From: Acidimicrobiales bacterium
Lineage (GTDB): Bacteria; Actinomycetota; Acidimicrobiia; Acidimicrobiales; CAIXPF01
DNA: 51,118 nucleotides
Assembly: GCA_020846295.1 (NCBI GenBank)
Contig: JADLEF010000391.1
Coordinates: 1-51,118, forward strand
Reading direction: 5' to 3'
Positions 1 to 51,118 of the stretch are shown piece by piece; the stretch's first letter is position 1; every line of letters starts with the position of its first letter. A program made the position numbers and the translations under genes. The notes beneath the pieces were generated by a model, which did no database searches, was not told where the DNA came from, and saw only the letters and a program-made list of their open reading frames with translations.

Positions 1-1
1 G

Positions 2-679
2 ACCTTCATCACCAACGGCATCAACAGCGACCTCGTGATCGTGGCGGCCAAGACCGACCCGTCCCAGAAGCACAAGGGCATGTCGCTGCTCGTCGTCGAG
101 CGGGGCATGGCCGGCTTCGAACGGGGCCGCAACCTCGAGAAGGTCGGCAACCACAGCCAGGACACCGCCGAGCTGTTCTTCACCGACGTCGAGGTGCCCG
201 CCGCCAACCTGCTCGGCGCCGAGGGCCAGGGCTTCATGCACCTGGTCACCAACCTGCCCCAGGAGCGGCTGTCGATCGCGGTGGCGTGCATCGGCGCCGC
301 CCAGGCCGCCCTCAACTGGACGGTGGAGTACTGCAAGGAGCGCACCGCGTTCGGCCAACCCATCGGCAGCTTCCAGAACAGCCGCTTCAAGCTGGCCGAG
401 ATGCGCACCGAGATCGAGATCGGCACCCAGTACGTCGATCAGTGCGTCATGGCCCTCAACGCCGGGCGGCTCAGCGCCGAGGACGCGGCCATGGCCAAGT
501 GGTGGTGCAGCGAGCTGCAGAAGCGCACGGTGGACACCTGCGTGCAGCTGCACGGCGGCTACGGCTACATGCTCGAGTACCCCATCGCCCGCGCCTACGT
601 GGACGCCCGCATCACCACCATCTACGGCGGCACGACCGAGATCATGAAGGAGATCATCGGCCGCAAGATGGGCTTCTAG
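2..679 (+). CDS. Acyl-CoA dehydrogenase, C-terminal part (5' end outside window)
   Basis: The frame is open from the first bases, so only the last 225 residues of the protein are present. They cover the middle beta domain and the C-terminal helical domain of the acyl-CoA dehydrogenase family, FAD enzymes that introduce a trans-2 double bond into acyl-CoA thioesters and pass electrons to ETF. Recognisable family signatures are ERTAFGQPIG, the QLHGGYGY stretch and the C-terminal IYGGTTEIMKEIIGRKMGF block. In that last block the Glu after GTT sits where many members carry the catalytic base. Chain-length specificity cannot be read from this fragment. It converges on the phosphate operon with almost no gap. 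Confidence 0.93.
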   Translation, partial: TFITNGINSDLVIVAAKTDPSQKHKGMSLLVVERGMAGFERGRNLEKVGNHSQDTAELFFTDVEVPAANLLGAEGQGFMHLVTNLPQERLSIAVACIGAAQAALNWTVEYCKERTAFGQPIGSFQNSRFKLAEMRTEIEIGTQYVDQCVMALNAGRLSAEDAAMAKWWCSELQKRTVDTCVQLHGGYGYMLEYPIARAYVDARITTIYGGTTEIMKEIIGRKMGF

Positions 680-680
680 T

Positions 681-854
681 TCAGCGGCGGCGGGCGACCA
701 GCCAGTCGACCAGGAATAGCACGCTCAGCACTGCGTAGGCACACCCCAGCCAGAACGGGACGTAGCGCAGCCCCGACTCCGCCACCGGGATGAGCAGGAA
801 GCACACGGCGGCCATCACCGCGAAGATCGGGACCCGGCGGTCGAGGCGCGCCAT
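681..854 (-). CDS. Small two-helix membrane protein coupled to PiT gene
   Basis: A 57-residue protein whose ATG overlaps the stop codon of the upstream phosphate permease gene (TGATG arrangement), which suggests translational coupling. It has two hydrophobic segments, about residues 9-23 and 33-53, separated by a short polar loop, with a basic N-terminus (MARLDRR) and a basic C-terminus (ARRR). I do not recognise a family. Its position as last gene of the DUF47-PiT operon suggests a role near the phosphate permease, but that is inference. The frame extends far upstream inside the permease gene; only the part after this ATG is plausible as protein. Confidence 0.65.
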   Translation of the reverse strand: MARLDRRVPIFAVMAAVCFLLIPVAESGLRYVPFWLGCAYAVLSVLFLVDWLVARRR

Positions 855-1846
855 CAGGAGCCCACCCGGACGGCCAGCGAGGTCAGCGCCGCGATGGCAC
901 CGGCCCCGGGGATGGTGACCACCCAGGCCATGACCACCCGTCCGGCCACCCCCCACCGCACCGCCGACAACCGCCGCGAGGCTCCCACCCCGATGATCGA
1001 GCCGGTGATCGTGTGCGTGGTGGAGACGGGGATCCCGGCGTGGGAGGTGAAGAACAGGGTGAGCGCCGCGCCCGTCTCCGCCGACATCCCGCCGGCCGGC
1101 TGCAGCCGGGTGATGCGGCTCCCCATCGTCTTGACGATGCGCCAGCCGCCCGAGAGGGTCCCCAGGCCGATGGCGGTGTGCGAAGCGAGCACGACCCACA
1201 ACGGCACGTCGGCTCCCTTCGGCAGCTCGTTCGAGGCGATCAGCACGGCGAGGATGATGCCCATGGTCTTCTGGGCGTCGTTGCCGCCGTGACCCAACGA
1301 GTACGCCGCGGCGGACACGAGCTGCCCCTTGCGGAAGCCCTTGTTGAGCAGGTCGACCCGTCGGACCCGGTGGAAGATCCACTGCACGGCCAGGTTGAGG
1401 ATCAGCCCCAGCGCCAGACCGAGCAGCGGCGCGATCACGATGAACACCCCGATCTTGCGCAAGCCCTCGCTGACCAGCACGTCGAACCCGGAGCGCACCA
1501 CGGCGGCGCCGGCGATGCCGCCCACCAGCGCGTGCGACGAGGACGTGGGCAGGCCCAGGTAGAACGTCACGAGGTTCCAGCCGATCGCTCCGATCAGACC
1601 GGCGAAGATCACCCCGACGGTCAGCACCTCCTGATCGACCACCCCCTTGGCGATGGTGGAGGCCACCGCGGTGTGGAACACCAGGAAGGCGACGAAGTTG
1701 AAGGTGGCGGCCCACAACACGGCGTAGCGGGGCGAGAGCACCCGGGTGGCGACGACGGTGGCGATCGAGTTGGCCGCATCGTGGAAGCCGTTGGTGTAGT
1801 CGAAGGCGAGCGCGACGGCGATGGTGAGCAGAGCACCGAGGGTCAT
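854..1846 (-). CDS. pitA: Inorganic phosphate transporter, PiT family
   Basis: A 330-residue integral membrane protein, within the shorter size range of bacterial PiT permeases, which import metal-phosphate complexes by proton or cation symport. The two inverted PiT signatures are visible: NGFHDAANS near residues 19-27, and GHGGNDAQKTMG in the second half, with hydrophobic segments throughout. It starts 15 nt after the DUF47 gene, the usual partner of PiT permeases, and ends inside the start of a 57-residue membrane protein. The gene symbol is used in the family sense; substrate specificity beyond phosphate is not shown by the sequence. Confidence 0.92.
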   Translation of the reverse strand: MTLGALLTIAVALAFDYTNGFHDAANSIATVVATRVLSPRYAVLWAATFNFVAFLVFHTAVASTIAKGVVDQEVLTVGVIFAGLIGAIGWNLVTFYLGLPTSSSHALVGGIAGAAVVRSGFDVLVSEGLRKIGVFIVIAPLLGLALGLILNLAVQWIFHRVRRVDLLNKGFRKGQLVSAAAYSLGHGGNDAQKTMGIILAVLIASNELPKGADVPLWVVLASHTAIGLGTLSGGWRIVKTMGSRITRLQPAGGMSAETGAALTLFFTSHAGIPVSTTHTITGSIIGVGASRRLSAVRWGVAGRVVMAWVVTIPGAGAIAALTSLAVRVGS

Positions 1847-1861
1847 GGCGGGGTCCGGGGC

Positions 1862-2479
1862 TCAGGCGTGTTTGACCAGGATGGCGGCGACCACGTCGCT
1901 CACGTCCTCGATCTTGTCCATCGTGTCCTCCGCCGACTCGACCAGGTCCTTCCACTTGAGGACCTCCAGCGCGTCGAACTCGCCGGAGAACAGCCGACCG
2001 AGCGTGCGCCGGTAGATCTGGTCACCGGCCGTCTCCAGCCCGTCGATCCGCTCCAGCAGCGGCTTGAGACCCTTCATGGCGGCGAGGCCACCGAAGAGCT
2101 CGACGAGGACCGAGGACGCCTCGTCGATCACCGCCACCTGCTCGCGGAACTCGGGCAGCATGGTGTGGATCGGCACCAGGGTGAGCACCTCGGAGAGGTG
2201 GTAGATCCCGTCGACCACGTCGTCGAGGCCCTCGGCCAGGGCGTGGATGTCCTCGCGGTCGAACGGCGTGACGAACGTCGTGTCGAGGTTGTGCAGGATG
2301 TCCCGGGTGACCTGGTCGCCGACCTTCTCGGCCTCCCGCACCCTGGCGTGCTTGGTGTCCACGTCGGTGAAGTCCTCCACCAGCCCTCGCAACGCCCTGA
2401 TCGAGGTCTGCAGGTTCACCGCCGCTCGGTTGAACTGTTCGAAGAACTCGTCGTTGCTGGGGACCAAGCGAAAGCGCAT
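1862..2479 (-). CDS. DUF47 (PhoU-like) accessory protein of PiT permease
   Basis: A 205-residue, mostly helical, charged protein beginning MRFRLVPSNDEFFEQFNRAA, typical of the DUF47/UPF0111 family distantly related to PhoU. Members are encoded immediately upstream of PiT phosphate transporters and are thought to modulate them. I chose the ATG at 2479 because family homology begins there; the open frame runs 30 codons further upstream, but that stretch (rich in Pro and Arg) looks non-coding. First gene of a three-gene operon with the permease and a small membrane protein. Confidence 0.9.
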   Translation of the reverse strand: MRFRLVPSNDEFFEQFNRAAVNLQTSIRALRGLVEDFTDVDTKHARVREAEKVGDQVTRDILHNLDTTFVTPFDREDIHALAEGLDDVVDGIYHLSEVLTLVPIHTMLPEFREQVAVIDEASSVLVELFGGLAAMKGLKPLLERIDGLETAGDQIYRRTLGRLFSGEFDALEVLKWKDLVESAEDTMDKIEDVSDVVAAILVKHA

Positions 2480-2565
2480 GGGTTCGGGCTGCCTCCGTAC
2501 CGGTGGGACAGCGCACCCTAACCTCGCGGTGTTCACCGGATCGACACCGAGCCGTTGCCCGTCGT

Positions 2566-3279
2566 TCACCCCGCCGGAGCGGCGTCCGTCACGCTGTCCG
2601 GCTCCACGCCGAGCTGCTCACAGAGGGCGTCGAACCGCGCCGTGAGCCCGGCCAGCCGGCCCTCGAGCGCTTCCACCCGGCGCGACAGCTCGGCAACCGT
2701 GAGCCCGCCGGAGCCGGCCCCGGCGGACGAACCGCTCGCCACCACCCGGACCGGCCGAGGGGCGTCGAGGTGGCTGACGTCGATGTCGTCGCCGCAGAGC
2801 AGGTGCGCCCAGCGCTCCTCCTTCTGCCCCGGCCGGCGTTCCAGGCGGACCACCAACGCCTCGGGGGTGCGGGCCGCGAGCGAGGCGAGCACCGACTCCA
2901 CCTCGCCGAGGGACTCGAACCCGGCGGCACGGTCGGTCCGGGTGCGCAGCTCCCCCGCCGTCTGGGGCCCGCGCACCAGCAGCGCGCCGAGCAACGCCTG
3001 CGCCCGCCGGTCCAGCCCCCACGCCTCGCCCAGCACGTGCTTGTGCTTGGAGGCGCGCATCCCCTGGCTGCTGACCGTGCGGGCCAGGCCCGCCTGGCGC
3101 AGGCGCAGCATGGCCTGGTCGACATCGACGTCGCTGTAGTCCACCACCGGTTCGCGGTTGGTCTTCTGGTTGCAGGCCAGCCGCAGCGAGTTCGTCGTGA
3201 GCGGGTACTGCTCCGGGGTCGTCAGCTCCTTCTCGATGAGACACCCCAGCACGCGCACGTCTTCGGCGGTCAGATCCAT
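2566..3279 (-). CDS. YceH family protein (DUF480), winged-helix fold
   Basis: A 237-residue protein with the YceH/DUF480 signature at its start: LTAEDVRVLGCLIEKELTTP, then the conserved YPLTTNSLRLACNQKTNREPV region. The family folds as two tandem winged-helix domains (here about residues 1-85 and 90-170); the C-terminal 60 residues are acidic and coiled-coil-like. The molecular role is not established for this family; DNA or protein binding is presumed from the fold. It is divergently arranged with the aminotransferase gene at 3324, leaving 44 bp between starts. Confidence 0.9.
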   Translation of the reverse strand: MDLTAEDVRVLGCLIEKELTTPEQYPLTTNSLRLACNQKTNREPVVDYSDVDVDQAMLRLRQAGLARTVSSQGMRASKHKHVLGEAWGLDRRAQALLGALLVRGPQTAGELRTRTDRAAGFESLGEVESVLASLAARTPEALVVRLERRPGQKEERWAHLLCGDDIDVSHLDAPRPVRVVASGSSAGAGSGGLTVAELSRRVEALEGRLAGLTARFDALCEQLGVEPDSVTDAAPAG

Positions 3280-3323
3280 GGCTCGTCACGCTACCCGGCC
3301 CTCCGGGCGGCAAGACTGCGCCC

Positions 3324-4520
3324 ATGACCGATCGGATCGACGCCTCCCCCGCTGCCGCCTGGTTCGACACCGTCGACGTGGCCGCGCTCCGCGCCCGTGG
3401 CGGCGCCAAGTGGACGAAGTACGGCGACAGCGTGCTGCCGGCCTGGGTGGCCGACATGGACTTCCCGCCCGCCCCGCCCGTCGCCGCCGCCATCGAGGAC
3501 GTGCTGGCCCGCGGTCAGCTCGGCTACCCGGCGATGACGGAGTCCGACGCGGTGGCGGAGGCGTTCAGCGGGTGGGCGGCCCGACGCTACGGCTGGTCGG
3601 TGGACCCGTCGCTGGTGTTGGTCACCACCGACGTGCTGCAGCCGTTGCAGGCGCTGGTGCAGCTGTGCTCGGAACCGGGCGACGGCGTGGTGCTGCAGAC
3701 GCCGATCTACCCGCCGTTCCACACCGCGGTCACCGGCATCGGCCGGGTGATCGTGGAGAACCGGCTCGGTGCGGCCGACGAGGGCTACCCGATGGACCTC
3801 GAGGGTCTCGCCGCGGGGACCGACGAGCGCACGAGGATCGTGCTGCTCTGCAACCCGCACAACCCGAGCGGCCGCGTGTTCACCCGCGCCGAGCTGCTGG
3901 GCCTGGCCGAGCTCGCCATCGAGCGCGACTGGCTGGTGGTCAGCGACGAGATCCACGCCGACCTGCTCTATCCGGGCGCCACCCACATCCCGTTCGCCAC
4001 GCTCGGCCCGGAGGTGGCGGCGCGCACGGTGACGCTCACGTCGTCGACCAAGACGTTCAACATCGCCGGGCTGCGCCTGGCCATCGCCGTGTTCGGCACC
4101 CATGCGCTGCTCGAGCGCTACCGGTCGATCCCGCGCTTCCTGCTCGGCGGTTCGAACGTGATGGGCGTGGCCGCCTCGATCGCCGCCTGGCGCGACGGCG
4201 AGCCGTGGCTGGCCGCCCTCGTCGATCACCTGCGGACCAACCGCGACCTCGTGGTCGACACGGTCAACGCGTCGATGGCGGGCGTGCGCACCGTCGCCCC
4301 GGAGGCCACCTACCTGGCGTGGCTGGACTGCCGGGAGCTGCTGGCCTCGGGCCGAGCGTCGCACGCCGCCACCTTCTTCGTACAGGAGGCGGGGGTCGGG
4401 CTCAACGACGGCGCCGATTTCGGCGTGGTCGGCGAAGGGTTCGTGCGGCTCAACTTCGCCACCTCCCGCCCGGTGCTGCGCGAGATCCTGCAGCGGATGG
4501 TGGACGCCTGCGCCGGCTGA
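3324..4520 (+). CDS. PLP-dependent C-S lyase / aminotransferase, MalY-PatB type
   Basis: A 398-residue fold-type I PLP enzyme. Visible motifs are WVADMDFP at residues 41-48 (MalY/PatB hallmark), NPHNPSGR around 177-184, SDEIHADL at 207-214 (Asp208 contacts the PLP nitrogen) and SSTKTFNIAGL at 240-250 with the Schiff-base Lys243. Family members cleave cystathionine or cysteine S-conjugates (beta-elimination) and can act in methionine biosynthesis or sulfur scavenging; some are regulators instead. The neighbours do not narrow the substrate. Start ATG at 3324 follows a short divergent promoter region; no strong ribosome binding site is seen. Confidence 0.9.
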   Translation: MTDRIDASPAAAWFDTVDVAALRARGGAKWTKYGDSVLPAWVADMDFPPAPPVAAAIEDVLARGQLGYPAMTESDAVAEAFSGWAARRYGWSVDPSLVLVTTDVLQPLQALVQLCSEPGDGVVLQTPIYPPFHTAVTGIGRVIVENRLGAADEGYPMDLEGLAAGTDERTRIVLLCNPHNPSGRVFTRAELLGLAELAIERDWLVVSDEIHADLLYPGATHIPFATLGPEVAARTVTLTSSTKTFNIAGLRLAIAVFGTHALLERYRSIPRFLLGGSNVMGVAASIAAWRDGEPWLAALVDHLRTNRDLVVDTVNASMAGVRTVAPEATYLAWLDCRELLASGRASHAATFFVQEAGVGLNDGADFGVVGEGFVRLNFATSRPVLREILQRMVDACAG

Positions 4521-4529
4521 GCGGCGCGT

Positions 4530-5273
4530 TCAGCGCTTGACCGCAGCGGGATCGAACCCGACCGGCCAGACGGTGGCCGAGTCGTAGACGACGTCCTCGA
4601 TCTGGATCCCGGTGAGGTCGGCGCCATCGAGCACCGCGCCGCTCAGATCCGCGCCGACGAGGTTGGCCCGCTCGAGGTCGGCGTTGGTCAGGTCCGCACC
4701 GCGCAGGTCGGCCCTCGTCATGCTGGCCCGTTGCAGGCTGGCGTTGGTGAAGCGGGCCCCACGCAGGTGGGCGTCGCCGAGGTCGGCCCGGTCGAGCTTG
4801 GCGCCGGTCAGCGCCGCGCCCTCGAGGTTGGCGCCGATGAGCACCGCGTCGTTGAGGATGGCGTTGGTGAAATCGACGCGGTCGAGCTGGGCGCGGGTCA
4901 GCTGCGCGCTCCACAGCGAGGCGGCCTGGAAGGTCGCCCCGCTGGCCGTGGCGCGGATCAGCACCGCGCGAGACAGGTTGGCGTCGGTGAAATCGGCATC
5001 GGTGAGCACGGCGCGGCTCAGATCTGCCGCGGTCAGGTTGGCGCTGGTGAAGTCGACCTGGGCCAGGTTCTGGCGGACCAGGTCCTTGCGGGACAGGTTG
5101 GCCCCGATGTAGTCCACCCGGCGGGGACCGTTGTCGCTGTCGTCGACGGTGGAGAGCTGCGTGGTGCTGTCGTCGTCGGCCAGGACCTGGATGAGGGCGA
5201 AGCCGGCCAGGACGATCACGACGAGCTGCGGCCACGACTTGTCGGCAAAGACGTTCTTCAGCTTCACGGCCAC
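4530..5273 (-). CDS. Membrane-anchored pentapeptide repeat protein
   Basis: A 247-residue protein with one N-terminal membrane segment (about residues 15-32, PQLVVIVLAGFALIQVL), a short acidic linker and then about 30 A(D/N)LXX-type pentapeptide repeats from about residue 55 to 225. Such repeats form a right-handed quadrilateral beta-helix. Some members mimic DNA and protect gyrase (Qnr, MfpA), but this one is membrane-tethered, and most family members have no known role. A GTG start at 5273 is the only good start that retains the membrane segment. It is divergent from the gene at 5338 and convergent with the C-S lyase gene. Confidence 0.87.
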   Translation of the reverse strand: MAVKLKNVFADKSWPQLVVIVLAGFALIQVLADDDSTTQLSTVDDSDNGPRRVDYIGANLSRKDLVRQNLAQVDFTSANLTAADLSRAVLTDADFTDANLSRAVLIRATASGATFQAASLWSAQLTRAQLDRVDFTNAILNDAVLIGANLEGAALTGAKLDRADLGDAHLRGARFTNASLQRASMTRADLRGADLTNADLERANLVGADLSGAVLDGADLTGIQIEDVVYDSATVWPVGFDPAAVKR

Positions 5274-5337
5274 TGTCGGTCATTCTGGTCGCCGACCGCG
5301 CTCGGCACAACGACCCTCACTTTGGCAGGCTGGTCGG

Positions 5338-5790
5338 GTGCTGTGCTCCGAACGCCCGTCGTCCCCGTCCCGTCTCCGTCGTCGCCCGTCGTCGGCCGGG
5401 CGGCGCCACCTGCGACGCAGTGCGGCCGTCCTGCTGACCGCGGCGTTGCTCTGGGGTGGGGGGCTCACGTCGATCGCGCTGCTCGCCGCCGCCTCGCCGG
5501 CCGCTGCCCAGAGCGCCACCACCGCGGCCCCCACGCCGACGAGCACGCCGGTGACCGTGCCCGCCACCGACGTGACGGCCACCACCGCGGCGGAGCCGGC
5601 GGCCACGCCGAACATCATCCCCGGTCCCAACAGCGGGCGGGCGCCGGCCGACGCGGGCGAGCGCGGCGGCTGGCTCCAGGAGGCCCTCTTCTTCCTGATG
5701 TGCGGCGCGGTGCTGCTCATCGGGGGGCTGATCTGGCTCGATTCCCGCCGCTCCCGCCGCCGTCAGGGGCGCCTCGGCCGCACCGCCTGA
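5338..5790 (+). CDS. Secreted or membrane-anchored protein, Ala/Thr-rich
   Basis: A 150-residue protein from a GTG start. It has a basic N-terminus, a signal-peptide-like hydrophobic stretch (AAVLLTAALLWGGGLTSIAL) ending in an AAAQS-type cleavage site, an Ala/Thr/Pro-rich extracytoplasmic linker and a C-terminal membrane helix (LFFLMCGAVLLIGGLIWL) followed by Arg-rich residues. This is the topology of a small cell-surface protein with a positive-inside tail. I recognise no domain and cannot assign a function. The frame is also open further upstream, but that overlaps the divergent pentapeptide gene and lacks a signal sequence. Confidence 0.6.
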   Translation: MLCSERPSSPSRLRRRPSSAGRRHLRRSAAVLLTAALLWGGGLTSIALLAAASPAAAQSATTAAPTPTSTPVTVPATDVTATTAAEPAATPNIIPGPNSGRAPADAGERGGWLQEALFFLMCGAVLLIGGLIWLDSRRSRRRQGRLGRTA

Positions 5791-5800
5791 ACGGCCGCCG

Positions 5801-6448
5801 TCACGCCACGGTGAGCCCCGGGCGCAGCCCGATGTCCTCGTAGCGCTCGATCGGGCAGGAGGCGCGCCAGGCGGCCTCGTTGATGGCGTCGGTGATCGTC
5901 GCCGCCCGTCGCAGCCGCTCGGTGAACGCCGGCGTCCACCACGCCGCCCCCCAGCACCACGTCGAGCCGAGGTGCTCCGAGGGCTTTTCCACCACGCGAC
6001 GGCGGGCGAGGTCCACGACACCGAAGTGCCGCCACCGCTCCTCGGCGGCGGCGTCGTGGCAGAGCAGCTCGAGCTCGGCGCCGTGCCGAGCCGGCCCCGA
6101 GTCGGCCAGGAACGGGTTCGGGTCCAGGTAGGTGTCGGGGAACAGCAACTGCACCTCGCAGCCGGCCAGCGCGGGCGCAGCGCAGCGCAGCGCGTCGCTC
6201 AGCGCCCCGATCGGCCCGTGCTGCTGCACGACCTCGATGCACACCGTCGGCCAGGTGGCGCGCAGGTGCTGCACCAGCGCCTCCTTGCCCGGCCGGCTCA
6301 CCACGACGAGCGCCTCGACGCCCGCCCCGACCAGGTGCTCGACACTGTGGTCGATCACCGGGCGACCACGGTGCACGAGCAGTTCCTTCGGGCCGTCCAA
6401 CCCCAGTCGCGTCGCCTTGCCCGCCGCCGGTAACAGTCCAACCGCCAT
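5801..6448 (-). CDS. Sugar-1-phosphate nucleotidyltransferase-like protein
   Basis: A 215-residue protein with the N-terminal nucleotidyltransferase signature LPAAGKATRLG at residues 5-15, followed by GPKELL and a metal-binding-type FPDTY motif. This fold transfers NMP from NTP to sugar phosphates or related acceptors (RmlA/GalU/MobA superfamily). The protein is shorter than RmlA or GalU (about 290 residues) and has no C-terminal oligomerisation region, so the exact substrate is open. I chose the ATG at 6448 because the nucleotide-binding motif begins there; the upstream extension is Arg/Gly-rich and unlike coding sequence. Divergent from ribE. Confidence 0.8.
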   Translation of the reverse strand: MAVGLLPAAGKATRLGLDGPKELLVHRGRPVIDHSVEHLVGAGVEALVVVSRPGKEALVQHLRATWPTVCIEVVQQHGPIGALSDALRCAAPALAGCEVQLLFPDTYLDPNPFLADSGPARHGAELELLCHDAAAEERWRHFGVVDLARRRVVEKPSEHLGSTWCWGAAWWTPAFTERLRRAATITDAINEAAWRASCPIERYEDIGLRPGLTVA

Positions 6449-6573
6449 CCGCCTAGCATGCCCGCCGTCGAGCCGGTCCCGTCGGTCCGGCGCCGCCTGT
6501 CCCCGGCACCACCGGTCCACGCCGGCGGTTCCGACTGGACCGGACCGGAGGCCCACACGGAGGATGGAGACCC

Positions 6574-7191
6574 ATGTTCACCGGGATCGTCGAAGAGTTG
6601 GGCACGTTCCTGGAGCGGCGGGGTGAACGATCCCGCTTCTCGGGCTCGGTGGTCCTCGACGGCGCCGGCCTCGGTGACTCGATCGCGGTCAACGGCTGCT
6701 GCCTGACCCTGGTCGAACAGGGCGCCGGCTGGTGGGAGGCCGACCTGTCCGACGAGACGCTGGCCCGGACCTGCCTCGGCGCCCTCGTCCCCGGCGACGT
6801 GGTCAACCTCGAGCGACCGCTGCGGGCCGACGGGCGCCTCGGCGGGCACGTCGTGCTGGGTCACGTCGACGCGGTGGGCGCCATCGCCGCGGTGCCGCCC
6901 GACCTGGCGGTCACCATCCCGCTCGCGCTCAGCCGCTATTGCGTGGAGAAGGGTTCGGTGACCATCGACGGGGTCAGCCTGACCATCGTGTCGGTCACCG
7001 ACCGGCCGCAGGACGGCGTGAGCGTGCTGCGCTTCGCCATCATCCCGCACACCGCGGCGGTGACCACGCTCGGCCACAAGGCGGTCGGCGCGCCGGTCGA
7101 CGTCGAGGTGGACATCCTGGCCAAGCACGTCGAGAAGCTCCTCAGCCCCTACGCCCCGGGCGGTACCCCGCCGGCGGACGGCGGTGGCTGA
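6574..7191 (+). CDS. ribE: Riboflavin synthase, alpha chain
   Basis: A 205-residue protein with the two homologous lumazine-binding barrels of riboflavin synthase. The first starts MFTGIVEELG and carries GDSIAVNGCCLTL; the second starts LGGHVVLGHVDAVG and carries KGSVTIDGVSLTI. The enzyme dismutates two 6,7-dimethyl-8-ribityllumazine molecules to riboflavin in the cytosol. A purine-rich GGAGG/GGAG region precedes the ATG. The other riboflavin genes (ribBA, ribH, ribD) are not in the window. The last 8 nt overlap the GTG of an ABC transporter ATPase gene, so the two are probably translated together, linking riboflavin synthesis with import of a small molecule. No convincing FMN riboswitch precedes it. 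Confidence 0.95.
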   Translation: MFTGIVEELGTFLERRGERSRFSGSVVLDGAGLGDSIAVNGCCLTLVEQGAGWWEADLSDETLARTCLGALVPGDVVNLERPLRADGRLGGHVVLGHVDAVGAIAAVPPDLAVTIPLALSRYCVEKGSVTIDGVSLTIVSVTDRPQDGVSVLRFAIIPHTAAVTTLGHKAVGAPVDVEVDILAKHVEKLLSPYAPGGTPPADGGG

Positions 7192-8023
7192 CGGCGGGAT
7201 CGTCGTGCGCGGCGTGGCCAAGAGCTTCCGCCGGCGCGGCGAGTTCACCCGCGCCCTGGCCTCGGTCGACCTCGACGTCCCCGAGGGGCAGTTCCTGGCG
7301 GTGATCGGGCCGAGCGGCTGCGGCAAGTCCACGCTGCTGCGGCTCATCGCCGGGCTCGCCACCCCTGACGACGGCAAGGTGGAGGTCGCCGGGCTCGACC
7401 CGCTGGCCGCCCGCGAGGCCAAGTGGTTCGGCCTCGTCCCGCAAGCACCGGCGCTGCTGCCCTGGCGCACGGTGCGGGCCAACATCGGGCTGTTGCGAGA
7501 GGTGAACAAGCGCGGCGGCCGCGCCAACGGCGACGGCCACCTGATCCCGGTCGACGTGGACACGCTCATCGCCGCGGTCGGTCTCACCGGCTTCGAGTCG
7601 GCGCTGCCCCACGAACTGTCGGGCGGCATGCAGCAGCGGGTGGCGCTGGCCCGGGCCTTCGCGCTCGGCGCACCGGTGCTGCTGATGGACGAGCCGTTCG
7701 CCGCCCTCGACGAGATGACCCGCGAGGAGATGCGCTTCCTCCTGTTGTCGATCTGGGAGGGCCGCGCCGCGGACGGGACCGCCGCCGCCCCCCGCGGCAG
7801 CGGTCGCCGGCCCCGTACCGTCGTGTTCGTGACCCACAGCCTGGAGGAGGCGGTGCTGCTCGCCGACCGCGTCGTGGTCATGTCCAGCCGGCCCGGCCGC
7901 ATCGTGGACGACATCGACATCGGGCTCGACCGTCCGCGCAGCGCCGCGCAGGAGGACAGCGACGCCTTCGTCGAGTACACGAGGCGCGTGCGCGCCGCGC
8001 TGCGCAGCGGAGCGGGCCGATGA
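7184..8023 (+). CDS. ABC transporter ATPase, nitrate/sulfonate/NMT1 type
   Basis: A 279-residue ATPase of the SsuB/TauB/ThiZ group. Walker A is GPSGCGKST at residues 42-50, the Q-loop lies in LVPQAPALLPW, the signature is LSGGMQQ near 146-152, Walker B plus D-loop is LLMDEPFAALD at about 166-176, and the H-loop is His218. A Gly/Ala/Arg-rich insertion of about 18 residues (about 193-210) precedes the H-loop strand and is unusual for the group. It starts by GTG inside the end of ribE and ends in an ATGA overlap with the permease gene. It would energise uptake by the permease at 8020 and binding protein at 8904. Confidence 0.92.
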   Translation: MADGGIVVRGVAKSFRRRGEFTRALASVDLDVPEGQFLAVIGPSGCGKSTLLRLIAGLATPDDGKVEVAGLDPLAAREAKWFGLVPQAPALLPWRTVRANIGLLREVNKRGGRANGDGHLIPVDVDTLIAAVGLTGFESALPHELSGGMQQRVALARAFALGAPVLLMDEPFAALDEMTREEMRFLLLSIWEGRAADGTAAAPRGSGRRPRTVVFVTHSLEEAVLLADRVVVMSSRPGRIVDDIDIGLDRPRSAAQEDSDAFVEYTRRVRAALRSGAGR

Positions 8024-8832
8024 ACCGACGACCCGACCGGCCCGGTGCAGCCGCCGGCCCCGCCGGCGGGCGCCGGCTCGGCGGTGCGGTGCTGCCACCC
8101 GCCATCGCCTTCGCCGTCCTGATCGGGGTGTGGGAGCTGCTGGTACGGGCCCTGCAGGTGAAGCCGCTGGTGCTACCCGCCCCGAGCGCGATCGCCGGGG
8201 CGGTCAACCGCGACTGGGGCGGCTGGCTCGCCGCCGCGTGGGTCACCGGGCAGGAGGCGTTCGGGGGGTTCCTCCTCGCCCTGGTCGTGGCCCTGCTCCT
8301 CGCGGTGGCGGCCACCGCGGCACCGGCGGTGGAGCGCGCGGTGCTGCCGGTGGTGACCGTGGTGCAGCTCATCCCCGTCGTGGCGCTGGCCCCGGCGCTG
8401 GTCATCGGCTTGGGCTTCGACCTGCGGCCGCGCATCCTGGTCGCCGCCCTCATCACCTTCGCGCCGCTGACGGTCAACACCATCGCCGGGTTGCAGTCGG
8501 TGGAGCCCGAGGCGCTCGAGGTGATGCGCTCGGTCAACGCCGGAGAGTGGGAGATCCTGGTGAAGCTGCGCCTGCCCCAGGCGCTGCCGTACATCGCGGC
8601 GGCCACCCGGGTGTGCGTCGGGCTGGCGCTCATCGGTGCGATGGTCGCCGAGTGGCAGGGCTCGAGCGAGGGGCTCGGGTACGTGTTCACCCGGGCGCAG
8701 CGCTCGCTGGCGACCGACCGCATGTGGGCCTCGGTGTTCATGCTGGCCCTCATGGGCGTGGTGGGCCTGGTGGCGATCGGATTTCTCGAACGGCGACTGC
8801 TACGGTGGCGCCCCACCCGGCTGCGGAACTGA
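8020..8832 (+). CDS. ABC transporter permease, NMT1/SsuC type
   Basis: A 270-residue inner-membrane permease with about six hydrophobic segments. The binding-protein-dependent transport signature that contacts the ATPase appears as VNAGEWEILVKLRLPQALPY (about residues 173-192), close to the EAA loop consensus. The N-terminus is Arg/Pro/Gly-rich and cytosolic. Its ATG overlaps the stop of the ATPase gene by 4 nt. Relatives transport sulfonates, nitrate, hydroxymethylpyrimidine or riboflavin; the linked riboflavin synthase gene favours a flavin-related or other cofactor substrate, but the sequence alone does not decide. Confidence 0.9.
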   Translation: MNRRPDRPGAAAGPAGGRRLGGAVLPPAIAFAVLIGVWELLVRALQVKPLVLPAPSAIAGAVNRDWGGWLAAAWVTGQEAFGGFLLALVVALLLAVAATAAPAVERAVLPVVTVVQLIPVVALAPALVIGLGFDLRPRILVAALITFAPLTVNTIAGLQSVEPEALEVMRSVNAGEWEILVKLRLPQALPYIAAATRVCVGLALIGAMVAEWQGSSEGLGYVFTRAQRSLATDRMWASVFMLALMGVVGLVAIGFLERRLLRWRPTRLRN

Positions 8833-8903
8833 ACGCACCGGCGGCCCGACCGACCCTTCGGCGCCGTCCCCCCAGGGCGCCGACCGCACCCTGGAGGGAA
8901 CCC

Positions 8904-10043
8904 ATGCGCCGCTCGCTCGTCGCCCTCGGAGCGCTCGTGTCGCTCTGCCTGACCGCCGCCGCCTGTGGCGGCGACGACAGCGAGGCACCGACCACCGGCG
9001 CCGCCGGTTCGGCCACCACCGCGGCCGGCTCGGAGGGCACCGCCGGCGAGGTGGGGTCGTTCCCCGCCGAGCGCTGCGAGGCCAACCGGGAGGCGGGCAC
9101 GATCACGTTCCTCACCAGCTTCGACTACGCCGCTGCGGCATCGATCATCGATGTGGTCGCCGCCGAGGACCAGGGCTACTTCGAGGCGATGTGCCTGGAC
9201 GTCAAGCTGCACCCGGGGTTCTCCTCCAGCAACGTGGCCACGGTGTCGGCGGGCACGGCGCAGATGACGTCGCTGGGCAGCTTCTCCGAGGTGGCGGTGG
9301 CCAACGCCCAGGGCGCCGAGCTGGTCGCCGTGGCGGTCGAGGGCCACACGTCGGTCGAGGAGTTGCTGGTCAAGAACGAGGCCGGCATCACCGATCTCAA
9401 GCAGCTCGAAGGGCGCAAGATCGGCATCAAGGGTGCCATCCCGTACAGCCTGCGAGCGCTGCTGGCCGCAAAGGGCGTCGACGAGACCAAGATCACCCAG
9501 ATCGAGGTGGACTTCAACCCGGTGGTGCTGTTCGAGACGGAGATCGTGGCGCTGCCCGTCTACAAGTCGAACGAGCCCGGCCAGCTCGACGCCAACGGCT
9601 ACGCGGGCAAGTACACCGCCTTCGACCCGCAGGACGAGGACATCCCGGCCAGCTTCGCGGTCTACACGACCTCGAGGTCCTTCGCCGAGGAGCACCCGAC
9701 CGCGGTCGCCGACTTCCTGCGGGCGAGCCTCAAGGGCTTCGAGTGGGCGGCAGCCAACCCGAAGGAGGCGGTCGCCGCGTCGCTCGAGCGGACCGACCCG
9801 AACCTGTTCCTCAACGAGGCGGGCGAGACGTTCCGTTGGGACACCGAGCGCGAGCTCGTGCTGTCCTCCACGCCGGAGGGTCAGCCGGTCGGCGCCATCG
9901 ATGCGGAGGCAATGCAGGCCGAGCTCGATGCGCTGGTGTCGCTCGGCGTGGTGGAAGCCGGCAAGGTCGACGCGGCCACCAGCATCGACGGCTCCTTCAT
10001 GGCCGAGATCACCAAGGACGGCGAGCTCATCTGGTTCGAGTGA
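8904..10043 (+). CDS. ABC substrate-binding lipoprotein, NMT1/THI5-like
   Basis: A 379-residue lipoprotein. It has a signal peptide with a lipobox ending at Cys21 (LTAAAC), then an Asp/Thr/Ala-rich tether to about residue 50, then a periplasmic-binding-protein type II fold beginning ITFLTSFDYAAAAS. The region ITDLKQLEGRKIGIKG is typical of NMT1/THI5-like and SsuA-like binding proteins. A good ribosome binding site (GGAGGG, 8893-8898) precedes the ATG. It completes an ATPase-permease-binding protein set downstream of ribE. ThiY (formylaminopyrimidine) and RibY (riboflavin) belong to the same superfamily, so a vitamin-related ligand is plausible but unproven. Confidence 0.9.
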   Translation: MRRSLVALGALVSLCLTAAACGGDDSEAPTTGAAGSATTAAGSEGTAGEVGSFPAERCEANREAGTITFLTSFDYAAAASIIDVVAAEDQGYFEAMCLDVKLHPGFSSSNVATVSAGTAQMTSLGSFSEVAVANAQGAELVAVAVEGHTSVEELLVKNEAGITDLKQLEGRKIGIKGAIPYSLRALLAAKGVDETKITQIEVDFNPVVLFETEIVALPVYKSNEPGQLDANGYAGKYTAFDPQDEDIPASFAVYTTSRSFAEEHPTAVADFLRASLKGFEWAAANPKEAVAASLERTDPNLFLNEAGETFRWDTERELVLSSTPEGQPVGAIDAEAMQAELDALVSLGVVEAGKVDAATSIDGSFMAEITKDGELIWFE

Positions 10044-10200
10044 GCCGCTCGGTCAGCCCGGAGCGCAAGCATCCGAGCACGCAGGGCGCGAAGTCGTCAG
10101 CGGTGCATCGCGATTCGATGACGACCGCGTTCGTCTTCACAGGTTGCCGCACTCCTCACGGAGAGTAGGTGGTAGGGTCCGCCACGATCTGGAGGGATTG

Positions 10201-11391
10201 ATGGCGGGCATGGCGGACAGCAGGACCGGTGGCGTGCGGGTCACCCTGGGACTGGGTACCGAACGGTTGACGAGTGACCTGGTCAAGGCAATCGACAGCG
10301 TTCGAGCCCAATCGATGGTGGAGTGGGAGCTCTTCGTCTTCGACGGCAGTGAGGGCTCCTGCGTCGAGGGAGCACTGCGCGCGTACGGTGATGGACGGAT
10401 CCGACACGAGCGCATCGATGCGGGTCGGGGGTGCGCAGCGCACCTGGCCACCGTGCTGCATCGCGGCTCCGCTCCGTTCGTCGGCCTGCTCAACGACAGC
10501 GACGAGCTGCTGCCGGATCACCTGCGTCGCCTCTGCACGCTGCTCGAGGCCTACCCACGCTCGGTCGTGGCCCACGCGGCGTACGAGTTGAGCGGATCGC
10601 CGGGCGACGCACGGGCGGTGGTGCTGCCCGGCGCGAGTCGGGCCTTCGAGGAACCCGGCCGGACCTTCCGACGCCGGGCCCTGCTCGACGCCCCCCGGGT
10701 GTGGCTCACCGCCTCGCTCCTGCGCCGCAGCGCGCTGGCGCCCCTGGCCGACCGGCAGCTGGCCGCCGTCGACGCCGCGCCGTCCGATCTGCTGTTCTTC
10801 CTCCAGGCCGCCTGCCTGGGCAGCGTCGCCTACGACCCGGTGCCCACCGCACGCCTGGCCGCCAACCAGGGATGGCGCTGCGAGCACGACTTCCTGACCG
10901 TGGACGACGGCAGCGCAGCACCGACGTTGAGCACCGTGCGGCGCCGCCAGGCCGCCGCCCGGGCGCTGCGCCGGCGGGAACGGCTCGGCCCGGTGGATGG
11001 CGCCGTGTTGCGGGCCCTCGAACGGCGCGCCGTGCACACCATGCTCGAGTCGGTGCTCCGACGGCGATGGAGCGAGGAGCCCACCGTCGCCGAGCGGGTG
11101 GCGCTGGCCCGAGAGGCGCTGGCCGTCGACAGGACCCTGGCGATCGATCCCGGCGCCTGGATCCGCCTGGTCCGCCCGGCGTTCGTCGGTCTGCGCCGCA
11201 GCCAGCGCGACGGCGCGGTCATCGACCTGCGCGACGAGCGGCCCGGCGTCACGCCGACCACCGCGGCCCGGGTACGACCGCCCGCCCGCCCGGCGGCCAC
11301 CGCCTGGGTCCGGGCCGATCTGGATGCAGTCGCCGCCGAGGAGGCCGCCATCGCGCTGGCCGAACTCGTGCTCCAGACCCAGCAGGCCTGA
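10201..11391 (+). CDS. Glycosyltransferase family 2-like protein with C-terminal extension
   Basis: A 396-residue protein. The first 110 residues resemble a GT-A fold of family 2: VRVTLGLGTERLTSDLVKAI at the start of the Rossmann-like fold, ELFVFDGSEGS in strand two, and LLNDSDELLP near residues 96-105 where the metal-binding DXD normally lies (here DSDE). The remaining half is helical, Arg/Ala-rich and unfamiliar. GGAGG at 10191-10195 places the start at ATG 10201. No membrane segment is evident. The nucleotide-sugar donor and acceptor are unknown. It is separated from the binding-protein gene by 157 bp and probably has its own promoter. Confidence 0.65.
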   Translation: MAGMADSRTGGVRVTLGLGTERLTSDLVKAIDSVRAQSMVEWELFVFDGSEGSCVEGALRAYGDGRIRHERIDAGRGCAAHLATVLHRGSAPFVGLLNDSDELLPDHLRRLCTLLEAYPRSVVAHAAYELSGSPGDARAVVLPGASRAFEEPGRTFRRRALLDAPRVWLTASLLRRSALAPLADRQLAAVDAAPSDLLFFLQAACLGSVAYDPVPTARLAANQGWRCEHDFLTVDDGSAAPTLSTVRRRQAAARALRRRERLGPVDGAVLRALERRAVHTMLESVLRRRWSEEPTVAERVALAREALAVDRTLAIDPGAWIRLVRPAFVGLRRSQRDGAVIDLRDERPGVTPTTAARVRPPARPAATAWVRADLDAVAAEEAAIALAELVLQTQQA

Positions 11392-11502
11392 CGCCCGGGC
11401 CGTCGTGCCACGCGTCATGCCGCAGCGGTGACCCGCGGCGCTGCGGCGATTTTTCCTGCCGCCGGCAATCCATGGCACCCGTCGGCGCCGTAGACCTGGC
11501 GC

Positions 11503-12081
11503 ATGGAACGACGACACGGTGACGCCAGCGACACCGCGCTCATCGTCGCCGTCGGCCGGGGTGACGAACAGGCCCTGGCCGAGCTGTACCGGCGTCACGC
11601 CGGCGTGGTGTTGGGCATGACCCGGCGGATCATCGCCGAGCGGGCCCGGGCGGAGGACGTGGTGCAGGACGTGTTCGTCCGCTTGTGGGAACGGCCCGAC
11701 CGGTTCGACCCCGACCGCGGGTCGCTGCGAGCGTTCCTGGTCCGCGACGCCCACGGCCGCGCCGTGGACCGGCTGCGCTCCGACCAGGCCCGCCACCGCC
11801 GCGAGGAACGTCACGAGCGCGGTGGGACCGGGATCGACCAGATCGATCTCGACCGCGAGGTCTGGAACCTGGTGCGCTCGGAGAAGGTGCGCACCGCCAT
11901 CGCCGATCTGGCGCCGGGCGAGCGGGAAGCCATCCTGCTCGCCTACTACGGTGGGTTCACCTACCGCGAGGTCGCCACCCTGATCGGCGCACCCGAAGGC
12001 ACGGTCAAGACCCGCATCCGCAGCGGACTGCAGAAGCTGGCCGGCAAACTGGAAGCCGCAGGGCTTGGGGTGAACGCATGA
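11503..12081 (+). CDS. ECF RNA polymerase sigma factor (SigK-like group)
   Basis: A 192-residue group 4 sigma factor. Region 2 spans about residues 22-95 with the ERARAEDVVQDVFVRLWERP segment; region 4 spans about 125-185 with REAILLAYYGGFTYREVATL and the helix-turn-helix APEGTVKTRIRSGLQKL. It directs RNA polymerase to a stress or envelope regulon. The gene is followed, with a 4-nt ATGA overlap, by an RskA-type anti-sigma factor, the arrangement known for SigK-RskA. Autoregulation is likely but I could not identify a convincing promoter motif in the 111 bp upstream. Confidence 0.92.
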   Translation: MERRHGDASDTALIVAVGRGDEQALAELYRRHAGVVLGMTRRIIAERARAEDVVQDVFVRLWERPDRFDPDRGSLRAFLVRDAHGRAVDRLRSDQARHRREERHERGGTGIDQIDLDREVWNLVRSEKVRTAIADLAPGEREAILLAYYGGFTYREVATLIGAPEGTVKTRIRSGLQKLAGKLEAAGLGVNA

Positions 12082-12902
12082 ACGAGCCGCACCCGCTCCC
12101 CGATCCGGAGCTCGAATCGCTCCTCGGCGCGTTCGCCCTCGACGCGCTCGATCCCGACGAGCACGATCGCATGAGCCGCTACGTCGAGGAGCACCCCGAT
12201 GCCCGGCGAGCGCTCACCCGGTTCGAGGACGTGCTCGCCGCGCTGGCCAGTGCCGATGCCGCCGAACCCCCACCGCAGCTGTGGGCCCGGGTCGAGGCGC
12301 GGCTGCGGCCGTTGCAGATGCGCCCGGGCCACGAACCACGCTCGCAGGCGGGGGCGCCGACGCCCGAGGACCCGCCGTCGGCTCCAGTCGCCCCGGCCGC
12401 TCCCGTCGCCCCGTCGGCCGTCGAGTCGCTCGCCGAAGCGGCAGGCCGCCGTCGAGCGCGGGTCGTCCGGCTGCGCGACGCGCTGCTGGCGGCCGCCGCG
12501 GCGGTGCTTTTGGTGGCGGCGGCCGGGTTCGCGGTCGGCCGTTCCGCGGGTGGGGACGGGCCGCCAAGCGTGCAAGAGCTGGCGGCCGCCGTGGCGGCCG
12601 ACCCAACCCACCGGCTCGCCGTACTGGAAGGTACGGCAGGAACGGCGCAGCTGCTGGTCGACGGCGAGGGCCGCGGCTACCTGCGCGGCGACGGCCTCGC
12701 TGCGCTCGATGAGGGACAGACCTACCAGCTGTGGTCCCTCGACGGCGACACGCCGGTCTCGCTCGCGGTGCTGGGCTCCCGCCCGGGGACCGTCGCCGTA
12801 CCGTCCGGCACGGTACGGACCGTGGCGGTCTCCGTCGAGCCGGCCGGTGGCAGCGCCTCACCGACGCTGCCACCGGTCGCGGTCGGCGAGGTGATGGCCT
12901 GA
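12078..12902 (+). CDS. RskA-type transmembrane anti-sigma factor
   Basis: A 274-residue protein. The cytosolic N-terminal part (residues 1-80) includes ESLLGAFALDALDPDEHDRM, typical of anti-sigma-K N-terminal domains that clamp the sigma factor. A Pro/Ala linker is followed by one membrane helix at about 134-155 (DALLAAAAAVLLVAAAGFAV) and an extracytoplasmic RskA domain with the family motif TYQLWSLDGDTPVSLAVLG. In this family regulated proteolysis releases the sigma factor. It overlaps the sigma gene by 4 nt, which supports a cognate pair. Confidence 0.9.
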   Translation: MNEPHPLPDPELESLLGAFALDALDPDEHDRMSRYVEEHPDARRALTRFEDVLAALASADAAEPPPQLWARVEARLRPLQMRPGHEPRSQAGAPTPEDPPSAPVAPAAPVAPSAVESLAEAAGRRRARVVRLRDALLAAAAAVLLVAAAGFAVGRSAGGDGPPSVQELAAAVAADPTHRLAVLEGTAGTAQLLVDGEGRGYLRGDGLAALDEGQTYQLWSLDGDTPVSLAVLGSRPGTVAVPSGTVRTVAVSVEPAGGSASPTLPPVAVGEVMA

Positions 12903-12943
12903 CGGACGGCCCCGAGCGCCAGCCGGGCGGGACGAGCCACTCC

Positions 12944-12966
12944 CCCGCCCGTCCCTCCCGGGCGGG
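12944..12966. terminator. Hairpin between convergent anti-sigma and pirin genes
   Basis: An 8-bp GC stem (12944-12951 with 12959-12966) with a 7-nt loop lies in the 71-bp gap between two convergent genes. It could end transcription in both directions, although there is no T-tract. Confidence 0.45.
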
Positions 12967-12973
12967 CGATCGG

Positions 12974-14101
12974 TCAGCGGCTGCCGGTGGCCGGCGACGA
13001 GATCGGCGCGGCAGCCCGTCCACCTGGTGGAGCCTCCACCCGGCCGTCGGCATGGCGGGCGAACCGAGCCGGATCACCCCCGTGGACCGGCCCGTCCTGC
13101 GGCCACGGCCACCCGCCGAAGCCGCTGCGCTGGTAGTCGGCGAAGGCCTGTTCGATGCCCGCCCGGTCGTTCATCACGAACGGGCCGTACTGCGCCACCG
13201 GCTCCCGCAGGGGGCGGCCCTGCAACACCAGCAGCTCCGCCGGGCGCCTTCCGGCCCGCACCGCCGCCGCCACGTCGGCCCGCACGACGGCGCCATGGCC
13301 GTTGGCGACCTCGGTGGTGCCGATCTGCACCGCATCGCCCTCGAACACGTAGCAGACCCGTCCGATCTCGGCCCCGCCGAGCGCCGGCGGCAGCACGACC
13401 TCCGCCCCCGCATCGAGCTCGAGGTGCCAGATGGCCAGCTCGTTGCCCGGCCGCACGGCCCACGAGTCGGGCGGAGGCGGCGCCGGCTCGGTCGGGCTGC
13501 CCTCAACCGGTTCACCGAGCTCCAACGCGCCGGCCACCACCGTGATCCGCACGGCTCGGCCGCCGGCATCGCTGACGACGCGACGCGGCAGCTGCTCGTC
13601 CCACAGCATCGTGTAGGACGGCGGCACCATCTTGTCCGCCGCCGGCAGGTTGAGCCAGATCTGGAACAGCTCGAGCGGGTTCGGGCCCTGCTCGTCCAGC
13701 AACGGGAACATCTCGGCGTGCACCACACCGGCGCCGGCGGTCATCCACTGCACATCGCCTCGGCCGTAGCGGGCGGCGGCACCGAGCGAGTCGGCGTGGT
13801 CGACGAGCCCGCGCCGCACGAAGGTGATGGTCTCGAACCCGCGGTGGGGGTGGCGGGGGAAGCCGGGCACGTCGCTGCCGTGGTACATGCTCCAGCCGTC
13901 CCGGCCGGAGAAGTCGGCGCCCAGCGATCGGCCCGCCAGCGATGCTTCGGGACCGTGACGACCGTTACCCGGGGGGTACGCGTCGTCGTGGTGGACGCAG
14001 AACAGGAACGGGTCCAGCGTCGGCCAGGGCGTGGACAGGGCCACGACCTGCACCACCACGTCGGGATCGGGGACGGGGACGGGATCGGCGACAGCGCTCA
14101 C
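12974..14101 (-). CDS. Pirin family bicupin protein
   Basis: A 375-residue protein, longer than typical pirins (about 290), with the N-terminal metal-binding cupin: FPRHPHRGFETITFVRRG supplies two His ligands, and VQWMTAGAGVVHAEM supplies the later His and Glu. The C-terminal cupin is degenerate, with DDYQRSGFGG-like ending (ADYQRSGFGGWPWP). Pirins are iron-binding proteins, some with quercetin 2,3-dioxygenase activity; the physiological role is usually unknown. A Pro-rich insert (about residues 205-220) separates the domains. The gene is divergent from the ABC transporter operon at 14223, sharing a 121-bp intergenic region. Confidence 0.9.
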   Translation of the reverse strand: MSAVADPVPVPDPDVVVQVVALSTPWPTLDPFLFCVHHDDAYPPGNGRHGPEASLAGRSLGADFSGRDGWSMYHGSDVPGFPRHPHRGFETITFVRRGLVDHADSLGAAARYGRGDVQWMTAGAGVVHAEMFPLLDEQGPNPLELFQIWLNLPAADKMVPPSYTMLWDEQLPRRVVSDAGGRAVRITVVAGALELGEPVEGSPTEPAPPPPDSWAVRPGNELAIWHLELDAGAEVVLPPALGGAEIGRVCYVFEGDAVQIGTTEVANGHGAVVRADVAAAVRAGRRPAELLVLQGRPLREPVAQYGPFVMNDRAGIEQAFADYQRSGFGGWPWPQDGPVHGGDPARFARHADGRVEAPPGGRAAAPISSPATGSR

Positions 14102-14222
14102 CGGCGCAGCCTAGGGCGCCACCGGGCGAGGGACGACGAAAGGATCTGATCAGGCAGCGCCAACACGACGTTCACAGCGCGGAAGCAAGCAGGACACCTG
14201 TCCCCGGTTAGCTGGCCGGCGT

Positions 14223-15002
14223 ATGACAGCGCCACATCCCGGCCCCTCCGGGCTCTCCCTGGCCGATCGCTCCCCCTCGCTGGGCTTCCACCACATCAGC
14301 ATGACGTTCCCCGACGGGACCGTCGCGCTGCAGGACGTCTCGTTCACCGTGAACGCCGGCGAGTTCGTGACCGTCGTCGGCCCCTCCGGTTGCGGCAAGT
14401 CGACGCTGCTGCGGATCGCGTCCGGCCTCGCACAGGCCAGCGACGGCACGGTCAGCGCCGACACGGGCTCGGTCGGCTACGTGTTCCAGGACGCCACGCT
14501 GCTGCCCTGGCGCACCGTGCGCTCCAACGTGGAGTTGCTCGCCGAGCTGCACGGCCTGCCCAAGGCCGAGCGGGCGCGCAAGGCCGAGGACGCCATCGCT
14601 CAGGTCGGGCTCGACGGCCACGCCACCAAGTACCCGAAGCAGCTCTCGGGCGGCATGCGCATGCGGGCCTCGCTCGCCCGCTCCCTGGTGCTCGACCCGT
14701 CGGTGTTCCTCTTCGACGAGCCGTTCGGCGCCCTCGACGAGATCACCCGGGAGCGGCTCAACGACCAGCTGCTCGAGCTGTTCGCCGCCAAGCGCTTCGC
14801 CTCGCTGTTCATCACCCACTCGATCTACGAAGCGGTGTACCTGTCGACCCGGGTGCTGGTCATGTCAGCGCGGCCCGGCCGCATCGTGGGCGACTTCGCC
14901 ATCCCCTTCGACTACCCCCGATCGCCCGAGCTGCGCTTCGACCCGGCGTTCAGCGAGCTCACCGGCCACGTGTCGGCCGCGCTGCGAGGAGCCCACCGAT
15001 GA
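14223..15002 (+). CDS. ABC transporter ATPase, NMT1/thiamin-precursor type
   Basis: A 259-residue ATPase. Walker A GPSGCGKST is at residues 53-61, the Q-loop at YVFQDATLLPW, the signature LSGGM at 141-145, Walker B/D-loop VFLFDEPFGALDE at about 161-173 and the H-loop His199. It is a paralogue of the ATPase at 7184 but lacks that protein's insertion before the H-loop. It is the first gene of a five-gene set that continues with permease, binding lipoprotein, amidohydrolase and COG0212 protein. Its stop overlaps the permease ATG (ATGA). Context suggests import of a heterocyclic cofactor precursor or breakdown product. Confidence 0.92.
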   Translation: MTAPHPGPSGLSLADRSPSLGFHHISMTFPDGTVALQDVSFTVNAGEFVTVVGPSGCGKSTLLRIASGLAQASDGTVSADTGSVGYVFQDATLLPWRTVRSNVELLAELHGLPKAERARKAEDAIAQVGLDGHATKYPKQLSGGMRMRASLARSLVLDPSVFLFDEPFGALDEITRERLNDQLLELFAAKRFASLFITHSIYEAVYLSTRVLVMSARPGRIVGDFAIPFDYPRSPELRFDPAFSELTGHVSAALRGAHR

Positions 15003-15865
15003 CCGCTGTCGCCGACAACACCGCCGTCACCGACGTGGTGGAAGCGCAACCGGTGGCCCCGCCGAGCGTGATCCGCCCGAAGCGAGCGCGCTCGATCACC
15101 TCGCTGTGGCCGCTTCCGGTGGGCTTCCTGCTCATCCTTGCCGCCTGGTACCTGTTGACCCTTCGGATGAAGCCGAACCGGCGGTTCCTGCTGCCATGGC
15201 CCCACGACGTGGTCTCCAAGGGCTTCCTCGACGGCGAGGCCATGGGGGAGATCCTCGCGTCGACGTGGCTCACCACGAAGCTCGCCGTCTTCGGCCTCGG
15301 CGTGTCGATCATACTCGGCGGTACGGTGGGCATCCTCATGTACCGCTTCAAGTGGTACGAGCGCATGACGTTCCCCTACCTCGTCGCCTTGCAGGCGGTG
15401 CCCATCCTGGCCATCTCACCCCTGCTGCAGATCGCCTTCGGCTACGGGTTCTTCGCCAAGTCGGTGGTGTGCATCATCATCTCGTTCTTCCCCATCCCGA
15501 CCAACCTGCTGCTGGGCATGAAGTCGGTGGACCGCGGCATGCTGGACCTGTTCGACCTGCACGGTGCGAGCTGGACGACCAAGCTGCGCAAGCTGGCGCT
15601 GCCCAACGCGCTGCCGTCGATCTTCGCCGCCTTCCGCATCTCCGCCGGTCTGTCGGTCATCGGAGCGATCGTCGGTGAGCAGTTCTTCCAGAAGGGCGAC
15701 CCGGGCCTCGGCCAGCGGCTCACGCAGTACCGCACCCTCATCGAGTACGAGCGGCTGTACACCTGCCTGATCATGTCGTCGCTGCTCGGCATCGTGGTGT
15801 TCATCTTCTTCGGCTGGCTGTCCAACCGCGTGCTGCGCAACTGGCACGAGTCCGCCCAGCACTGA
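14999..15865 (+). CDS. ABC transporter permease, NMT1/SsuC type
   Basis: A 288-residue permease with a polar N-terminus of about 35 residues and six predicted hydrophobic segments. The coupling-helix signature lies at HGASWTTKLRKLALPNALPS. It overlaps the ATPase gene by 4 nt. A weak 6-bp hairpin (15874-15879 with 15885-15890) follows the stop and precedes the binding-protein gene by 70 nt; such elements can adjust expression of the binding protein relative to the membrane parts. The substrate is discussed with the downstream enzymes. Confidence 0.9.
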   Translation: MTAVADNTAVTDVVEAQPVAPPSVIRPKRARSITSLWPLPVGFLLILAAWYLLTLRMKPNRRFLLPWPHDVVSKGFLDGEAMGEILASTWLTTKLAVFGLGVSIILGGTVGILMYRFKWYERMTFPYLVALQAVPILAISPLLQIAFGYGFFAKSVVCIIISFFPIPTNLLLGMKSVDRGMLDLFDLHGASWTTKLRKLALPNALPSIFAAFRISAGLSVIGAIVGEQFFQKGDPGLGQRLTQYRTLIEYERLYTCLIMSSLLGIVVFIFFGWLSNRVLRNWHESAQH

Positions 15866-15960
15866 GCCGGCCGGGGCGATCCCCTCGCCCGCTCCGTTTC
15901 CCCCCAACCTGCGTCGTCGGGCGGCACGTCCGTCACGCGCGCCAACAAAGTGAGGAATCC

Positions 15961-17283
15961 TTGAGGAATTCAACGCGTCGCCTGCTCGCGGTCGCCCTCG
16001 GTCTGGGCCTGGTCGCCGCCGCCTGCGGGGGTGACGACAGCAGCGGCGAGGACGCCGGCGGAGCCGATCCGGCGACCACTGCGGCCGCCACGGCCGACCC
16101 GACGGCCTCGGGCGGGTCGACCGCCACCAGCGAGGCCGGCGGGGCCGACTTCGTGACCTCCGACCGCAGCGACGCCAAGGCGTTCACCGGCGAGAAGGGC
16201 AAGTTCGCCAAGGACAGCTACACCACCAACCTCAAGGACGTCTGCCCGGCAGAGCTGATCGTGCAGAAGGACTGGCTGGCCGAGGCCGAGCACGCCGCCT
16301 TCTACCAGTTGATCGGCGCCGGGGGGAAGATGTCGCAGTACGTCTACGAAGGGCCGCTCGGCAGCACCGGCATCAACCTGAAGATCCTCGACGGCGGGCC
16401 CGGCAGCGACCAGGGCGTGCCCTACGCCGCCACGCTCTACACCGGCAACTCGGTGGCCGGCGTCAAGCCCGACATGGCGTTCGTGTCGATGGACGACGCC
16501 ATCCTCTTCTCCGAGAAGTTCCCGGTGAAGCAGATCGTGGCGCAGTTCGAGAAGAACCCGCAGATGCTCATGTTCGACCCCGGCAAGTGGGACATCGACG
16601 ACGTCGAGGACATCAAGGCGGCGGTGGAGGAAGGCGCCAACCTCTACGTCACCACCAAATCCTTCAGCTATGTGCAGTACCTCATCGGCCAGGGCGTGCC
16701 CGAGGATGCGTTCATCGAGGGCTACGCCGGGGACAAGGACAAGTTCATCACCGGGGACGGGCAGATCATCAACCAGGGCTACGCCTCCAACGAGATCTAC
16801 ACGTTCGAACGCGAGACCGAGCAGTTCAACAAGCCGGTCGGCTACGTGCTCATCCACGACCTCGGCTACCAGGCCTACCCGATGACGCTGTCGATCGCCG
16901 CCGACCGCGAGGCCGAGCTGGCCCCCTGCCTGGAGAAGTTCGTGCCGCTGGTGCAGCAGGCCCAGATCGACTACGTCACCTCCCCCGACGAGATCAACAC
17001 CCTGCTCGCCGAGTACAACGACAACGATCTCGGTGCACCGTTCTGGAAGACCTCCCTCGGCCTGAACGCTGCGGCGGTGGACATCATGAAGTCCGCCGAG
17101 CTGGTGGGCAACGGGCCCGACGACACGCTGGGCAACTTCGACCTCGTGCGGGTGCAGTCCATGATCGACACGCTGCTGCCCATCTTCGACGAGAACGGCC
17201 AGAGTGGGTTCAAGAAGGACCTCAAGGCCGAGGATCTCGTCACCAACGACTACGTCGACCCCTCGATCGGGCTCGACAGCTGA
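15961..17283 (+). CDS. ABC substrate-binding lipoprotein, NMT1/THI5-like, long
   Basis: A 440-residue lipoprotein starting at TTG 15961, placed by GAGGA at 15952-15956. The signal peptide ends at Cys22 (LVAAAC), followed by an Asp/Gly/Thr/Ala tether to about residue 58. The ligand-binding region begins around ELIVQKDWLAEAEHAAFYQL, reminiscent of THI5/NMT1-type proteins where a Trp near the start of the domain and a following acidic helix are common. It is about 60 residues longer than the binding protein at 8904. It is the third gene of the operon; 64 nt separate it from the amidohydrolase. The ligand may be a pyrimidine or related heterocycle (inference from context). Confidence 0.87.
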   Translation: MRNSTRRLLAVALGLGLVAAACGGDDSSGEDAGGADPATTAAATADPTASGGSTATSEAGGADFVTSDRSDAKAFTGEKGKFAKDSYTTNLKDVCPAELIVQKDWLAEAEHAAFYQLIGAGGKMSQYVYEGPLGSTGINLKILDGGPGSDQGVPYAATLYTGNSVAGVKPDMAFVSMDDAILFSEKFPVKQIVAQFEKNPQMLMFDPGKWDIDDVEDIKAAVEEGANLYVTTKSFSYVQYLIGQGVPEDAFIEGYAGDKDKFITGDGQIINQGYASNEIYTFERETEQFNKPVGYVLIHDLGYQAYPMTLSIAADREAELAPCLEKFVPLVQQAQIDYVTSPDEINTLLAEYNDNDLGAPFWKTSLGLNAAAVDIMKSAELVGNGPDDTLGNFDLVRVQSMIDTLLPIFDENGQSGFKKDLKAEDLVTNDYVDPSIGLDS

Positions 17284-17347
17284 CCGGTGGCCGGCGCCGC
17301 GTCCGCGGCCCCGGCCACCACGGCACCGCGACGACAGGAGTGGACCT

Positions 17348-18736
17348 TTGAGCGTCATCGTCCGAGCCGAGCACGTGCTCACGATGGGAACAGCCGGCGA
17401 CGTGCGCGACGGCGCCGTGGCCTTCGACGGCGATCGCATCGTCGACGTCGGGCCGTGGGCCGAGGTGGCGGCGCGACGGCCCGACGCCACCGTCGTCGGC
17501 GACGAGCACGGTGTGATCACGCCGGGGTTCGTCAACTGTCACAACCACCTCTCCGAGGCGTTGATCTGCGGCATGGCCTCCGACATGACGCTGTGGGAAT
17601 GGGGCCAGCGGCTCATCGTACCGGTCGGTCTGGTGCTGGACCGTGAGCTGGCCTACCTGGGGACGCGGGTCAAGGCGGCGGAGATGCTGCTCTGCGGGGT
17701 CACCTGCGTCAACGACATGTTCTGTTATGACAACTACGGCGCCCAGGCCACGCTCGGCGTCGTGGACGCCTTGGAGGAGCTCGGCCTGCGGGCGGTGGAG
17801 AGCCTCGGCGCCGGGGACGTCGAGTTCGGCGGCACCGGACGTGCCGACCACACGGTGATGGACCTCATCTTCGCCGAGCACGAGGCGCTCGCCGACCGCT
17901 GCTCGTCGAGCCCGCTGGTGACGTTCCGCTACGGCATCGCCACCGTGCTGGCCCAGACGCCGGAGCTGTTCGCCACCGGCATCAAGCGAGCCGCCGAGGA
18001 GGGCTGGGCGGTGCACACCCACATCGCCGAGGTGCGCGAGGAGCTCACCTCGTGCCGGGTCCAGCACGGCATGAACACGTTGGAGCTCTCCCATCGCCAC
18101 GGCCTGCTCGACCTGGAGCTCATCGCGGCCCATTGCGTGTGGGTGAACGAGACCGACATCGGTCTGCTCGCCGCGCGCGACGTGAAAGTGGCCCACAACC
18201 CGGTGGCCAACAGGATCCTGGCGTCGGGGGTGTGCCCGGTGCCGCGCCTGCGCCGCGAGGGCGTCACCGTGGGCATCGGCACCGACGGCGCCGCCTCGAA
18301 CGATTCGAACAACATGCTCGAGGCGGTGAAGATGGCGGCGCTCGTCCAGAAGCTGCACCACCTCGACGCCACCCGGATGAGCGCCTCCGACGCGCTGCGC
18401 ATGGCGACCATCGACGGGGCGAGAGCGCTGGCCCTCGACCACGAGATCGGCTCGCTCGAGGTCGGCAAGAAGGCCGACATCGTCCGTTTCAGTGGGCTCG
18501 GGCCGGGCCTGGCCAACATCCATGACCCCTACGAACGGCTGGTGTACTGCGCGTCGCCGCGCGACGTCGCCGACGTCTGGGTGGACGGCGCCCAGCGCGT
18601 GGCCGACGGTGAGCTGGTCGGCGCGGACCTGCGCCGGCTGGTGCTGGACTCCAAGCCCGCCGCCGTGGAGCTGGTGACCCGGGCGGGCCTGGGCGAGCTC
18701 TCCGTGCTCGCCCGCACTGCGGAGGCGAGACCATGA
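17348..18736 (+). CDS. Amidohydrolase of the cytosine deaminase/ATZ-TRZ superfamily
   Basis: A 462-residue metal-dependent hydrolase. Metal and catalytic residues are visible: HxH at His65/His67 (FVNCHNHLSE), HTHIAE at 223-228, AAHCVW with His262, and GTDGAASNDS with Asp313. This pattern matches the MTA/SAH deaminase and TRZ/ATZ subgroup, which deaminate or dechlorinate N-heterocycles. The TTG start at 17348 follows AGGAG at 17336-17340. Cys at residue 64, between the two motif parts, is common in the subgroup. Located after an ABC importer and overlapping a COG0212 gene, it may act on the imported heterocycle. The substrate is not determined by sequence. Confidence 0.88.
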   Translation: MSVIVRAEHVLTMGTAGDVRDGAVAFDGDRIVDVGPWAEVAARRPDATVVGDEHGVITPGFVNCHNHLSEALICGMASDMTLWEWGQRLIVPVGLVLDRELAYLGTRVKAAEMLLCGVTCVNDMFCYDNYGAQATLGVVDALEELGLRAVESLGAGDVEFGGTGRADHTVMDLIFAEHEALADRCSSSPLVTFRYGIATVLAQTPELFATGIKRAAEEGWAVHTHIAEVREELTSCRVQHGMNTLELSHRHGLLDLELIAAHCVWVNETDIGLLAARDVKVAHNPVANRILASGVCPVPRLRREGVTVGIGTDGAASNDSNNMLEAVKMAALVQKLHHLDATRMSASDALRMATIDGARALALDHEIGSLEVGKKADIVRFSGLGPGLANIHDPYERLVYCASPRDVADVWVDGAQRVADGELVGADLRRLVLDSKPAAVELVTRAGLGELSVLARTAEARP

Positions 18737-19500
18737 GCCGACACGACAGGGGCGGCCGCTGGGCCGGGCGCAACCCGGACAAGGACCTGGTGCGCCACGA
18801 CGTGTGGGCCGCGCTCGACGCCAGCGGCGCAGCCGTGGGGCCGACCTGGAGCCACATCCCCGACTTCGTCGGTTCGGAGCTGGCTGCGGCGCGGCTGGCC
18901 GGGTTGCCGTTCTGGCAGGCGGCCGGCGTGGTGAAGTGCAACCCCGATCCGTCGCAGGCCCCGGTGCGGCTGCGGGCGCTGCAGGACGGCAAGCGGCTGT
19001 ACACACCGGTGCCGTACCTCAGCGACGACCTGCCGTACGTACGGCTCGACCCCGGCGAGCTGACGGCTCGGGGCATCGCCTTGGACGAGGTGGCCGACGC
19101 CGAGGGGTTCCTGCGTCACGGCACCCTGGTCCGCTTCGAGGAGATGGAGCCCCTCGACGTGTGCGTGGTCGGCTGCGTCGCGGTGACCCGCGCCGGGGGG
19201 CGCACCGGGAAGGGCGGGGGCTTCGCCGACCTGGAGCTCGGCATCTTCCGTGAGCTGGGTTGGGCCCGGCCCGACACCCCGGTGGTCACCACCGTGCACG
19301 GGGTGCAGGTGGTCGACGCCGGGCGGGTGACGATGGTCGGCCACGACAACCCCTTGCACTGGATCGTCACGCCCGAGGAGGTCATCGAGACCCGCACCAC
19401 CTACCCCATACCGAGCGGCGTGGCGTGGGAGGTGGTGCAGCCCGACCAGTTCGACGACATCCCCTTCCTCGCCGCGCTGCGAGACGAACTGGCGGGCTGA
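18733..19500 (+). CDS. COG0212 paralogue of 5-formyltetrahydrofolate cyclo-ligase
   Basis: A 255-residue protein with the cyclo-ligase fold. The nucleotide/phosphate-binding loop GGRTGKGGGFADLELG is at residues 155-170. Unlike true 5-FCL (about 190 residues) it has the paralogue's N-terminal block: VWAALD, HIPDFVGSELAAARLA, then WQAAGVVKCNPDPSQAPVR and LYTPVPYL. This long form is the COG0212 5-FCL-like family, which is usually misannotated as folate enzyme. Published comparative genomics (Pribat and colleagues, recalled from memory) linked the family to thiamin genes, with the reaction unknown. The ATG overlaps the amidohydrolase stop by 4 nt. No folate gene is adjacent. Confidence 0.88.
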   Translation: MSRHDRGGRWAGRNPDKDLVRHDVWAALDASGAAVGPTWSHIPDFVGSELAAARLAGLPFWQAAGVVKCNPDPSQAPVRLRALQDGKRLYTPVPYLSDDLPYVRLDPGELTARGIALDEVADAEGFLRHGTLVRFEEMEPLDVCVVGCVAVTRAGGRTGKGGGFADLELGIFRELGWARPDTPVVTTVHGVQVVDAGRVTMVGHDNPLHWIVTPEEVIETRTTYPIPSGVAWEVVQPDQFDDIPFLAALRDELAG

Positions 19501-19537
19501 GCACCGATCGCTCCGGACGCTCGGCATACTGGAGCGC

Positions 19538-19993
19538 ATGCAACGGCGGAACAGCACAACGACGTCGCGCCTGGCCGGCGCCCTGACGGTCGCCTGTCTC
19601 ATCACCCTTTGGGGCTGCACCGACGCAGCGGACAACGTGTCCGGCGATCAGGCCGGCGCTGCGTCTGGCGAGCGGGTCGCGACCGATGACCGGACGCCGA
19701 CCGCCGCCGAGCCGCGCACCGGGGGCGAGGCCGATGCGACCTCCGCCCAGAGCTCCGGCGACCCGTCCCAGGCCCCCCCGCTGCTGAGCACCCTGCCGGT
19801 GGACCGGGCGACACCGCTGCTCGACTACTACCGCGACGTGCTCGGAGCCGAGGATCTGCTGGCCGAGTGCTACGCGGCCGCGGGCTCCGCCGAAGGGCTC
19901 AGCTCGGTGGCCGATCTCGAGGCTGCCGAGGCCGACGCCGAGCTCAGCGCCCGCCTGGTCGTCGCCTTCGACGCCTGCGAAACGGGCGGCTGA
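19538..19993 (+). CDS. Small lipoprotein of unknown function
   Basis: A 151-residue protein with a basic N-terminus, a hydrophobic segment and a lipobox ending at Cys27 (ITLWGC). The following 60 residues are Ala/Gly/Thr/Asp-rich and probably disordered; the last 65 residues are acidic and helical, with two Cys residues (AECYAAAG and FDACETGG) that could form a disulfide outside the membrane. GGAG lies just upstream of the ATG. It comes 37 nt after the COG0212 gene on the same strand and may be the last gene of that operon. No domain recognised. Confidence 0.72.
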   Translation: MQRRNSTTTSRLAGALTVACLITLWGCTDAADNVSGDQAGAASGERVATDDRTPTAAEPRTGGEADATSAQSSGDPSQAPPLLSTLPVDRATPLLDYYRDVLGAEDLLAECYAAAGSAEGLSSVADLEAAEADAELSARLVVAFDACETGG

Positions 19994-20050
19994 GCGCCGG
20001 GGCTCCGCGCCACCCGCTCCCCTGCGGTCCTCTCCCCTCCTCTCCCGGCC

Positions 20051-20082
20051 GACGGCCGGCCCGCTGCACCGGGCCGGCCGTC
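20051..20082. terminator. Perfect 13-bp hairpin, terminator candidate
   Basis: Arms 20051-20063 and 20070-20082 are perfectly complementary with a 6-nt loop, and a short T-containing run follows. It lies 57 nt after the lipoprotein stop, so it probably ends the 14223-19993 transcript. Confidence 0.7.
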
Positions 20083-20128
20083 GTTCGCGTTTCGGCCGCG
20101 ACCGACCCGCCGCCCCATCCCGGACGCG

Positions 20129-20160
20129 GGCCTGCCCGTACCGGGTGGTACGGGCAGGCC
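20129..20160. terminator. Perfect 14-bp hairpin, terminator candidate
   Basis: Arms 20129-20142 and 20147-20160 pair perfectly around a 4-nt GGGT loop. It is the second of three consecutive stable hairpins between two convergent genes. Confidence 0.65.
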
Positions 20161-20182
20161 GGGCACGATGGACCGCTCGGTT

Positions 20183-20204
20183 CCGCCCGCCGGGTGGCGG
20201 GCGG
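20183..20204. terminator. 9-bp hairpin next to quinoprotein stop
   Basis: Arms 20183-20191 and 20196-20204 pair around the same GGGT loop as the preceding hairpin. It lies 14 nt beyond the stop codon of the minus-strand quinoprotein gene, so it probably serves that gene. Confidence 0.6.
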
Positions 20205-20217
20205 CCGGCGCCGCCGC

Positions 20218-23200
20218 TCACACGGTGAACGTGGCGCTGAAGGTCTGGGTGGTCCCGTCCGCCTTCCGCAGCATCGCCTTGACGGTGTGCGAACCACGAG
20301 CCATCCCGCTCACCCTGAACGGCAACGCCGTCGTGGTGCTGCCACCGACGAAGTCCCACGGAGCGAACAGCTCGCGATGGGTGGCCGGTGCCGTGAGCCC
20401 GCTGGTGTCGTCCAACCAGAAGTCGACCCAGACGGCCGCCGGATCGGCGTCGAGGTAGATGTACGCGTCGGTGGCCGCTCCCGCCACCCATCCCTGCAGC
20501 GGTACCGAACCACCCCGGTTGGCTGCGGTGGAGACCCGCAGCGAGCCGACGGCAGGCGCCGCCGTCGTCGTGGTGGTCGGCTGGGTCGTCGTCGTCGGCT
20601 GCGTCGTCGTCGTCGGCTGGGTCGTCGTCGTGCTCGGCGACGTGGTCGTCGTGCTCGGCGACGTGGTGGTCGTCCCGCCGGTCAGGCAGGAGGTGCCGGC
20701 GGCGACGAGGTTGAACGTCGCCGTCATGGTGGACGTGCCGCCACCGATACGAGCCCCGAGGGCGGTGATGGTGTGCTGCCCCAACGGCACGCCCGAGAGT
20801 GTCCAGCCGTTGGCGAGCGTCGTGCTACCACCGGCGAAGTCCCACGGGGCCACCAGCTCGAGGCGAACCGGCGCGCCGTCGAGCAGGAACTGCACCGACG
20901 AGAACCCGTCGTTCTCGGCGTAGACGAAGACCGTCTCGGTGCGCACCAGCGAACAGGCGGCCAGCGCCCGGGCCGCGCTGCGGTCGTTGCGGGCGGAGAC
21001 CATCACCCTCGGCCCGCTCGGCGCGGCCACGGTGGTCGACGTCGTGGACGAGCTGGTGCTCGGCGTGGTGGATGTCGTCGTCGTCGACGTCGTCGTCGGC
21101 GCCGTCGTCGACGTGGTGCTCGAGGTCGTGGTGCTCGAGGTCGTCGTGCTCGACGTCGTGGTGCTCGACGTCGTCGTGCTCGAGGTCGTCGAGGTCGTCG
21201 TCGGTGCGGTCGTCGACGTGGTGCTGGAGGTCGTCGTGCTCGACGTGGTCGTGCTCGACGTCGAGGTCGTCAGCGGGGGCGCCGAGGCCGACACGGTGAA
21301 CTGGGCCACCACCACGTTCTTCGTGCCGTCCGGCAGGGTCGCGTCCACCCGGATGCTGTGGGCACCGGGGGCGAGGCTCCCGAGGTCGAACGCGTTGGCG
21401 GCACCGACCGAGCCGCCGGCGAAGTCGTAGGGAGCGACCAGCTCCTGCTGGCGCACCGGACCGGTGCCGTTGGGGTCATCGAGGCGGAAGCGCACCGAGC
21501 TGAGCGGCTGGGCCTCGGCGAAGAAGATGAAGGCGCTGCCGCTGTTGCGCACGCTGAGCCCGTTGAGCGAGACCGACGAGCTTCGATCGGCGACGGGCGC
21601 CACCCGGAGCGTGCCGGCGATGGGGCAGGAACTGTCCGCTCCGGTGTTGCGGTAGGTGGCGTCCAGCGTGGTGTTCGCCGCCGGGGTCACCCAGGTGAAG
21701 CTGGGCGCCGCGCCGTTGCTCCACTGGTCGAGCACCCACCGCTCACCGGCGATGCACACCGCCGGTGGAGCAGCGACGGCGCTCGAATACCCGATCACCG
21801 ATTCGAAGGCGAACGGCAGCAGCTGCCGGACCCCCTGCACATCCACCGTCGCGCCGGCCGGGAGGTTCGTGCGGAGGCTCGTCGTGATCACGCGGGGCTT
21901 GAGGTCGATGGTCTTGCGGTCGACCAGCCCGTCGTTGTCGGTCACGCTGAGCGTGACCCGGAAATACTGGTCGGACGCCAGCGCATGGTCCGCCGTGTCG
22001 ATGTCGATGGTCACCGACGGCCCGGTGACGGTCTTCACCGGATGGCTGTGCTCGGCGTGCACGAGTTGCACCTCCCAGCGCATCGCGTCCGCCGGCAGCT
22101 CCTCGTCGTCGGTTGCCGTCCCGCTGACCACGATGTGCTCGCCGAAGTTGAACGCGGTGTCGGTGGGCGGCGCCGTGATCGTCGCCACCGGCGGCACACC
22201 GACCTGGATCGAGAGCGGATCGCTGGTCACGCTCTGGCTGCCCGCGGTGATCGTCAGGGTCGGCTTCTTCAGCCCGATCGCCGTGTAGATGTGCGTGGGG
22301 GCGGCCTCGGTGGAGGTGGTGACGTCACCGAAGTCCCACCGATACTGCACGGTACGGCCGAGGGGATCGGTGACGTCTGCCTCGAAGTCCACGGTGAGCG
22401 GGGCACCGCCGACCAGAGGGGTCGCCGTCACCGAGTTGAGCGTCGGCGCCGGATCCAGCGCTCCGGTGAAGCGCAGGCGGCGGATCTCGCTGGCGCCGCC
22501 GGAGTTGAAGTTGACGTAGTAGATGTGTCCGTCGGGCCCCTGGGAGATCCACACCGGAGAGCGGGGCGCCACCGATTTCAGCAGGCCCTTCGCCGTCACC
22601 GTGTTCTGGTCGTCGATGATCGCCCAGTTGATGTCGCCCCGGGCGTAGTCGCCGTAGATGTACGCGTTCCGCAGCTGGAGGGGCAGGGCCTGCGAGTTGA
22701 ACAGCTCACCCCCGGTGATCGAGGCGTTGTCGCAGCATCCGGCCGCGGCGTCATGGGCGTAGAACAGGATCGGTGCGGTGATGCCCGAAGGGCAGACCAC
22801 ACCGCTCTTGGGTTGGCCCAGCGGCCCCTCGCACACCGGCCAGCCGAAGTTGGCGCCGGCCTGACCGACGTTGAGCTCCTCGTAGGCGGTGGGGGCGTTG
22901 TTGCCCCCGACGTCACCGATGAAGTAGCGGCCACTGGGCAGGTCCCACGAAGCCCGGAACGGGTTGCGCACGCCGTACAGCCAGATCTCGTCGACGTTGG
23001 TCCCCGCCCCGTCGTGGAAGGGGTTGTTTGCGGGAACGGAGCCGTCGCGGTTGATCCGCAAGACCTTGCCGAACACGGTGGAGAGGTCCTGGCCGTTGCC
23101 GGGTGAGAACGCGTCGCCGATCGACAGGTAGAACCTGCCGTCCGGGCCGAAGTTCAGGCTGCCGCCGATGTGGTAGATCCCGAACTCGCTGGCGTTGCGC

Positions 23201-24219
23201 CCCGGGTTCAGCCAGATGACCGTACGCGACGCGGCGGTCGCCGGGCCGTCCGCGCCGAGCGTGAAGCGATCGATGTGCAACCGGCTGTCCGGCGTCGCCG
23301 AGTAGTACACGTAGAACTGCCGGGTGGTGGCGAAGTCCGGGGCGACCGCGACATCCATCGCGCCGTGCTCGCCGCCGTCGTCGACGTTGGGGATCGTGAA
23401 CAGCGTGGTCGTCGTGCCGGCCGAGGGGTCGATGAGGCCCACCGTGCCGGCCTTGCCGACGGTGAGCATCCGGCCGTCGGGCAACCACTCGGCCGACAGG
23501 CCCTGGCTGATACCGCCCGCCACCCGCTCGTCGACGAAGTCGGCAGCCGTCCAGGTGCCGCTGCCACCCGGTTGCGTCGTGGGGGTGGCCGTCGTCGGTG
23601 TGGCGGTCGTCGTGGTCGACGGGCCGCCGTCGGCCGGGTACACCGCCAGCGCGGCGAGGTTGGCGTCGCCGCCCGCCGAGCCGAGCTGGAAGCCCGTGGC
23701 GCCGGTGACCCGGAACGGCCCCAGCCGCTGCCAGTCCCCGCCGTTGGCCAATGCGACGTCCGCCACCGTCGCGCCGTTGATGGACAGGGTGTACGAGCTC
23801 GCGAAGTTGTCCTCGAACATCCACGCGTAGACGTCGTAGTCGCCGGCGGCGAGCCCGCTTACCGTCAGCCCGAGCGGCACGGTCGCCGAGCCCCAGACGA
23901 AGCAGTTGAGCAGCGCGAGCAACTCCGCCGATGCGGGCGGGTTGGCCGAGGCGACCGAGGTGCACAGTTGGAAGCCGCCGGTCTGGGTGATCGCCGTGCT
24001 CGACGACTGGGCGCTGAACGCCACACCGTCCGCCGTCGTCGCCGGCCCGTTGAGGTTCACCGCCAACACGGGGTCCGCCGCCGCGTCCGCCGTCGTCTGC
24101 AGGTTGAGCACCACCAGGGCCGCGGTCAAACAGACCGCCAAACCCATCGAGAGCCATGTCCGCACACGCGCCACGTCGCGCGGTGCTGCCTTGCGCGGGT
24201 CCGCCACCGCCGCCTCCAT
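20218..24219 (-). CDS. Secreted PQQ-type sugar dehydrogenase with PKD and repeat modules
   Basis: A 1,333-residue multidomain exported protein. Residues 22-46 form a signal sequence or anchor. Residues 50-195 resemble a malectin/carbohydrate-binding domain. Residues 225-585 form a glucose/sorbosone dehydrogenase beta-propeller (HIGGSLNFGPDGRFYLSIGD, 350-369, with the candidate catalytic His350). A PKD domain (about 595-673, YRWDFGD) and an Ig-like region (675-775) follow. Then come three related modules of about 100 residues, each with ELxAPxDFxGGS, joined by Thr/Ser linkers at 984-1066 and 1182-1222. No LPXTG or C-terminal anchor is seen. A GTG at residue 5, better spaced from GGAGG, is an alternative start. 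The likely role is oxidation of an extracellular sugar or polysaccharide end, assuming PQQ is available. Confidence 0.87.
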   Translation of the reverse strand: MEAAVADPRKAAPRDVARVRTWLSMGLAVCLTAALVVLNLQTTADAAADPVLAVNLNGPATTADGVAFSAQSSSTAITQTGGFQLCTSVASANPPASAELLALLNCFVWGSATVPLGLTVSGLAAGDYDVYAWMFEDNFASSYTLSINGATVADVALANGGDWQRLGPFRVTGATGFQLGSAGGDANLAALAVYPADGGPSTTTTATPTTATPTTQPGGSGTWTAADFVDERVAGGISQGLSAEWLPDGRMLTVGKAGTVGLIDPSAGTTTTLFTIPNVDDGGEHGAMDVAVAPDFATTRQFYVYYSATPDSRLHIDRFTLGADGPATAASRTVIWLNPGRNASEFGIYHIGGSLNFGPDGRFYLSIGDAFSPGNGQDLSTVFGKVLRINRDGSVPANNPFHDGAGTNVDEIWLYGVRNPFRASWDLPSGRYFIGDVGGNNAPTAYEELNVGQAGANFGWPVCEGPLGQPKSGVVCPSGITAPILFYAHDAAAGCCDNASITGGELFNSQALPLQLRNAYIYGDYARGDINWAIIDDQNTVTAKGLLKSVAPRSPVWISQGPDGHIYYVNFNSGGASEIRRLRFTGALDPAPTLNSVTATPLVGGAPLTVDFEADVTDPLGRTVQYRWDFGDVTTSTEAAPTHIYTAIGLKKPTLTITAGSQSVTSDPLSIQVGVPPVATITAPPTDTAFNFGEHIVVSGTATDDEELPADAMRWEVQLVHAEHSHPVKTVTGPSVTIDIDTADHALASDQYFRVTLSVTDNDGLVDRKTIDLKPRVITTSLRTNLPAGATVDVQGVRQLLPFAFESVIGYSSAVAAPPAVCIAGERWVLDQWSNGAAPSFTWVTPAANTTLDATYRNTGADSSCPIAGTLRVAPVADRSSSVSLNGLSVRNSGSAFIFFAEAQPLSSVRFRLDDPNGTGPVRQQELVAPYDFAGGSVGAANAFDLGSLAPGAHSIRVDATLPDGTKNVVVAQFTVSASAPPLTTSTSSTTTSSTTTSSTTSTTAPTTTSTTSSTTTSSTTTSSTTTSSTTTSSTTSTTAPTTTSTTTTSTTPSTSSSTTSTTVAAPSGPRVMVSARNDRSAARALAACSLVRTETVFVYAENDGFSSVQFLLDGAPVRLELVAPWDFAGGSTTLANGWTLSGVPLGQHTITALGARIGGGTSTMTATFNLVAAGTSCLTGGTTTTSPSTTTTSPSTTTTQPTTTTQPTTTTQPTTTTTAAPAVGSLRVSTAANRGGSVPLQGWVAGAATDAYIYLDADPAAVWVDFWLDDTSGLTAPATHRELFAPWDFVGGSTTTALPFRVSGMARGSHTVKAMLRKADGTTQTFSATFTV
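20554..20676. repeat. Thr/Ser/Pro linker repeat tract in quinoprotein gene
   Basis: A low-complexity GTCGTCGTC/GGCTGGGTC-type tract encodes residues 1182-1222 of the minus-strand protein, with repeats of the type TTTTQP and TTTTSPS. It joins the second and third C-terminal modules. Confidence 0.85.
21022..21270. repeat. Long Thr/Ser linker repeat tract in quinoprotein gene
   Basis: About 250 bp of GTC/GTG/GTCGTGCTC repeats encode residues 984-1066, almost only Thr and Ser with SSTTT units. The segment SSTTSTTAPTTTSTT occurs twice inside it, which points to internal duplication by slippage or recombination. Confidence 0.88.
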
Positions 24220-24344
24220 TTTCGTGGGACTCCGCCGTCCCAGAGCCCCAGGCTAGGACATGCGGTGACCAGTCGATCGCTTTCCGAGACGCATTACGTT
24301 GCAGTTCTGCGACGACCCGACCGGGCTCGACGCCTTCGCAGAGC

Positions 24345-24350
24345 GATAAT
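24345..24350 (+). promoter_or_regulatory. Candidate -10 box (GATAAT), leaderless transcript
   Basis: GATAAT ends 8 nt before the ATG at 24359, the spacing seen for leaderless actinobacterial messages, and no ribosome binding site is present. A clear -35 was not found. Position and motif only; the start site is inferred. Confidence 0.45.
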
Positions 24351-24358
24351 GAAGCGGT

Positions 24359-25972
24359 ATGACTGTTGCGCCCGGGAGCACGGACGTCTCCGCCGTGGAG
24401 CCCGGCGGGACCGCCGCGCCCTCAACTCGATCCCGAGCTCGCCGAGCCACGCTGTTGCGGGCCCTCGCCATGGCCGCCATCGCGGCCGGCGTCGTCGCCC
24501 GGGCCTGGCCCCGCTCGGCGCTGTGGCTGGACGAGGCGCAGAGCGTCGCCTTCGCCCGCCTGCCGTTGGCCGACATCCCCCATGCGTTACGCACCGACGG
24601 GGCGCCCCCGCTGTACTACCTGGCCTTGCACGGCTGGATGGCGGCCTTCGGCGAGTCGGACGCAGCGGTGCGCTCGTTGTCGGTCGTGCTCTCGATCGCC
24701 ACCGTGGGGTTGCTGTGGGCGGCGGTACGCCGACTGGCGGGCGATCAGGCCGCCTGGGCTGCCGCGGTGGCGCTGGCGGTGAACCCCTTTGCCATTCGCT
24801 ACGCGGCCGAGGGACGGATGTACGCGCTGGTCGCGTTCGAGGTGTCCCTCGGCATGCTGGTCCTGCCCGCCGCGCTCCGCCGACCGTCGCCGTGGCGTCT
24901 GGCTGCGGTCGCGACGCTGAGCGCGGCGCTGCTCTACACCCACTACTGGGCCGTCTACCTGCTGGCTGCGGTCGGCATCGTGGTGCTGTTCGGCGCGTGG
25001 CGGGACCGGCGCCGGCAGATGGGCGGCGCCTGGGCGCGCACCGCCGCTGCCCTGGCGGTGGGGGGCGTGCTGTGGCTGCCCTGGGTGCCGACGTTCCGCT
25101 TCCAGGCCGAGCACACCGCCACCCCGTGGACGGTGCCGCCCAGGGCCTGGGAGGTCTTCGACATCCCGCTGGTCCAGGCGGGAGGCCACCACCGTCCCGC
25201 CTACGTCATCGTCACCCTGTTCGCCATCGCGGTCCTCACTGCCGTCGCGCCCGAGCACCGGGGTCCGGCGTGGCTGCGCGGCGCGCTCGAGCGCCTACCG
25301 CTGCATGGGCGCTCGACCTCGGTGTCGGCGCTGGCCTTCATCGGCGGCGTCGGCGCGGTCATCGCCGTGGCCGGCGCCATGCGCAGCGGGAGCGCGCTGG
25401 CCGGGCGGTACACCTCGGTGTTCCTCCCGCTGCTGATGGCACTCGTCGCGCTCGGCCTGACCCGCGTACGACCGGTGGCGTGGACGGTCGCCGTGCTGAG
25501 CGTGATGACCGCCCTGTCGGCGGTGCTCGTCACCCGGGAGATCCGTTCGGAGCGAACGCCCGGACGCCGGATCGCCACCGTGCTCGCCACCACCGCCCGA
25601 CCGGGCGACGTCGTCGTGTTCTGCCCGGACCAGCTCGGTCCGGCCACCGTGCGGGAGCTGCGTCGACGCGACGCACCCGAGCTCCAACTCGGCACCTATC
25701 CGGACTGGTCGGATCCCGCCCGGGTGGACTGGATCGACTACACCCACCGCTACGAGTCCTCGGTGCCGTCGGCCTTCGCTATCGAGGCCGCCCGCCGGGC
25801 CGGGGAGAACCGGGTGTGGCTGGTCTGGAGCGACGGCTACCCGCCCACCCAGCGCACCTGCCGGGCGTTGCGGCGCTCCCTGCGCTCGCTGCGCGCCGGT
25901 GAGATGCAGTACGTCACCGACCGTCCCGGGTACCACCTCGATCACGGCGCCCTGTACGCCTACAACGCCTGA
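24359..25972 (+). CDS. GT39-type membrane glycosyltransferase (ArnT/PMT-like)
   Basis: A 537-residue polytopic protein with about 10-12 hydrophobic segments. The first extracytoplasmic loop has the GT-C acidic motif LWLDEAQS (around residues 55-62), where the Asp/Glu pair is catalytic in family GT39/GT83 enzymes that move a sugar from a lipid-phosphate donor to protein or lipid. GAPPLYYLALHGW and YAAEGRMYALV are further family hallmarks. The soluble C-terminal portion (about 400-537) is extracytoplasmic and unfamiliar. The substrate is unknown; the neighbouring Thr/Ser-rich secreted protein is a conceivable O-glycosylation target (inference). Confidence 0.85.
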   Translation: MTVAPGSTDVSAVEPGGTAAPSTRSRARRATLLRALAMAAIAAGVVARAWPRSALWLDEAQSVAFARLPLADIPHALRTDGAPPLYYLALHGWMAAFGESDAAVRSLSVVLSIATVGLLWAAVRRLAGDQAAWAAAVALAVNPFAIRYAAEGRMYALVAFEVSLGMLVLPAALRRPSPWRLAAVATLSAALLYTHYWAVYLLAAVGIVVLFGAWRDRRRQMGGAWARTAAALAVGGVLWLPWVPTFRFQAEHTATPWTVPPRAWEVFDIPLVQAGGHHRPAYVIVTLFAIAVLTAVAPEHRGPAWLRGALERLPLHGRSTSVSALAFIGGVGAVIAVAGAMRSGSALAGRYTSVFLPLLMALVALGLTRVRPVAWTVAVLSVMTALSAVLVTREIRSERTPGRRIATVLATTARPGDVVVFCPDQLGPATVRELRRRDAPELQLGTYPDWSDPARVDWIDYTHRYESSVPSAFAIEAARRAGENRVWLVWSDGYPPTQRTCRALRRSLRSLRAGEMQYVTDRPGYHLDHGALYAYNA

Positions 25973-26011
25973 TCGGCCCTGACCACCGCCGCGCACGGGG
26001 CCGGGCGCGGC

Positions 26012-26036
26012 ACTGCCCGCCGCAGGGGCGGGCAGT
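26012..26036. terminator. 10-bp hairpin between convergent genes
   Basis: Arms 26012-26021 and 26027-26036 pair perfectly around a 5-nt loop in the 107-bp gap between two convergent genes. A bidirectional terminator is likely, though without a T-tract. Confidence 0.6.
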
Positions 26037-26079
26037 TCCGGACTTCGGCGGGCGCCGGCGCCAGGCGGCGCCGCCTCGC

Positions 26080-27723
26080 TCAGCGCACGACCGGCGCGGC
26101 CCGGCCGGTGCCGCGCGCCGCGGTCACGCTCGAGCGGTCCAGACGGTCATCCGTCTTCAGCTCCTCGTGGTAGTCCTCCTCCACGTTGACGCTCCACAGA
26201 TCGTGGCCGGCATCGTGGAGGATGTTCTCCACCGCGAGCATCGCGGTGAGCATGGAGTGATCCTGGTTGTTGTAGCGGTGCATGCCGTTGCGGCCCACCG
26301 GCCACACGTTCGGGGTGTGCTGCTCGAGCCATGCGCGCAGCACATCGACGTTGGCCGCGTACTCGGCGTCGTACACCGGGTAGGCGGCCGGCATGCGGAC
26401 CACGTAGGCAGCCGAGACGGCCTCCTCGGGCACCAGTCCGAGCGAGGCGAGCTCGCGCTTGGCCAACGCGATCAGCGCATCGTCCGCCATCGACCAGTAC
26501 TCGTCGCCGACGTTCGTGAAGTACTCCAGGCCGAGGCACGTCTGACCCGGCTTCACCATCTCCGGCGACCACGATCCGAAGTTCTGGATCCGCCCGAGCT
26601 TCACATCGGGGCTGTGGACGTAGATCCAGTTGTCCGGGAAGGCGTGCTGTTCGGGCACGACGAGCGCCACCGTGAGGAAGTCGCGGTGGCGCAGCCCGGC
26701 GGCGGCGCGCAGCACCTCCACGGGCGGCGCAGGGTCCATGGCCCCGAGCAGTTCGCCGAGCGGCATCGAGGAGATCACCGCGTCGCAGGGATGGGACGAG
26801 CGCCGGCCGGCGTCGTCCACCGTCCACACGGTGTGTGCCGCGCCGGCGCCATGCTCGATGCGCTCGACCCGGGTCTGCATGACCAGCTCGCCCCCGGCGG
26901 CGACGACCTGGTCCCGGCAGGCTTCCCACATCATCCCCGGGCCGAGGCGCGGGTACTGGAACTCCTCGATGAGGGAGGTCACGTCGGTCTGGTTTCGGCG
27001 CGGCGTGAGCGCGTTGACGATCGCCTTGCCCAACGACAGGTTCTTGATGCGCTGGGCCGCCCAATCCGCCTGGATCGTGTCGGCCGGCACGCCCCACACC
27101 TTCTCGGTGTAGGTCTTGAAGAAGATGCGGTAGAGGCGCCAGCCGAACCGACTCGCCACCCAGCCCTCGAAGGTCGACTGGTCCTTGGGCGGCCGCACGC
27201 GGGCCCATCCGTAGGAGGCGACGCAGCGCAGCGACTCGAGCGGACCGAGGTTGCGCAGCGCGTTCATCGCCCGCAGCGGGTAGTCGAAGAACTTCCCCCC
27301 GTAGAAGATCCGGCTCATGCGTGGGCGGCGAAGGAACTCGCCCTGCGCCAGCACGTCGTGCCAGAACTCCTCGACCTCGGGGACCTTGGTGAAGAAGCGG
27401 TGCCCGCCGATGTCGAAGCGCCAACCGTCCCGCTCGACCGTACGGCTGATGCCGCCGACGATGTCGTCCGCCTCGACGATGAGCAGCTCAGCGTCCACCC
27501 CCGCCCCGGGGGCGCCCTGCAACAGGTAGCGGGCGGCGGTGAGACCGGCCGGGCCGGCCCCGATCACGACGTAGTTGCGGGTCCGCCCGTCCCGGCTCTG
27601 CGGGTCACGGGCCTCGGCGAGCAACCCGCCTCCCGGGGTACCGCCATCGAGCGAGGTCGTAGATGCATGCACGATGCTTGTTCTACCCCGTCGACCACGG
27701 CTGTTCTGGTCATCCCGCGACAT
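26080..27723 (-). CDS. FAD-dependent oxidoreductase, protoporphyrinogen-oxidase/mutase-like
   Basis: A 547-residue flavoprotein. The Rossmann motif VIGAGPAGLTAARYLL occurs about 50 residues after the chosen start, followed by the GG doublet region (DDIVGGISRTVE) and FDIGGHRFFTK. The C-terminal FAD-closing region is NVWPVGRNGMHRYNNQDHSM. The pattern matches the NAD(P)-binding amine-oxidase-like group near UDP-galactopyranose mutase, often found beside glycan genes. The substrate is unknown. The ATG at 27723 lacks a clear ribosome binding site, and a GTG about 16 codons later is an alternative; the open frame upstream of 27723 is Arg-rich and probably untranslated. Divergent from the monooxygenase at 27921. 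Confidence 0.82.
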   Translation of the reverse strand: MSRDDQNSRGRRGRTSIVHASTTSLDGGTPGGGLLAEARDPQSRDGRTRNYVVIGAGPAGLTAARYLLQGAPGAGVDAELLIVEADDIVGGISRTVERDGWRFDIGGHRFFTKVPEVEEFWHDVLAQGEFLRRPRMSRIFYGGKFFDYPLRAMNALRNLGPLESLRCVASYGWARVRPPKDQSTFEGWVASRFGWRLYRIFFKTYTEKVWGVPADTIQADWAAQRIKNLSLGKAIVNALTPRRNQTDVTSLIEEFQYPRLGPGMMWEACRDQVVAAGGELVMQTRVERIEHGAGAAHTVWTVDDAGRRSSHPCDAVISSMPLGELLGAMDPAPPVEVLRAAAGLRHRDFLTVALVVPEQHAFPDNWIYVHSPDVKLGRIQNFGSWSPEMVKPGQTCLGLEYFTNVGDEYWSMADDALIALAKRELASLGLVPEEAVSAAYVVRMPAAYPVYDAEYAANVDVLRAWLEQHTPNVWPVGRNGMHRYNNQDHSMLTAMLAVENILHDAGHDLWSVNVEEDYHEELKTDDRLDRSSVTAARGTGRAAPVVR

Positions 27724-27908
27724 TTTCGCGATCTTTTCGGTACCTCGGGCGCGCGTGGCCGCAACAGAGCGTCGGCGCGCCGAGGCCGGACGGGGCCTCC
27801 TCCGCAAGCCCTTCCCCCCCCAACCCCCGGCAGGAACGTGACGTCTGTCATGGATGCGTCCGCCGAGGAATTCGACGAGCGATTCGAATCGGCGGGCACA
27901 GCGGCCGG

Positions 27909-27914
27909 TACGAT
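27909..27914 (+). promoter_or_regulatory. Candidate -10 box (TACGAT), leaderless transcript
   Basis: TACGAT (TANNNT type) ends 6 nt before the ATG at 27921 and there is no ribosome binding site, so a leaderless message is suggested. Motif and spacing only. Confidence 0.45.
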
Positions 27915-27920
27915 CCCGCC

Positions 27921-29609
27921 ATGACCGACGTCCAGACCGCGGGCCGACCGGCCACCGTCATCAGCACCGACGCCACCGTGCCCGAGGCGCGCTTCGACGC
28001 CGTCGTGGTGGGCGCGGGCTTCGCCGGGATGTACATGCTCCACCGCCTGCGCCAGCAGGGCCTGTCGGTCCTCGTGCTCGACGGCGCCACCGATGTGGGC
28101 GGCACCTGGTACTGGAACCGCTATCCCGGCGCCCGCTGCGACGTGCCGTCCATGGAGTACTCCTACTCGTGGTCGGAGGAGCTGCAGCAGGAGTGGCAGT
28201 GGTCCGAGGTCATGTCGCCCCAGCCCGAGATCCTCGCCTACGCCCAGCACGTCGCCGACCGCTTCGATCTGCGCCGCGACATCCGCTTCGCCACGACCGT
28301 GCGCGCCGCCCACTTCGACGAGAGCACCGACACCTGGGTGATCGCCACCGACGCCGGAGACCGGCTGCGCGCCACCTACTGCATCATGGCCACCGGCGCG
28401 CTGTCCGCTTCGAACACCCCGGACCTGCCCGGCCTCGATCGCTTCGGAGGTGAGCTGCTGCACACCGGCCGCTGGCCCAAGGCGCCCGTCGCCCTCGACC
28501 GCCGCGTCGGCGTCATCGGCACCGGTTCCTCCGGCGTGCAGGCCATCCCGGTGATCGCCGAGCAGGCCGAGCACCTCTTCGTACTGCAGCGCACGCCCGT
28601 GTTCACCTTCCCGGCCAACAACAAGCCGTTGCGGCCCGATGTGCAGAGCGCCTACAAGGACCACTACGACGAGGTCCGGCGCCGTCAGCGCCACTCGCCC
28701 AACGGGTTCTCGGGCTGGAGCCCGGTCAAGGTGGCGCCCAAGCAGTCGACGGCGGGACCGCGGCCGGCGCGGCCCGAGCTGCGCACCCTGAGCCCCGAGC
28801 AGCGCCACCAGGCCTGGGAGCAGTACGGGTTCCGCGTGTTCGACCGCTTCCGCGATGTCTACAAGGACATGGAGGCCAACGAACTGGCCTGCGAGCTGTA
28901 CCGGGATCACGTGCGGTCGGTCGTGCGCGATCCGGACGTGGCCGAACGCCTCCTTCCCAAGGACTACCCGCTCGGCTGCAAGCGGCAGGTGCTCGACAGC
29001 GGCTACTACGAGACGTTCAACCGACCGAACGTGACGCTGGTCGACCTGCGCGACGAAGCGCTCGTGGAGATCACCGAGACCGGTGTGCGCACGACGAAGC
29101 GGCACATCGAGCTCGATGTGCTGGTGTTGGCCACCGGGTTCGACGCGATGACCGGCGCCCTCGACCGCATCGACATCCGGGGCCGGGGCGGGGTGACGCT
29201 CAAGGAGCACTGGGCCGCCGGGCCTCGCACCTACCTCGGGCTGCAGGTGGCCGGGTTCCCAAACCTGTTCACGGTCACCGGTCCGGGCAGCCCGTCCGTG
29301 CTGTCGAACGTGATCGTCGCCATCGAGCAGCACGTCGAGTGGATCGACGACTGCATCGGCGAGCTGCGACGCGACGGGCTTCGCACCATCGAGACGACCC
29401 CCGATGCCGAGGAGGCGTGGGGCCGCCACGTCACCGAGGTGGCCCAGGACACCATGTACGTGGCACCCGGCTGCTCGAGCTGGTACCTCGGGGCGAACAT
29501 CCCGGGCAAGCCCCGCGTGTTCATGCCCTACGTCGGCGGGCTCGGGCGGTACCGCGCCCGCTGCGACGAGATCGTGGCCAACGGCTACGAGGGATTCGTG
29601 CTGCGCTGA
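27921..29609 (+). CDS. Baeyer-Villiger monooxygenase (cyclohexanone monooxygenase-like)
   Basis: A 562-residue class B flavin monooxygenase. The FAD Rossmann motif is VVVGAGFAGMYM (about residues 29-40), the BVMO fingerprint FGGELLHTGRWP is near 174-185 (consensus FxGxxxHxxxWP), and the NADPH-binding motif GVIGTGSSGVQ follows at about 195. Before the fingerprint, GGTWYWNRYPGARCDVPS is also diagnostic. The family inserts an oxygen next to a ketone with NADPH and O2, making esters or lactones. Substrate cannot be predicted; the catabolic-looking neighbours (nitronate monooxygenase, LigB-type dioxygenase) are compatible with degradation of cyclic compounds. Confidence 0.94.
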   Translation: MTDVQTAGRPATVISTDATVPEARFDAVVVGAGFAGMYMLHRLRQQGLSVLVLDGATDVGGTWYWNRYPGARCDVPSMEYSYSWSEELQQEWQWSEVMSPQPEILAYAQHVADRFDLRRDIRFATTVRAAHFDESTDTWVIATDAGDRLRATYCIMATGALSASNTPDLPGLDRFGGELLHTGRWPKAPVALDRRVGVIGTGSSGVQAIPVIAEQAEHLFVLQRTPVFTFPANNKPLRPDVQSAYKDHYDEVRRRQRHSPNGFSGWSPVKVAPKQSTAGPRPARPELRTLSPEQRHQAWEQYGFRVFDRFRDVYKDMEANELACELYRDHVRSVVRDPDVAERLLPKDYPLGCKRQVLDSGYYETFNRPNVTLVDLRDEALVEITETGVRTTKRHIELDVLVLATGFDAMTGALDRIDIRGRGGVTLKEHWAAGPRTYLGLQVAGFPNLFTVTGPGSPSVLSNVIVAIEQHVEWIDDCIGELRRDGLRTIETTPDAEEAWGRHVTEVAQDTMYVAPGCSSWYLGANIPGKPRVFMPYVGGLGRYRARCDEIVANGYEGFVLR

Positions 29610-29667
29610 GCTCGGGGTGGGGCCTGCCGTCAGTGCAGCCGACCGAACGGCACCTCACCGCACCACC

Positions 29668-30501
29668 TCACGGCACCAACGGCAGGCGCGCCCGCTGACG
29701 GCGCCGGTGCAGCGCGGCGGCGCCCTCCAGCAGGCCCGCGACCGCCAGGGCCCCGAGCACCGTCCGCAACCCGAAGCGGGGGTGAACCTGGTCGGGGAGC
29801 GAGTAGTGCCCGGTTCGGACATCGGCGAGCTGCTCGAAATGGTTCTGCGCGCCGGGGAAGCACACGTCGTCGAGGGTGTAGACGACGGGATAGGCGAGCG
29901 GACCGCCGAGGACGGTACCCCAGGCCCACTGCTGCCGATGGCGCGCCTCGTGGTGGTACAGCGCCAGCACCACGAAGGAGTTGTCCTCGGGGCGAGGTCG
30001 GGACAGGAACGTGCCACCCAGGATGAAGCCGCGGCTGCCCCGGTGACCGCCGTCGATGGTGGCGACGTAGATCTGCTCGTTGCGCAGGAAGCACACATCC
30101 GCCCCGAGCACGCGCGCCAGCAGCAGCCCGATGCCGGTCGGCGCCGCGGTGGCGACGCGCTCGGCGGTGTGCACCCGGTCCTCGGTGACGGCGTTGACCG
30201 TGTCCATCTGCAACGAGGTGGCGTCGGCCGGTGGCGGGCACGCCGGCACGTCGGCCAGGCGCGGCGTCACTGCGGCGGCGTTACCCACGAGCACCACGCT
30301 GAGCATCACGATGGCGGTCGGCCGGCCGATCGACGGCCGAAGCGGAAGGTGCCGGCGGTGACGGTGGGCGACGGCCCATACCGCCACGCCGAGCAACCCG
30401 CCGAGCAGGAAGGCGACGAGGACGATCGGCACCCGGCGCACCACGCACGCCGCACCGTGCCACCCGACTCCCGCCGGGTGCGGTGATCGCAACCCATGCA
30501 T
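29668..30501 (-). CDS. Membrane protein with HExxH motif, putative metallopeptidase
   Basis: A 277-residue protein with membrane segments at about residues 24-45, 60-80 and 243-262. Between the second and third is an extracytoplasmic or cytosolic domain of about 160 residues containing LYHHEARHRQQWAWG, so His184-Glu185-x-x-His188 forms a gluzincin-type zinc motif. Glu223 in NHFEQLADVRTGHY is a candidate third ligand. Three Cys residues (98-region absent, at about 88, 137 and 214) may pair outside the membrane. I do not recognise a named family. The ATG at 30501 gives the full first segment; a later GTG near residue 24 is possible. Peptidase activity is inference from the motif. Confidence 0.68.
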   Translation of the reverse strand: MHGLRSPHPAGVGWHGAACVVRRVPIVLVAFLLGGLLGVAVWAVAHRHRRHLPLRPSIGRPTAIVMLSVVLVGNAAAVTPRLADVPACPPPADATSLQMDTVNAVTEDRVHTAERVATAAPTGIGLLLARVLGADVCFLRNEQIYVATIDGGHRGSRGFILGGTFLSRPRPEDNSFVVLALYHHEARHRQQWAWGTVLGGPLAYPVVYTLDDVCFPGAQNHFEQLADVRTGHYSLPDQVHPRFGLRTVLGALAVAGLLEGAAALHRRRQRARLPLVP

Positions 30502-30680
30502 GGCCCGCCCTCCGGATCGCCGGGTCGGCGCACGGCGTCGACCAACGACCGGGTCGCGTTCCGCTCGAACCGCGCCCCGGGAGTCCAACGGTAGCGGCGC
30601 GTGCCCGAAACGAGCGCCTGACCGCCGGGGCGATGACCTTCGTCCCTGGGCGGTCCGCCGATCGGCGGCGGTCGGGCGGC

Positions 30681-31685
30681 TCAGGCCCGGGTGGCGTCCT
30701 CGGGCGTGGCCGGTCCTGCCAGCAGTGAGCGCGACCGGTGGGCCAGCCAGGCTTCGGTCTCCGCCGCCAGCCGGCGCACCACCTCGCCGGCAGACTCGAC
30801 CGCCGCCACGAGCCCGGCCGCCTGGCCCGCGTAGGCGTCGGCCAGGGCGTCGTCGGCTTCCGCCGCCGCCCGATGGGCGGCCCGTTGGGCCGACGTCCAC
30901 GCCCGCAGCTCGGCCTGGCGACCGTGCCACGCCTCGGTGAACGCGGTGCGGAGCGTGCGGCCCGCAACGCCCGGCGGCCACGGCAGCCCCTGGGCGAGAT
31001 CGAACACATCGGTGAGCACCGTGTCGTCGGCGGTTGCCTCGACGATGCGCCGGCGGACCGACGGGCGGCCACCGGACTCCTCGGTGGCCACGAACCGCGT
31101 ACCGAGCAGCACGCCGTCGGCACCGAGCACGAGCGCAGCAGCGATACCCCGGGCATCGGCGATGCCACCGGCGGCGACCACCGGGATGGCGCCGGCGATG
31201 TCGAGGACGGCGGGCACCAACGGCAGCGTCGCCACCCGACCGGTGTGCCCTCCGGCCTCGGTGCCCTGGGCGACGATGACGTCGACCCCGGCGTCGACCG
31301 CCCGGCGGGCCAGCACCACCGACTGCACCTGGGCGATCACCAGGGCGCCCGCCTCCCGGGCCCGGCGGACGAAGGGGGCCGGGTCCACGAAGGAGTGGCA
31401 CAGCGTACGGACCCCGGCCTCGAGCGCGACGTCGACCAGTCGAGCGGTCGGTGGCAGGTGGGAGATGAAGCCGACCCCGAACTGCCGCCCGGTCAGCGAG
31501 CGGGCCAGCTCGATCTGCTCTCGCAACCACTCGGCTCCGGCTGCGCTCTGACCGCCGATCAACCCGAACCCTCCGGCGGCGGACACCGCCGCAGCGAGGC
31601 GACCGCCGGCCACCCCACCTCCCATCGGAGCGTTGAGGATGGGCACCTCGACGCTGAGCACCTCGCACAACCGGGTTCGCAGCAT
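30681..31685 (-). CDS. Nitronate monooxygenase / 2-nitropropane dioxygenase family
   Basis: A 334-residue TIM-barrel FMN enzyme. The N-terminus VEVPILNAPMGGG is the family's first FMN contact, VIVAQGTEAGGHTG holds the catalytic-type GGH segment, and VVAAGGIADARGIAAALVLG followed by GADGVLLGTRF forms the phosphate-binding end. The family oxidises alkyl nitronates such as propionate-3-nitronate to keto acids and nitrite; related proteins are enoyl reductases (FabK), but the AGGH motif fits NMO. The ATG at 31685 is chosen for homology; two further ATGs upstream lie within a tandem repeat. The C-terminus is Ala-rich and helical. Confidence 0.88.
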   Translation of the reverse strand: MLRTRLCEVLSVEVPILNAPMGGGVAGGRLAAAVSAAGGFGLIGGQSAAGAEWLREQIELARSLTGRQFGVGFISHLPPTARLVDVALEAGVRTLCHSFVDPAPFVRRAREAGALVIAQVQSVVLARRAVDAGVDVIVAQGTEAGGHTGRVATLPLVPAVLDIAGAIPVVAAGGIADARGIAAALVLGADGVLLGTRFVATEESGGRPSVRRRIVEATADDTVLTDVFDLAQGLPWPPGVAGRTLRTAFTEAWHGRQAELRAWTSAQRAAHRAAAEADDALADAYAGQAAGLVAAVESAGEVVRRLAAETEAWLAHRSRSLLAGPATPEDATRA

Positions 31686-31736
31686 GTCCGGGAGTATGGG
31701 CCGGACGGCCGGACCGGCCGCAACGCCCGGTAGTTT

Positions 31737-31795
31737 CCCAGCCATGTCGAACCCAGCCATGTCGAACCCAGCATGTCGAGCCCAGCCATGGTGAA
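31737..31795. repeat. Four imperfect 15-bp repeats carrying start codons
   Basis: Units of CCCAGCCATGTCGAA run at 31737-31751 and 31752-31766, then a 14-nt copy lacking one C (31767-31780), then a diverged fourth copy (31781-31795). Each unit contains an ATG (31744, 31759, 31773, 31788). The 14-nt unit shifts frame, so the first two ATGs read into a 16-residue mini-frame that stops at 31794, overlapping the ATG at 31788. Confidence 0.9.
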
Positions 31796-32594
31796 CCCGG
31801 CCGGGGCGAGCGCCCCGCTGCCCACGGCCTACATCAGCCACGGCGGCGGACCGTGCTTCTTCATGGACTGGAACCCGCCCCACGAGTGGGACGGGCTGCG
31901 GGCCGCGCTGGAGGGCATCGGGCCATCGCTCGGCACGACGCCGGCGGCCGTGCTGGTCATCACTGCTCACTGGGAGTCGCCCACCTTCGCCATCGGCGGG
32001 GCGGCCGCGCCCGAGCTGATCGACGACGACGGCGGCTTCCCGCCCCACACCTACCGGCTCACCTACCCGGCGCCGGGCTCGCCCCCGCTGGCAGCCCGCA
32101 TCGCCGAGCTGCTCGAGGCGGCGGGCATCGCCCACCGCGTCGATCCGACCCACGGGTGGGATCACGGCGTGTTCATCCCGTTGAAGGTGATGTACCCCGA
32201 CGCCACCATCCCGGTGGTGGCGATGTCGGTCCGGGCCGACTTCGATCCCGCCGCCCACCTCGAGCTCGGTCGGGCACTGGCCCCGCTGCGCGACGAGGGC
32301 GTGCTGATCGTCGGGAGCGGGTCGAGCTTCCACCACTTCGGCAACTTCGGCCGCGAGGACTACGCCGTGCCGTTCGACGCGTGGCTGCACGATGCGCTGA
32401 GCCGGCCCGCCGCGTCGCGGTGGCAGGCGTTGACCGGTTGGACCGATGCCCCCCATGCCCGCCAGGCCCATGCCCGGGAGGAGCACCTCGTGCCGCTCAT
32501 GGTCGCCGCCGGGGCCGCCAGCGATGTCCCGGCCCGCACGATCTTCCGCGACCGGGTGCTGGGCACGACGATGTCGTGCTGGCTGTTCGACTGA
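31788..32594 (+). CDS. LigB/DODA-type extradiol dioxygenase
   Basis: A 268-residue member of the class III extradiol dioxygenase group near YgiD and plant DOPA 4,5-dioxygenase. Metal-ligand His positions appear in AYISHGGGPC (His18), VITAHWES, THGWDHGVFIP and SGSSFHHFGNF; the C-terminal TMSCWLFD-type ending resembles the family's usual end. Such enzymes open catechol rings using a divalent metal and O2. ATG 31788 gives MVNPAGAS; the in-frame ATG 31773 would add five residues (MSSPA). Both lie in a 15-bp tandem repeat, so start choice may vary between strains. Divergent from the nitronate monooxygenase gene. Confidence 0.9.
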   Translation: MVNPAGASAPLPTAYISHGGGPCFFMDWNPPHEWDGLRAALEGIGPSLGTTPAAVLVITAHWESPTFAIGGAAAPELIDDDGGFPPHTYRLTYPAPGSPPLAARIAELLEAAGIAHRVDPTHGWDHGVFIPLKVMYPDATIPVVAMSVRADFDPAAHLELGRALAPLRDEGVLIVGSGSSFHHFGNFGREDYAVPFDAWLHDALSRPAASRWQALTGWTDAPHARQAHAREEHLVPLMVAAGAASDVPARTIFRDRVLGTTMSCWLFD

Positions 32595-32654
32595 TCCCGA
32601 GCGACCCGGGGCACTCCAGCGTCCCGGTGAGCGGTCGCCCGTTCCGGTGCGGGC

Positions 32655-33299
32655 TCACACCATCCGGTCGCGCGGCGTCGGCGCCGTCCAGGCGTGGCGG
32701 ATGGCGAGCAGGCGCAGCGTGAACGCCACGCAGATGATGGCGCCGGCCACGATCGCATCGAGCGCCCGCAGGTGCCAGCACAACGTCGCCGCGGCGGCGG
32801 TGAGGGCGGCGGGGATGGCGTAGAGCTCGCTGTCGGCCCGGAAGATCACCGGCACGTCGCGGGCCAACACGTCGCGGATGACACCCCCGCCGACCGCACT
32901 CATCGTACCGAGCAGTATGGCAGCCCACCAGCCGTTGCCACGTTCCAGCGTGCGGGTCGCCCCGGTCACCGCGAACAGCCCGAGCCCGGCGGCGTCGAAC
33001 ATCAGCACGATCCGCTCCACCCGCAGCACCCACCCGTGCGCGGCCATCACGATCAGCGTGGCGGCCGCCGGCAGGATCATGAACGCGACCGAGCGCAGGG
33101 CGAGCGGCGGCGTATCACCCAGCAACACGTCGCGCACCATGCCCCCGCCCAGGCCGGTGGCGCCGGCCAACACGCCGACGCCGACGATGTCGAACCGCTT
33201 GCGGGCCGCCAGCGACGCGCCCGACAGCGCGAACACCAGCACGCCCAGCTGGTCGATCCACTGCAGCGCCGACGCGCTCAGGAGTCCGGTTGCCACCAC
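32655..33299 (-). CDS. UPF0126/TRIC-type membrane protein
   Basis: A 214-residue membrane protein made of two tandem repeats of about three helices each. The repeat hallmark occurs twice: GLGGGMVRDVLLGDTPP and AVGGGVIRDVLARDVPVIF. This is the UPF0126 family, which has structural similarity to eukaryotic trimeric intracellular cation channels; a monovalent cation channel role has been proposed for prokaryotic members. A GTG at 33299, six nt after GGGGA, fits best as start. The frame continues further upstream through an unrelated region. Confidence 0.88.
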   Translation of the reverse strand: MVATGLLSASALQWIDQLGVLVFALSGASLAARKRFDIVGVGVLAGATGLGGGMVRDVLLGDTPPLALRSVAFMILPAAATLIVMAAHGWVLRVERIVLMFDAAGLGLFAVTGATRTLERGNGWWAAILLGTMSAVGGGVIRDVLARDVPVIFRADSELYAIPAALTAAAATLCWHLRALDAIVAGAIICVAFTLRLLAIRHAWTAPTPRDRMV

Positions 33300-33423
33300 G
33301 ATCGCTCCCCTGCTCAGCGGCCGATCATCGCCCCGCTGGAGCACGCCAGCGTGCCCGTCCCGGGTACGGTCGCGCAATGGCGGCCTGCGGGAGGCACGAG
33401 CGGGACAGCAGGGAGGCGGCACG

Positions 33424-34314
33424 GTGATCGTCGACAGCGGGCTGGCCGCTCGTCTCGAGGCGACGTTGGTGGCCGACATCGCGATGTTCGTCCGCGGTGT
33501 CGCGGCCACCGCGCCGCGCACGGGTGCCCGTCGCATCCCGGTGGCCGGTGGTTGGGCCGCCTGGACCGGGCTGTTCGGCAACCGGGTCCAGGGCGCCGGC
33601 CTGGCGGGCGGGACCGACCCCACCGACGCCGACCCAGACCACGCCGACCCAGACCACGCCGACCCAGACCACGCCGACCCAGACCACGCCGAACCCCACG
33701 CCGGCGGCATCGACGACGCCGAGCGCTTCTACGACGGGCTCGACCGGCGCTGCGAGTTCGAGCTGTGCCCCTTGGCGGACCCGCAGCTGACCCGGTCGCT
33801 CGCCGGGCGCGGCTACCGCCTGGTCGGGTTCCGCAACGTGTACGCCGCCGCTCCCGAGCCCCGACACCCGTCGGTGCCCGGCATCGACGTGCACCAGGTG
33901 CGCGGCGACGACACGTCGCTGGACCGGTGGTCGACCCTGATCCTCGACGGGTTCGGCTATCGCGACGCTGCGGCGCGCGCCGCCGTCGACCGCTGGAACC
34001 GCATGCTGAGCGCCCAACCCGAGGCGCAGCTGTTCCTCGCCGTGATCGAGGGCCGCCCGGCCGGCGCCGCGAACCTGTTGATCCACGGCGACACCGCCTC
34101 GCTCGGTGGGACCACGACGTTGCCCGCCGAGCGACGGCGCGGCGTGCAACGCGCCCTGCTCGATGCCCGCCTCGCGGCCGCGCACGCCGCGGGCTGCACG
34201 CTGGCGGTGGTGACGGCGGATCCCGGAAGCGGGTCGGCCCGCAACGTGGAGCGAGCCGGGTTCCAGCTGGCGTACACCAACGTGCGCTTGCGCCGGCCGG
34301 TCACCGCCCGCTGA
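33424..34314 (+). CDS. GNAT family N-acetyltransferase with repeat linker
   Basis: A 296-residue protein from GTG 33424 with GGGAGG upstream. The C-terminal half (about 150-296) is a GNAT domain: FLAVIEGRPAGAANLLIH as beta strands 4-5, LPAERRRGVQRALLDARLA as the acetyl-CoA pyrophosphate loop (RRxGVQ), and SARNVERAGFQLAYTN as the final strand pair. The N-terminal part (about 1-150) is a divergent GNAT-like or unknown domain. Residues 69-88 consist of four ADPDH-type units encoded by a 15-bp minisatellite. The acyl acceptor is unknown. Confidence 0.83.
   Translation: MIVDSGLAARLEATLVADIAMFVRGVAATAPRTGARRIPVAGGWAAWTGLFGNRVQGAGLAGGTDPTDADPDHADPDHADPDHADPDHAEPHAGGIDDAERFYDGLDRRCEFELCPLADPQLTRSLAGRGYRLVGFRNVYAAAPEPRHPSVPGIDVHQVRGDDTSLDRWSTLILDGFGYRDAAARAAVDRWNRMLSAQPEAQLFLAVIEGRPAGAANLLIHGDTASLGGTTTLPAERRRGVQRALLDARLAAAHAAGCTLAVVTADPGSGSARNVERAGFQLAYTNVRLRRPVTAR
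33631..33690. repeat. 15-bp minisatellite, four perfect copies
   Basis: GACCCAGACCACGCC is repeated four times without change (33631-33645, 33646-33660, 33661-33675, 33676-33690), with a partial diverged fifth copy after it. Each unit adds five residues (DPDHA) in the acetyltransferase, so copy number can change without a frameshift. Confidence 0.97.
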
Positions 34315-34326
34315 ACCCGAGTGCCG

Positions 34327-34851
34327 TCACCGGTCCCGGTCCCGGTCCGGATCGGGATCGGGATCGGGATCGGGCACGATCGTGAGGCCGAGGGAGTACC
34401 CGCGTCCCCGGGCGGGGAACACGTCCAGGCCGACGGCGCGCAGCGAGCCCCGGAGTCGATGCACGGTGCGGTGCAACCGCCTCGTGTCCGCGTCGGTGAG
34501 TCCGAGGCTCGTCAGCAGCGTCGTCCTGGGGGTCACCGCGAAGCGGTGCTGCAGCAACACGGCCAGCACGGCGGCCTCCCCCGCCGACAGGGCGACCGTG
34601 CCGTGCCCGGTGTGCAGCACGGCGTCCTCCAACCGGATCGATGCCGAGAACCGCAGGCCGAGCTGCCGGGACCGGGCCGTGATGTCGGCGTCGGAGGCCG
34701 GCAGCCGGACCCAGTCCTCGTCATCGGCATCGAGGTCCGCCGGCAGCGACGCGGCAGCCTCCACCAACAGCAGGCAGGGCAGCGCGGCGGACCGCAACCG
34801 GGCCCGAAGCGACGCCTCGGACGGCCATCGCACGACCGAAGGAGACCACAT
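34327..34851 (-). CDS. Winged-helix regulator with RWP...EDWVR N-terminal domain
   Basis: A 174-residue protein. Residues 5-60 form a small domain with RWPSE at 8-12, LPCLLLVEA at 24-32 and EDWVRLP at 45-51, which could be a degenerate receiver. Residues 66-156 are an OmpR/PhoB-type winged helix: GEAAVLAVLLQHRFAVTPRT, then the recognition-helix region DADTRRLHRTVHRLRGSL and the wing GRGYSL. The C-terminus is a DP/DR repeat tail coded by hexanucleotide repeats. The N-terminal domain is homologous to the stand-alone protein at 36244-36582. Located 43 nt after amt in the same direction; a nitrogen-regulatory role (GlnR-like) is inference. Confidence 0.78.
   Translation of the reverse strand: MWSPSVVRWPSEASLRARLRSAALPCLLLVEAAASLPADLDADDEDWVRLPASDADITARSRQLGLRFSASIRLEDAVLHTGHGTVALSAGEAAVLAVLLQHRFAVTPRTTLLTSLGLTDADTRRLHRTVHRLRGSLRAVGLDVFPARGRGYSLGLTIVPDPDPDPDPDRDRDR
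34331..34372. repeat. Hexanucleotide repeats encoding DR/DP tail
   Basis: Three CGGTCC units (34331-34348) are followed by four GGATCG units (34349-34372). On the minus strand they encode the alternating Asp-Pro and Asp-Arg tail of the winged-helix regulator, just before its stop. Confidence 0.9.
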
Positions 34852-34894
34852 CGTGCTGACCCTGCACGCCGCTGTCGGACCGGTGCCCCGACGC

Positions 34895-36148
34895 TCAGAC
34901 CGCGTAGGCGGTCTCGGCGTGCTGGCTGACGTCGAGCCCGGTGTCCTCCTGGTCCTCGCTCACCCGCAGGCCCATCGTGGCGTCGATGCCCTTGGCGATG
35001 ATGAAGGTCACCACCGAGGAGTACACCAACGTGGCGATCACGGCGACGAACTGGTCGATGAGCAGATCGGCGCCACCACCGAAGAACAGCCCGTCGCTGC
35101 CGATGCCGGTGGCGGAGGCGTCGGCGAAGAGGCCGAGCAGCAGCGAGCCGAGGATGCCACCGACGAGGTGCACGGCGATGACATCGAGGCTGTCGTCGAG
35201 CTTGAGCGCCTTCTTGATGCCGATGGCGAGGTAGCACGCCGCCCCGGCGATGGCGCCGATGGCGATCGGCGCCATCCCGCCCACGAACCCGGCGCACGGG
35301 GTGATGGCGACCAGACCGGCGACCGCGCCGGAGGCGGCGCCGAGGGTCGTGGCGTGACCGCCCTTGACCTTCTCGATCGCCAACCAGCCCAGCATGGCTG
35401 CGGAGGCGGCGAGGCTGGTGTTGACCAGCGCCTGGGCCGCCTGTGCGGTCGCCCCGAGGGCCGAGCCGGCGTTGAACCCGAACCAACCGAACCAGAGGAT
35501 GCCGGTGCCGATCAGCGTGGTCGGCAGGTTGTGGGGCAGCATCGGCTGGTTCGGGAACCCCTTGCGGGCTCCGATGACCCAGACCACCACCAGGGCAGCG
35601 ATGCCGGCGTTGATGTGGATGGCGGTGCCGCCCGCGAAGTCCAGCGCACCCCGCTCGAACAGCCAGCCCTTCGGGGAGAACACCCAGTGGGCCACCGGCG
35701 AGTACACCAGGATCGACCAGATCCCGATGAACACCGCGTAGGCACCGAACTTCAGCCGGTCCGCCGTGGCTCCGGTGATCAGCGCCGGGGTGATGATGGC
35801 GAACATCATCTGGAAGGCGAAGAACACGATCGGCGGCACGGTCAGGAAGTCGAGGCCGGGCAGGTTGTTCACCAGCGCCCCCTCGGCGTCGAGGGCCATG
35901 ACGTCCTTCATGAAGGCGAAGTCGAAGTTGCCGATGAACCCGCCACCGTCACCGAAGGCGAGCGAGAACCCGATGATCGGCCACAGCACGCCGATGAGGC
36001 CCATGGCGAACACGTTCTGCATCAACATGCCGAGCACGTTCTTGCTGCGGACCATGCCGCCGTAGAACAGGGCGAGGCCCGGCGTCATGAACAGCACGAG
36101 TGCGGTGGCGGTCAGCACCCATGCGGTATCCCCCGCGTTCAGTTCCAT
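34895..36148 (-). CDS. amt: Ammonium transporter, Amt family
   Basis: A 417-residue Amt protein with 11 predicted membrane helices. The conserved pore histidines are present: His178 in AGGTAIHINAG and His327 in VIAVHLVGG. The N-terminus LFMTPGLALFYGGMVRSKNVL is diagnostic. It conducts ammonium/ammonia across the cytoplasmic membrane. ATG 36148 is chosen because homology begins there, with AGGAG 11 nt upstream. The usual partner glnK (PII) is absent; instead, paralogous regulator-like genes flank amt on both sides in the same orientation (96 nt upstream, 43 nt downstream). Confidence 0.95.
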   Translation of the reverse strand: MELNAGDTAWVLTATALVLFMTPGLALFYGGMVRSKNVLGMLMQNVFAMGLIGVLWPIIGFSLAFGDGGGFIGNFDFAFMKDVMALDAEGALVNNLPGLDFLTVPPIVFFAFQMMFAIITPALITGATADRLKFGAYAVFIGIWSILVYSPVAHWVFSPKGWLFERGALDFAGGTAIHINAGIAALVVVWVIGARKGFPNQPMLPHNLPTTLIGTGILWFGWFGFNAGSALGATAQAAQALVNTSLAASAAMLGWLAIEKVKGGHATTLGAASGAVAGLVAITPCAGFVGGMAPIAIGAIAGAACYLAIGIKKALKLDDSLDVIAVHLVGGILGSLLLGLFADASATGIGSDGLFFGGGADLLIDQFVAVIATLVYSSVVTFIIAKGIDATMGLRVSEDQEDTGLDVSQHAETAYAV

Positions 36149-36243
36149 CAGCGGTCTGCTCCTTGCTCGAGATGCACGGAGACAGATTCCGGCGACACTG
36201 TTTCCGGAAGATGTCCGGCGCACGTCGCCTGGATGAACGACCG

Positions 36244-36582
36244 CTACGCGCGCGGCCCGGGAGCCCCATCCGGCTGCGGCAGCTCGACCGGCGTTCGCCG
36301 CCCCTGCTCCATGGAGCGCCGCAGGGCCACCGTGACGCGGCGGACCTCCAGCTCCTCCGGATCGACCGGCTCACGGACCCAGTCCTCGATGTGGTCCCAG
36401 TGGCTCGGCGGCGGTTGCTCGGCGGGCAGCACCAGGATGCGGGGGATGCCGGCCGCGGCCAACCACCTCCGCCGGGCATCCTCCTCCGGCCAGCGCAACA
36501 CGACGACCGCCACGGCGGCGCTGTCTGCGCTGTCCGCTCCGGTCGGTGTGTGCGCCTGCGGGTTCGGCTGTCGGACGTCCAC
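36244..36582 (-). CDS. Stand-alone RWP...EDWVR domain protein upstream of amt
   Basis: A 112-residue protein from GTG 36582, with AGGAG 4 nt upstream. Residues 27-88 match the N-terminal domain of the winged-helix protein at 34327-34851: RWPEE (30-34), PRILVLPAE (47-55) and EDWVREP (66-72), with one gap over about 45 positions and roughly a third of positions identical by eye. It has no winged helix and ends in a Pro/Gly-rich tail. It lies directly upstream of amt on the same strand. It could dimerise with the downstream regulator or sense a ligand, or be a truncated duplicate. No named family recognised. Confidence 0.72.
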   Translation of the reverse strand: MDVRQPNPQAHTPTGADSADSAAVAVVVLRWPEEDARRRWLAAAGIPRILVLPAEQPPPSHWDHIEDWVREPVDPEELEVRRVTVALRRSMEQGRRTPVELPQPDGAPGPRA

Positions 36583-36730
36583 GCGCTCCTACTCCGGCCT
36601 GGATGCGAGGTGTCCCCGGACGGACGCGGCGAGCGACCAGCATCGCCGTCGAACCATGCCGCCACGTTAGCCCTGGTCTCGTCGGCGGTGACAGCCGGTG
36701 GACGCCCCGCGGCTGGCGCCGGGAGTTGGC

Positions 36731-37570
36731 TCAGCAGTGGTGCTTGAGCCCGGCCAGCACCCGGGCCGGTGCGTCCCCGGTGCTCTCGCTGTGGCGCATC
36801 CCGGCATCGACGTTGCAGCACTCGCCGGCGTGCAGCACCAACGGCTCGCCCTCGGTGCGCAGGATGAACACGCCGTCGAGCACGAGCAGCCGGGCCGAGA
36901 ACTCGTGGGCGTGCAGCTCCGCGCCCGGCACGCCGGCGTCGTAGTTGGTGATGCGGATCTCGTCGTCGAACCCGTCGCGGCGCAGCGCCGCGCGGAACTC
37001 GGCCTCGGTCGTGCTCGACGATGCCGCGGGCACGGGCACGGCGTCGTCGAGCCGCGCCACGAGCTGCTCGAGCAGGCGCTCGATCCGGTCCATCGGGCCC
37101 GAGTCGGAGGGTCCGCCCTCCTCCGCGCAGAGCGCGGCGTAACACCCGGCGAGCAGGCGGACGCTGTCGCGCTCCTCGGAGATGAACCGTCCGAGCAGCT
37201 CGCCGGTGCCGATGTCGATCGAGGTGTCGGCGAAGTAGTCCGCCCAACGGTCGGGAGCCGAGGTGTCGGGCGGCGTGCCGAGGCCGAGCTTCTCGAACTT
37301 CTCGCGGTCGGTCAGATCCGTCGCGCCGGCGATGGCCACCCGGCCCGCCGTCTGCGGGGCCTCCTCGATCGAGACGTCGAAGCCGAGCTCACCGATGCGC
37401 TTCTGGAACGCCTTGGTGTGCTCACCCTCGCGCAGCGCCACGGTGGCGATGACCTGGCGGACGTCGGCGCGCGGCGTGGCCGAGGCCCAGGCGGACAGGT
37501 ACTGCTCGGCATTGCACTCGGCGTTGACGATACGTCGCAGCAGCGGCAGGTACGAAGGCTGGGCTTCCAT
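36731..37570 (-). CDS. Ferritin-like domain fused to C-terminal cupin
   Basis: A 279-residue protein. Residues 5-180 look like a ferritin-like helical bundle, with AECNAEQYL in the first helix, the ExxH motif Glu48-Gly-Glu-His51 in the second, and FISEERDSVRLLAGCYAAL in a later helix as another acidic carboxylate-bearing segment. Residues about 195-279 form a cupin barrel: AELHAHEFSARLLVLDG, then EPLVLHAGECCNVDAGMRH with metal-ligand-type His. It may be a metal oxidase or sensor; a function is not assigned. ATG 37570 has GGAGG upstream. It is the first minus-strand gene before the amt set. Confidence 0.75.
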   Translation of the reverse strand: MEAQPSYLPLLRRIVNAECNAEQYLSAWASATPRADVRQVIATVALREGEHTKAFQKRIGELGFDVSIEEAPQTAGRVAIAGATDLTDREKFEKLGLGTPPDTSAPDRWADYFADTSIDIGTGELLGRFISEERDSVRLLAGCYAALCAEEGGPSDSGPMDRIERLLEQLVARLDDAVPVPAASSSTTEAEFRAALRRDGFDDEIRITNYDAGVPGAELHAHEFSARLLVLDGVFILRTEGEPLVLHAGECCNVDAGMRHSESTGDAPARVLAGLKHHC

Positions 37571-37643
37571 GCGCCCAGCCTCCCACAGCATGTGCCGAGC
37601 GTCACGGGGGCAGGTCAGAAAATCGGGCGCTCCCGCGCCGTGA
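37571..37643. other. Start of a 594-bp stretch with no intact gene
   Basis: From 37571 to 38164 no intact gene is supported. It holds the upstream region of the ferritin-like/cupin gene, a frameshifted TetR remnant (37644-37949) and about 215 bp of lower-GC sequence before the sigma factor gene at 38165, in which I see no clear structure. Confidence 0.6.
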
Positions 37644-37949
37644 CCGACCCCCGAAGATGCGGTCGAGTTCTTCGACTTCTGCGTATGGGACCCGGCGCTG
37701 TACCACCTGCTGTGGCAGCGCAAGAGCGCCGACTTCGTGCCGTCTCCGGGCAGCTGGCGGTCGCGCTACGAGCCCGCAAGCAGATGGCCCAAGCGTTCGA
37801 ACGCTTCAAGCGTGAACGGCCAGGACCGGCTCGACCCGTGGAGCGCGATCCTCACCGGTCTCACCAGCCAGCAGCTACCGAACGACGCCCTTGCGCACGC
37901 ATCGCCTCGCCGATGGCTTCACTCGGGCGCGAACCGATTCCGGGCGTAG
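37644..37949 (+). pseudogene. TetR-family regulator remnant, frameshifted
   Basis: Conceptual translation gives the C-terminal ligand domain of a TetR regulator in pieces. Frame 1 reads EDAVEFFDFCVWDPALYHLL up to about 37745. A shifted frame reads LAVALRARKQMAQAFERFKRE from about 37751 to 37815. The first frame then resumes with DRLDPWSAILTGLTSQQL. The sequence order is that of an intact TetR C-terminus, but two opposite 1-nt shifts are needed, and there is no start codon or helix-turn-helix. The last 25 codons look diverged. It is probably a decaying fragment of a gene once longer upstream. Confidence 0.7.
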
Positions 37950-38164
37950 GTCTGCGAGAACCGAAGGGGTTCTTCTCACCGAATAACACACCCCAGGCCA
38001 CTTATCATGCGAGGCGCATGCCCGGTGCTCATCGCCGGCCGAGCCCCGGGCATCCGGCGCTTCATTGACCTGGCGTTTGACCATCTCGGCCACCGGCGAG
38101 GAAAGGCGGATGCCTGTGCTGTGGAGATGGAACCATTCGACCCGCCCATGACATCCAGTCAAGT

Positions 38165-38695
38165 GTGAACGACGCTTCCTCAGCACCGTTGGCGCCTGCG
38201 ATGGGACATGAGCTGGCGGTAGCCTCCATCGATGGGCTGTTCGCCGCTCATCATGGGAGGCTCCTACGCCTCGCGATCCTGGTCGGAGGCGACCCGAGCG
38301 CAGCCGAGGATGCAGTCGCCAACGTGTTCGCCCGCCTGCTGCGGCGGGGCGAGCGTCAGTTGGTGGGCGTCGGCGATCCTGCCGCCTACCTGAATCGCGC
38401 CGTCGTCAACGAGGTGCGCGGAGCAGCCCGTCGCGCACACCGGCGCGAGCGGTTCTCGATTCCTCGGGTTGGTCCGAGCACCGGTTTCGAAGAGGCGGTC
38501 GAGGACCGCGATCGAGTGCTCCGCGCACTCGCGGGGCTCAACCACCGCCAACGGGCGGTGGTCGTGCTGCGCTTCTACGAAGACCTGACCGAACCGACGA
38601 TCGCCGAGCAACTCGACATTCCTTTGGGAACTGTCAAGTCGGCCCTCTCCCGTGCACTGCCCATCCTGCGAAACCGACTGAAGGACGACCGATGA
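38165..38695 (+). CDS. ECF sigma factor, SigE-type
   Basis: A 176-residue group 4 sigma factor. Region 2 lies at about residues 20-85 (HHGRLLRLAILVGGDPSAAE, then VANVFARLLRR), and region 4 at about 115-170 (LNHRQRAVVVLRFYEDLTEP, IAEQLDIPLGTVKSALSRAL). Spacing and wording resemble the actinobacterial SigE-like ECF group. GTG 38165 is given as start; an ATG at 38201 (MGHELAV) is equally possible. It overlaps the next gene by 4 nt (ATGA). Codon choice here is less GC-biased than in the neighbouring clusters, so the locus may be acquired. Confidence 0.88.
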   Translation: MNDASSAPLAPAMGHELAVASIDGLFAAHHGRLLRLAILVGGDPSAAEDAVANVFARLLRRGERQLVGVGDPAAYLNRAVVNEVRGAARRAHRRERFSIPRVGPSTGFEEAVEDRDRVLRALAGLNHRQRAVVVLRFYEDLTEPTIAEQLDIPLGTVKSALSRALPILRNRLKDDR

Positions 38696-39432
38696 ACGAT
38701 GACTTCGAAGCCCGCCTGCGATCCGACCTCGCGGGTGCTGTGGACGGCTACACACCACCGAGCACACTGCGCGACCGAGTCAACGAGCGTCGCTCAGTGC
38801 AGCAGCGGCGCGCCTACGCAGGGGCAGCTGCAGTCACGGTGCTGGCCGGGGCGTCGGTGGTGTGGGCTGCTACCGAGGTGCAGTCGCGCAGCCGGCCGAT
38901 CGACGTCCTGAGCGCCTCCCAGCACTGCGCCCAATCATCCCCGCTGATCACGCCGCAAGATCCAGTTTCGAGCGGCGGGGAGTTCGACGGGCGCGAGTGG
39001 AGGGCCGATTTCGAAACGACCAGGTTCGGGCCGAAGATCGGCGTCTTCGTCGACGGTGTCTACATCGGGGGGATGGCCGACTCCGGCGCATCGGATGGAC
39101 GCCCCCTTGCTGCGTTCAACCTGGACAGCCTCCCAGGCGTTGTGGTCGCGACCGCATGGATGCCGACTTCGGTCGCCGCTATCCAGCTCCACATGCCCAG
39201 TGGCGGAACACAGCTGATGTGCCCCGCCGCTCTTGCGCCAGACCACAAGGCTCATTGGTTCGGAGACGCGCTCGGCACTGCACCGCAATCCGCTGCGTTC
39301 TTCAACCAGGACGGCGCCGTAATCACCACCTACGAATTCACCGTGCTCGCCGACATCACCGAGTTCACCCCCCAGACGGCACCCGGTACAGGCAGCACCG
39401 GCGGCTACACGATCGACATTCCTTTCGAATGA
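38692..39432 (+). CDS. Membrane protein coupled to ECF sigma, probable anti-sigma
   Basis: A 246-residue protein. The cytosolic N-terminus (about 1-40, MNDDFEARLRSDLAGAVDGY) is followed by one membrane helix at about 41-60 (YAGAAAVTVLAGASVVWAAT) and an extracytoplasmic domain of 185 residues without recognised fold, containing two Cys (82 and 166 region). Start ATG overlaps the sigma stop. The topology and coupling fit an anti-sigma factor, but the short N-terminal part has neither the ZAS motif HxxxCxxC nor an RskA domain, so it is unusual. The fold of the external sensor domain is unknown. Confidence 0.72.
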   Translation: MNDDFEARLRSDLAGAVDGYTPPSTLRDRVNERRSVQQRRAYAGAAAVTVLAGASVVWAATEVQSRSRPIDVLSASQHCAQSSPLITPQDPVSSGGEFDGREWRADFETTRFGPKIGVFVDGVYIGGMADSGASDGRPLAAFNLDSLPGVVVATAWMPTSVAAIQLHMPSGGTQLMCPAALAPDHKAHWFGDALGTAPQSAAFFNQDGAVITTYEFTVLADITEFTPQTAPGTGSTGGYTIDIPFE

Positions 39433-39847
39433 CCGCAAATCGACCGCGGTCGTCATTCAGATCAGATCAGGCTCTCATCGAGGTACTCCGCCGGCTCATC
39501 GAGGGGCCTCGGATCCCCGAGCGCAGCACCTCGCGTCGACTCTTGCGCAAGCCCACGGGTAGAGGCGCTGCGGTTCGGATCGGTGGATTCGCCCCGTCCG
39601 TCGGAATCCGGAGCGGATTCGCCACGCTCGCATCACCGTGCCAACGTGACGGGCTACGGGGCGGAGCGAACAACATTGCCGCCGAGCCCTGGGGCCTTAT
39701 CGACGCCGCCCGACGCGCTGCGGTCTTGACGCCGGCGCCACCGTCGAGGTCGCCCGACGACTCCGCCCTACCACGAGCTCACCTCAAGCGGAGTGCGCGT
39801 GGATCGCGAGCGGTACTGTCTGGGCGTTGGAGCTTCCGGAGGGGACC
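39433..39847. other. 415-bp intergenic region
   Basis: No gene, RNA or strong repeat seen. Short open frames on both strands lack homology or ribosome binding sites. The last 15 bp contain the GGAGGGG that serves the hydrolase start at 39848. Composition is slightly less GC-rich than elsewhere. Confidence 0.6.
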
Positions 39848-40627
39848 ATGAGCGCCATCCACACTGCACTTGTCGCTCTTCATGGCTCGGCGAGCACGCC
39901 CAACGCATGGCGGGGTGTCTCGGCGGTGCTTCGAAGCCGTATGCCGAACCTGGTCGTGCACACACCGGCGATCCGGGGCTGCGAAGTCGACCCACCGCCC
40001 CTGCCGCCGCCCGACGCGAGCTTCGATGAGCTCGTCGCGGCCGTGGATGCCCAGATCCCGCGGGACGGGCGCGAGCTCGTGCTGGCGGCGTTCTCCTTCG
40101 GCGCGCTCGTGGCACTGCGGCTCGCAGCCACCTCAGACTGCACGATCCGCCAGATCGTCCTGTTCGACCCGATGGTCGTGCCCCTCCTCCCGCTGATGGG
40201 CTTCGACGACGACTACCACCGAATCCGGCCCGTCCTCGAGGACTACGCGACCGGCGCAGAACGAGGCGAAGCCGATGCTGCGGCGCTCGCGATCGACGCC
40301 TGGCTCGGCGATGGCGCGTACGCCTCGTCACCTCCGAAGCTCAAAGAGATGTTCGAGCGATGGGGTCCGACGAACGCCCGCCAGGCTCGCGCCACCTTCG
40401 CGATGGACTTCAGCCTGGCGACCTTCGCCGGTATCTCTGCGCCCATCGCAGCCCACTACGGCGCCGCCGGACCGCCCATATGGAAGAGCTTCGCCGCCGC
40501 TGCAGCCGGGCTCAGCGGGCCGAACGGCTCCATCCAGGCCATCCCCGGCGCGAACCACGCCATGCTCGCCACCCACGCCAACGAGATCGCCACGGTGCTG
40601 CACGCCGCGATCGAGCGAGCTCGATGA
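39848..40627 (+). CDS. Alpha/beta-hydrolase fold protein
   Basis: A 259-residue protein with the alpha/beta-hydrolase layout: the oxyanion strand-loop VALHGSAST at residues 9-17, the nucleophile elbow AFSFGA at 81-86 with Ser83, an acidic candidate in IVLFDPMVV, and the catalytic-His loop PGANHAML near the end. The elbow has Ala where GxSxG has the first Gly, a tolerated variant. GGAGGGG sits 4 nt before the ATG at 39848, so I prefer it to the TTG 21 nt upstream. Substrate unknown. Confidence 0.85.
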   Translation: MSAIHTALVALHGSASTPNAWRGVSAVLRSRMPNLVVHTPAIRGCEVDPPPLPPPDASFDELVAAVDAQIPRDGRELVLAAFSFGALVALRLAATSDCTIRQIVLFDPMVVPLLPLMGFDDDYHRIRPVLEDYATGAERGEADAAALAIDAWLGDGAYASSPPKLKEMFERWGPTNARQARATFAMDFSLATFAGISAPIAAHYGAAGPPIWKSFAAAAAGLSGPNGSIQAIPGANHAMLATHANEIATVLHAAIERAR

Positions 40628-41123
40628 GCCCGCCATCGCCCACCCCCGAGCCCTCGAACCCGTCGCGGTGGTGAAACCCGCCAGTTCGTCGACCGGCTCG
40701 ACGGCGAAGCGTCGGTCCTTCGCAGCGTGCTCCTTGTCTCACGAACTGGTGCTGGGTCAGCCCAGCGACCCTTCTCCGGCTGGGCGAGTGGCGCTGCACA
40801 ACCCGCCAGTGTGAGATACCGTACCGTATGGTACGGTATCGTACGGTACTGCTGTCGAGGCTCTGCCCTCGGTCGTGACGACATGCCACCAGTGGGACCG
40901 CAACAACCGCCGATGCGGGACCCGAGCGGAGACGGCGTTGTGCCCTGCTCCGCTCAGCAGCACCCACTCCGAGCACTGCGTTGTGACCAACGGCCCTCAC
41001 ATCGGGGGCCAGCAGGGCGCAACGTTGGTGGCGCAAGGCGACGCCTCGATCGACCAGAGGAGTCGTTGAAGCGCGTGGTCATCGCGGTGATGACCACGAC
41101 GCACACCCGACGGAGGCGGCGAG
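40628..41123. other. 496-bp intergenic region with operator-like palindrome
   Basis: No gene is supported here. It contains the palindrome at 40815-40850, and an 11-bp direct repeat (AACCCGCCAGT at 40675 and 40800). The rest shows short frames only. The end provides GGAGGCGGCG, the ribosome binding site of the gene at 41124. Confidence 0.6.
40815..40850. promoter_or_regulatory. Operator-like palindrome with 5-bp periodicity
   Basis: GATACCGTACC (40815-40825) and GGTACGGTATC (40830-40840) form a perfect 11-bp inverted repeat with a 4-nt spacer. From 40817 the sequence can be cut into seven 5-nt units all starting with TA (TACCG, TACCG, TATGG, TACGG, TATCG, TACGG, TACTG). The pattern resembles TetR-family operators, but the nearest downstream start is 274 bp away. 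No regulator is assigned. Confidence 0.5.
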
Positions 41124-41594
41124 ATGACCACCACCACACCGGCACCGCCCAAGCTCCCCCCGGCATGGTTCAAACATTCGTTCTGGCGCGGCCACCGGGC
41201 CCTGTACCGGCTCAGCCGCGGCCGGTTCCTGTGGACACCGGCCGGCAAGCGCGGCTGGGGCGCCATGCACCTCACCACGACCGGCCGGAAGACCGGCACG
41301 AAGCGCGGCGTCATCATCGCCTACCTCGAAGACGGCCCCAACGTCACCGGGCTCGCCATGAACGGCTGGGACGAAGGACACCCCGCCTGGTGGCTCAACC
41401 TCCAGGCCCGTCCCGACGCCATCATCACGCTCCCCCACCAGCAACCCCGCCGGGTGCGCGCCCGCCTCGCAACCGGCGAGGAACGGCAACGGCTGTGGCA
41501 ACGCTGGCTCGCCATCGAACCGGAGGACGAAGCATTCGCCCGCAGTCGAGCGGTCGACACACCGGTCGTGGTGTTCGAACCGAGCGACGGCTGA
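41124..41594 (+). CDS. Deazaflavin (F420)-dependent nitroreductase family protein
   Basis: A 156-residue protein of the DDN/Rv3547-like split-barrel family, which reduces substrates with cofactor F420. Key segments are LTTTGRKTGTKRGVIIAYLE (F420-phosphate binding region), then HPAWWLNLQARPDAIITLPH, typical of the family (P-x-WW-x-N-L). The N-terminal Pro/Thr-rich helix is common in mycobacterial members. GGAGG lies 10 nt before the ATG. It implies an F420-using host, consistent with an actinobacterium; the natural substrate is unknown. Confidence 0.9.
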   Translation: MTTTTPAPPKLPPAWFKHSFWRGHRALYRLSRGRFLWTPAGKRGWGAMHLTTTGRKTGTKRGVIIAYLEDGPNVTGLAMNGWDEGHPAWWLNLQARPDAIITLPHQQPRRVRARLATGEERQRLWQRWLAIEPEDEAFARSRAVDTPVVVFEPSDG

Positions 41595-41602
41595 CCAGGC
41601 AC

Positions 41603-41624
41603 TCCAGGGGCGGTGCTCCCTGGA
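41603..41624. terminator. 7-bp hairpin after nitroreductase gene
   Basis: Arms 41603-41609 and 41618-41624 pair, starting 9 nt past the stop of the nitroreductase gene and before a convergent gene. It is a plausible terminator without a T-tract. Confidence 0.5.
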
Positions 41625-41712
41625 TGAAGCGGCATGATGCCCCCACCACCCCGGCGCCGCGCCGTCGGCCTCGGACACCCGACGCCGGCAGCGGCAGCGG
41701 CCGCGGCAGCGG

Positions 41713-43056
41713 TCACCAAGGGCTGCGGAACGCGGCCTGGCCGGCGATGCCGACGAGCAGCTGCGCAGCGAGCCATCCCTGCGCCGAACGCTCCGAGCGC
41801 GCCAACGGGGCGGCCGCCAACACCAGCCAGGGCATGTACGGCAGCCAGATCCGCTCGACCTCTCCCTTCGAGAGACCGCTGACATTGGCGGCCGCCACGC
41901 CGAGGCAGACCGCGCCGATCAACAGCGCGAGCCGGCGGTCGCGCAGGCGGGGCGCCCCCACCAGCGCGGCCGGTCCGACGGCGACCGCCAGCACCGCCAG
42001 GTTGGCGAACACGAAGTACGCCTGGGGTCGGCGGGAGCCCACGCCGGCCGCGTAGGCCTCGCGGGTGGCAGCGAGCCCGTCGAACCACCAGAACCCGGCC
42101 GCCGAGAACGCACCGACCACCGCGGCGAGGCCGGCGAGCGCGGCCAGGACCGGCGCCGGTCGGCGGCCCCGCAGCAACACCGCGGCCGGCAGCAGCAGCG
42201 GGCCCAGGAACGTCAGCCCGCCGTAGGTGAGGTACAGCAACACGCCGACGAGGACCCCCGTCGCCAGCCCGGCCCCCACCGAGCGACCGCGCCGGTCGCT
42301 CGTCATCGCCGTGGCCGCGGCCGCGGTGAGCGCGGCCACCCCCATGAACGCGGCGTCCGTCGACGTGGCGACGGTGAGGACCGCCGGTGCGAACCCGCAG
42401 AACACCGCGGCGCGCCGGGCGGTTTCCTCGTCGACCAGCCGGCGTGTCACCGTCAGCACCAGCGGGATGGCGATCGCACCGAGACCGATCGCCTGGGCCG
42501 CGGCCCAACCCGGCCCGCCCAGCCCGACGGCGTCCATGGCCCACAGCACGACGACCTGGCCGGGCGGATGACCCTGCACGTGGATGGGACGCTCGTCGAG
42601 TCGCTCGACGTAGCTGCGCAGGAACCCGAGGGGGTCCTCGGCCATGTCGTCAACGGCGCGGAGGTACTCCGTCTTGTGCGTCATGGGCTGCGCGATCTGG
42701 CCCCAGCCACCGTCGACCGCGGCCAGGGCCATTGCCCAACCCGCGCTCAACCCGGCGCTGAGCACCAGCACGACCGGCCACCGCGCCGTCCGACACACAC
42801 GGGGCCAGCGCCACGCCACGACGGCGCCCACCGCCGCCACCGCGGCCAGCGCGGCCCACGGCATCGGCGAGTCACGCCAGATCCCGAACCACGGGCTGCC
42901 CCGACCCGGGAAACCGGGCGGGCGGGTGGCAAGGTGCCGGCCCCGGAACGCGATCGCCGTCACCGCCGCCGCCGTGGTCACCAGGATGATCGCGGCGCCG
43001 GGGGTGGTGCCCAACGCTCGTAGGAGGCGGCGAAGCAGCGGGAGGACGGCGATCAC
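41713..43056 (-). CDS. GT-C type polytopic membrane protein (mannosyltransferase-like)
   Basis: A 447-residue protein with about 10-12 hydrophobic helices. After two helices there is an extracytoplasmic segment with acidic residues (MTHKTEYLRAVDDMAEDPLG) and HVQGHPPGQVVVLW, the kind of first-loop Asp/His/Pro motif found in membrane glycosyltransferases that use polyprenyl-phosphate sugars. WFDGLAATREAYAAGVGSRR is a second conserved-looking loop. The GTG at 43056 overlaps the epimerase stop by 4 nt, so the two are coupled. Specificity unknown. Confidence 0.75.
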   Translation of the reverse strand: MIAVLPLLRRLLRALGTTPGAAIILVTTAAAVTAIAFRGRHLATRPPGFPGRGSPWFGIWRDSPMPWAALAAVAAVGAVVAWRWPRVCRTARWPVVLVLSAGLSAGWAMALAAVDGGWGQIAQPMTHKTEYLRAVDDMAEDPLGFLRSYVERLDERPIHVQGHPPGQVVVLWAMDAVGLGGPGWAAAQAIGLGAIAIPLVLTVTRRLVDEETARRAAVFCGFAPAVLTVATSTDAAFMGVAALTAAAATAMTSDRRGRSVGAGLATGVLVGVLLYLTYGGLTFLGPLLLPAAVLLRGRRPAPVLAALAGLAAVVGAFSAAGFWWFDGLAATREAYAAGVGSRRPQAYFVFANLAVLAVAVGPAALVGAPRLRDRRLALLIGAVCLGVAAANVSGLSKGEVERIWLPYMPWLVLAAAPLARSERSAQGWLAAQLLVGIAGQAAFRSPW

Positions 43057-44138
43057 CTCGAGACCGGCGCCCGCCGTTGCGGGGCGCGGGCGAACTCGGC
43101 CATGCCGTCGAGCAACCCGATGGAGGGCCGGTAGCCGAGGACCGCCTCGGCGCGGGCGATGGACGCCGTCACGTGGCGCACATCGCCCAGGCGGTAGCCG
43201 CCCGTCACCTCGGGGCGCAGGCCGCCGCCGTGTGCGGCGCACAGCGCCTCGGCCATCTCCAACAGCGTTGCCGGGTGTCCGCTGGCGATGTTGAACACCC
43301 CGTCCACCGGTTCGACGGCCGTCACCGCCAGCCGGTTGGCCGCGGCCACGTCGGCGACGTGCACGAAGTCGCGGCGCTGGCCCCCGTCCTCGAACACCCG
43401 GGGCGGCTCACCGTTGGCCAGCCGGGAACGGAACAGGCTGGCCACCCCGGCGTAGGGCGTGTCGAAGGGCATCCGCGGGCCGTACACGTTGTGGTAGCGC
43501 AGCGCGGTGACGGCGACGTCGGGGTGCTCTCGGGCGAACGCCGCGCTGAGGTGCTCCTGGTGCAACTTCGTTGCGGCGTACACGTTGCGGGGATCGACCG
43601 GGGCGTCCTCGGTGACCAGCTCCGGGGTGAGCGCCGACCCGCAGTGCGGGCAGGGCGGCTCGTATCGTCCGGCGTCGAGGTCCTCGACGCGCCTGGGGCC
43701 GGGGCGCACCGGCCCGTGCTGCGCGCAGCGGTAGGCGCCCTCGCCGTAGACCACCATCGACGACGACAACACCAACCGTCCGCGCCAGCGCAGCGCGTGC
43801 ATGGCCTGCAGCCCGGTCACGGTGCCGACATCGTTGTTGTGCACGTACGCGGCGGCGTCGCCGAAATCGACCCCGAGCCCCACTTTGGCGGCGAGGTGGC
43901 ACACCGCCGAGCAGCGGGGCAGCACCTCCCGCCACACGGCGGGATCGGTGACATCGGCCCATCGCCATTCCGCTCTCGGGTCGCACCACGGCGGCGGGCC
44001 GTCGTGGGCGGCGGGGTCCAAGCTGTCGATGACGATCACGTCGTAGCCGTGGTCGATCAGCTGCTCCACCACGTGTGAACCGATGAAACCGGCGCCACCG
44101 GTGACCAGCACGGCGCGGCCGTCAGGGTCTGTGGTCAT
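43053..44138 (-). CDS. NAD-dependent sugar epimerase/dehydratase with zinc-ribbon insert
   Basis: A 361-residue extended SDR. The N-terminal Rossmann motif is GGAGFIGSHV, SSSMVVYGEG supplies the catalytic Ser, and YAATK supplies Tyr and Lys. Between Ser and Tyr lies an insert of about 35 residues with Cys-x-x-His (YRCAQHG) and Cys-x-x-Cys (PCPHCGSAL), a probable zinc-ribbon. Such inserts occur in actinobacterial relatives annotated as dTDP-L-rhamnose 4-epimerases. The enzyme probably remodels a nucleotide sugar in the cytosol for the GT-C protein coupled downstream. It is divergent from the GT2 operon, with 122 bp between. Confidence 0.87.
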   Translation of the reverse strand: MTTDPDGRAVLVTGGAGFIGSHVVEQLIDHGYDVIVIDSLDPAAHDGPPPWCDPRAEWRWADVTDPAVWREVLPRCSAVCHLAAKVGLGVDFGDAAAYVHNNDVGTVTGLQAMHALRWRGRLVLSSSMVVYGEGAYRCAQHGPVRPGPRRVEDLDAGRYEPPCPHCGSALTPELVTEDAPVDPRNVYAATKLHQEHLSAAFAREHPDVAVTALRYHNVYGPRMPFDTPYAGVASLFRSRLANGEPPRVFEDGGQRRDFVHVADVAAANRLAVTAVEPVDGVFNIASGHPATLLEMAEALCAAHGGGLRPEVTGGYRLGDVRHVTASIARAEAVLGYRPSIGLLDGMAEFARAPQRRAPVSR

Positions 44139-44260
44139 GGCGGCATCATCGTCGGGCCGGCACGGGCTGTCGACGCAGGGACCGTGCGCCGGTTGGTTGT
44201 TTCGAGAATCGTAAGCACCTCGGCCTCCCCCGACGGCCGGGGGGCGACCAGACTGCCGTC

Positions 44261-44986
44261 GTGCCCGATGTGATCCTGCCGGCCCTGAACGAAGCGGAAG
44301 CGCTCCCGTGGGTGCTGCGACGGCTGCCGCCCGGGTACCGGGCCATCGTCGTCGACAACGGGTCGACCGATGGGACCGCCGCCGTGGCCGCTGCGCATGG
44401 CGCGATGGTCGTGACGGAACAGCAGCGTGGCTTCGGTGCCGCCTGCTGGCGTGGCCTCAGCGTGGCCGAGGCCGAGGTCGTCTGCTTCATGGATGCCGAT
44501 GCCAGCTTCGACCCCGCGGAGCTTCCCGTCGTTGCCGGGCCGGTGCTGACCGGAGCAGCGGACCTGATGCTGGGCGCCCGCCGGCACGAACGTGGTGCCT
44601 GGCCGCTGCACGCCCGGCTCGCCAACCGGGCGTTGGCGTTCGAGATACGCCGCCGCACGGGGGTGCCGCTGCGCGATCTCGGTCCGATGCGGGCGGCCCG
44701 GCGCAACACCCTGCTGGAGCTGGGCATGACCGATCGTCGGTCCGGGTGGCCGTTGGAGATGGTGCTCCGGGCGGTCGCGGCGGATTGGAAGATCGACGAG
44801 GTGCCGGTGGGTTACCGACCCCGTGTGGGACGGTCCAAGGTCACCGGCACCGTGCGGGGAACGGTCCGCGCCGTGCTCGACATGCGGCGCACGCTGCGCT
44901 CGCTCGGCCCCGGGCCCGGCGACGGGCCCGACGCCGGTGGCGACGTGAGCCCCGCCCTTGCCGGAGGCCGCCATGACGAGCCCTGA
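44261..44986 (+). CDS. Family 2 glycosyltransferase (DPM1-like)
   Basis: A 241-residue GT-A enzyme. VILPALNEAEALPWVL opens the fold, IVVDNGSTDGTA is the nucleotide-binding segment, and CFMDADASFDP carries the DXD-type metal motif (DAD). The central part with GARRHERGAWPLH and LANRALAFEIRRRTG, followed by DLGPMRAARR, resembles polyprenyl-phosphate sugar synthases without the membrane helices. GTG 44261. It begins the rightward operon and overlaps the NUDIX gene by 14 nt. It could load a sugar on a carrier lipid for the GT-C transferase across the divergent promoter (inference). Confidence 0.87.
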   Translation: MPDVILPALNEAEALPWVLRRLPPGYRAIVVDNGSTDGTAAVAAAHGAMVVTEQQRGFGAACWRGLSVAEAEVVCFMDADASFDPAELPVVAGPVLTGAADLMLGARRHERGAWPLHARLANRALAFEIRRRTGVPLRDLGPMRAARRNTLLELGMTDRRSGWPLEMVLRAVAADWKIDEVPVGYRPRVGRSKVTGTVRGTVRAVLDMRRTLRSLGPGPGDGPDAGGDVSPALAGGRHDEP

Positions 44987-45542
44987 TCCGGTGACGGCGG
45001 CGTGGCAGCGGCGCTCCCGCCGCGAGGTCTACGCCAACCCGTGGATCCGTGTCGTCGAGGACATCGTCGGACTGCCCAACGGCAAGGAGACGATCTACGG
45101 CGTGGTGCGCTGCGGCGAGTGCGTGGGTGTGCTGCCCTTCGTCGACGACGACCACGTCCTGCTCGTGCAGCAGTACCGCTACGTCGCCGGTCGCGCGACG
45201 TGGGAGATGCCCACCGGCGGCGTGAAAGCGGGCGAATCCCTCGATGCCGCCGCCCAGCGCGAGCTCGGGGAGGAAGCCGGCGTTCGCGCCGGCCGGCTCG
45301 AGCCGCTGATCAGCTACCACACCTCGAAGTCGGTGGTGGAGGAGACCGCCCACCTGTTCGTGGCCCGCGAGCTGCTCGCCGCGCACGACGAGCCCGACGA
45401 GACCGAGCTGATCCGCCGGCAGGTGTGGCGCTTCGACGATGCCGTCACCGCCGCGGTGACCGGTGCGATCACCGACTCCATGACCGTGATCGCGCTCCTG
45501 CTCGCCGAGCGGGCGCGGCTGTTGCCGGGGACAGCCCGATGA
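44973..45542 (+). CDS. NUDIX hydrolase (ADP-ribose pyrophosphatase-like)
   Basis: A 189-residue NUDIX protein. The NUDIX box lies at about residues 85-107, from GGVKAGE through QRELGEEAGV, with all key residues (Gly, Glu, Arg-Glu, Glu-Glu, Gly). EMPTGGVKAGE is typical of NDP-sugar and ADP-ribose hydrolases, as is VLLVQQYRY before it. GGAGG 5 nt upstream sets the ATG at 44973. It starts inside the GT2 gene and overlaps the DUF2064 gene by 4 nt. A role in removing nucleotide sugar by-products within the pathway is inferred. Confidence 0.9.
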   Translation: MTSPDPVTAAWQRRSRREVYANPWIRVVEDIVGLPNGKETIYGVVRCGECVGVLPFVDDDHVLLVQQYRYVAGRATWEMPTGGVKAGESLDAAAQRELGEEAGVRAGRLEPLISYHTSKSVVEETAHLFVARELLAAHDEPDETELIRRQVWRFDDAVTAAVTGAITDSMTVIALLLAERARLLPGTAR

Positions 45543-46216
45543 GATCGGCAGCCAGCCGCGCCGCGCTGCTGGTGATCGCCAAGTCCCCCACCCCGGGGCG
45601 GGTCAAGACCCGCCTGATCCCCCCGCTCGACGCCGACCAGGCGTGCGAGGTGGCGTGGGCCTGCCTGCTCGACACGCTCGACGTCGCGGCTCGGATCTCG
45701 GCGCCGCGCCACGTCCTCGTCCTCGACGGCGCGGCCGGACCGTGGATCCCCGCAGGGTTCGACGTGGTGACGCAGCGGGGCGACGGGCTGGGCGAACGGC
45801 TCGCCGCCGCCTTTGCGGACACGTTCGCCTCGGGCACCTGCCCCGCCGCGCTCGTCATCGCCATGGACACGCCGCACGTCTGCGCCGGCACCGTGGAGGC
45901 AGCGCTCGATGCGCTCGACGGCGGCGCCGCGTCGGTGCTCGGCCCCGCGCTCGACGGCGGGTTCTGGGCGATCGGCCTGCAGCGCGGCTACGACCCGGCC
46001 GCGGTGTTCGACGGCATCCCGATGAGCCCCCCCCGCACCGGCGCCGCGCAGCGCGCCCGCCTCGCCGCACTCGGCCTCGACCCGGTGCTGCTGCCCACCC
46101 TGCGAGATCTCGACGACATGGAGGACCTGGTGGCCATCGCTGCGGCCGGTCCCCCCCGGCTCGCCGCGCTCGCCCGCCTGTTCCGTTCCCACTCGACCGC
46201 CATGGAGGTCTCCTGA
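45539..46216 (+). CDS. DUF2064 / CofC-like glycosyltransferase (rSAM-associated type)
   Basis: A 225-residue protein of the DUF2064 family, a GT-A-like nucleotidyltransferase fold. It has LLVIAKSPTPGRVKTRLIPP at the start (the K-P-G-x-VKTRL signature), DGLGERL in the middle and MDTPHV as the metal-binding DXD-like site, then LGPALDGGFWAIGL. One known subset is described as transferase 1 associated with radical SAM/selenodomain proteins. Here too a radical SAM gene is two genes downstream. It overlaps both neighbours (ATGA at the start; TGATG at the end). Substrate unknown. Confidence 0.88.
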   Translation: MRSAASRAALLVIAKSPTPGRVKTRLIPPLDADQACEVAWACLLDTLDVAARISAPRHVLVLDGAAGPWIPAGFDVVTQRGDGLGERLAAAFADTFASGTCPAALVIAMDTPHVCAGTVEAALDALDGGAASVLGPALDGGFWAIGLQRGYDPAAVFDGIPMSPPRTGAAQRARLAALGLDPVLLPTLRDLDDMEDLVAIAAAGPPRLAALARLFRSHSTAMEVS

Positions 46217-46770
46217 TGCCCTTGGTGGAGCTGATCGACCACCGATCCGCGCCGCTGCTGCTCCGCGAACTGTTCGGCGGCGACGACCCCGGACCGATCG
46301 TGGGCGCGCTCGCCCAGGTCCCCGAGCTGTGCCTGGTGACGCTGCCGTTCGTCGGTGCCGCGCTGGGGCCGTCGCACGTGCCGTTGCGCTGGAAGGAGAT
46401 CGCCATCCTGCGCACCTCCGCGCTGCTCGGCTGCCGCTACTGCGTCGACGCCCACACCGTCGTCGCCCTCGATGCCGGGCTGGCCGCCGAAGAGGTGGCA
46501 ACCCTGCGCTGCGAGCGGCCGGACACGGCCACGTTCACCGATCCGGTGGAACGGGCGCTCGTGGCCTGGATCGACGAGGTCGCCACCGGCCGCGGCCCGG
46601 TACCGGACCACGTGGGCGCCGAGCTGCGCCGGCACCTCGACGACCACACCATCGTGGAGCTCACCGTGACCGTCGGAGCCACCCTGCTGCTCAACCGCTT
46701 CGCCACGGCGCTGTGCCTGCCGTCCTCACCCGCGACGCTGCAACGCCTCGCGGCAGAGGGCTTCCGGTGA
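46216..46770 (+). CDS. Carboxymuconolactone decarboxylase/AhpD-like protein
   Basis: A 184-residue all-helical AhpD-like protein. The redox site is GCRYCVDAH, so Cys73-x-x-Cys76 and His80 match the AhpD peroxidase/CMD signature CxxCxxxH. A Glu at about 61 (RWKEIAILR) is also conserved. AhpD proteins reduce peroxides or alkyl hydroperoxidase partners; family members also sit beside radical SAM genes in arsenosugar-type clusters. It starts 1 nt inside the DUF2064 stop and overlaps the radical SAM gene by 4 nt, so all are one translation unit. Confidence 0.9.
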   Translation: MPLVELIDHRSAPLLLRELFGGDDPGPIVGALAQVPELCLVTLPFVGAALGPSHVPLRWKEIAILRTSALLGCRYCVDAHTVVALDAGLAAEEVATLRCERPDTATFTDPVERALVAWIDEVATGRGPVPDHVGAELRRHLDDHTIVELTVTVGATLLLNRFATALCLPSSPATLQRLAAEGFR

Positions 46771-47597
46771 GCGTCGCCGAGGCGGTGCAGGCCGGCACGC
46801 TGCCCGGACGGGTGTGGTTCTACAGCAACTACCACTGCAACCTGGCCTGCACCTACTGCCTGACCGAGTCCGCACCGTCGGCGCGGCGGCGAGTCCTCGC
46901 CCCGGCCACGATCATCGAGCTCGCCGGGCAGGCACGCCGGCTCGGGTTCACCGACCTCGGCATCACCGGCGGTGAACCGTTCCTGCTGCCGTCGCTGCCC
47001 GAGCTGCTGACCGAGCTCGCTCAGGTGCTGCCCACCGTCGTGCTGTCCAATGGCACGCTGTTCACCGAGGCCCGCATCGCCCGCCTCGCACCGCTCGCCG
47101 GGCTGCCCCTCGCCATCCAGATCTCGCTCGACGCACCCGACCCCGAGCGCAACGACGAGCTGCGCGGCCCGGAGAACTTCGCCAAGGTGGCGGCCGCGGT
47201 TCCGCAACTGGTGCGGGCCGGGATCAGGGTGCGCGTCGCCACCACGGTCGAGCCCGACCGGCTCGACGAGGCCGATCATGCCCGGCTCTGCGAGCTGCAC
47301 CGCTCGTGGGGGGTGCCCGACGAGGACCACCTCGTGCGGCCGGTCATCCGCCGAGGCCGGGCGGATGAGTCCGGCATGGGCGTGGTGTTCGATCACAGCC
47401 AGATCCCCGCCGAGCTCACGATCACCGCGGACGGCTCCTTCTGGAGTCCCTTCGGCCCGACGGTGCGCCAGGGTCGGCTCGACACCGACCTGCTGTTGAC
47501 CCGCACCGTCGACCCGCTGTCGCGGCCCGCCGAGGCGTTGCTCGCCCTCGTCGGCGGACTGCCGGCGGGCGCGGACGCGCAGATCGGCATCCGTTGA
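46767..47597 (+). CDS. Radical SAM enzyme, small
   Basis: A 276-residue radical SAM protein. The [4Fe-4S] motif is CNLACTYC with Cys24, Cys28 and Cys31 (Cx3Cx2C), and the SAM-binding GITGGEPFLLPS follows. The core barrel continues to about residue 190 (IQISLDAPDPERND). The C-terminal part lacks a SPASM or TWITCH cysteine cluster: only short stretches such as ITADGSFWSPFGPTVRQG are seen, reminiscent of a SPASM-like tail without cysteines. GTG 46767 overlaps the AhpD stop. The reaction is unknown; it is the last of five overlapping genes. Confidence 0.9.
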   Translation: MSVAEAVQAGTLPGRVWFYSNYHCNLACTYCLTESAPSARRRVLAPATIIELAGQARRLGFTDLGITGGEPFLLPSLPELLTELAQVLPTVVLSNGTLFTEARIARLAPLAGLPLAIQISLDAPDPERNDELRGPENFAKVAAAVPQLVRAGIRVRVATTVEPDRLDEADHARLCELHRSWGVPDEDHLVRPVIRRGRADESGMGVVFDHSQIPAELTITADGSFWSPFGPTVRQGRLDTDLLLTRTVDPLSRPAEALLALVGGLPAGADAQIGIR

Positions 47598-47663
47598 GCC
47601 TGAACGATCGCGCCCGGTCGGGCGCCATCTTCCCGCACGCCCACCTACAACGAGGAGGACCTC

Positions 47664-48173
47664 GTGGCTGAGCCCCTACCGAACCGACGCATCGGTGATC
47701 TCGTCCCCGCCGGCGTGCGCATACTGCTTGGTCTGATGTGGCTGCAGAACGTCGGCTGGAAGATCCCGCCGAACTTCGCCCCCGTGGCCAACTTCGTCAA
47801 CGAGGGCATCGAGCACGAGGTGTTCCCGCCGTTCAGCTGGGTTCTCGAGCAGCTCGCGGCACCCAACATCGAGCTGTTCGGGTGGGGGGTGCTGCTCAGC
47901 GAGCTCGGTCTCGCTGCGTTCCTCCTCGCCGGACTGGCAACCCGGTTGTGGGCGGTGATCGGCGTGCTCAGCAGCGTCAGCATCGGCCTGACGGTCGCGG
48001 CCGCCCCCAACGAGTGGGGCTGGTCGTACTGGCTGATGATCGCCGCCCACCTCGTCGTCGCCACCACCCCCGCCGCCGGTCGGATCGGCGGGCTCGACGG
48101 CGTGCTGCGACCCGTGGTCGAGCGCACCGGCCCCACGATGCTCGGCACCTCGTACCTGCGGTGGGCGTCATGA
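47664..48173 (+). CDS. DoxX-like membrane protein
   Basis: A 169-residue protein with four membrane helices and the DoxX-like pattern: GVRILLGLMWLQNVGWKIPP in the first helix region, followed by LFGWGVLLSELGLAAFLLAG and NEWGWSYWLMIAAHLVVATT. DoxX family proteins are linked to quinone or redox membrane complexes. GTG 47664 has GAGGAGGA upstream. It follows the radical SAM gene after 66 bp and overlaps the next gene by 4 nt. Role in this cluster unknown. Confidence 0.82.
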   Translation: MAEPLPNRRIGDLVPAGVRILLGLMWLQNVGWKIPPNFAPVANFVNEGIEHEVFPPFSWVLEQLAAPNIELFGWGVLLSELGLAAFLLAGLATRLWAVIGVLSSVSIGLTVAAAPNEWGWSYWLMIAAHLVVATTPAAGRIGGLDGVLRPVVERTGPTMLGTSYLRWAS

Positions 48174-48565
48174 CGCCCGGTCGCCGTCTCGTGATCGTGG
48201 CCAACGGTGTCGCCCTCGCCGTGGGGTTGTGGTTCGCGGCCCGGGCCGGCGGGCGGATCATGCTGGGCCCGGCCCGCACCGATGACCTGCCCTACGGCGA
48301 CCTGCTGACGTTGTCGCGACCCGGCGCCCTGCTGTGGTCCGCCCTGGCCGTGGCCGGCGTGGCCGCCGGTGTCAGCGGCCGGCTCCGCGTCGCGTTCGCC
48401 GCCGGTGCGGCGTGGGCGGGGCTGGCGGTGATCGCGTTCGTGCAGGTGGCCGTCGACGGTGCGCTCTTCGGCATGTCCCGGCCGGGTGGGTCGGCGGCGG
48501 CGCTGGCGCTCGCGCTGGCCACCGGGCTCGGCCTGCTCACACCGGGACGAACGACGCGATCGTGA
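48170..48565 (+). CDS. Four-helix membrane protein of unknown function
   Basis: A 131-residue hydrophobic protein with four predicted helices (about 10-25, 47-67, 70-92, 108-124), short loops and a basic C-terminus. No family recognised. It overlaps DoxX (ATGA) and the response regulator (GTGA), so it is probably made in step with both, perhaps as a partner of DoxX or a sensor accessory. Confidence 0.68.
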   Translation: MTPGRRLVIVANGVALAVGLWFAARAGGRIMLGPARTDDLPYGDLLTLSRPGALLWSALAVAGVAAGVSGRLRVAFAAGAAWAGLAVIAFVQVAVDGALFGMSRPGGSAAALALALATGLGLLTPGRTTRS

Positions 48566-49245
48566 GCCGCGTGCTGGTCATCGAGGACGACCCCACCGTG
48601 GCCGAGGTCGTCGGCCGCTACCTCGAGCGCGAGGGCTTCGAGGTGGAGATCATCGGCGACGGGGCCCAGGGCCTGGCGCGTGCGTTGCAGGAACCTCCCG
48701 ACCTGCTGGTGCTCGACCTGATGCTCCCCTCGATGCACGGGATCGAGGTCTTCCACGCCATCCGTGCCGCCGCGCCGGTTCCGGTGATCATGCTGACCGC
48801 GCACGGGCAGCAGTCCGACCGCATCACCGGCTTGGAGCTCGGGGCCGACGCCTACCTGGCCAAGCCGTTCTCCCCGCGGGAGCTCACCGCGCGGGTCAAG
48901 GCGGTGCTGCGGCGGGCCCAACCGCCGCTGCCCGCGCCGTTGGAGGCGGCCGTGCTGCACGCCGAGCGGCTCGAGGTCGACCTCGTCAGCCGGGAGGTCC
49001 GGGTGGACGGCAGCCACGCCGCGCTGACGGCCAAGGAGTTCGACCTGCTCGCGCTGCTGATGCGCCACCCCCGCCGCGCCTTCCGCCGCGAGGAGCTGCT
49101 CGAGCGGGTGTGGGGGTTCACCTACGGCGACACGTCGACGGTGACGGTGCACGTGCGACGGCTGCGGGAAAAGGTCGAGCTCGATCCCTCCCTCCCCCGC
49201 CACGTGTGCACGGTTCGGGGTGTGGGCTACCGGTTCGACCCATGA
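48562..49245 (+). CDS. OmpR-family response regulator
   Basis: A 227-residue response regulator. The receiver domain holds VLVIEDDPTV (acidic pair), the phosphorylation site Asp52 (LLVLDLMLPSMHG), MLTAHG with Thr, and AYLAKPFSP with Lys. The winged helix (about 130-225) has LTAKEFDLLALLMRHPRRAF, VTVHVRRLREKVELDP and the final wing VRGVGYRFDP. GTG 48562 overlaps the preceding membrane gene, and the stop overlaps the kinase ATG. It presumably controls this cluster. Confidence 0.95.
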   Translation: MSRVLVIEDDPTVAEVVGRYLEREGFEVEIIGDGAQGLARALQEPPDLLVLDLMLPSMHGIEVFHAIRAAAPVPVIMLTAHGQQSDRITGLELGADAYLAKPFSPRELTARVKAVLRRAQPPLPAPLEAAVLHAERLEVDLVSREVRVDGSHAALTAKEFDLLALLMRHPRRAFRREELLERVWGFTYGDTSTVTVHVRRLREKVELDPSLPRHVCTVRGVGYRFDP

Positions 49246-50501
49246 GGCGCGTCGGCTCGCCCGTGCTGATCGCCGTCGCGCTCATCGGCATCGTGGGCAC
49301 CATGGCGACCGCGGCGCTCGGGCACATCCCGTCGGGCCACTCCACCGGCCTCGTGGTGCGCTCGCTGGCCGGCGCCTCCGCGACCGGCCTGGCGGCGGTG
49401 CTGCTCCTGTCGCGGCTTCGGGGTCGCAGCATCGCGCTGCAGGCGGTCATCGCCGCGCTCGCACCCGTGCTCACCGTTGCCGTGGGCGTCTCGCTCGCGG
49501 GGTCCGGCAAGATCGTCATGGGCGAGTACTTGTGGGTGCTGTTGACGGTCCTGGTGGGCGCGGGCACGGTGGGCGTGCTCGCTGCGTTGATCCTCGGTGA
49601 ACGGGTCGCCGCCGCCGGCCGCAGCGTGGGAGCCATGGCTCGTCGGCTGGGCGACACCGAGGACGAGCCGTTCGTGGCGCCGGCGGTCGCGCCCGGCGAA
49701 CTGGCCGAGGTCGCAGCCGAGCTCGTGCGAACATCGCAGCGCCTGCGAAAGGCGGAGGAGCTCGCCGCAGCCGGTGAGCGGTCGCGGCGCGAGCTCGTTG
49801 CCTGGGTCTCCCACGATCTTCGGACACCGCTCGCCGGCATCAGGGCGATGGTGGAAGCGCTCGAGGACGGCGTGGTCGACGACGAACCCACGACGCGGCG
49901 CTACCACCAGACCATACGCCGCGAGGTCGATCGGCTGGCGGCGCTGGTGGACGATCTGTTCGAGCTGTCGCGGATCACCGCCGGCTCCCTCGACCTCGAT
50001 GTCGAACCGCTCCCGCTCGACGAGGTCATCGATGATGCCCTCGATGCCGTCGCCGCCCGCGCCGCCGCAGCCGGCGTGGCGCTCGGCGCCGATCTCGACG
50101 ATCCCCCGCCCATCGCCGAGCTCTCGGTGCCCCAGATGGGTCGGGTGCTCCGCAATCTTCTTGACAACGCCATCCGCCACACGCCAGCCGGTGGGACCGT
50201 CACGGTTTCCGCGGCCATCGCCGACACCGGCACCGGCGCCGGCGCGGTCGCCATCTCGGTCGACGATGGCTGCGGCGGCATCCCTGCCGGCGACCTCAGC
50301 CGGGTGTTCGAGCTCGCCTTCCGCGGTGATGCGGCCCGTACCCCGCAGCGGGCCGGCGACCCGCCGGGCGGCGGGATCGGCCTTGCGGTCGCCCGCGGTC
50401 TCGTCGAGGCACAGGGCGGCACCATCACCGTGCACAACACCGGCGTCGGTTGCCGCTTCACGATCCGGCTGCCGGCTGTGCCGGGGCGCCGTCAGCGCTG
50501 A
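49242..50501 (+). CDS. Sensor histidine kinase
   Basis: A 419-residue membrane kinase. Four helices in the first 120 residues (no large sensor loop) are followed by a HAMP-like segment (about 118-170), the H-box LVAWVSHDLRTPLAGI with His191, the N-box RVLRNLLDNAIRHTP and the G2 region GGGIGLAVARGLVEAQGG. The absence of an extracytoplasmic domain suggests membrane or intramembrane sensing. ATG 49242 overlaps the regulator stop. It is the last gene of the rightward cluster. Confidence 0.95.
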   Translation: MRRVGSPVLIAVALIGIVGTMATAALGHIPSGHSTGLVVRSLAGASATGLAAVLLLSRLRGRSIALQAVIAALAPVLTVAVGVSLAGSGKIVMGEYLWVLLTVLVGAGTVGVLAALILGERVAAAGRSVGAMARRLGDTEDEPFVAPAVAPGELAEVAAELVRTSQRLRKAEELAAAGERSRRELVAWVSHDLRTPLAGIRAMVEALEDGVVDDEPTTRRYHQTIRREVDRLAALVDDLFELSRITAGSLDLDVEPLPLDEVIDDALDAVAARAAAAGVALGADLDDPPPIAELSVPQMGRVLRNLLDNAIRHTPAGGTVTVSAAIADTGTGAGAVAISVDDGCGGIPAGDLSRVFELAFRGDAARTPQRAGDPPGGGIGLAVARGLVEAQGGTITVHNTGVGCRFTIRLPAVPGRRQR

Positions 50502-50597
50502 ACGTCGCTCAAGGCACGGCCACGTCGGTGTGTGAGAAGTCGTCGCCGACGAAGAGCAGCGGCTGACCCAGCCGAGCGCAAGGGCATACGAGAAGCT

Positions 50598-50881
50598 GTG
50601 ACCGAAGTTCAGATCAGCCTGATGAAGTACCGAGCCTATGCGGGGGCAAGTGTCCCGGTCGGCGCGCGGGAGCTCGTCCGCCGCGTCGAAGCCGGCGAGG
50701 AGATCGGAATCACCGTCGCCGGTCCGGTCGCCTCGCGGCACGGCTCGTGCCTGCTGCGCCCAGGAGGTGGCAGCGCTGGGCCGACACCGCCAACCTGTTC
50801 ACTGGTCCGACTGACCCTGAGTGGGACCACGACCGCGACCTCGCCGACCAGACCGTGGACAACCCATGGGAACGGACGTGA
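50598..50881 (+). pseudogene. VapB/Phd-like antitoxin, frameshifted
   Basis: From GTG 50598 the frame reads VTEVQISLMKYRAYAGAS and GARELVRRVEAGEEIGITV, the prevent-host-death pattern. A +1-type shift at about 50737-50741 is needed to continue into RLVPAAPRRWQRWADTANLF and TGPTDPEWDHDRDLADQTVD, a classic VapB C-terminus, ending at the TGA at 50881. The frame without the shift makes nonsense. The gene is broken but recently so, as both halves are well preserved. Confidence 0.75.
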
Positions 50882-50995
50882 AGGGCGGCCTTCGACACCA
50901 GCGTGGTCCTTGCCACCAACGTCCCCGAACTCGAGGGCGAGTTGGCCAACAGCGCGGCCACGGTCGCAGAGCTCCATTTCGGCGTGCTCGTCTAA
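50878..50995 (+). pseudogene. VapC PIN toxin remnant, frameshifted and truncated
   Basis: A GTG overlapping the antitoxin stop would start the toxin, but one extra G in the GGG at 50883-50885 shifts the frame. The shifted frame reads AAFDTSVVLATNVPELEGE and LANSAATVAELHFGVLV then TAA at 50993. The first PIN Asp (FDTS) and the Glu of AELHFG are present; the rest of the domain (about 90 residues) is missing. Confidence 0.72.
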
Positions 50996-51118
50996 CAGGA
51001 TGTTGAAAATCGTCTGATTGGGGCCGGTTCCGACCGGGTTGCTTGTGGGTTGGTGTTGTTGGTCCCGCCACTCGGGGCCGTGGTCACTCCCAGGTCCCGC
51101 CAGCCAGACGGGGGTTCC
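50996..51118. other. Unassigned sequence after truncated toxin
   Basis: The text after the VapC stop (beginning CAGGATGTTGAAAATCG) is not PIN-domain sequence and could be the end of an inserted element that cut the toxin. No inverted repeat or transposase part can be confirmed because the window ends. Confidence 0.35.

Follow-up and report, generated by a model that had tools for sequence, protein, structure and literature searches.

The GlnR box of Actinomycetes has been described as gTnAc-n6-GaAAc, and the receivers of GlnR dimerize through alpha4-beta5-alpha5 without phosphorylation (PMC10704036). Individual GlnR sites have been reported from Streptomyces venezuelae, for example TTCACTCCGGCGAAAC (PMC3087709). 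Streptomyces also has GlnRII, an OmpR-type protein described as missing some of the receiver helices as well as the phosphorylation sites and encoded beside glnII (PMC10704036, PMC3087709). GlnRII binds GlnR-regulated promoters, yet nitrogen genes are little affected when it is deleted (PMC3087709). Another nitrogen regulator, AmtR of Corynebacterium, is of the TetR type (PMC8864220). For the Acidimicrobiia, which are mostly uncultured actinobacteria, nitrogen control seems to be undescribed, and our search found no open-licence paper that deals with this class together with GlnR, or together with an ammonium transporter and a winged helix.

The window analyzed here, a stretch of 51,118 nt from the 88% complete genome of an uncultured actinobacterium, contains an ammonium transporter gene (amt) flanked by the genes of two small proteins, S1 and S2 (Table 1). 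S2 belongs to a family of OmpR-type regulators with a probably reduced receiver, which we think is, with some reserve, probably a half-receiver substitute for GlnR acting on boxed nitrogen promoters, S1 being a truncated paralog.

Table 1. Features of the amt locus (positions in the 51,118-nt window)
Feature	Position	Strand	Remarks
S1, lone half-receiver-domain protein	36244..36582	-	112 aa from GTG 36582; 89 aa from GTG 36513
S1 half-receiver domain	36313..36513	-	Conserved columns and AF2 fold
amt operator, GlnR-box-like, partly decayed	36200..36237	-	Scoring against shuffles, genus alignment
TCTGT, possible -10 region of amt	36182..36186	-	Conserved with genus orthologs; putative function
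amt, ammonium transporter, 417 aa	34895..36148	-	Pfam
S2, half-receiver and OmpR-type winged-helix protein, 174 aa	34327..34851	-	
S2 half-receiver domain	34642..34845	-	
S2 winged helix, Trans_reg_C, residues 85-154	34390..34599	-	

Gene content of the amt locus

The minus-strand order S1, amt, S2 and the coordinates given in an earlier note were borne out on the sequence, as were its positions for the shared motifs (RWP at residues 30 to 32 of S1 and 8 to 10 of S2, EDWVR starting at residues 66 and 45, respectively). Its gap of 95 nt between S1 and amt was also right, but the second one, between amt and S2, measures 43 nt and becomes 46 nt only when the stop codon is included. The transporter is an ordinary Amt (404 bits to Pfam PF00909). 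Only S2 carries an OmpR-type winged helix, as had been noticed before, with Pfam Trans_reg_C over its cut-off in S2 (26.6 bits, the cut-off being 26.2) and absent from S1. S1 has no match in Pfam or NCBIfam, and neither protein matches a receiver or GlnR_1st in Pfam. The true start of S1 may be GTG 36513 instead of GTG 36582, since the conserved N terminus of the family begins there. The remark that glnK is not found at this locus was likewise correct, the two P-II genes of the genome being located on other contigs (C200 and C439).

Some features of the surrounding sequence are worth recording. The C terminus of S2 is encoded by a hexanucleotide repeat (GATCCC/GACCGG-like; positions 34327 to 34384, minus strand; PDPDPDPDRDRDR), which suggests a recent repeat expansion. 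Convergent to S2 there is an acetyltransferase-like frame (32878 to 34314, plus strand; GNAT by eye) with a run of ADPDH repeats. Upstream from S1, a two-part protein (36731 to 37723, minus strand) has a C-terminal cupin (Pfam Cupin_2), and its N-terminal part matches no Pfam family above the cut-off.

A family of probable half-receiver regulators

S1 and S2 have in common a domain of about 66 residues, with 22 identities over 63 positions and one gap (BLASTP E value of 2e-8, as a single comparison). Against a profile of 93 relatives S1 scored 60.9 bits (E value of 3.7e-16 in its own genome), the match being confined to profile positions 2 to 72. These values rule out chance similarity, and the shared domain proposed in the earlier note, with a profile search as its check, is thus significant. 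S1 is also unlikely to be a spurious open reading frame, given that family matches were found in over a hundred genomes.

With S2 as the query, family members were detected in 127 of 397 Acidimicrobiales genomes. The profile of the N-terminal domain by itself matched only 11 of 396 genomes across the phylum at an E value of 1e-4, seven of which (this one included) belong to the same order, and it matched no ordinary receiver in those 396 genomes. By this measure, the N-terminal domain is specific to this regulator family and defines it. Homologs were also found on Streptomyces plasmids (e.g., NZ_CP108633 and NZ_CP102510, with 174 to 178 bits against the family profile), where they have the same RWP...EDWVR domain and are annotated merely as winged helix-turn-helix proteins; the family is therefore wider than Acidimicrobiales. 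Unlike the members from the order, these plasmid homologs are found among biosynthetic genes and not nitrogen genes. Two of them (L238, 3983-4522, and L239, 3953-4495) lie in or beside biosynthetic gene clusters, and no signature of a glutamine synthetase turned up around the plasmid homolog L237 in a crude motif check.

The genome contains four members of the family, namely, S1, S2, and one copy each on contigs C138 and C200. The C200 copy (227 bits to the family; Trans_reg_C, 48.6 bits) is located directly before glnK and the C138 copy is divergent from a second amt, so that the three winged copies adjoin amt (S2), the second amt, and glnK. A search for related loci with the S2 sequence retrieved none, and the same search with the glnK-linked copy retrieved three named records, from Acidimicrobiia/Acidimicrobiales. 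In another genome (G209; L148, 2440-5214), the family has undergone an expansion, with three tandem members adjoining two amt genes and glnK.

To place these neighborhoods in context, 100 family loci picked by match score were inspected. Genes for amt and/or P-II were found within about 4 kb at 70 of them (both at 41, amt only at 18, P-II only at 11, and neither at 30), compared to a chance linkage of about 1 in 100, by our own estimate from a handful of amt and P-II genes in a genome of a few Mb. As the choice of loci followed the match score, the 70% linkage applies to the better-scoring members. The most common gene order was regulator-amt-glnK. The linkage to amt in relatives, which mattered to the earlier note, is hence strong, although the 30 loci with neither gene nearby count against reading the family as a GlnR substitute. 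Most of the unlinked copies have other neighbors in common, such as dnaK and phosphoglycerate mutase (identified by eye). This last subgroup (L084, L087, L092, L110, L129, and others) has no amt or glnK nearby, and its own promoters mostly carry the same GlnR-box-like operator.

The AlphaFold models (pLDDT of 93 for S2 and 95 for the S1 domain) have a beta-alpha-beta, loop, beta-alpha topology, followed in S2 by the winged helix; the fold of the S1 domain is accordingly beta-alpha-beta-beta-alpha. Set against a receiver, this probably corresponds to beta3-alpha3-beta4-beta5-alpha5 and leaves out alpha4 as well as the first half and the phospho-acceptor pocket; the modeled domain is probably a trimmed receiver. 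Its nearest solved folds are receivers, at a modest level of similarity (Foldseek probability of 0.95 to 0.99, best E value of 0.06, and TM score of about 0.6). By sequence the resemblance is weak, as hhalign gave a probability of 5% and aligned beta5-alpha5 alone. With the full-length family profile, alignments to response regulators run from about position 14 to 43 onward. The phospho-acceptor Asp is missing, the domain beginning at about beta3 and having no Asp pocket.

A GlnR-box-like operator

The regions upstream from 73 amt/glnK-linked regulators share an expectation-maximization (EM) motif, GTTCAC-n6-GAAACA-n5-GAAAC, present in about 80% of them, and no comparable motif was obtained from shuffled upstream sequence. 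Operator scores exceeded the 99th percentile of the shuffles in 59 of the 73 linked regulators and also in 22 of 27 unlinked ones, and in 58 of those 59 linked cases the operator was on the strand of the gene. Its half-sites repeat at an 11-bp phase. It begins about 51 nt upstream from the regulator start codon (50 to 53 nt between the 10th and 90th percentiles), and a TAnnnT element is found a few bases ahead of the same codon. The position of the operator and the geometry of the TAnnnT element suggest that the transcript is leaderless and that the operator is an activator site covering the -35 region. Since the spacing between box and regulator gene is fixed, the amt-unlinked copies included, the genes of the family are probably autoregulated.

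The same box was detected upstream from amt in relatives, with 24 of 29 amt orthologs across the order scoring above the 99th percentile of the shuffles. Three matches to the exact core TTCAY-n6-GAAAC, and none to the reversed pattern, are present in the genome of the window. Two of these matches are found before the glnK-linked regulator and 85 nt before a type III glutamine synthetase gene (C229; L234, 2-1432, minus strand; GSIII_N, 251 bits), while the third (C66), in or beside an unrelated metallo-hydrolase-like frame, is probably due to chance. The amt operator of the window is partly decayed, reading TTCAT / GACGT / GACAT / GAAAC at 11-bp spacing; it is in register with the orthologs of the genus (TTCAT-22-GAAAC-11-GAAAC), and its score was reached by 0 of 2,000 shuffles. 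S1, S2, and the C138 copy have no strong box of their own. GlnR-box operators are thus predicted by sequence at amt, glnK, and glutamine synthetase genes.

Like GlnR, the family has an OmpR-type winged helix (in S2, not in S1), no kinase partner in sight, linkage to amt, glnK, and glutamine synthetase, and an 11-bp-phased operator near the GlnR box. It differs from GlnR in that its receiver is probably cut to about 66 residues, with no Asp-bearing half and no match to GlnR_1st, and in its location within the amt-glnK cluster under an apparently leaderless, self-boxed promoter. Streptomyces GlnRII (SCO2213), likened here by published description, may be the closest characterized relative, as an OmpR-type protein with a reduced receiver that binds GlnR-regulated promoters, but unlike the family in the order it coexists with GlnR. 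AmtR likewise regulates amt in an actinobacterium and differs in its protein family. Judged by one Pfam model, GlnR is nearly undetected in the order, with GlnR_1st over the cut-off in 2 of 397 genomes; in the genome of the window all 14 matches were below it, and these are probably ordinary response regulators. Because the domains match by profile, the linkage to amt is strong, and the operator is present, the GlnR-like nitrogen regulator put forward in the earlier note is now the leading reading.

Truncation of S1 and the protein that reads the box

S1 looks like a truncated paralog of the winged regulators. In a tree of the N-terminal domain (only 70 columns), S1 and the upstream copy of G145 are sisters (support of 100/73), within a clade supported at 98/91. 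G145 (L049) has the order upstream copy, amt, glnK, downstream copy, and it is the one other genome in which two copies were seen to flank the same type of amt. Its upstream copy has no Pfam match, and among 130 full-length winged helices the one in this copy scores lowest (37.9 bits, with a median of 134.6). The DNA-binding half may thus be in the process of being lost from the upstream paralog of this lineage, and in the window it is gone.

The idea that S1 and S2 form a conserved two-part switch around amt gained no support in the comparison. The matches listed for the 397 genomes of the order included no second lone form, and the closest orthologs of the window amt (same genus, 81% identity) have no family member within 1.5 kb on either side. 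The switch is now a hypothesis about one truncated paralog. Several short matches were discarded as lone forms: L213 is frameshifted and adjoins a run of N; contig ends truncate L215, L216, L217, and L228; and L212 and L214 are not members of the family.

Whether S1 has no function and is simply what remains of a winged regulator in decay is a question on which our judgment is evenly balanced. The isolated occurrence of the lone form, the genus orthologs without a copy, and the lack of a strong promoter box of its own would all fit a remnant. A frameshifted winged helix behind S1 is ruled out, because only 95 nt separate it from amt, and the winged helix must have been deleted. The tail of S1, QPDGAPGPRA, is similar to PDGAPGRNA, a segment that precedes the recognition helix in relatives, as would fit an internal deletion, although this match is short and GC-rich and could be due to chance. 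However, the N-terminal domain is intact and its frame open, and it keeps all 12 of the invariant or nearly invariant columns of the family, which argues against a long decay. The same columns, together with a coding-like third-position GC of 0.90, as in S2, favor a functional lone half-receiver that would heterodimerize with S2 and/or the C200 and C138 proteins and dampen or tune amt expression, a role along the lines of the earlier note that we regard as unlikely. Its sister in G145 occupies the same upstream position, opposite a winged copy, with a winged helix of its own that is badly degenerate, and of the alpha4-beta5-alpha5 face through which GlnR receivers dimerize without phosphorylation (PMC10704036), beta5 and alpha5 are kept here. 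Against such a role, the dimer face is incomplete because alpha4 is missing, the lone form is seen in one genome only, and other members of the S1 clade (L138, L148, and L120) retain their winged helices.

A further question is which protein reads the box. It precedes amt also in genomes G009, G105, G269, and G304, in none of which a family member was found, so that another protein must read it there. Near amt, G105 encodes a small protein with a winged helix only (L240, 15175-15576, minus strand), whose ATG is preceded by the same box at 50 nt, and this winged-helix-only relative may be a candidate reader in that genome. Such a situation could apply to the whole order, the box being read by some other full-length GlnR-type regulator and the half-receiver proteins being mere targets or accessory factors. 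The case of GlnRII, which binds GlnR promoters and whose deletion barely affects nitrogen genes (PMC3087709), would agree with this, but the scarcity of GlnR_1st matches over the cut-off (in just two genomes of the order) and the fixed distance of the box before regulator genes, even those unlinked to amt, which fits autoregulation, make it in our opinion an improbable explanation.

Under the half-receiver substitute that we prefer, the members of the S2 family would be small regulators of the OmpR type that retain only half a receiver (probably beta3-alpha3-beta4-beta5-alpha5), incapable of being phosphorylated, and that would hold, in Acidimicrobiales, the place usual for GlnR. They would bind the 11-bp-phased half-sites TTCAC-n6-GAAAC-n6-GAAAC, predicted to overlap the -35 region of their own, often leaderless, promoter as well as of the amt, glnK, and glutamine synthetase promoters, and would most likely activate these promoters at nitrogen shortage. 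S1 would be a paralog in the upstream position beside amt from which truncation has removed the winged helix. Should the S1 protein be produced, its most likely effect would be to weaken binding by S2 or the other copies through pairing with their half-receivers; failing that, S1 would be a remnant.

It remains rather doubtful that, as a general scheme, ammonium uptake in Acidimicrobiales is run by a half-receiver GlnR substitute and tuned in some lineages, via mixed oligomers, by a same-operon paralog without DNA-binding ability (S1 and the G145 upstream copy). Nevertheless, this family, which has a defined operator and accompanies amt and glnK in many Acidimicrobiia genomes, provides a direct handle on nitrogen control in this group. 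It also suggests a way for a regulon of the GlnR type to be maintained even as the regulator has its receiver part trimmed or loses it altogether.
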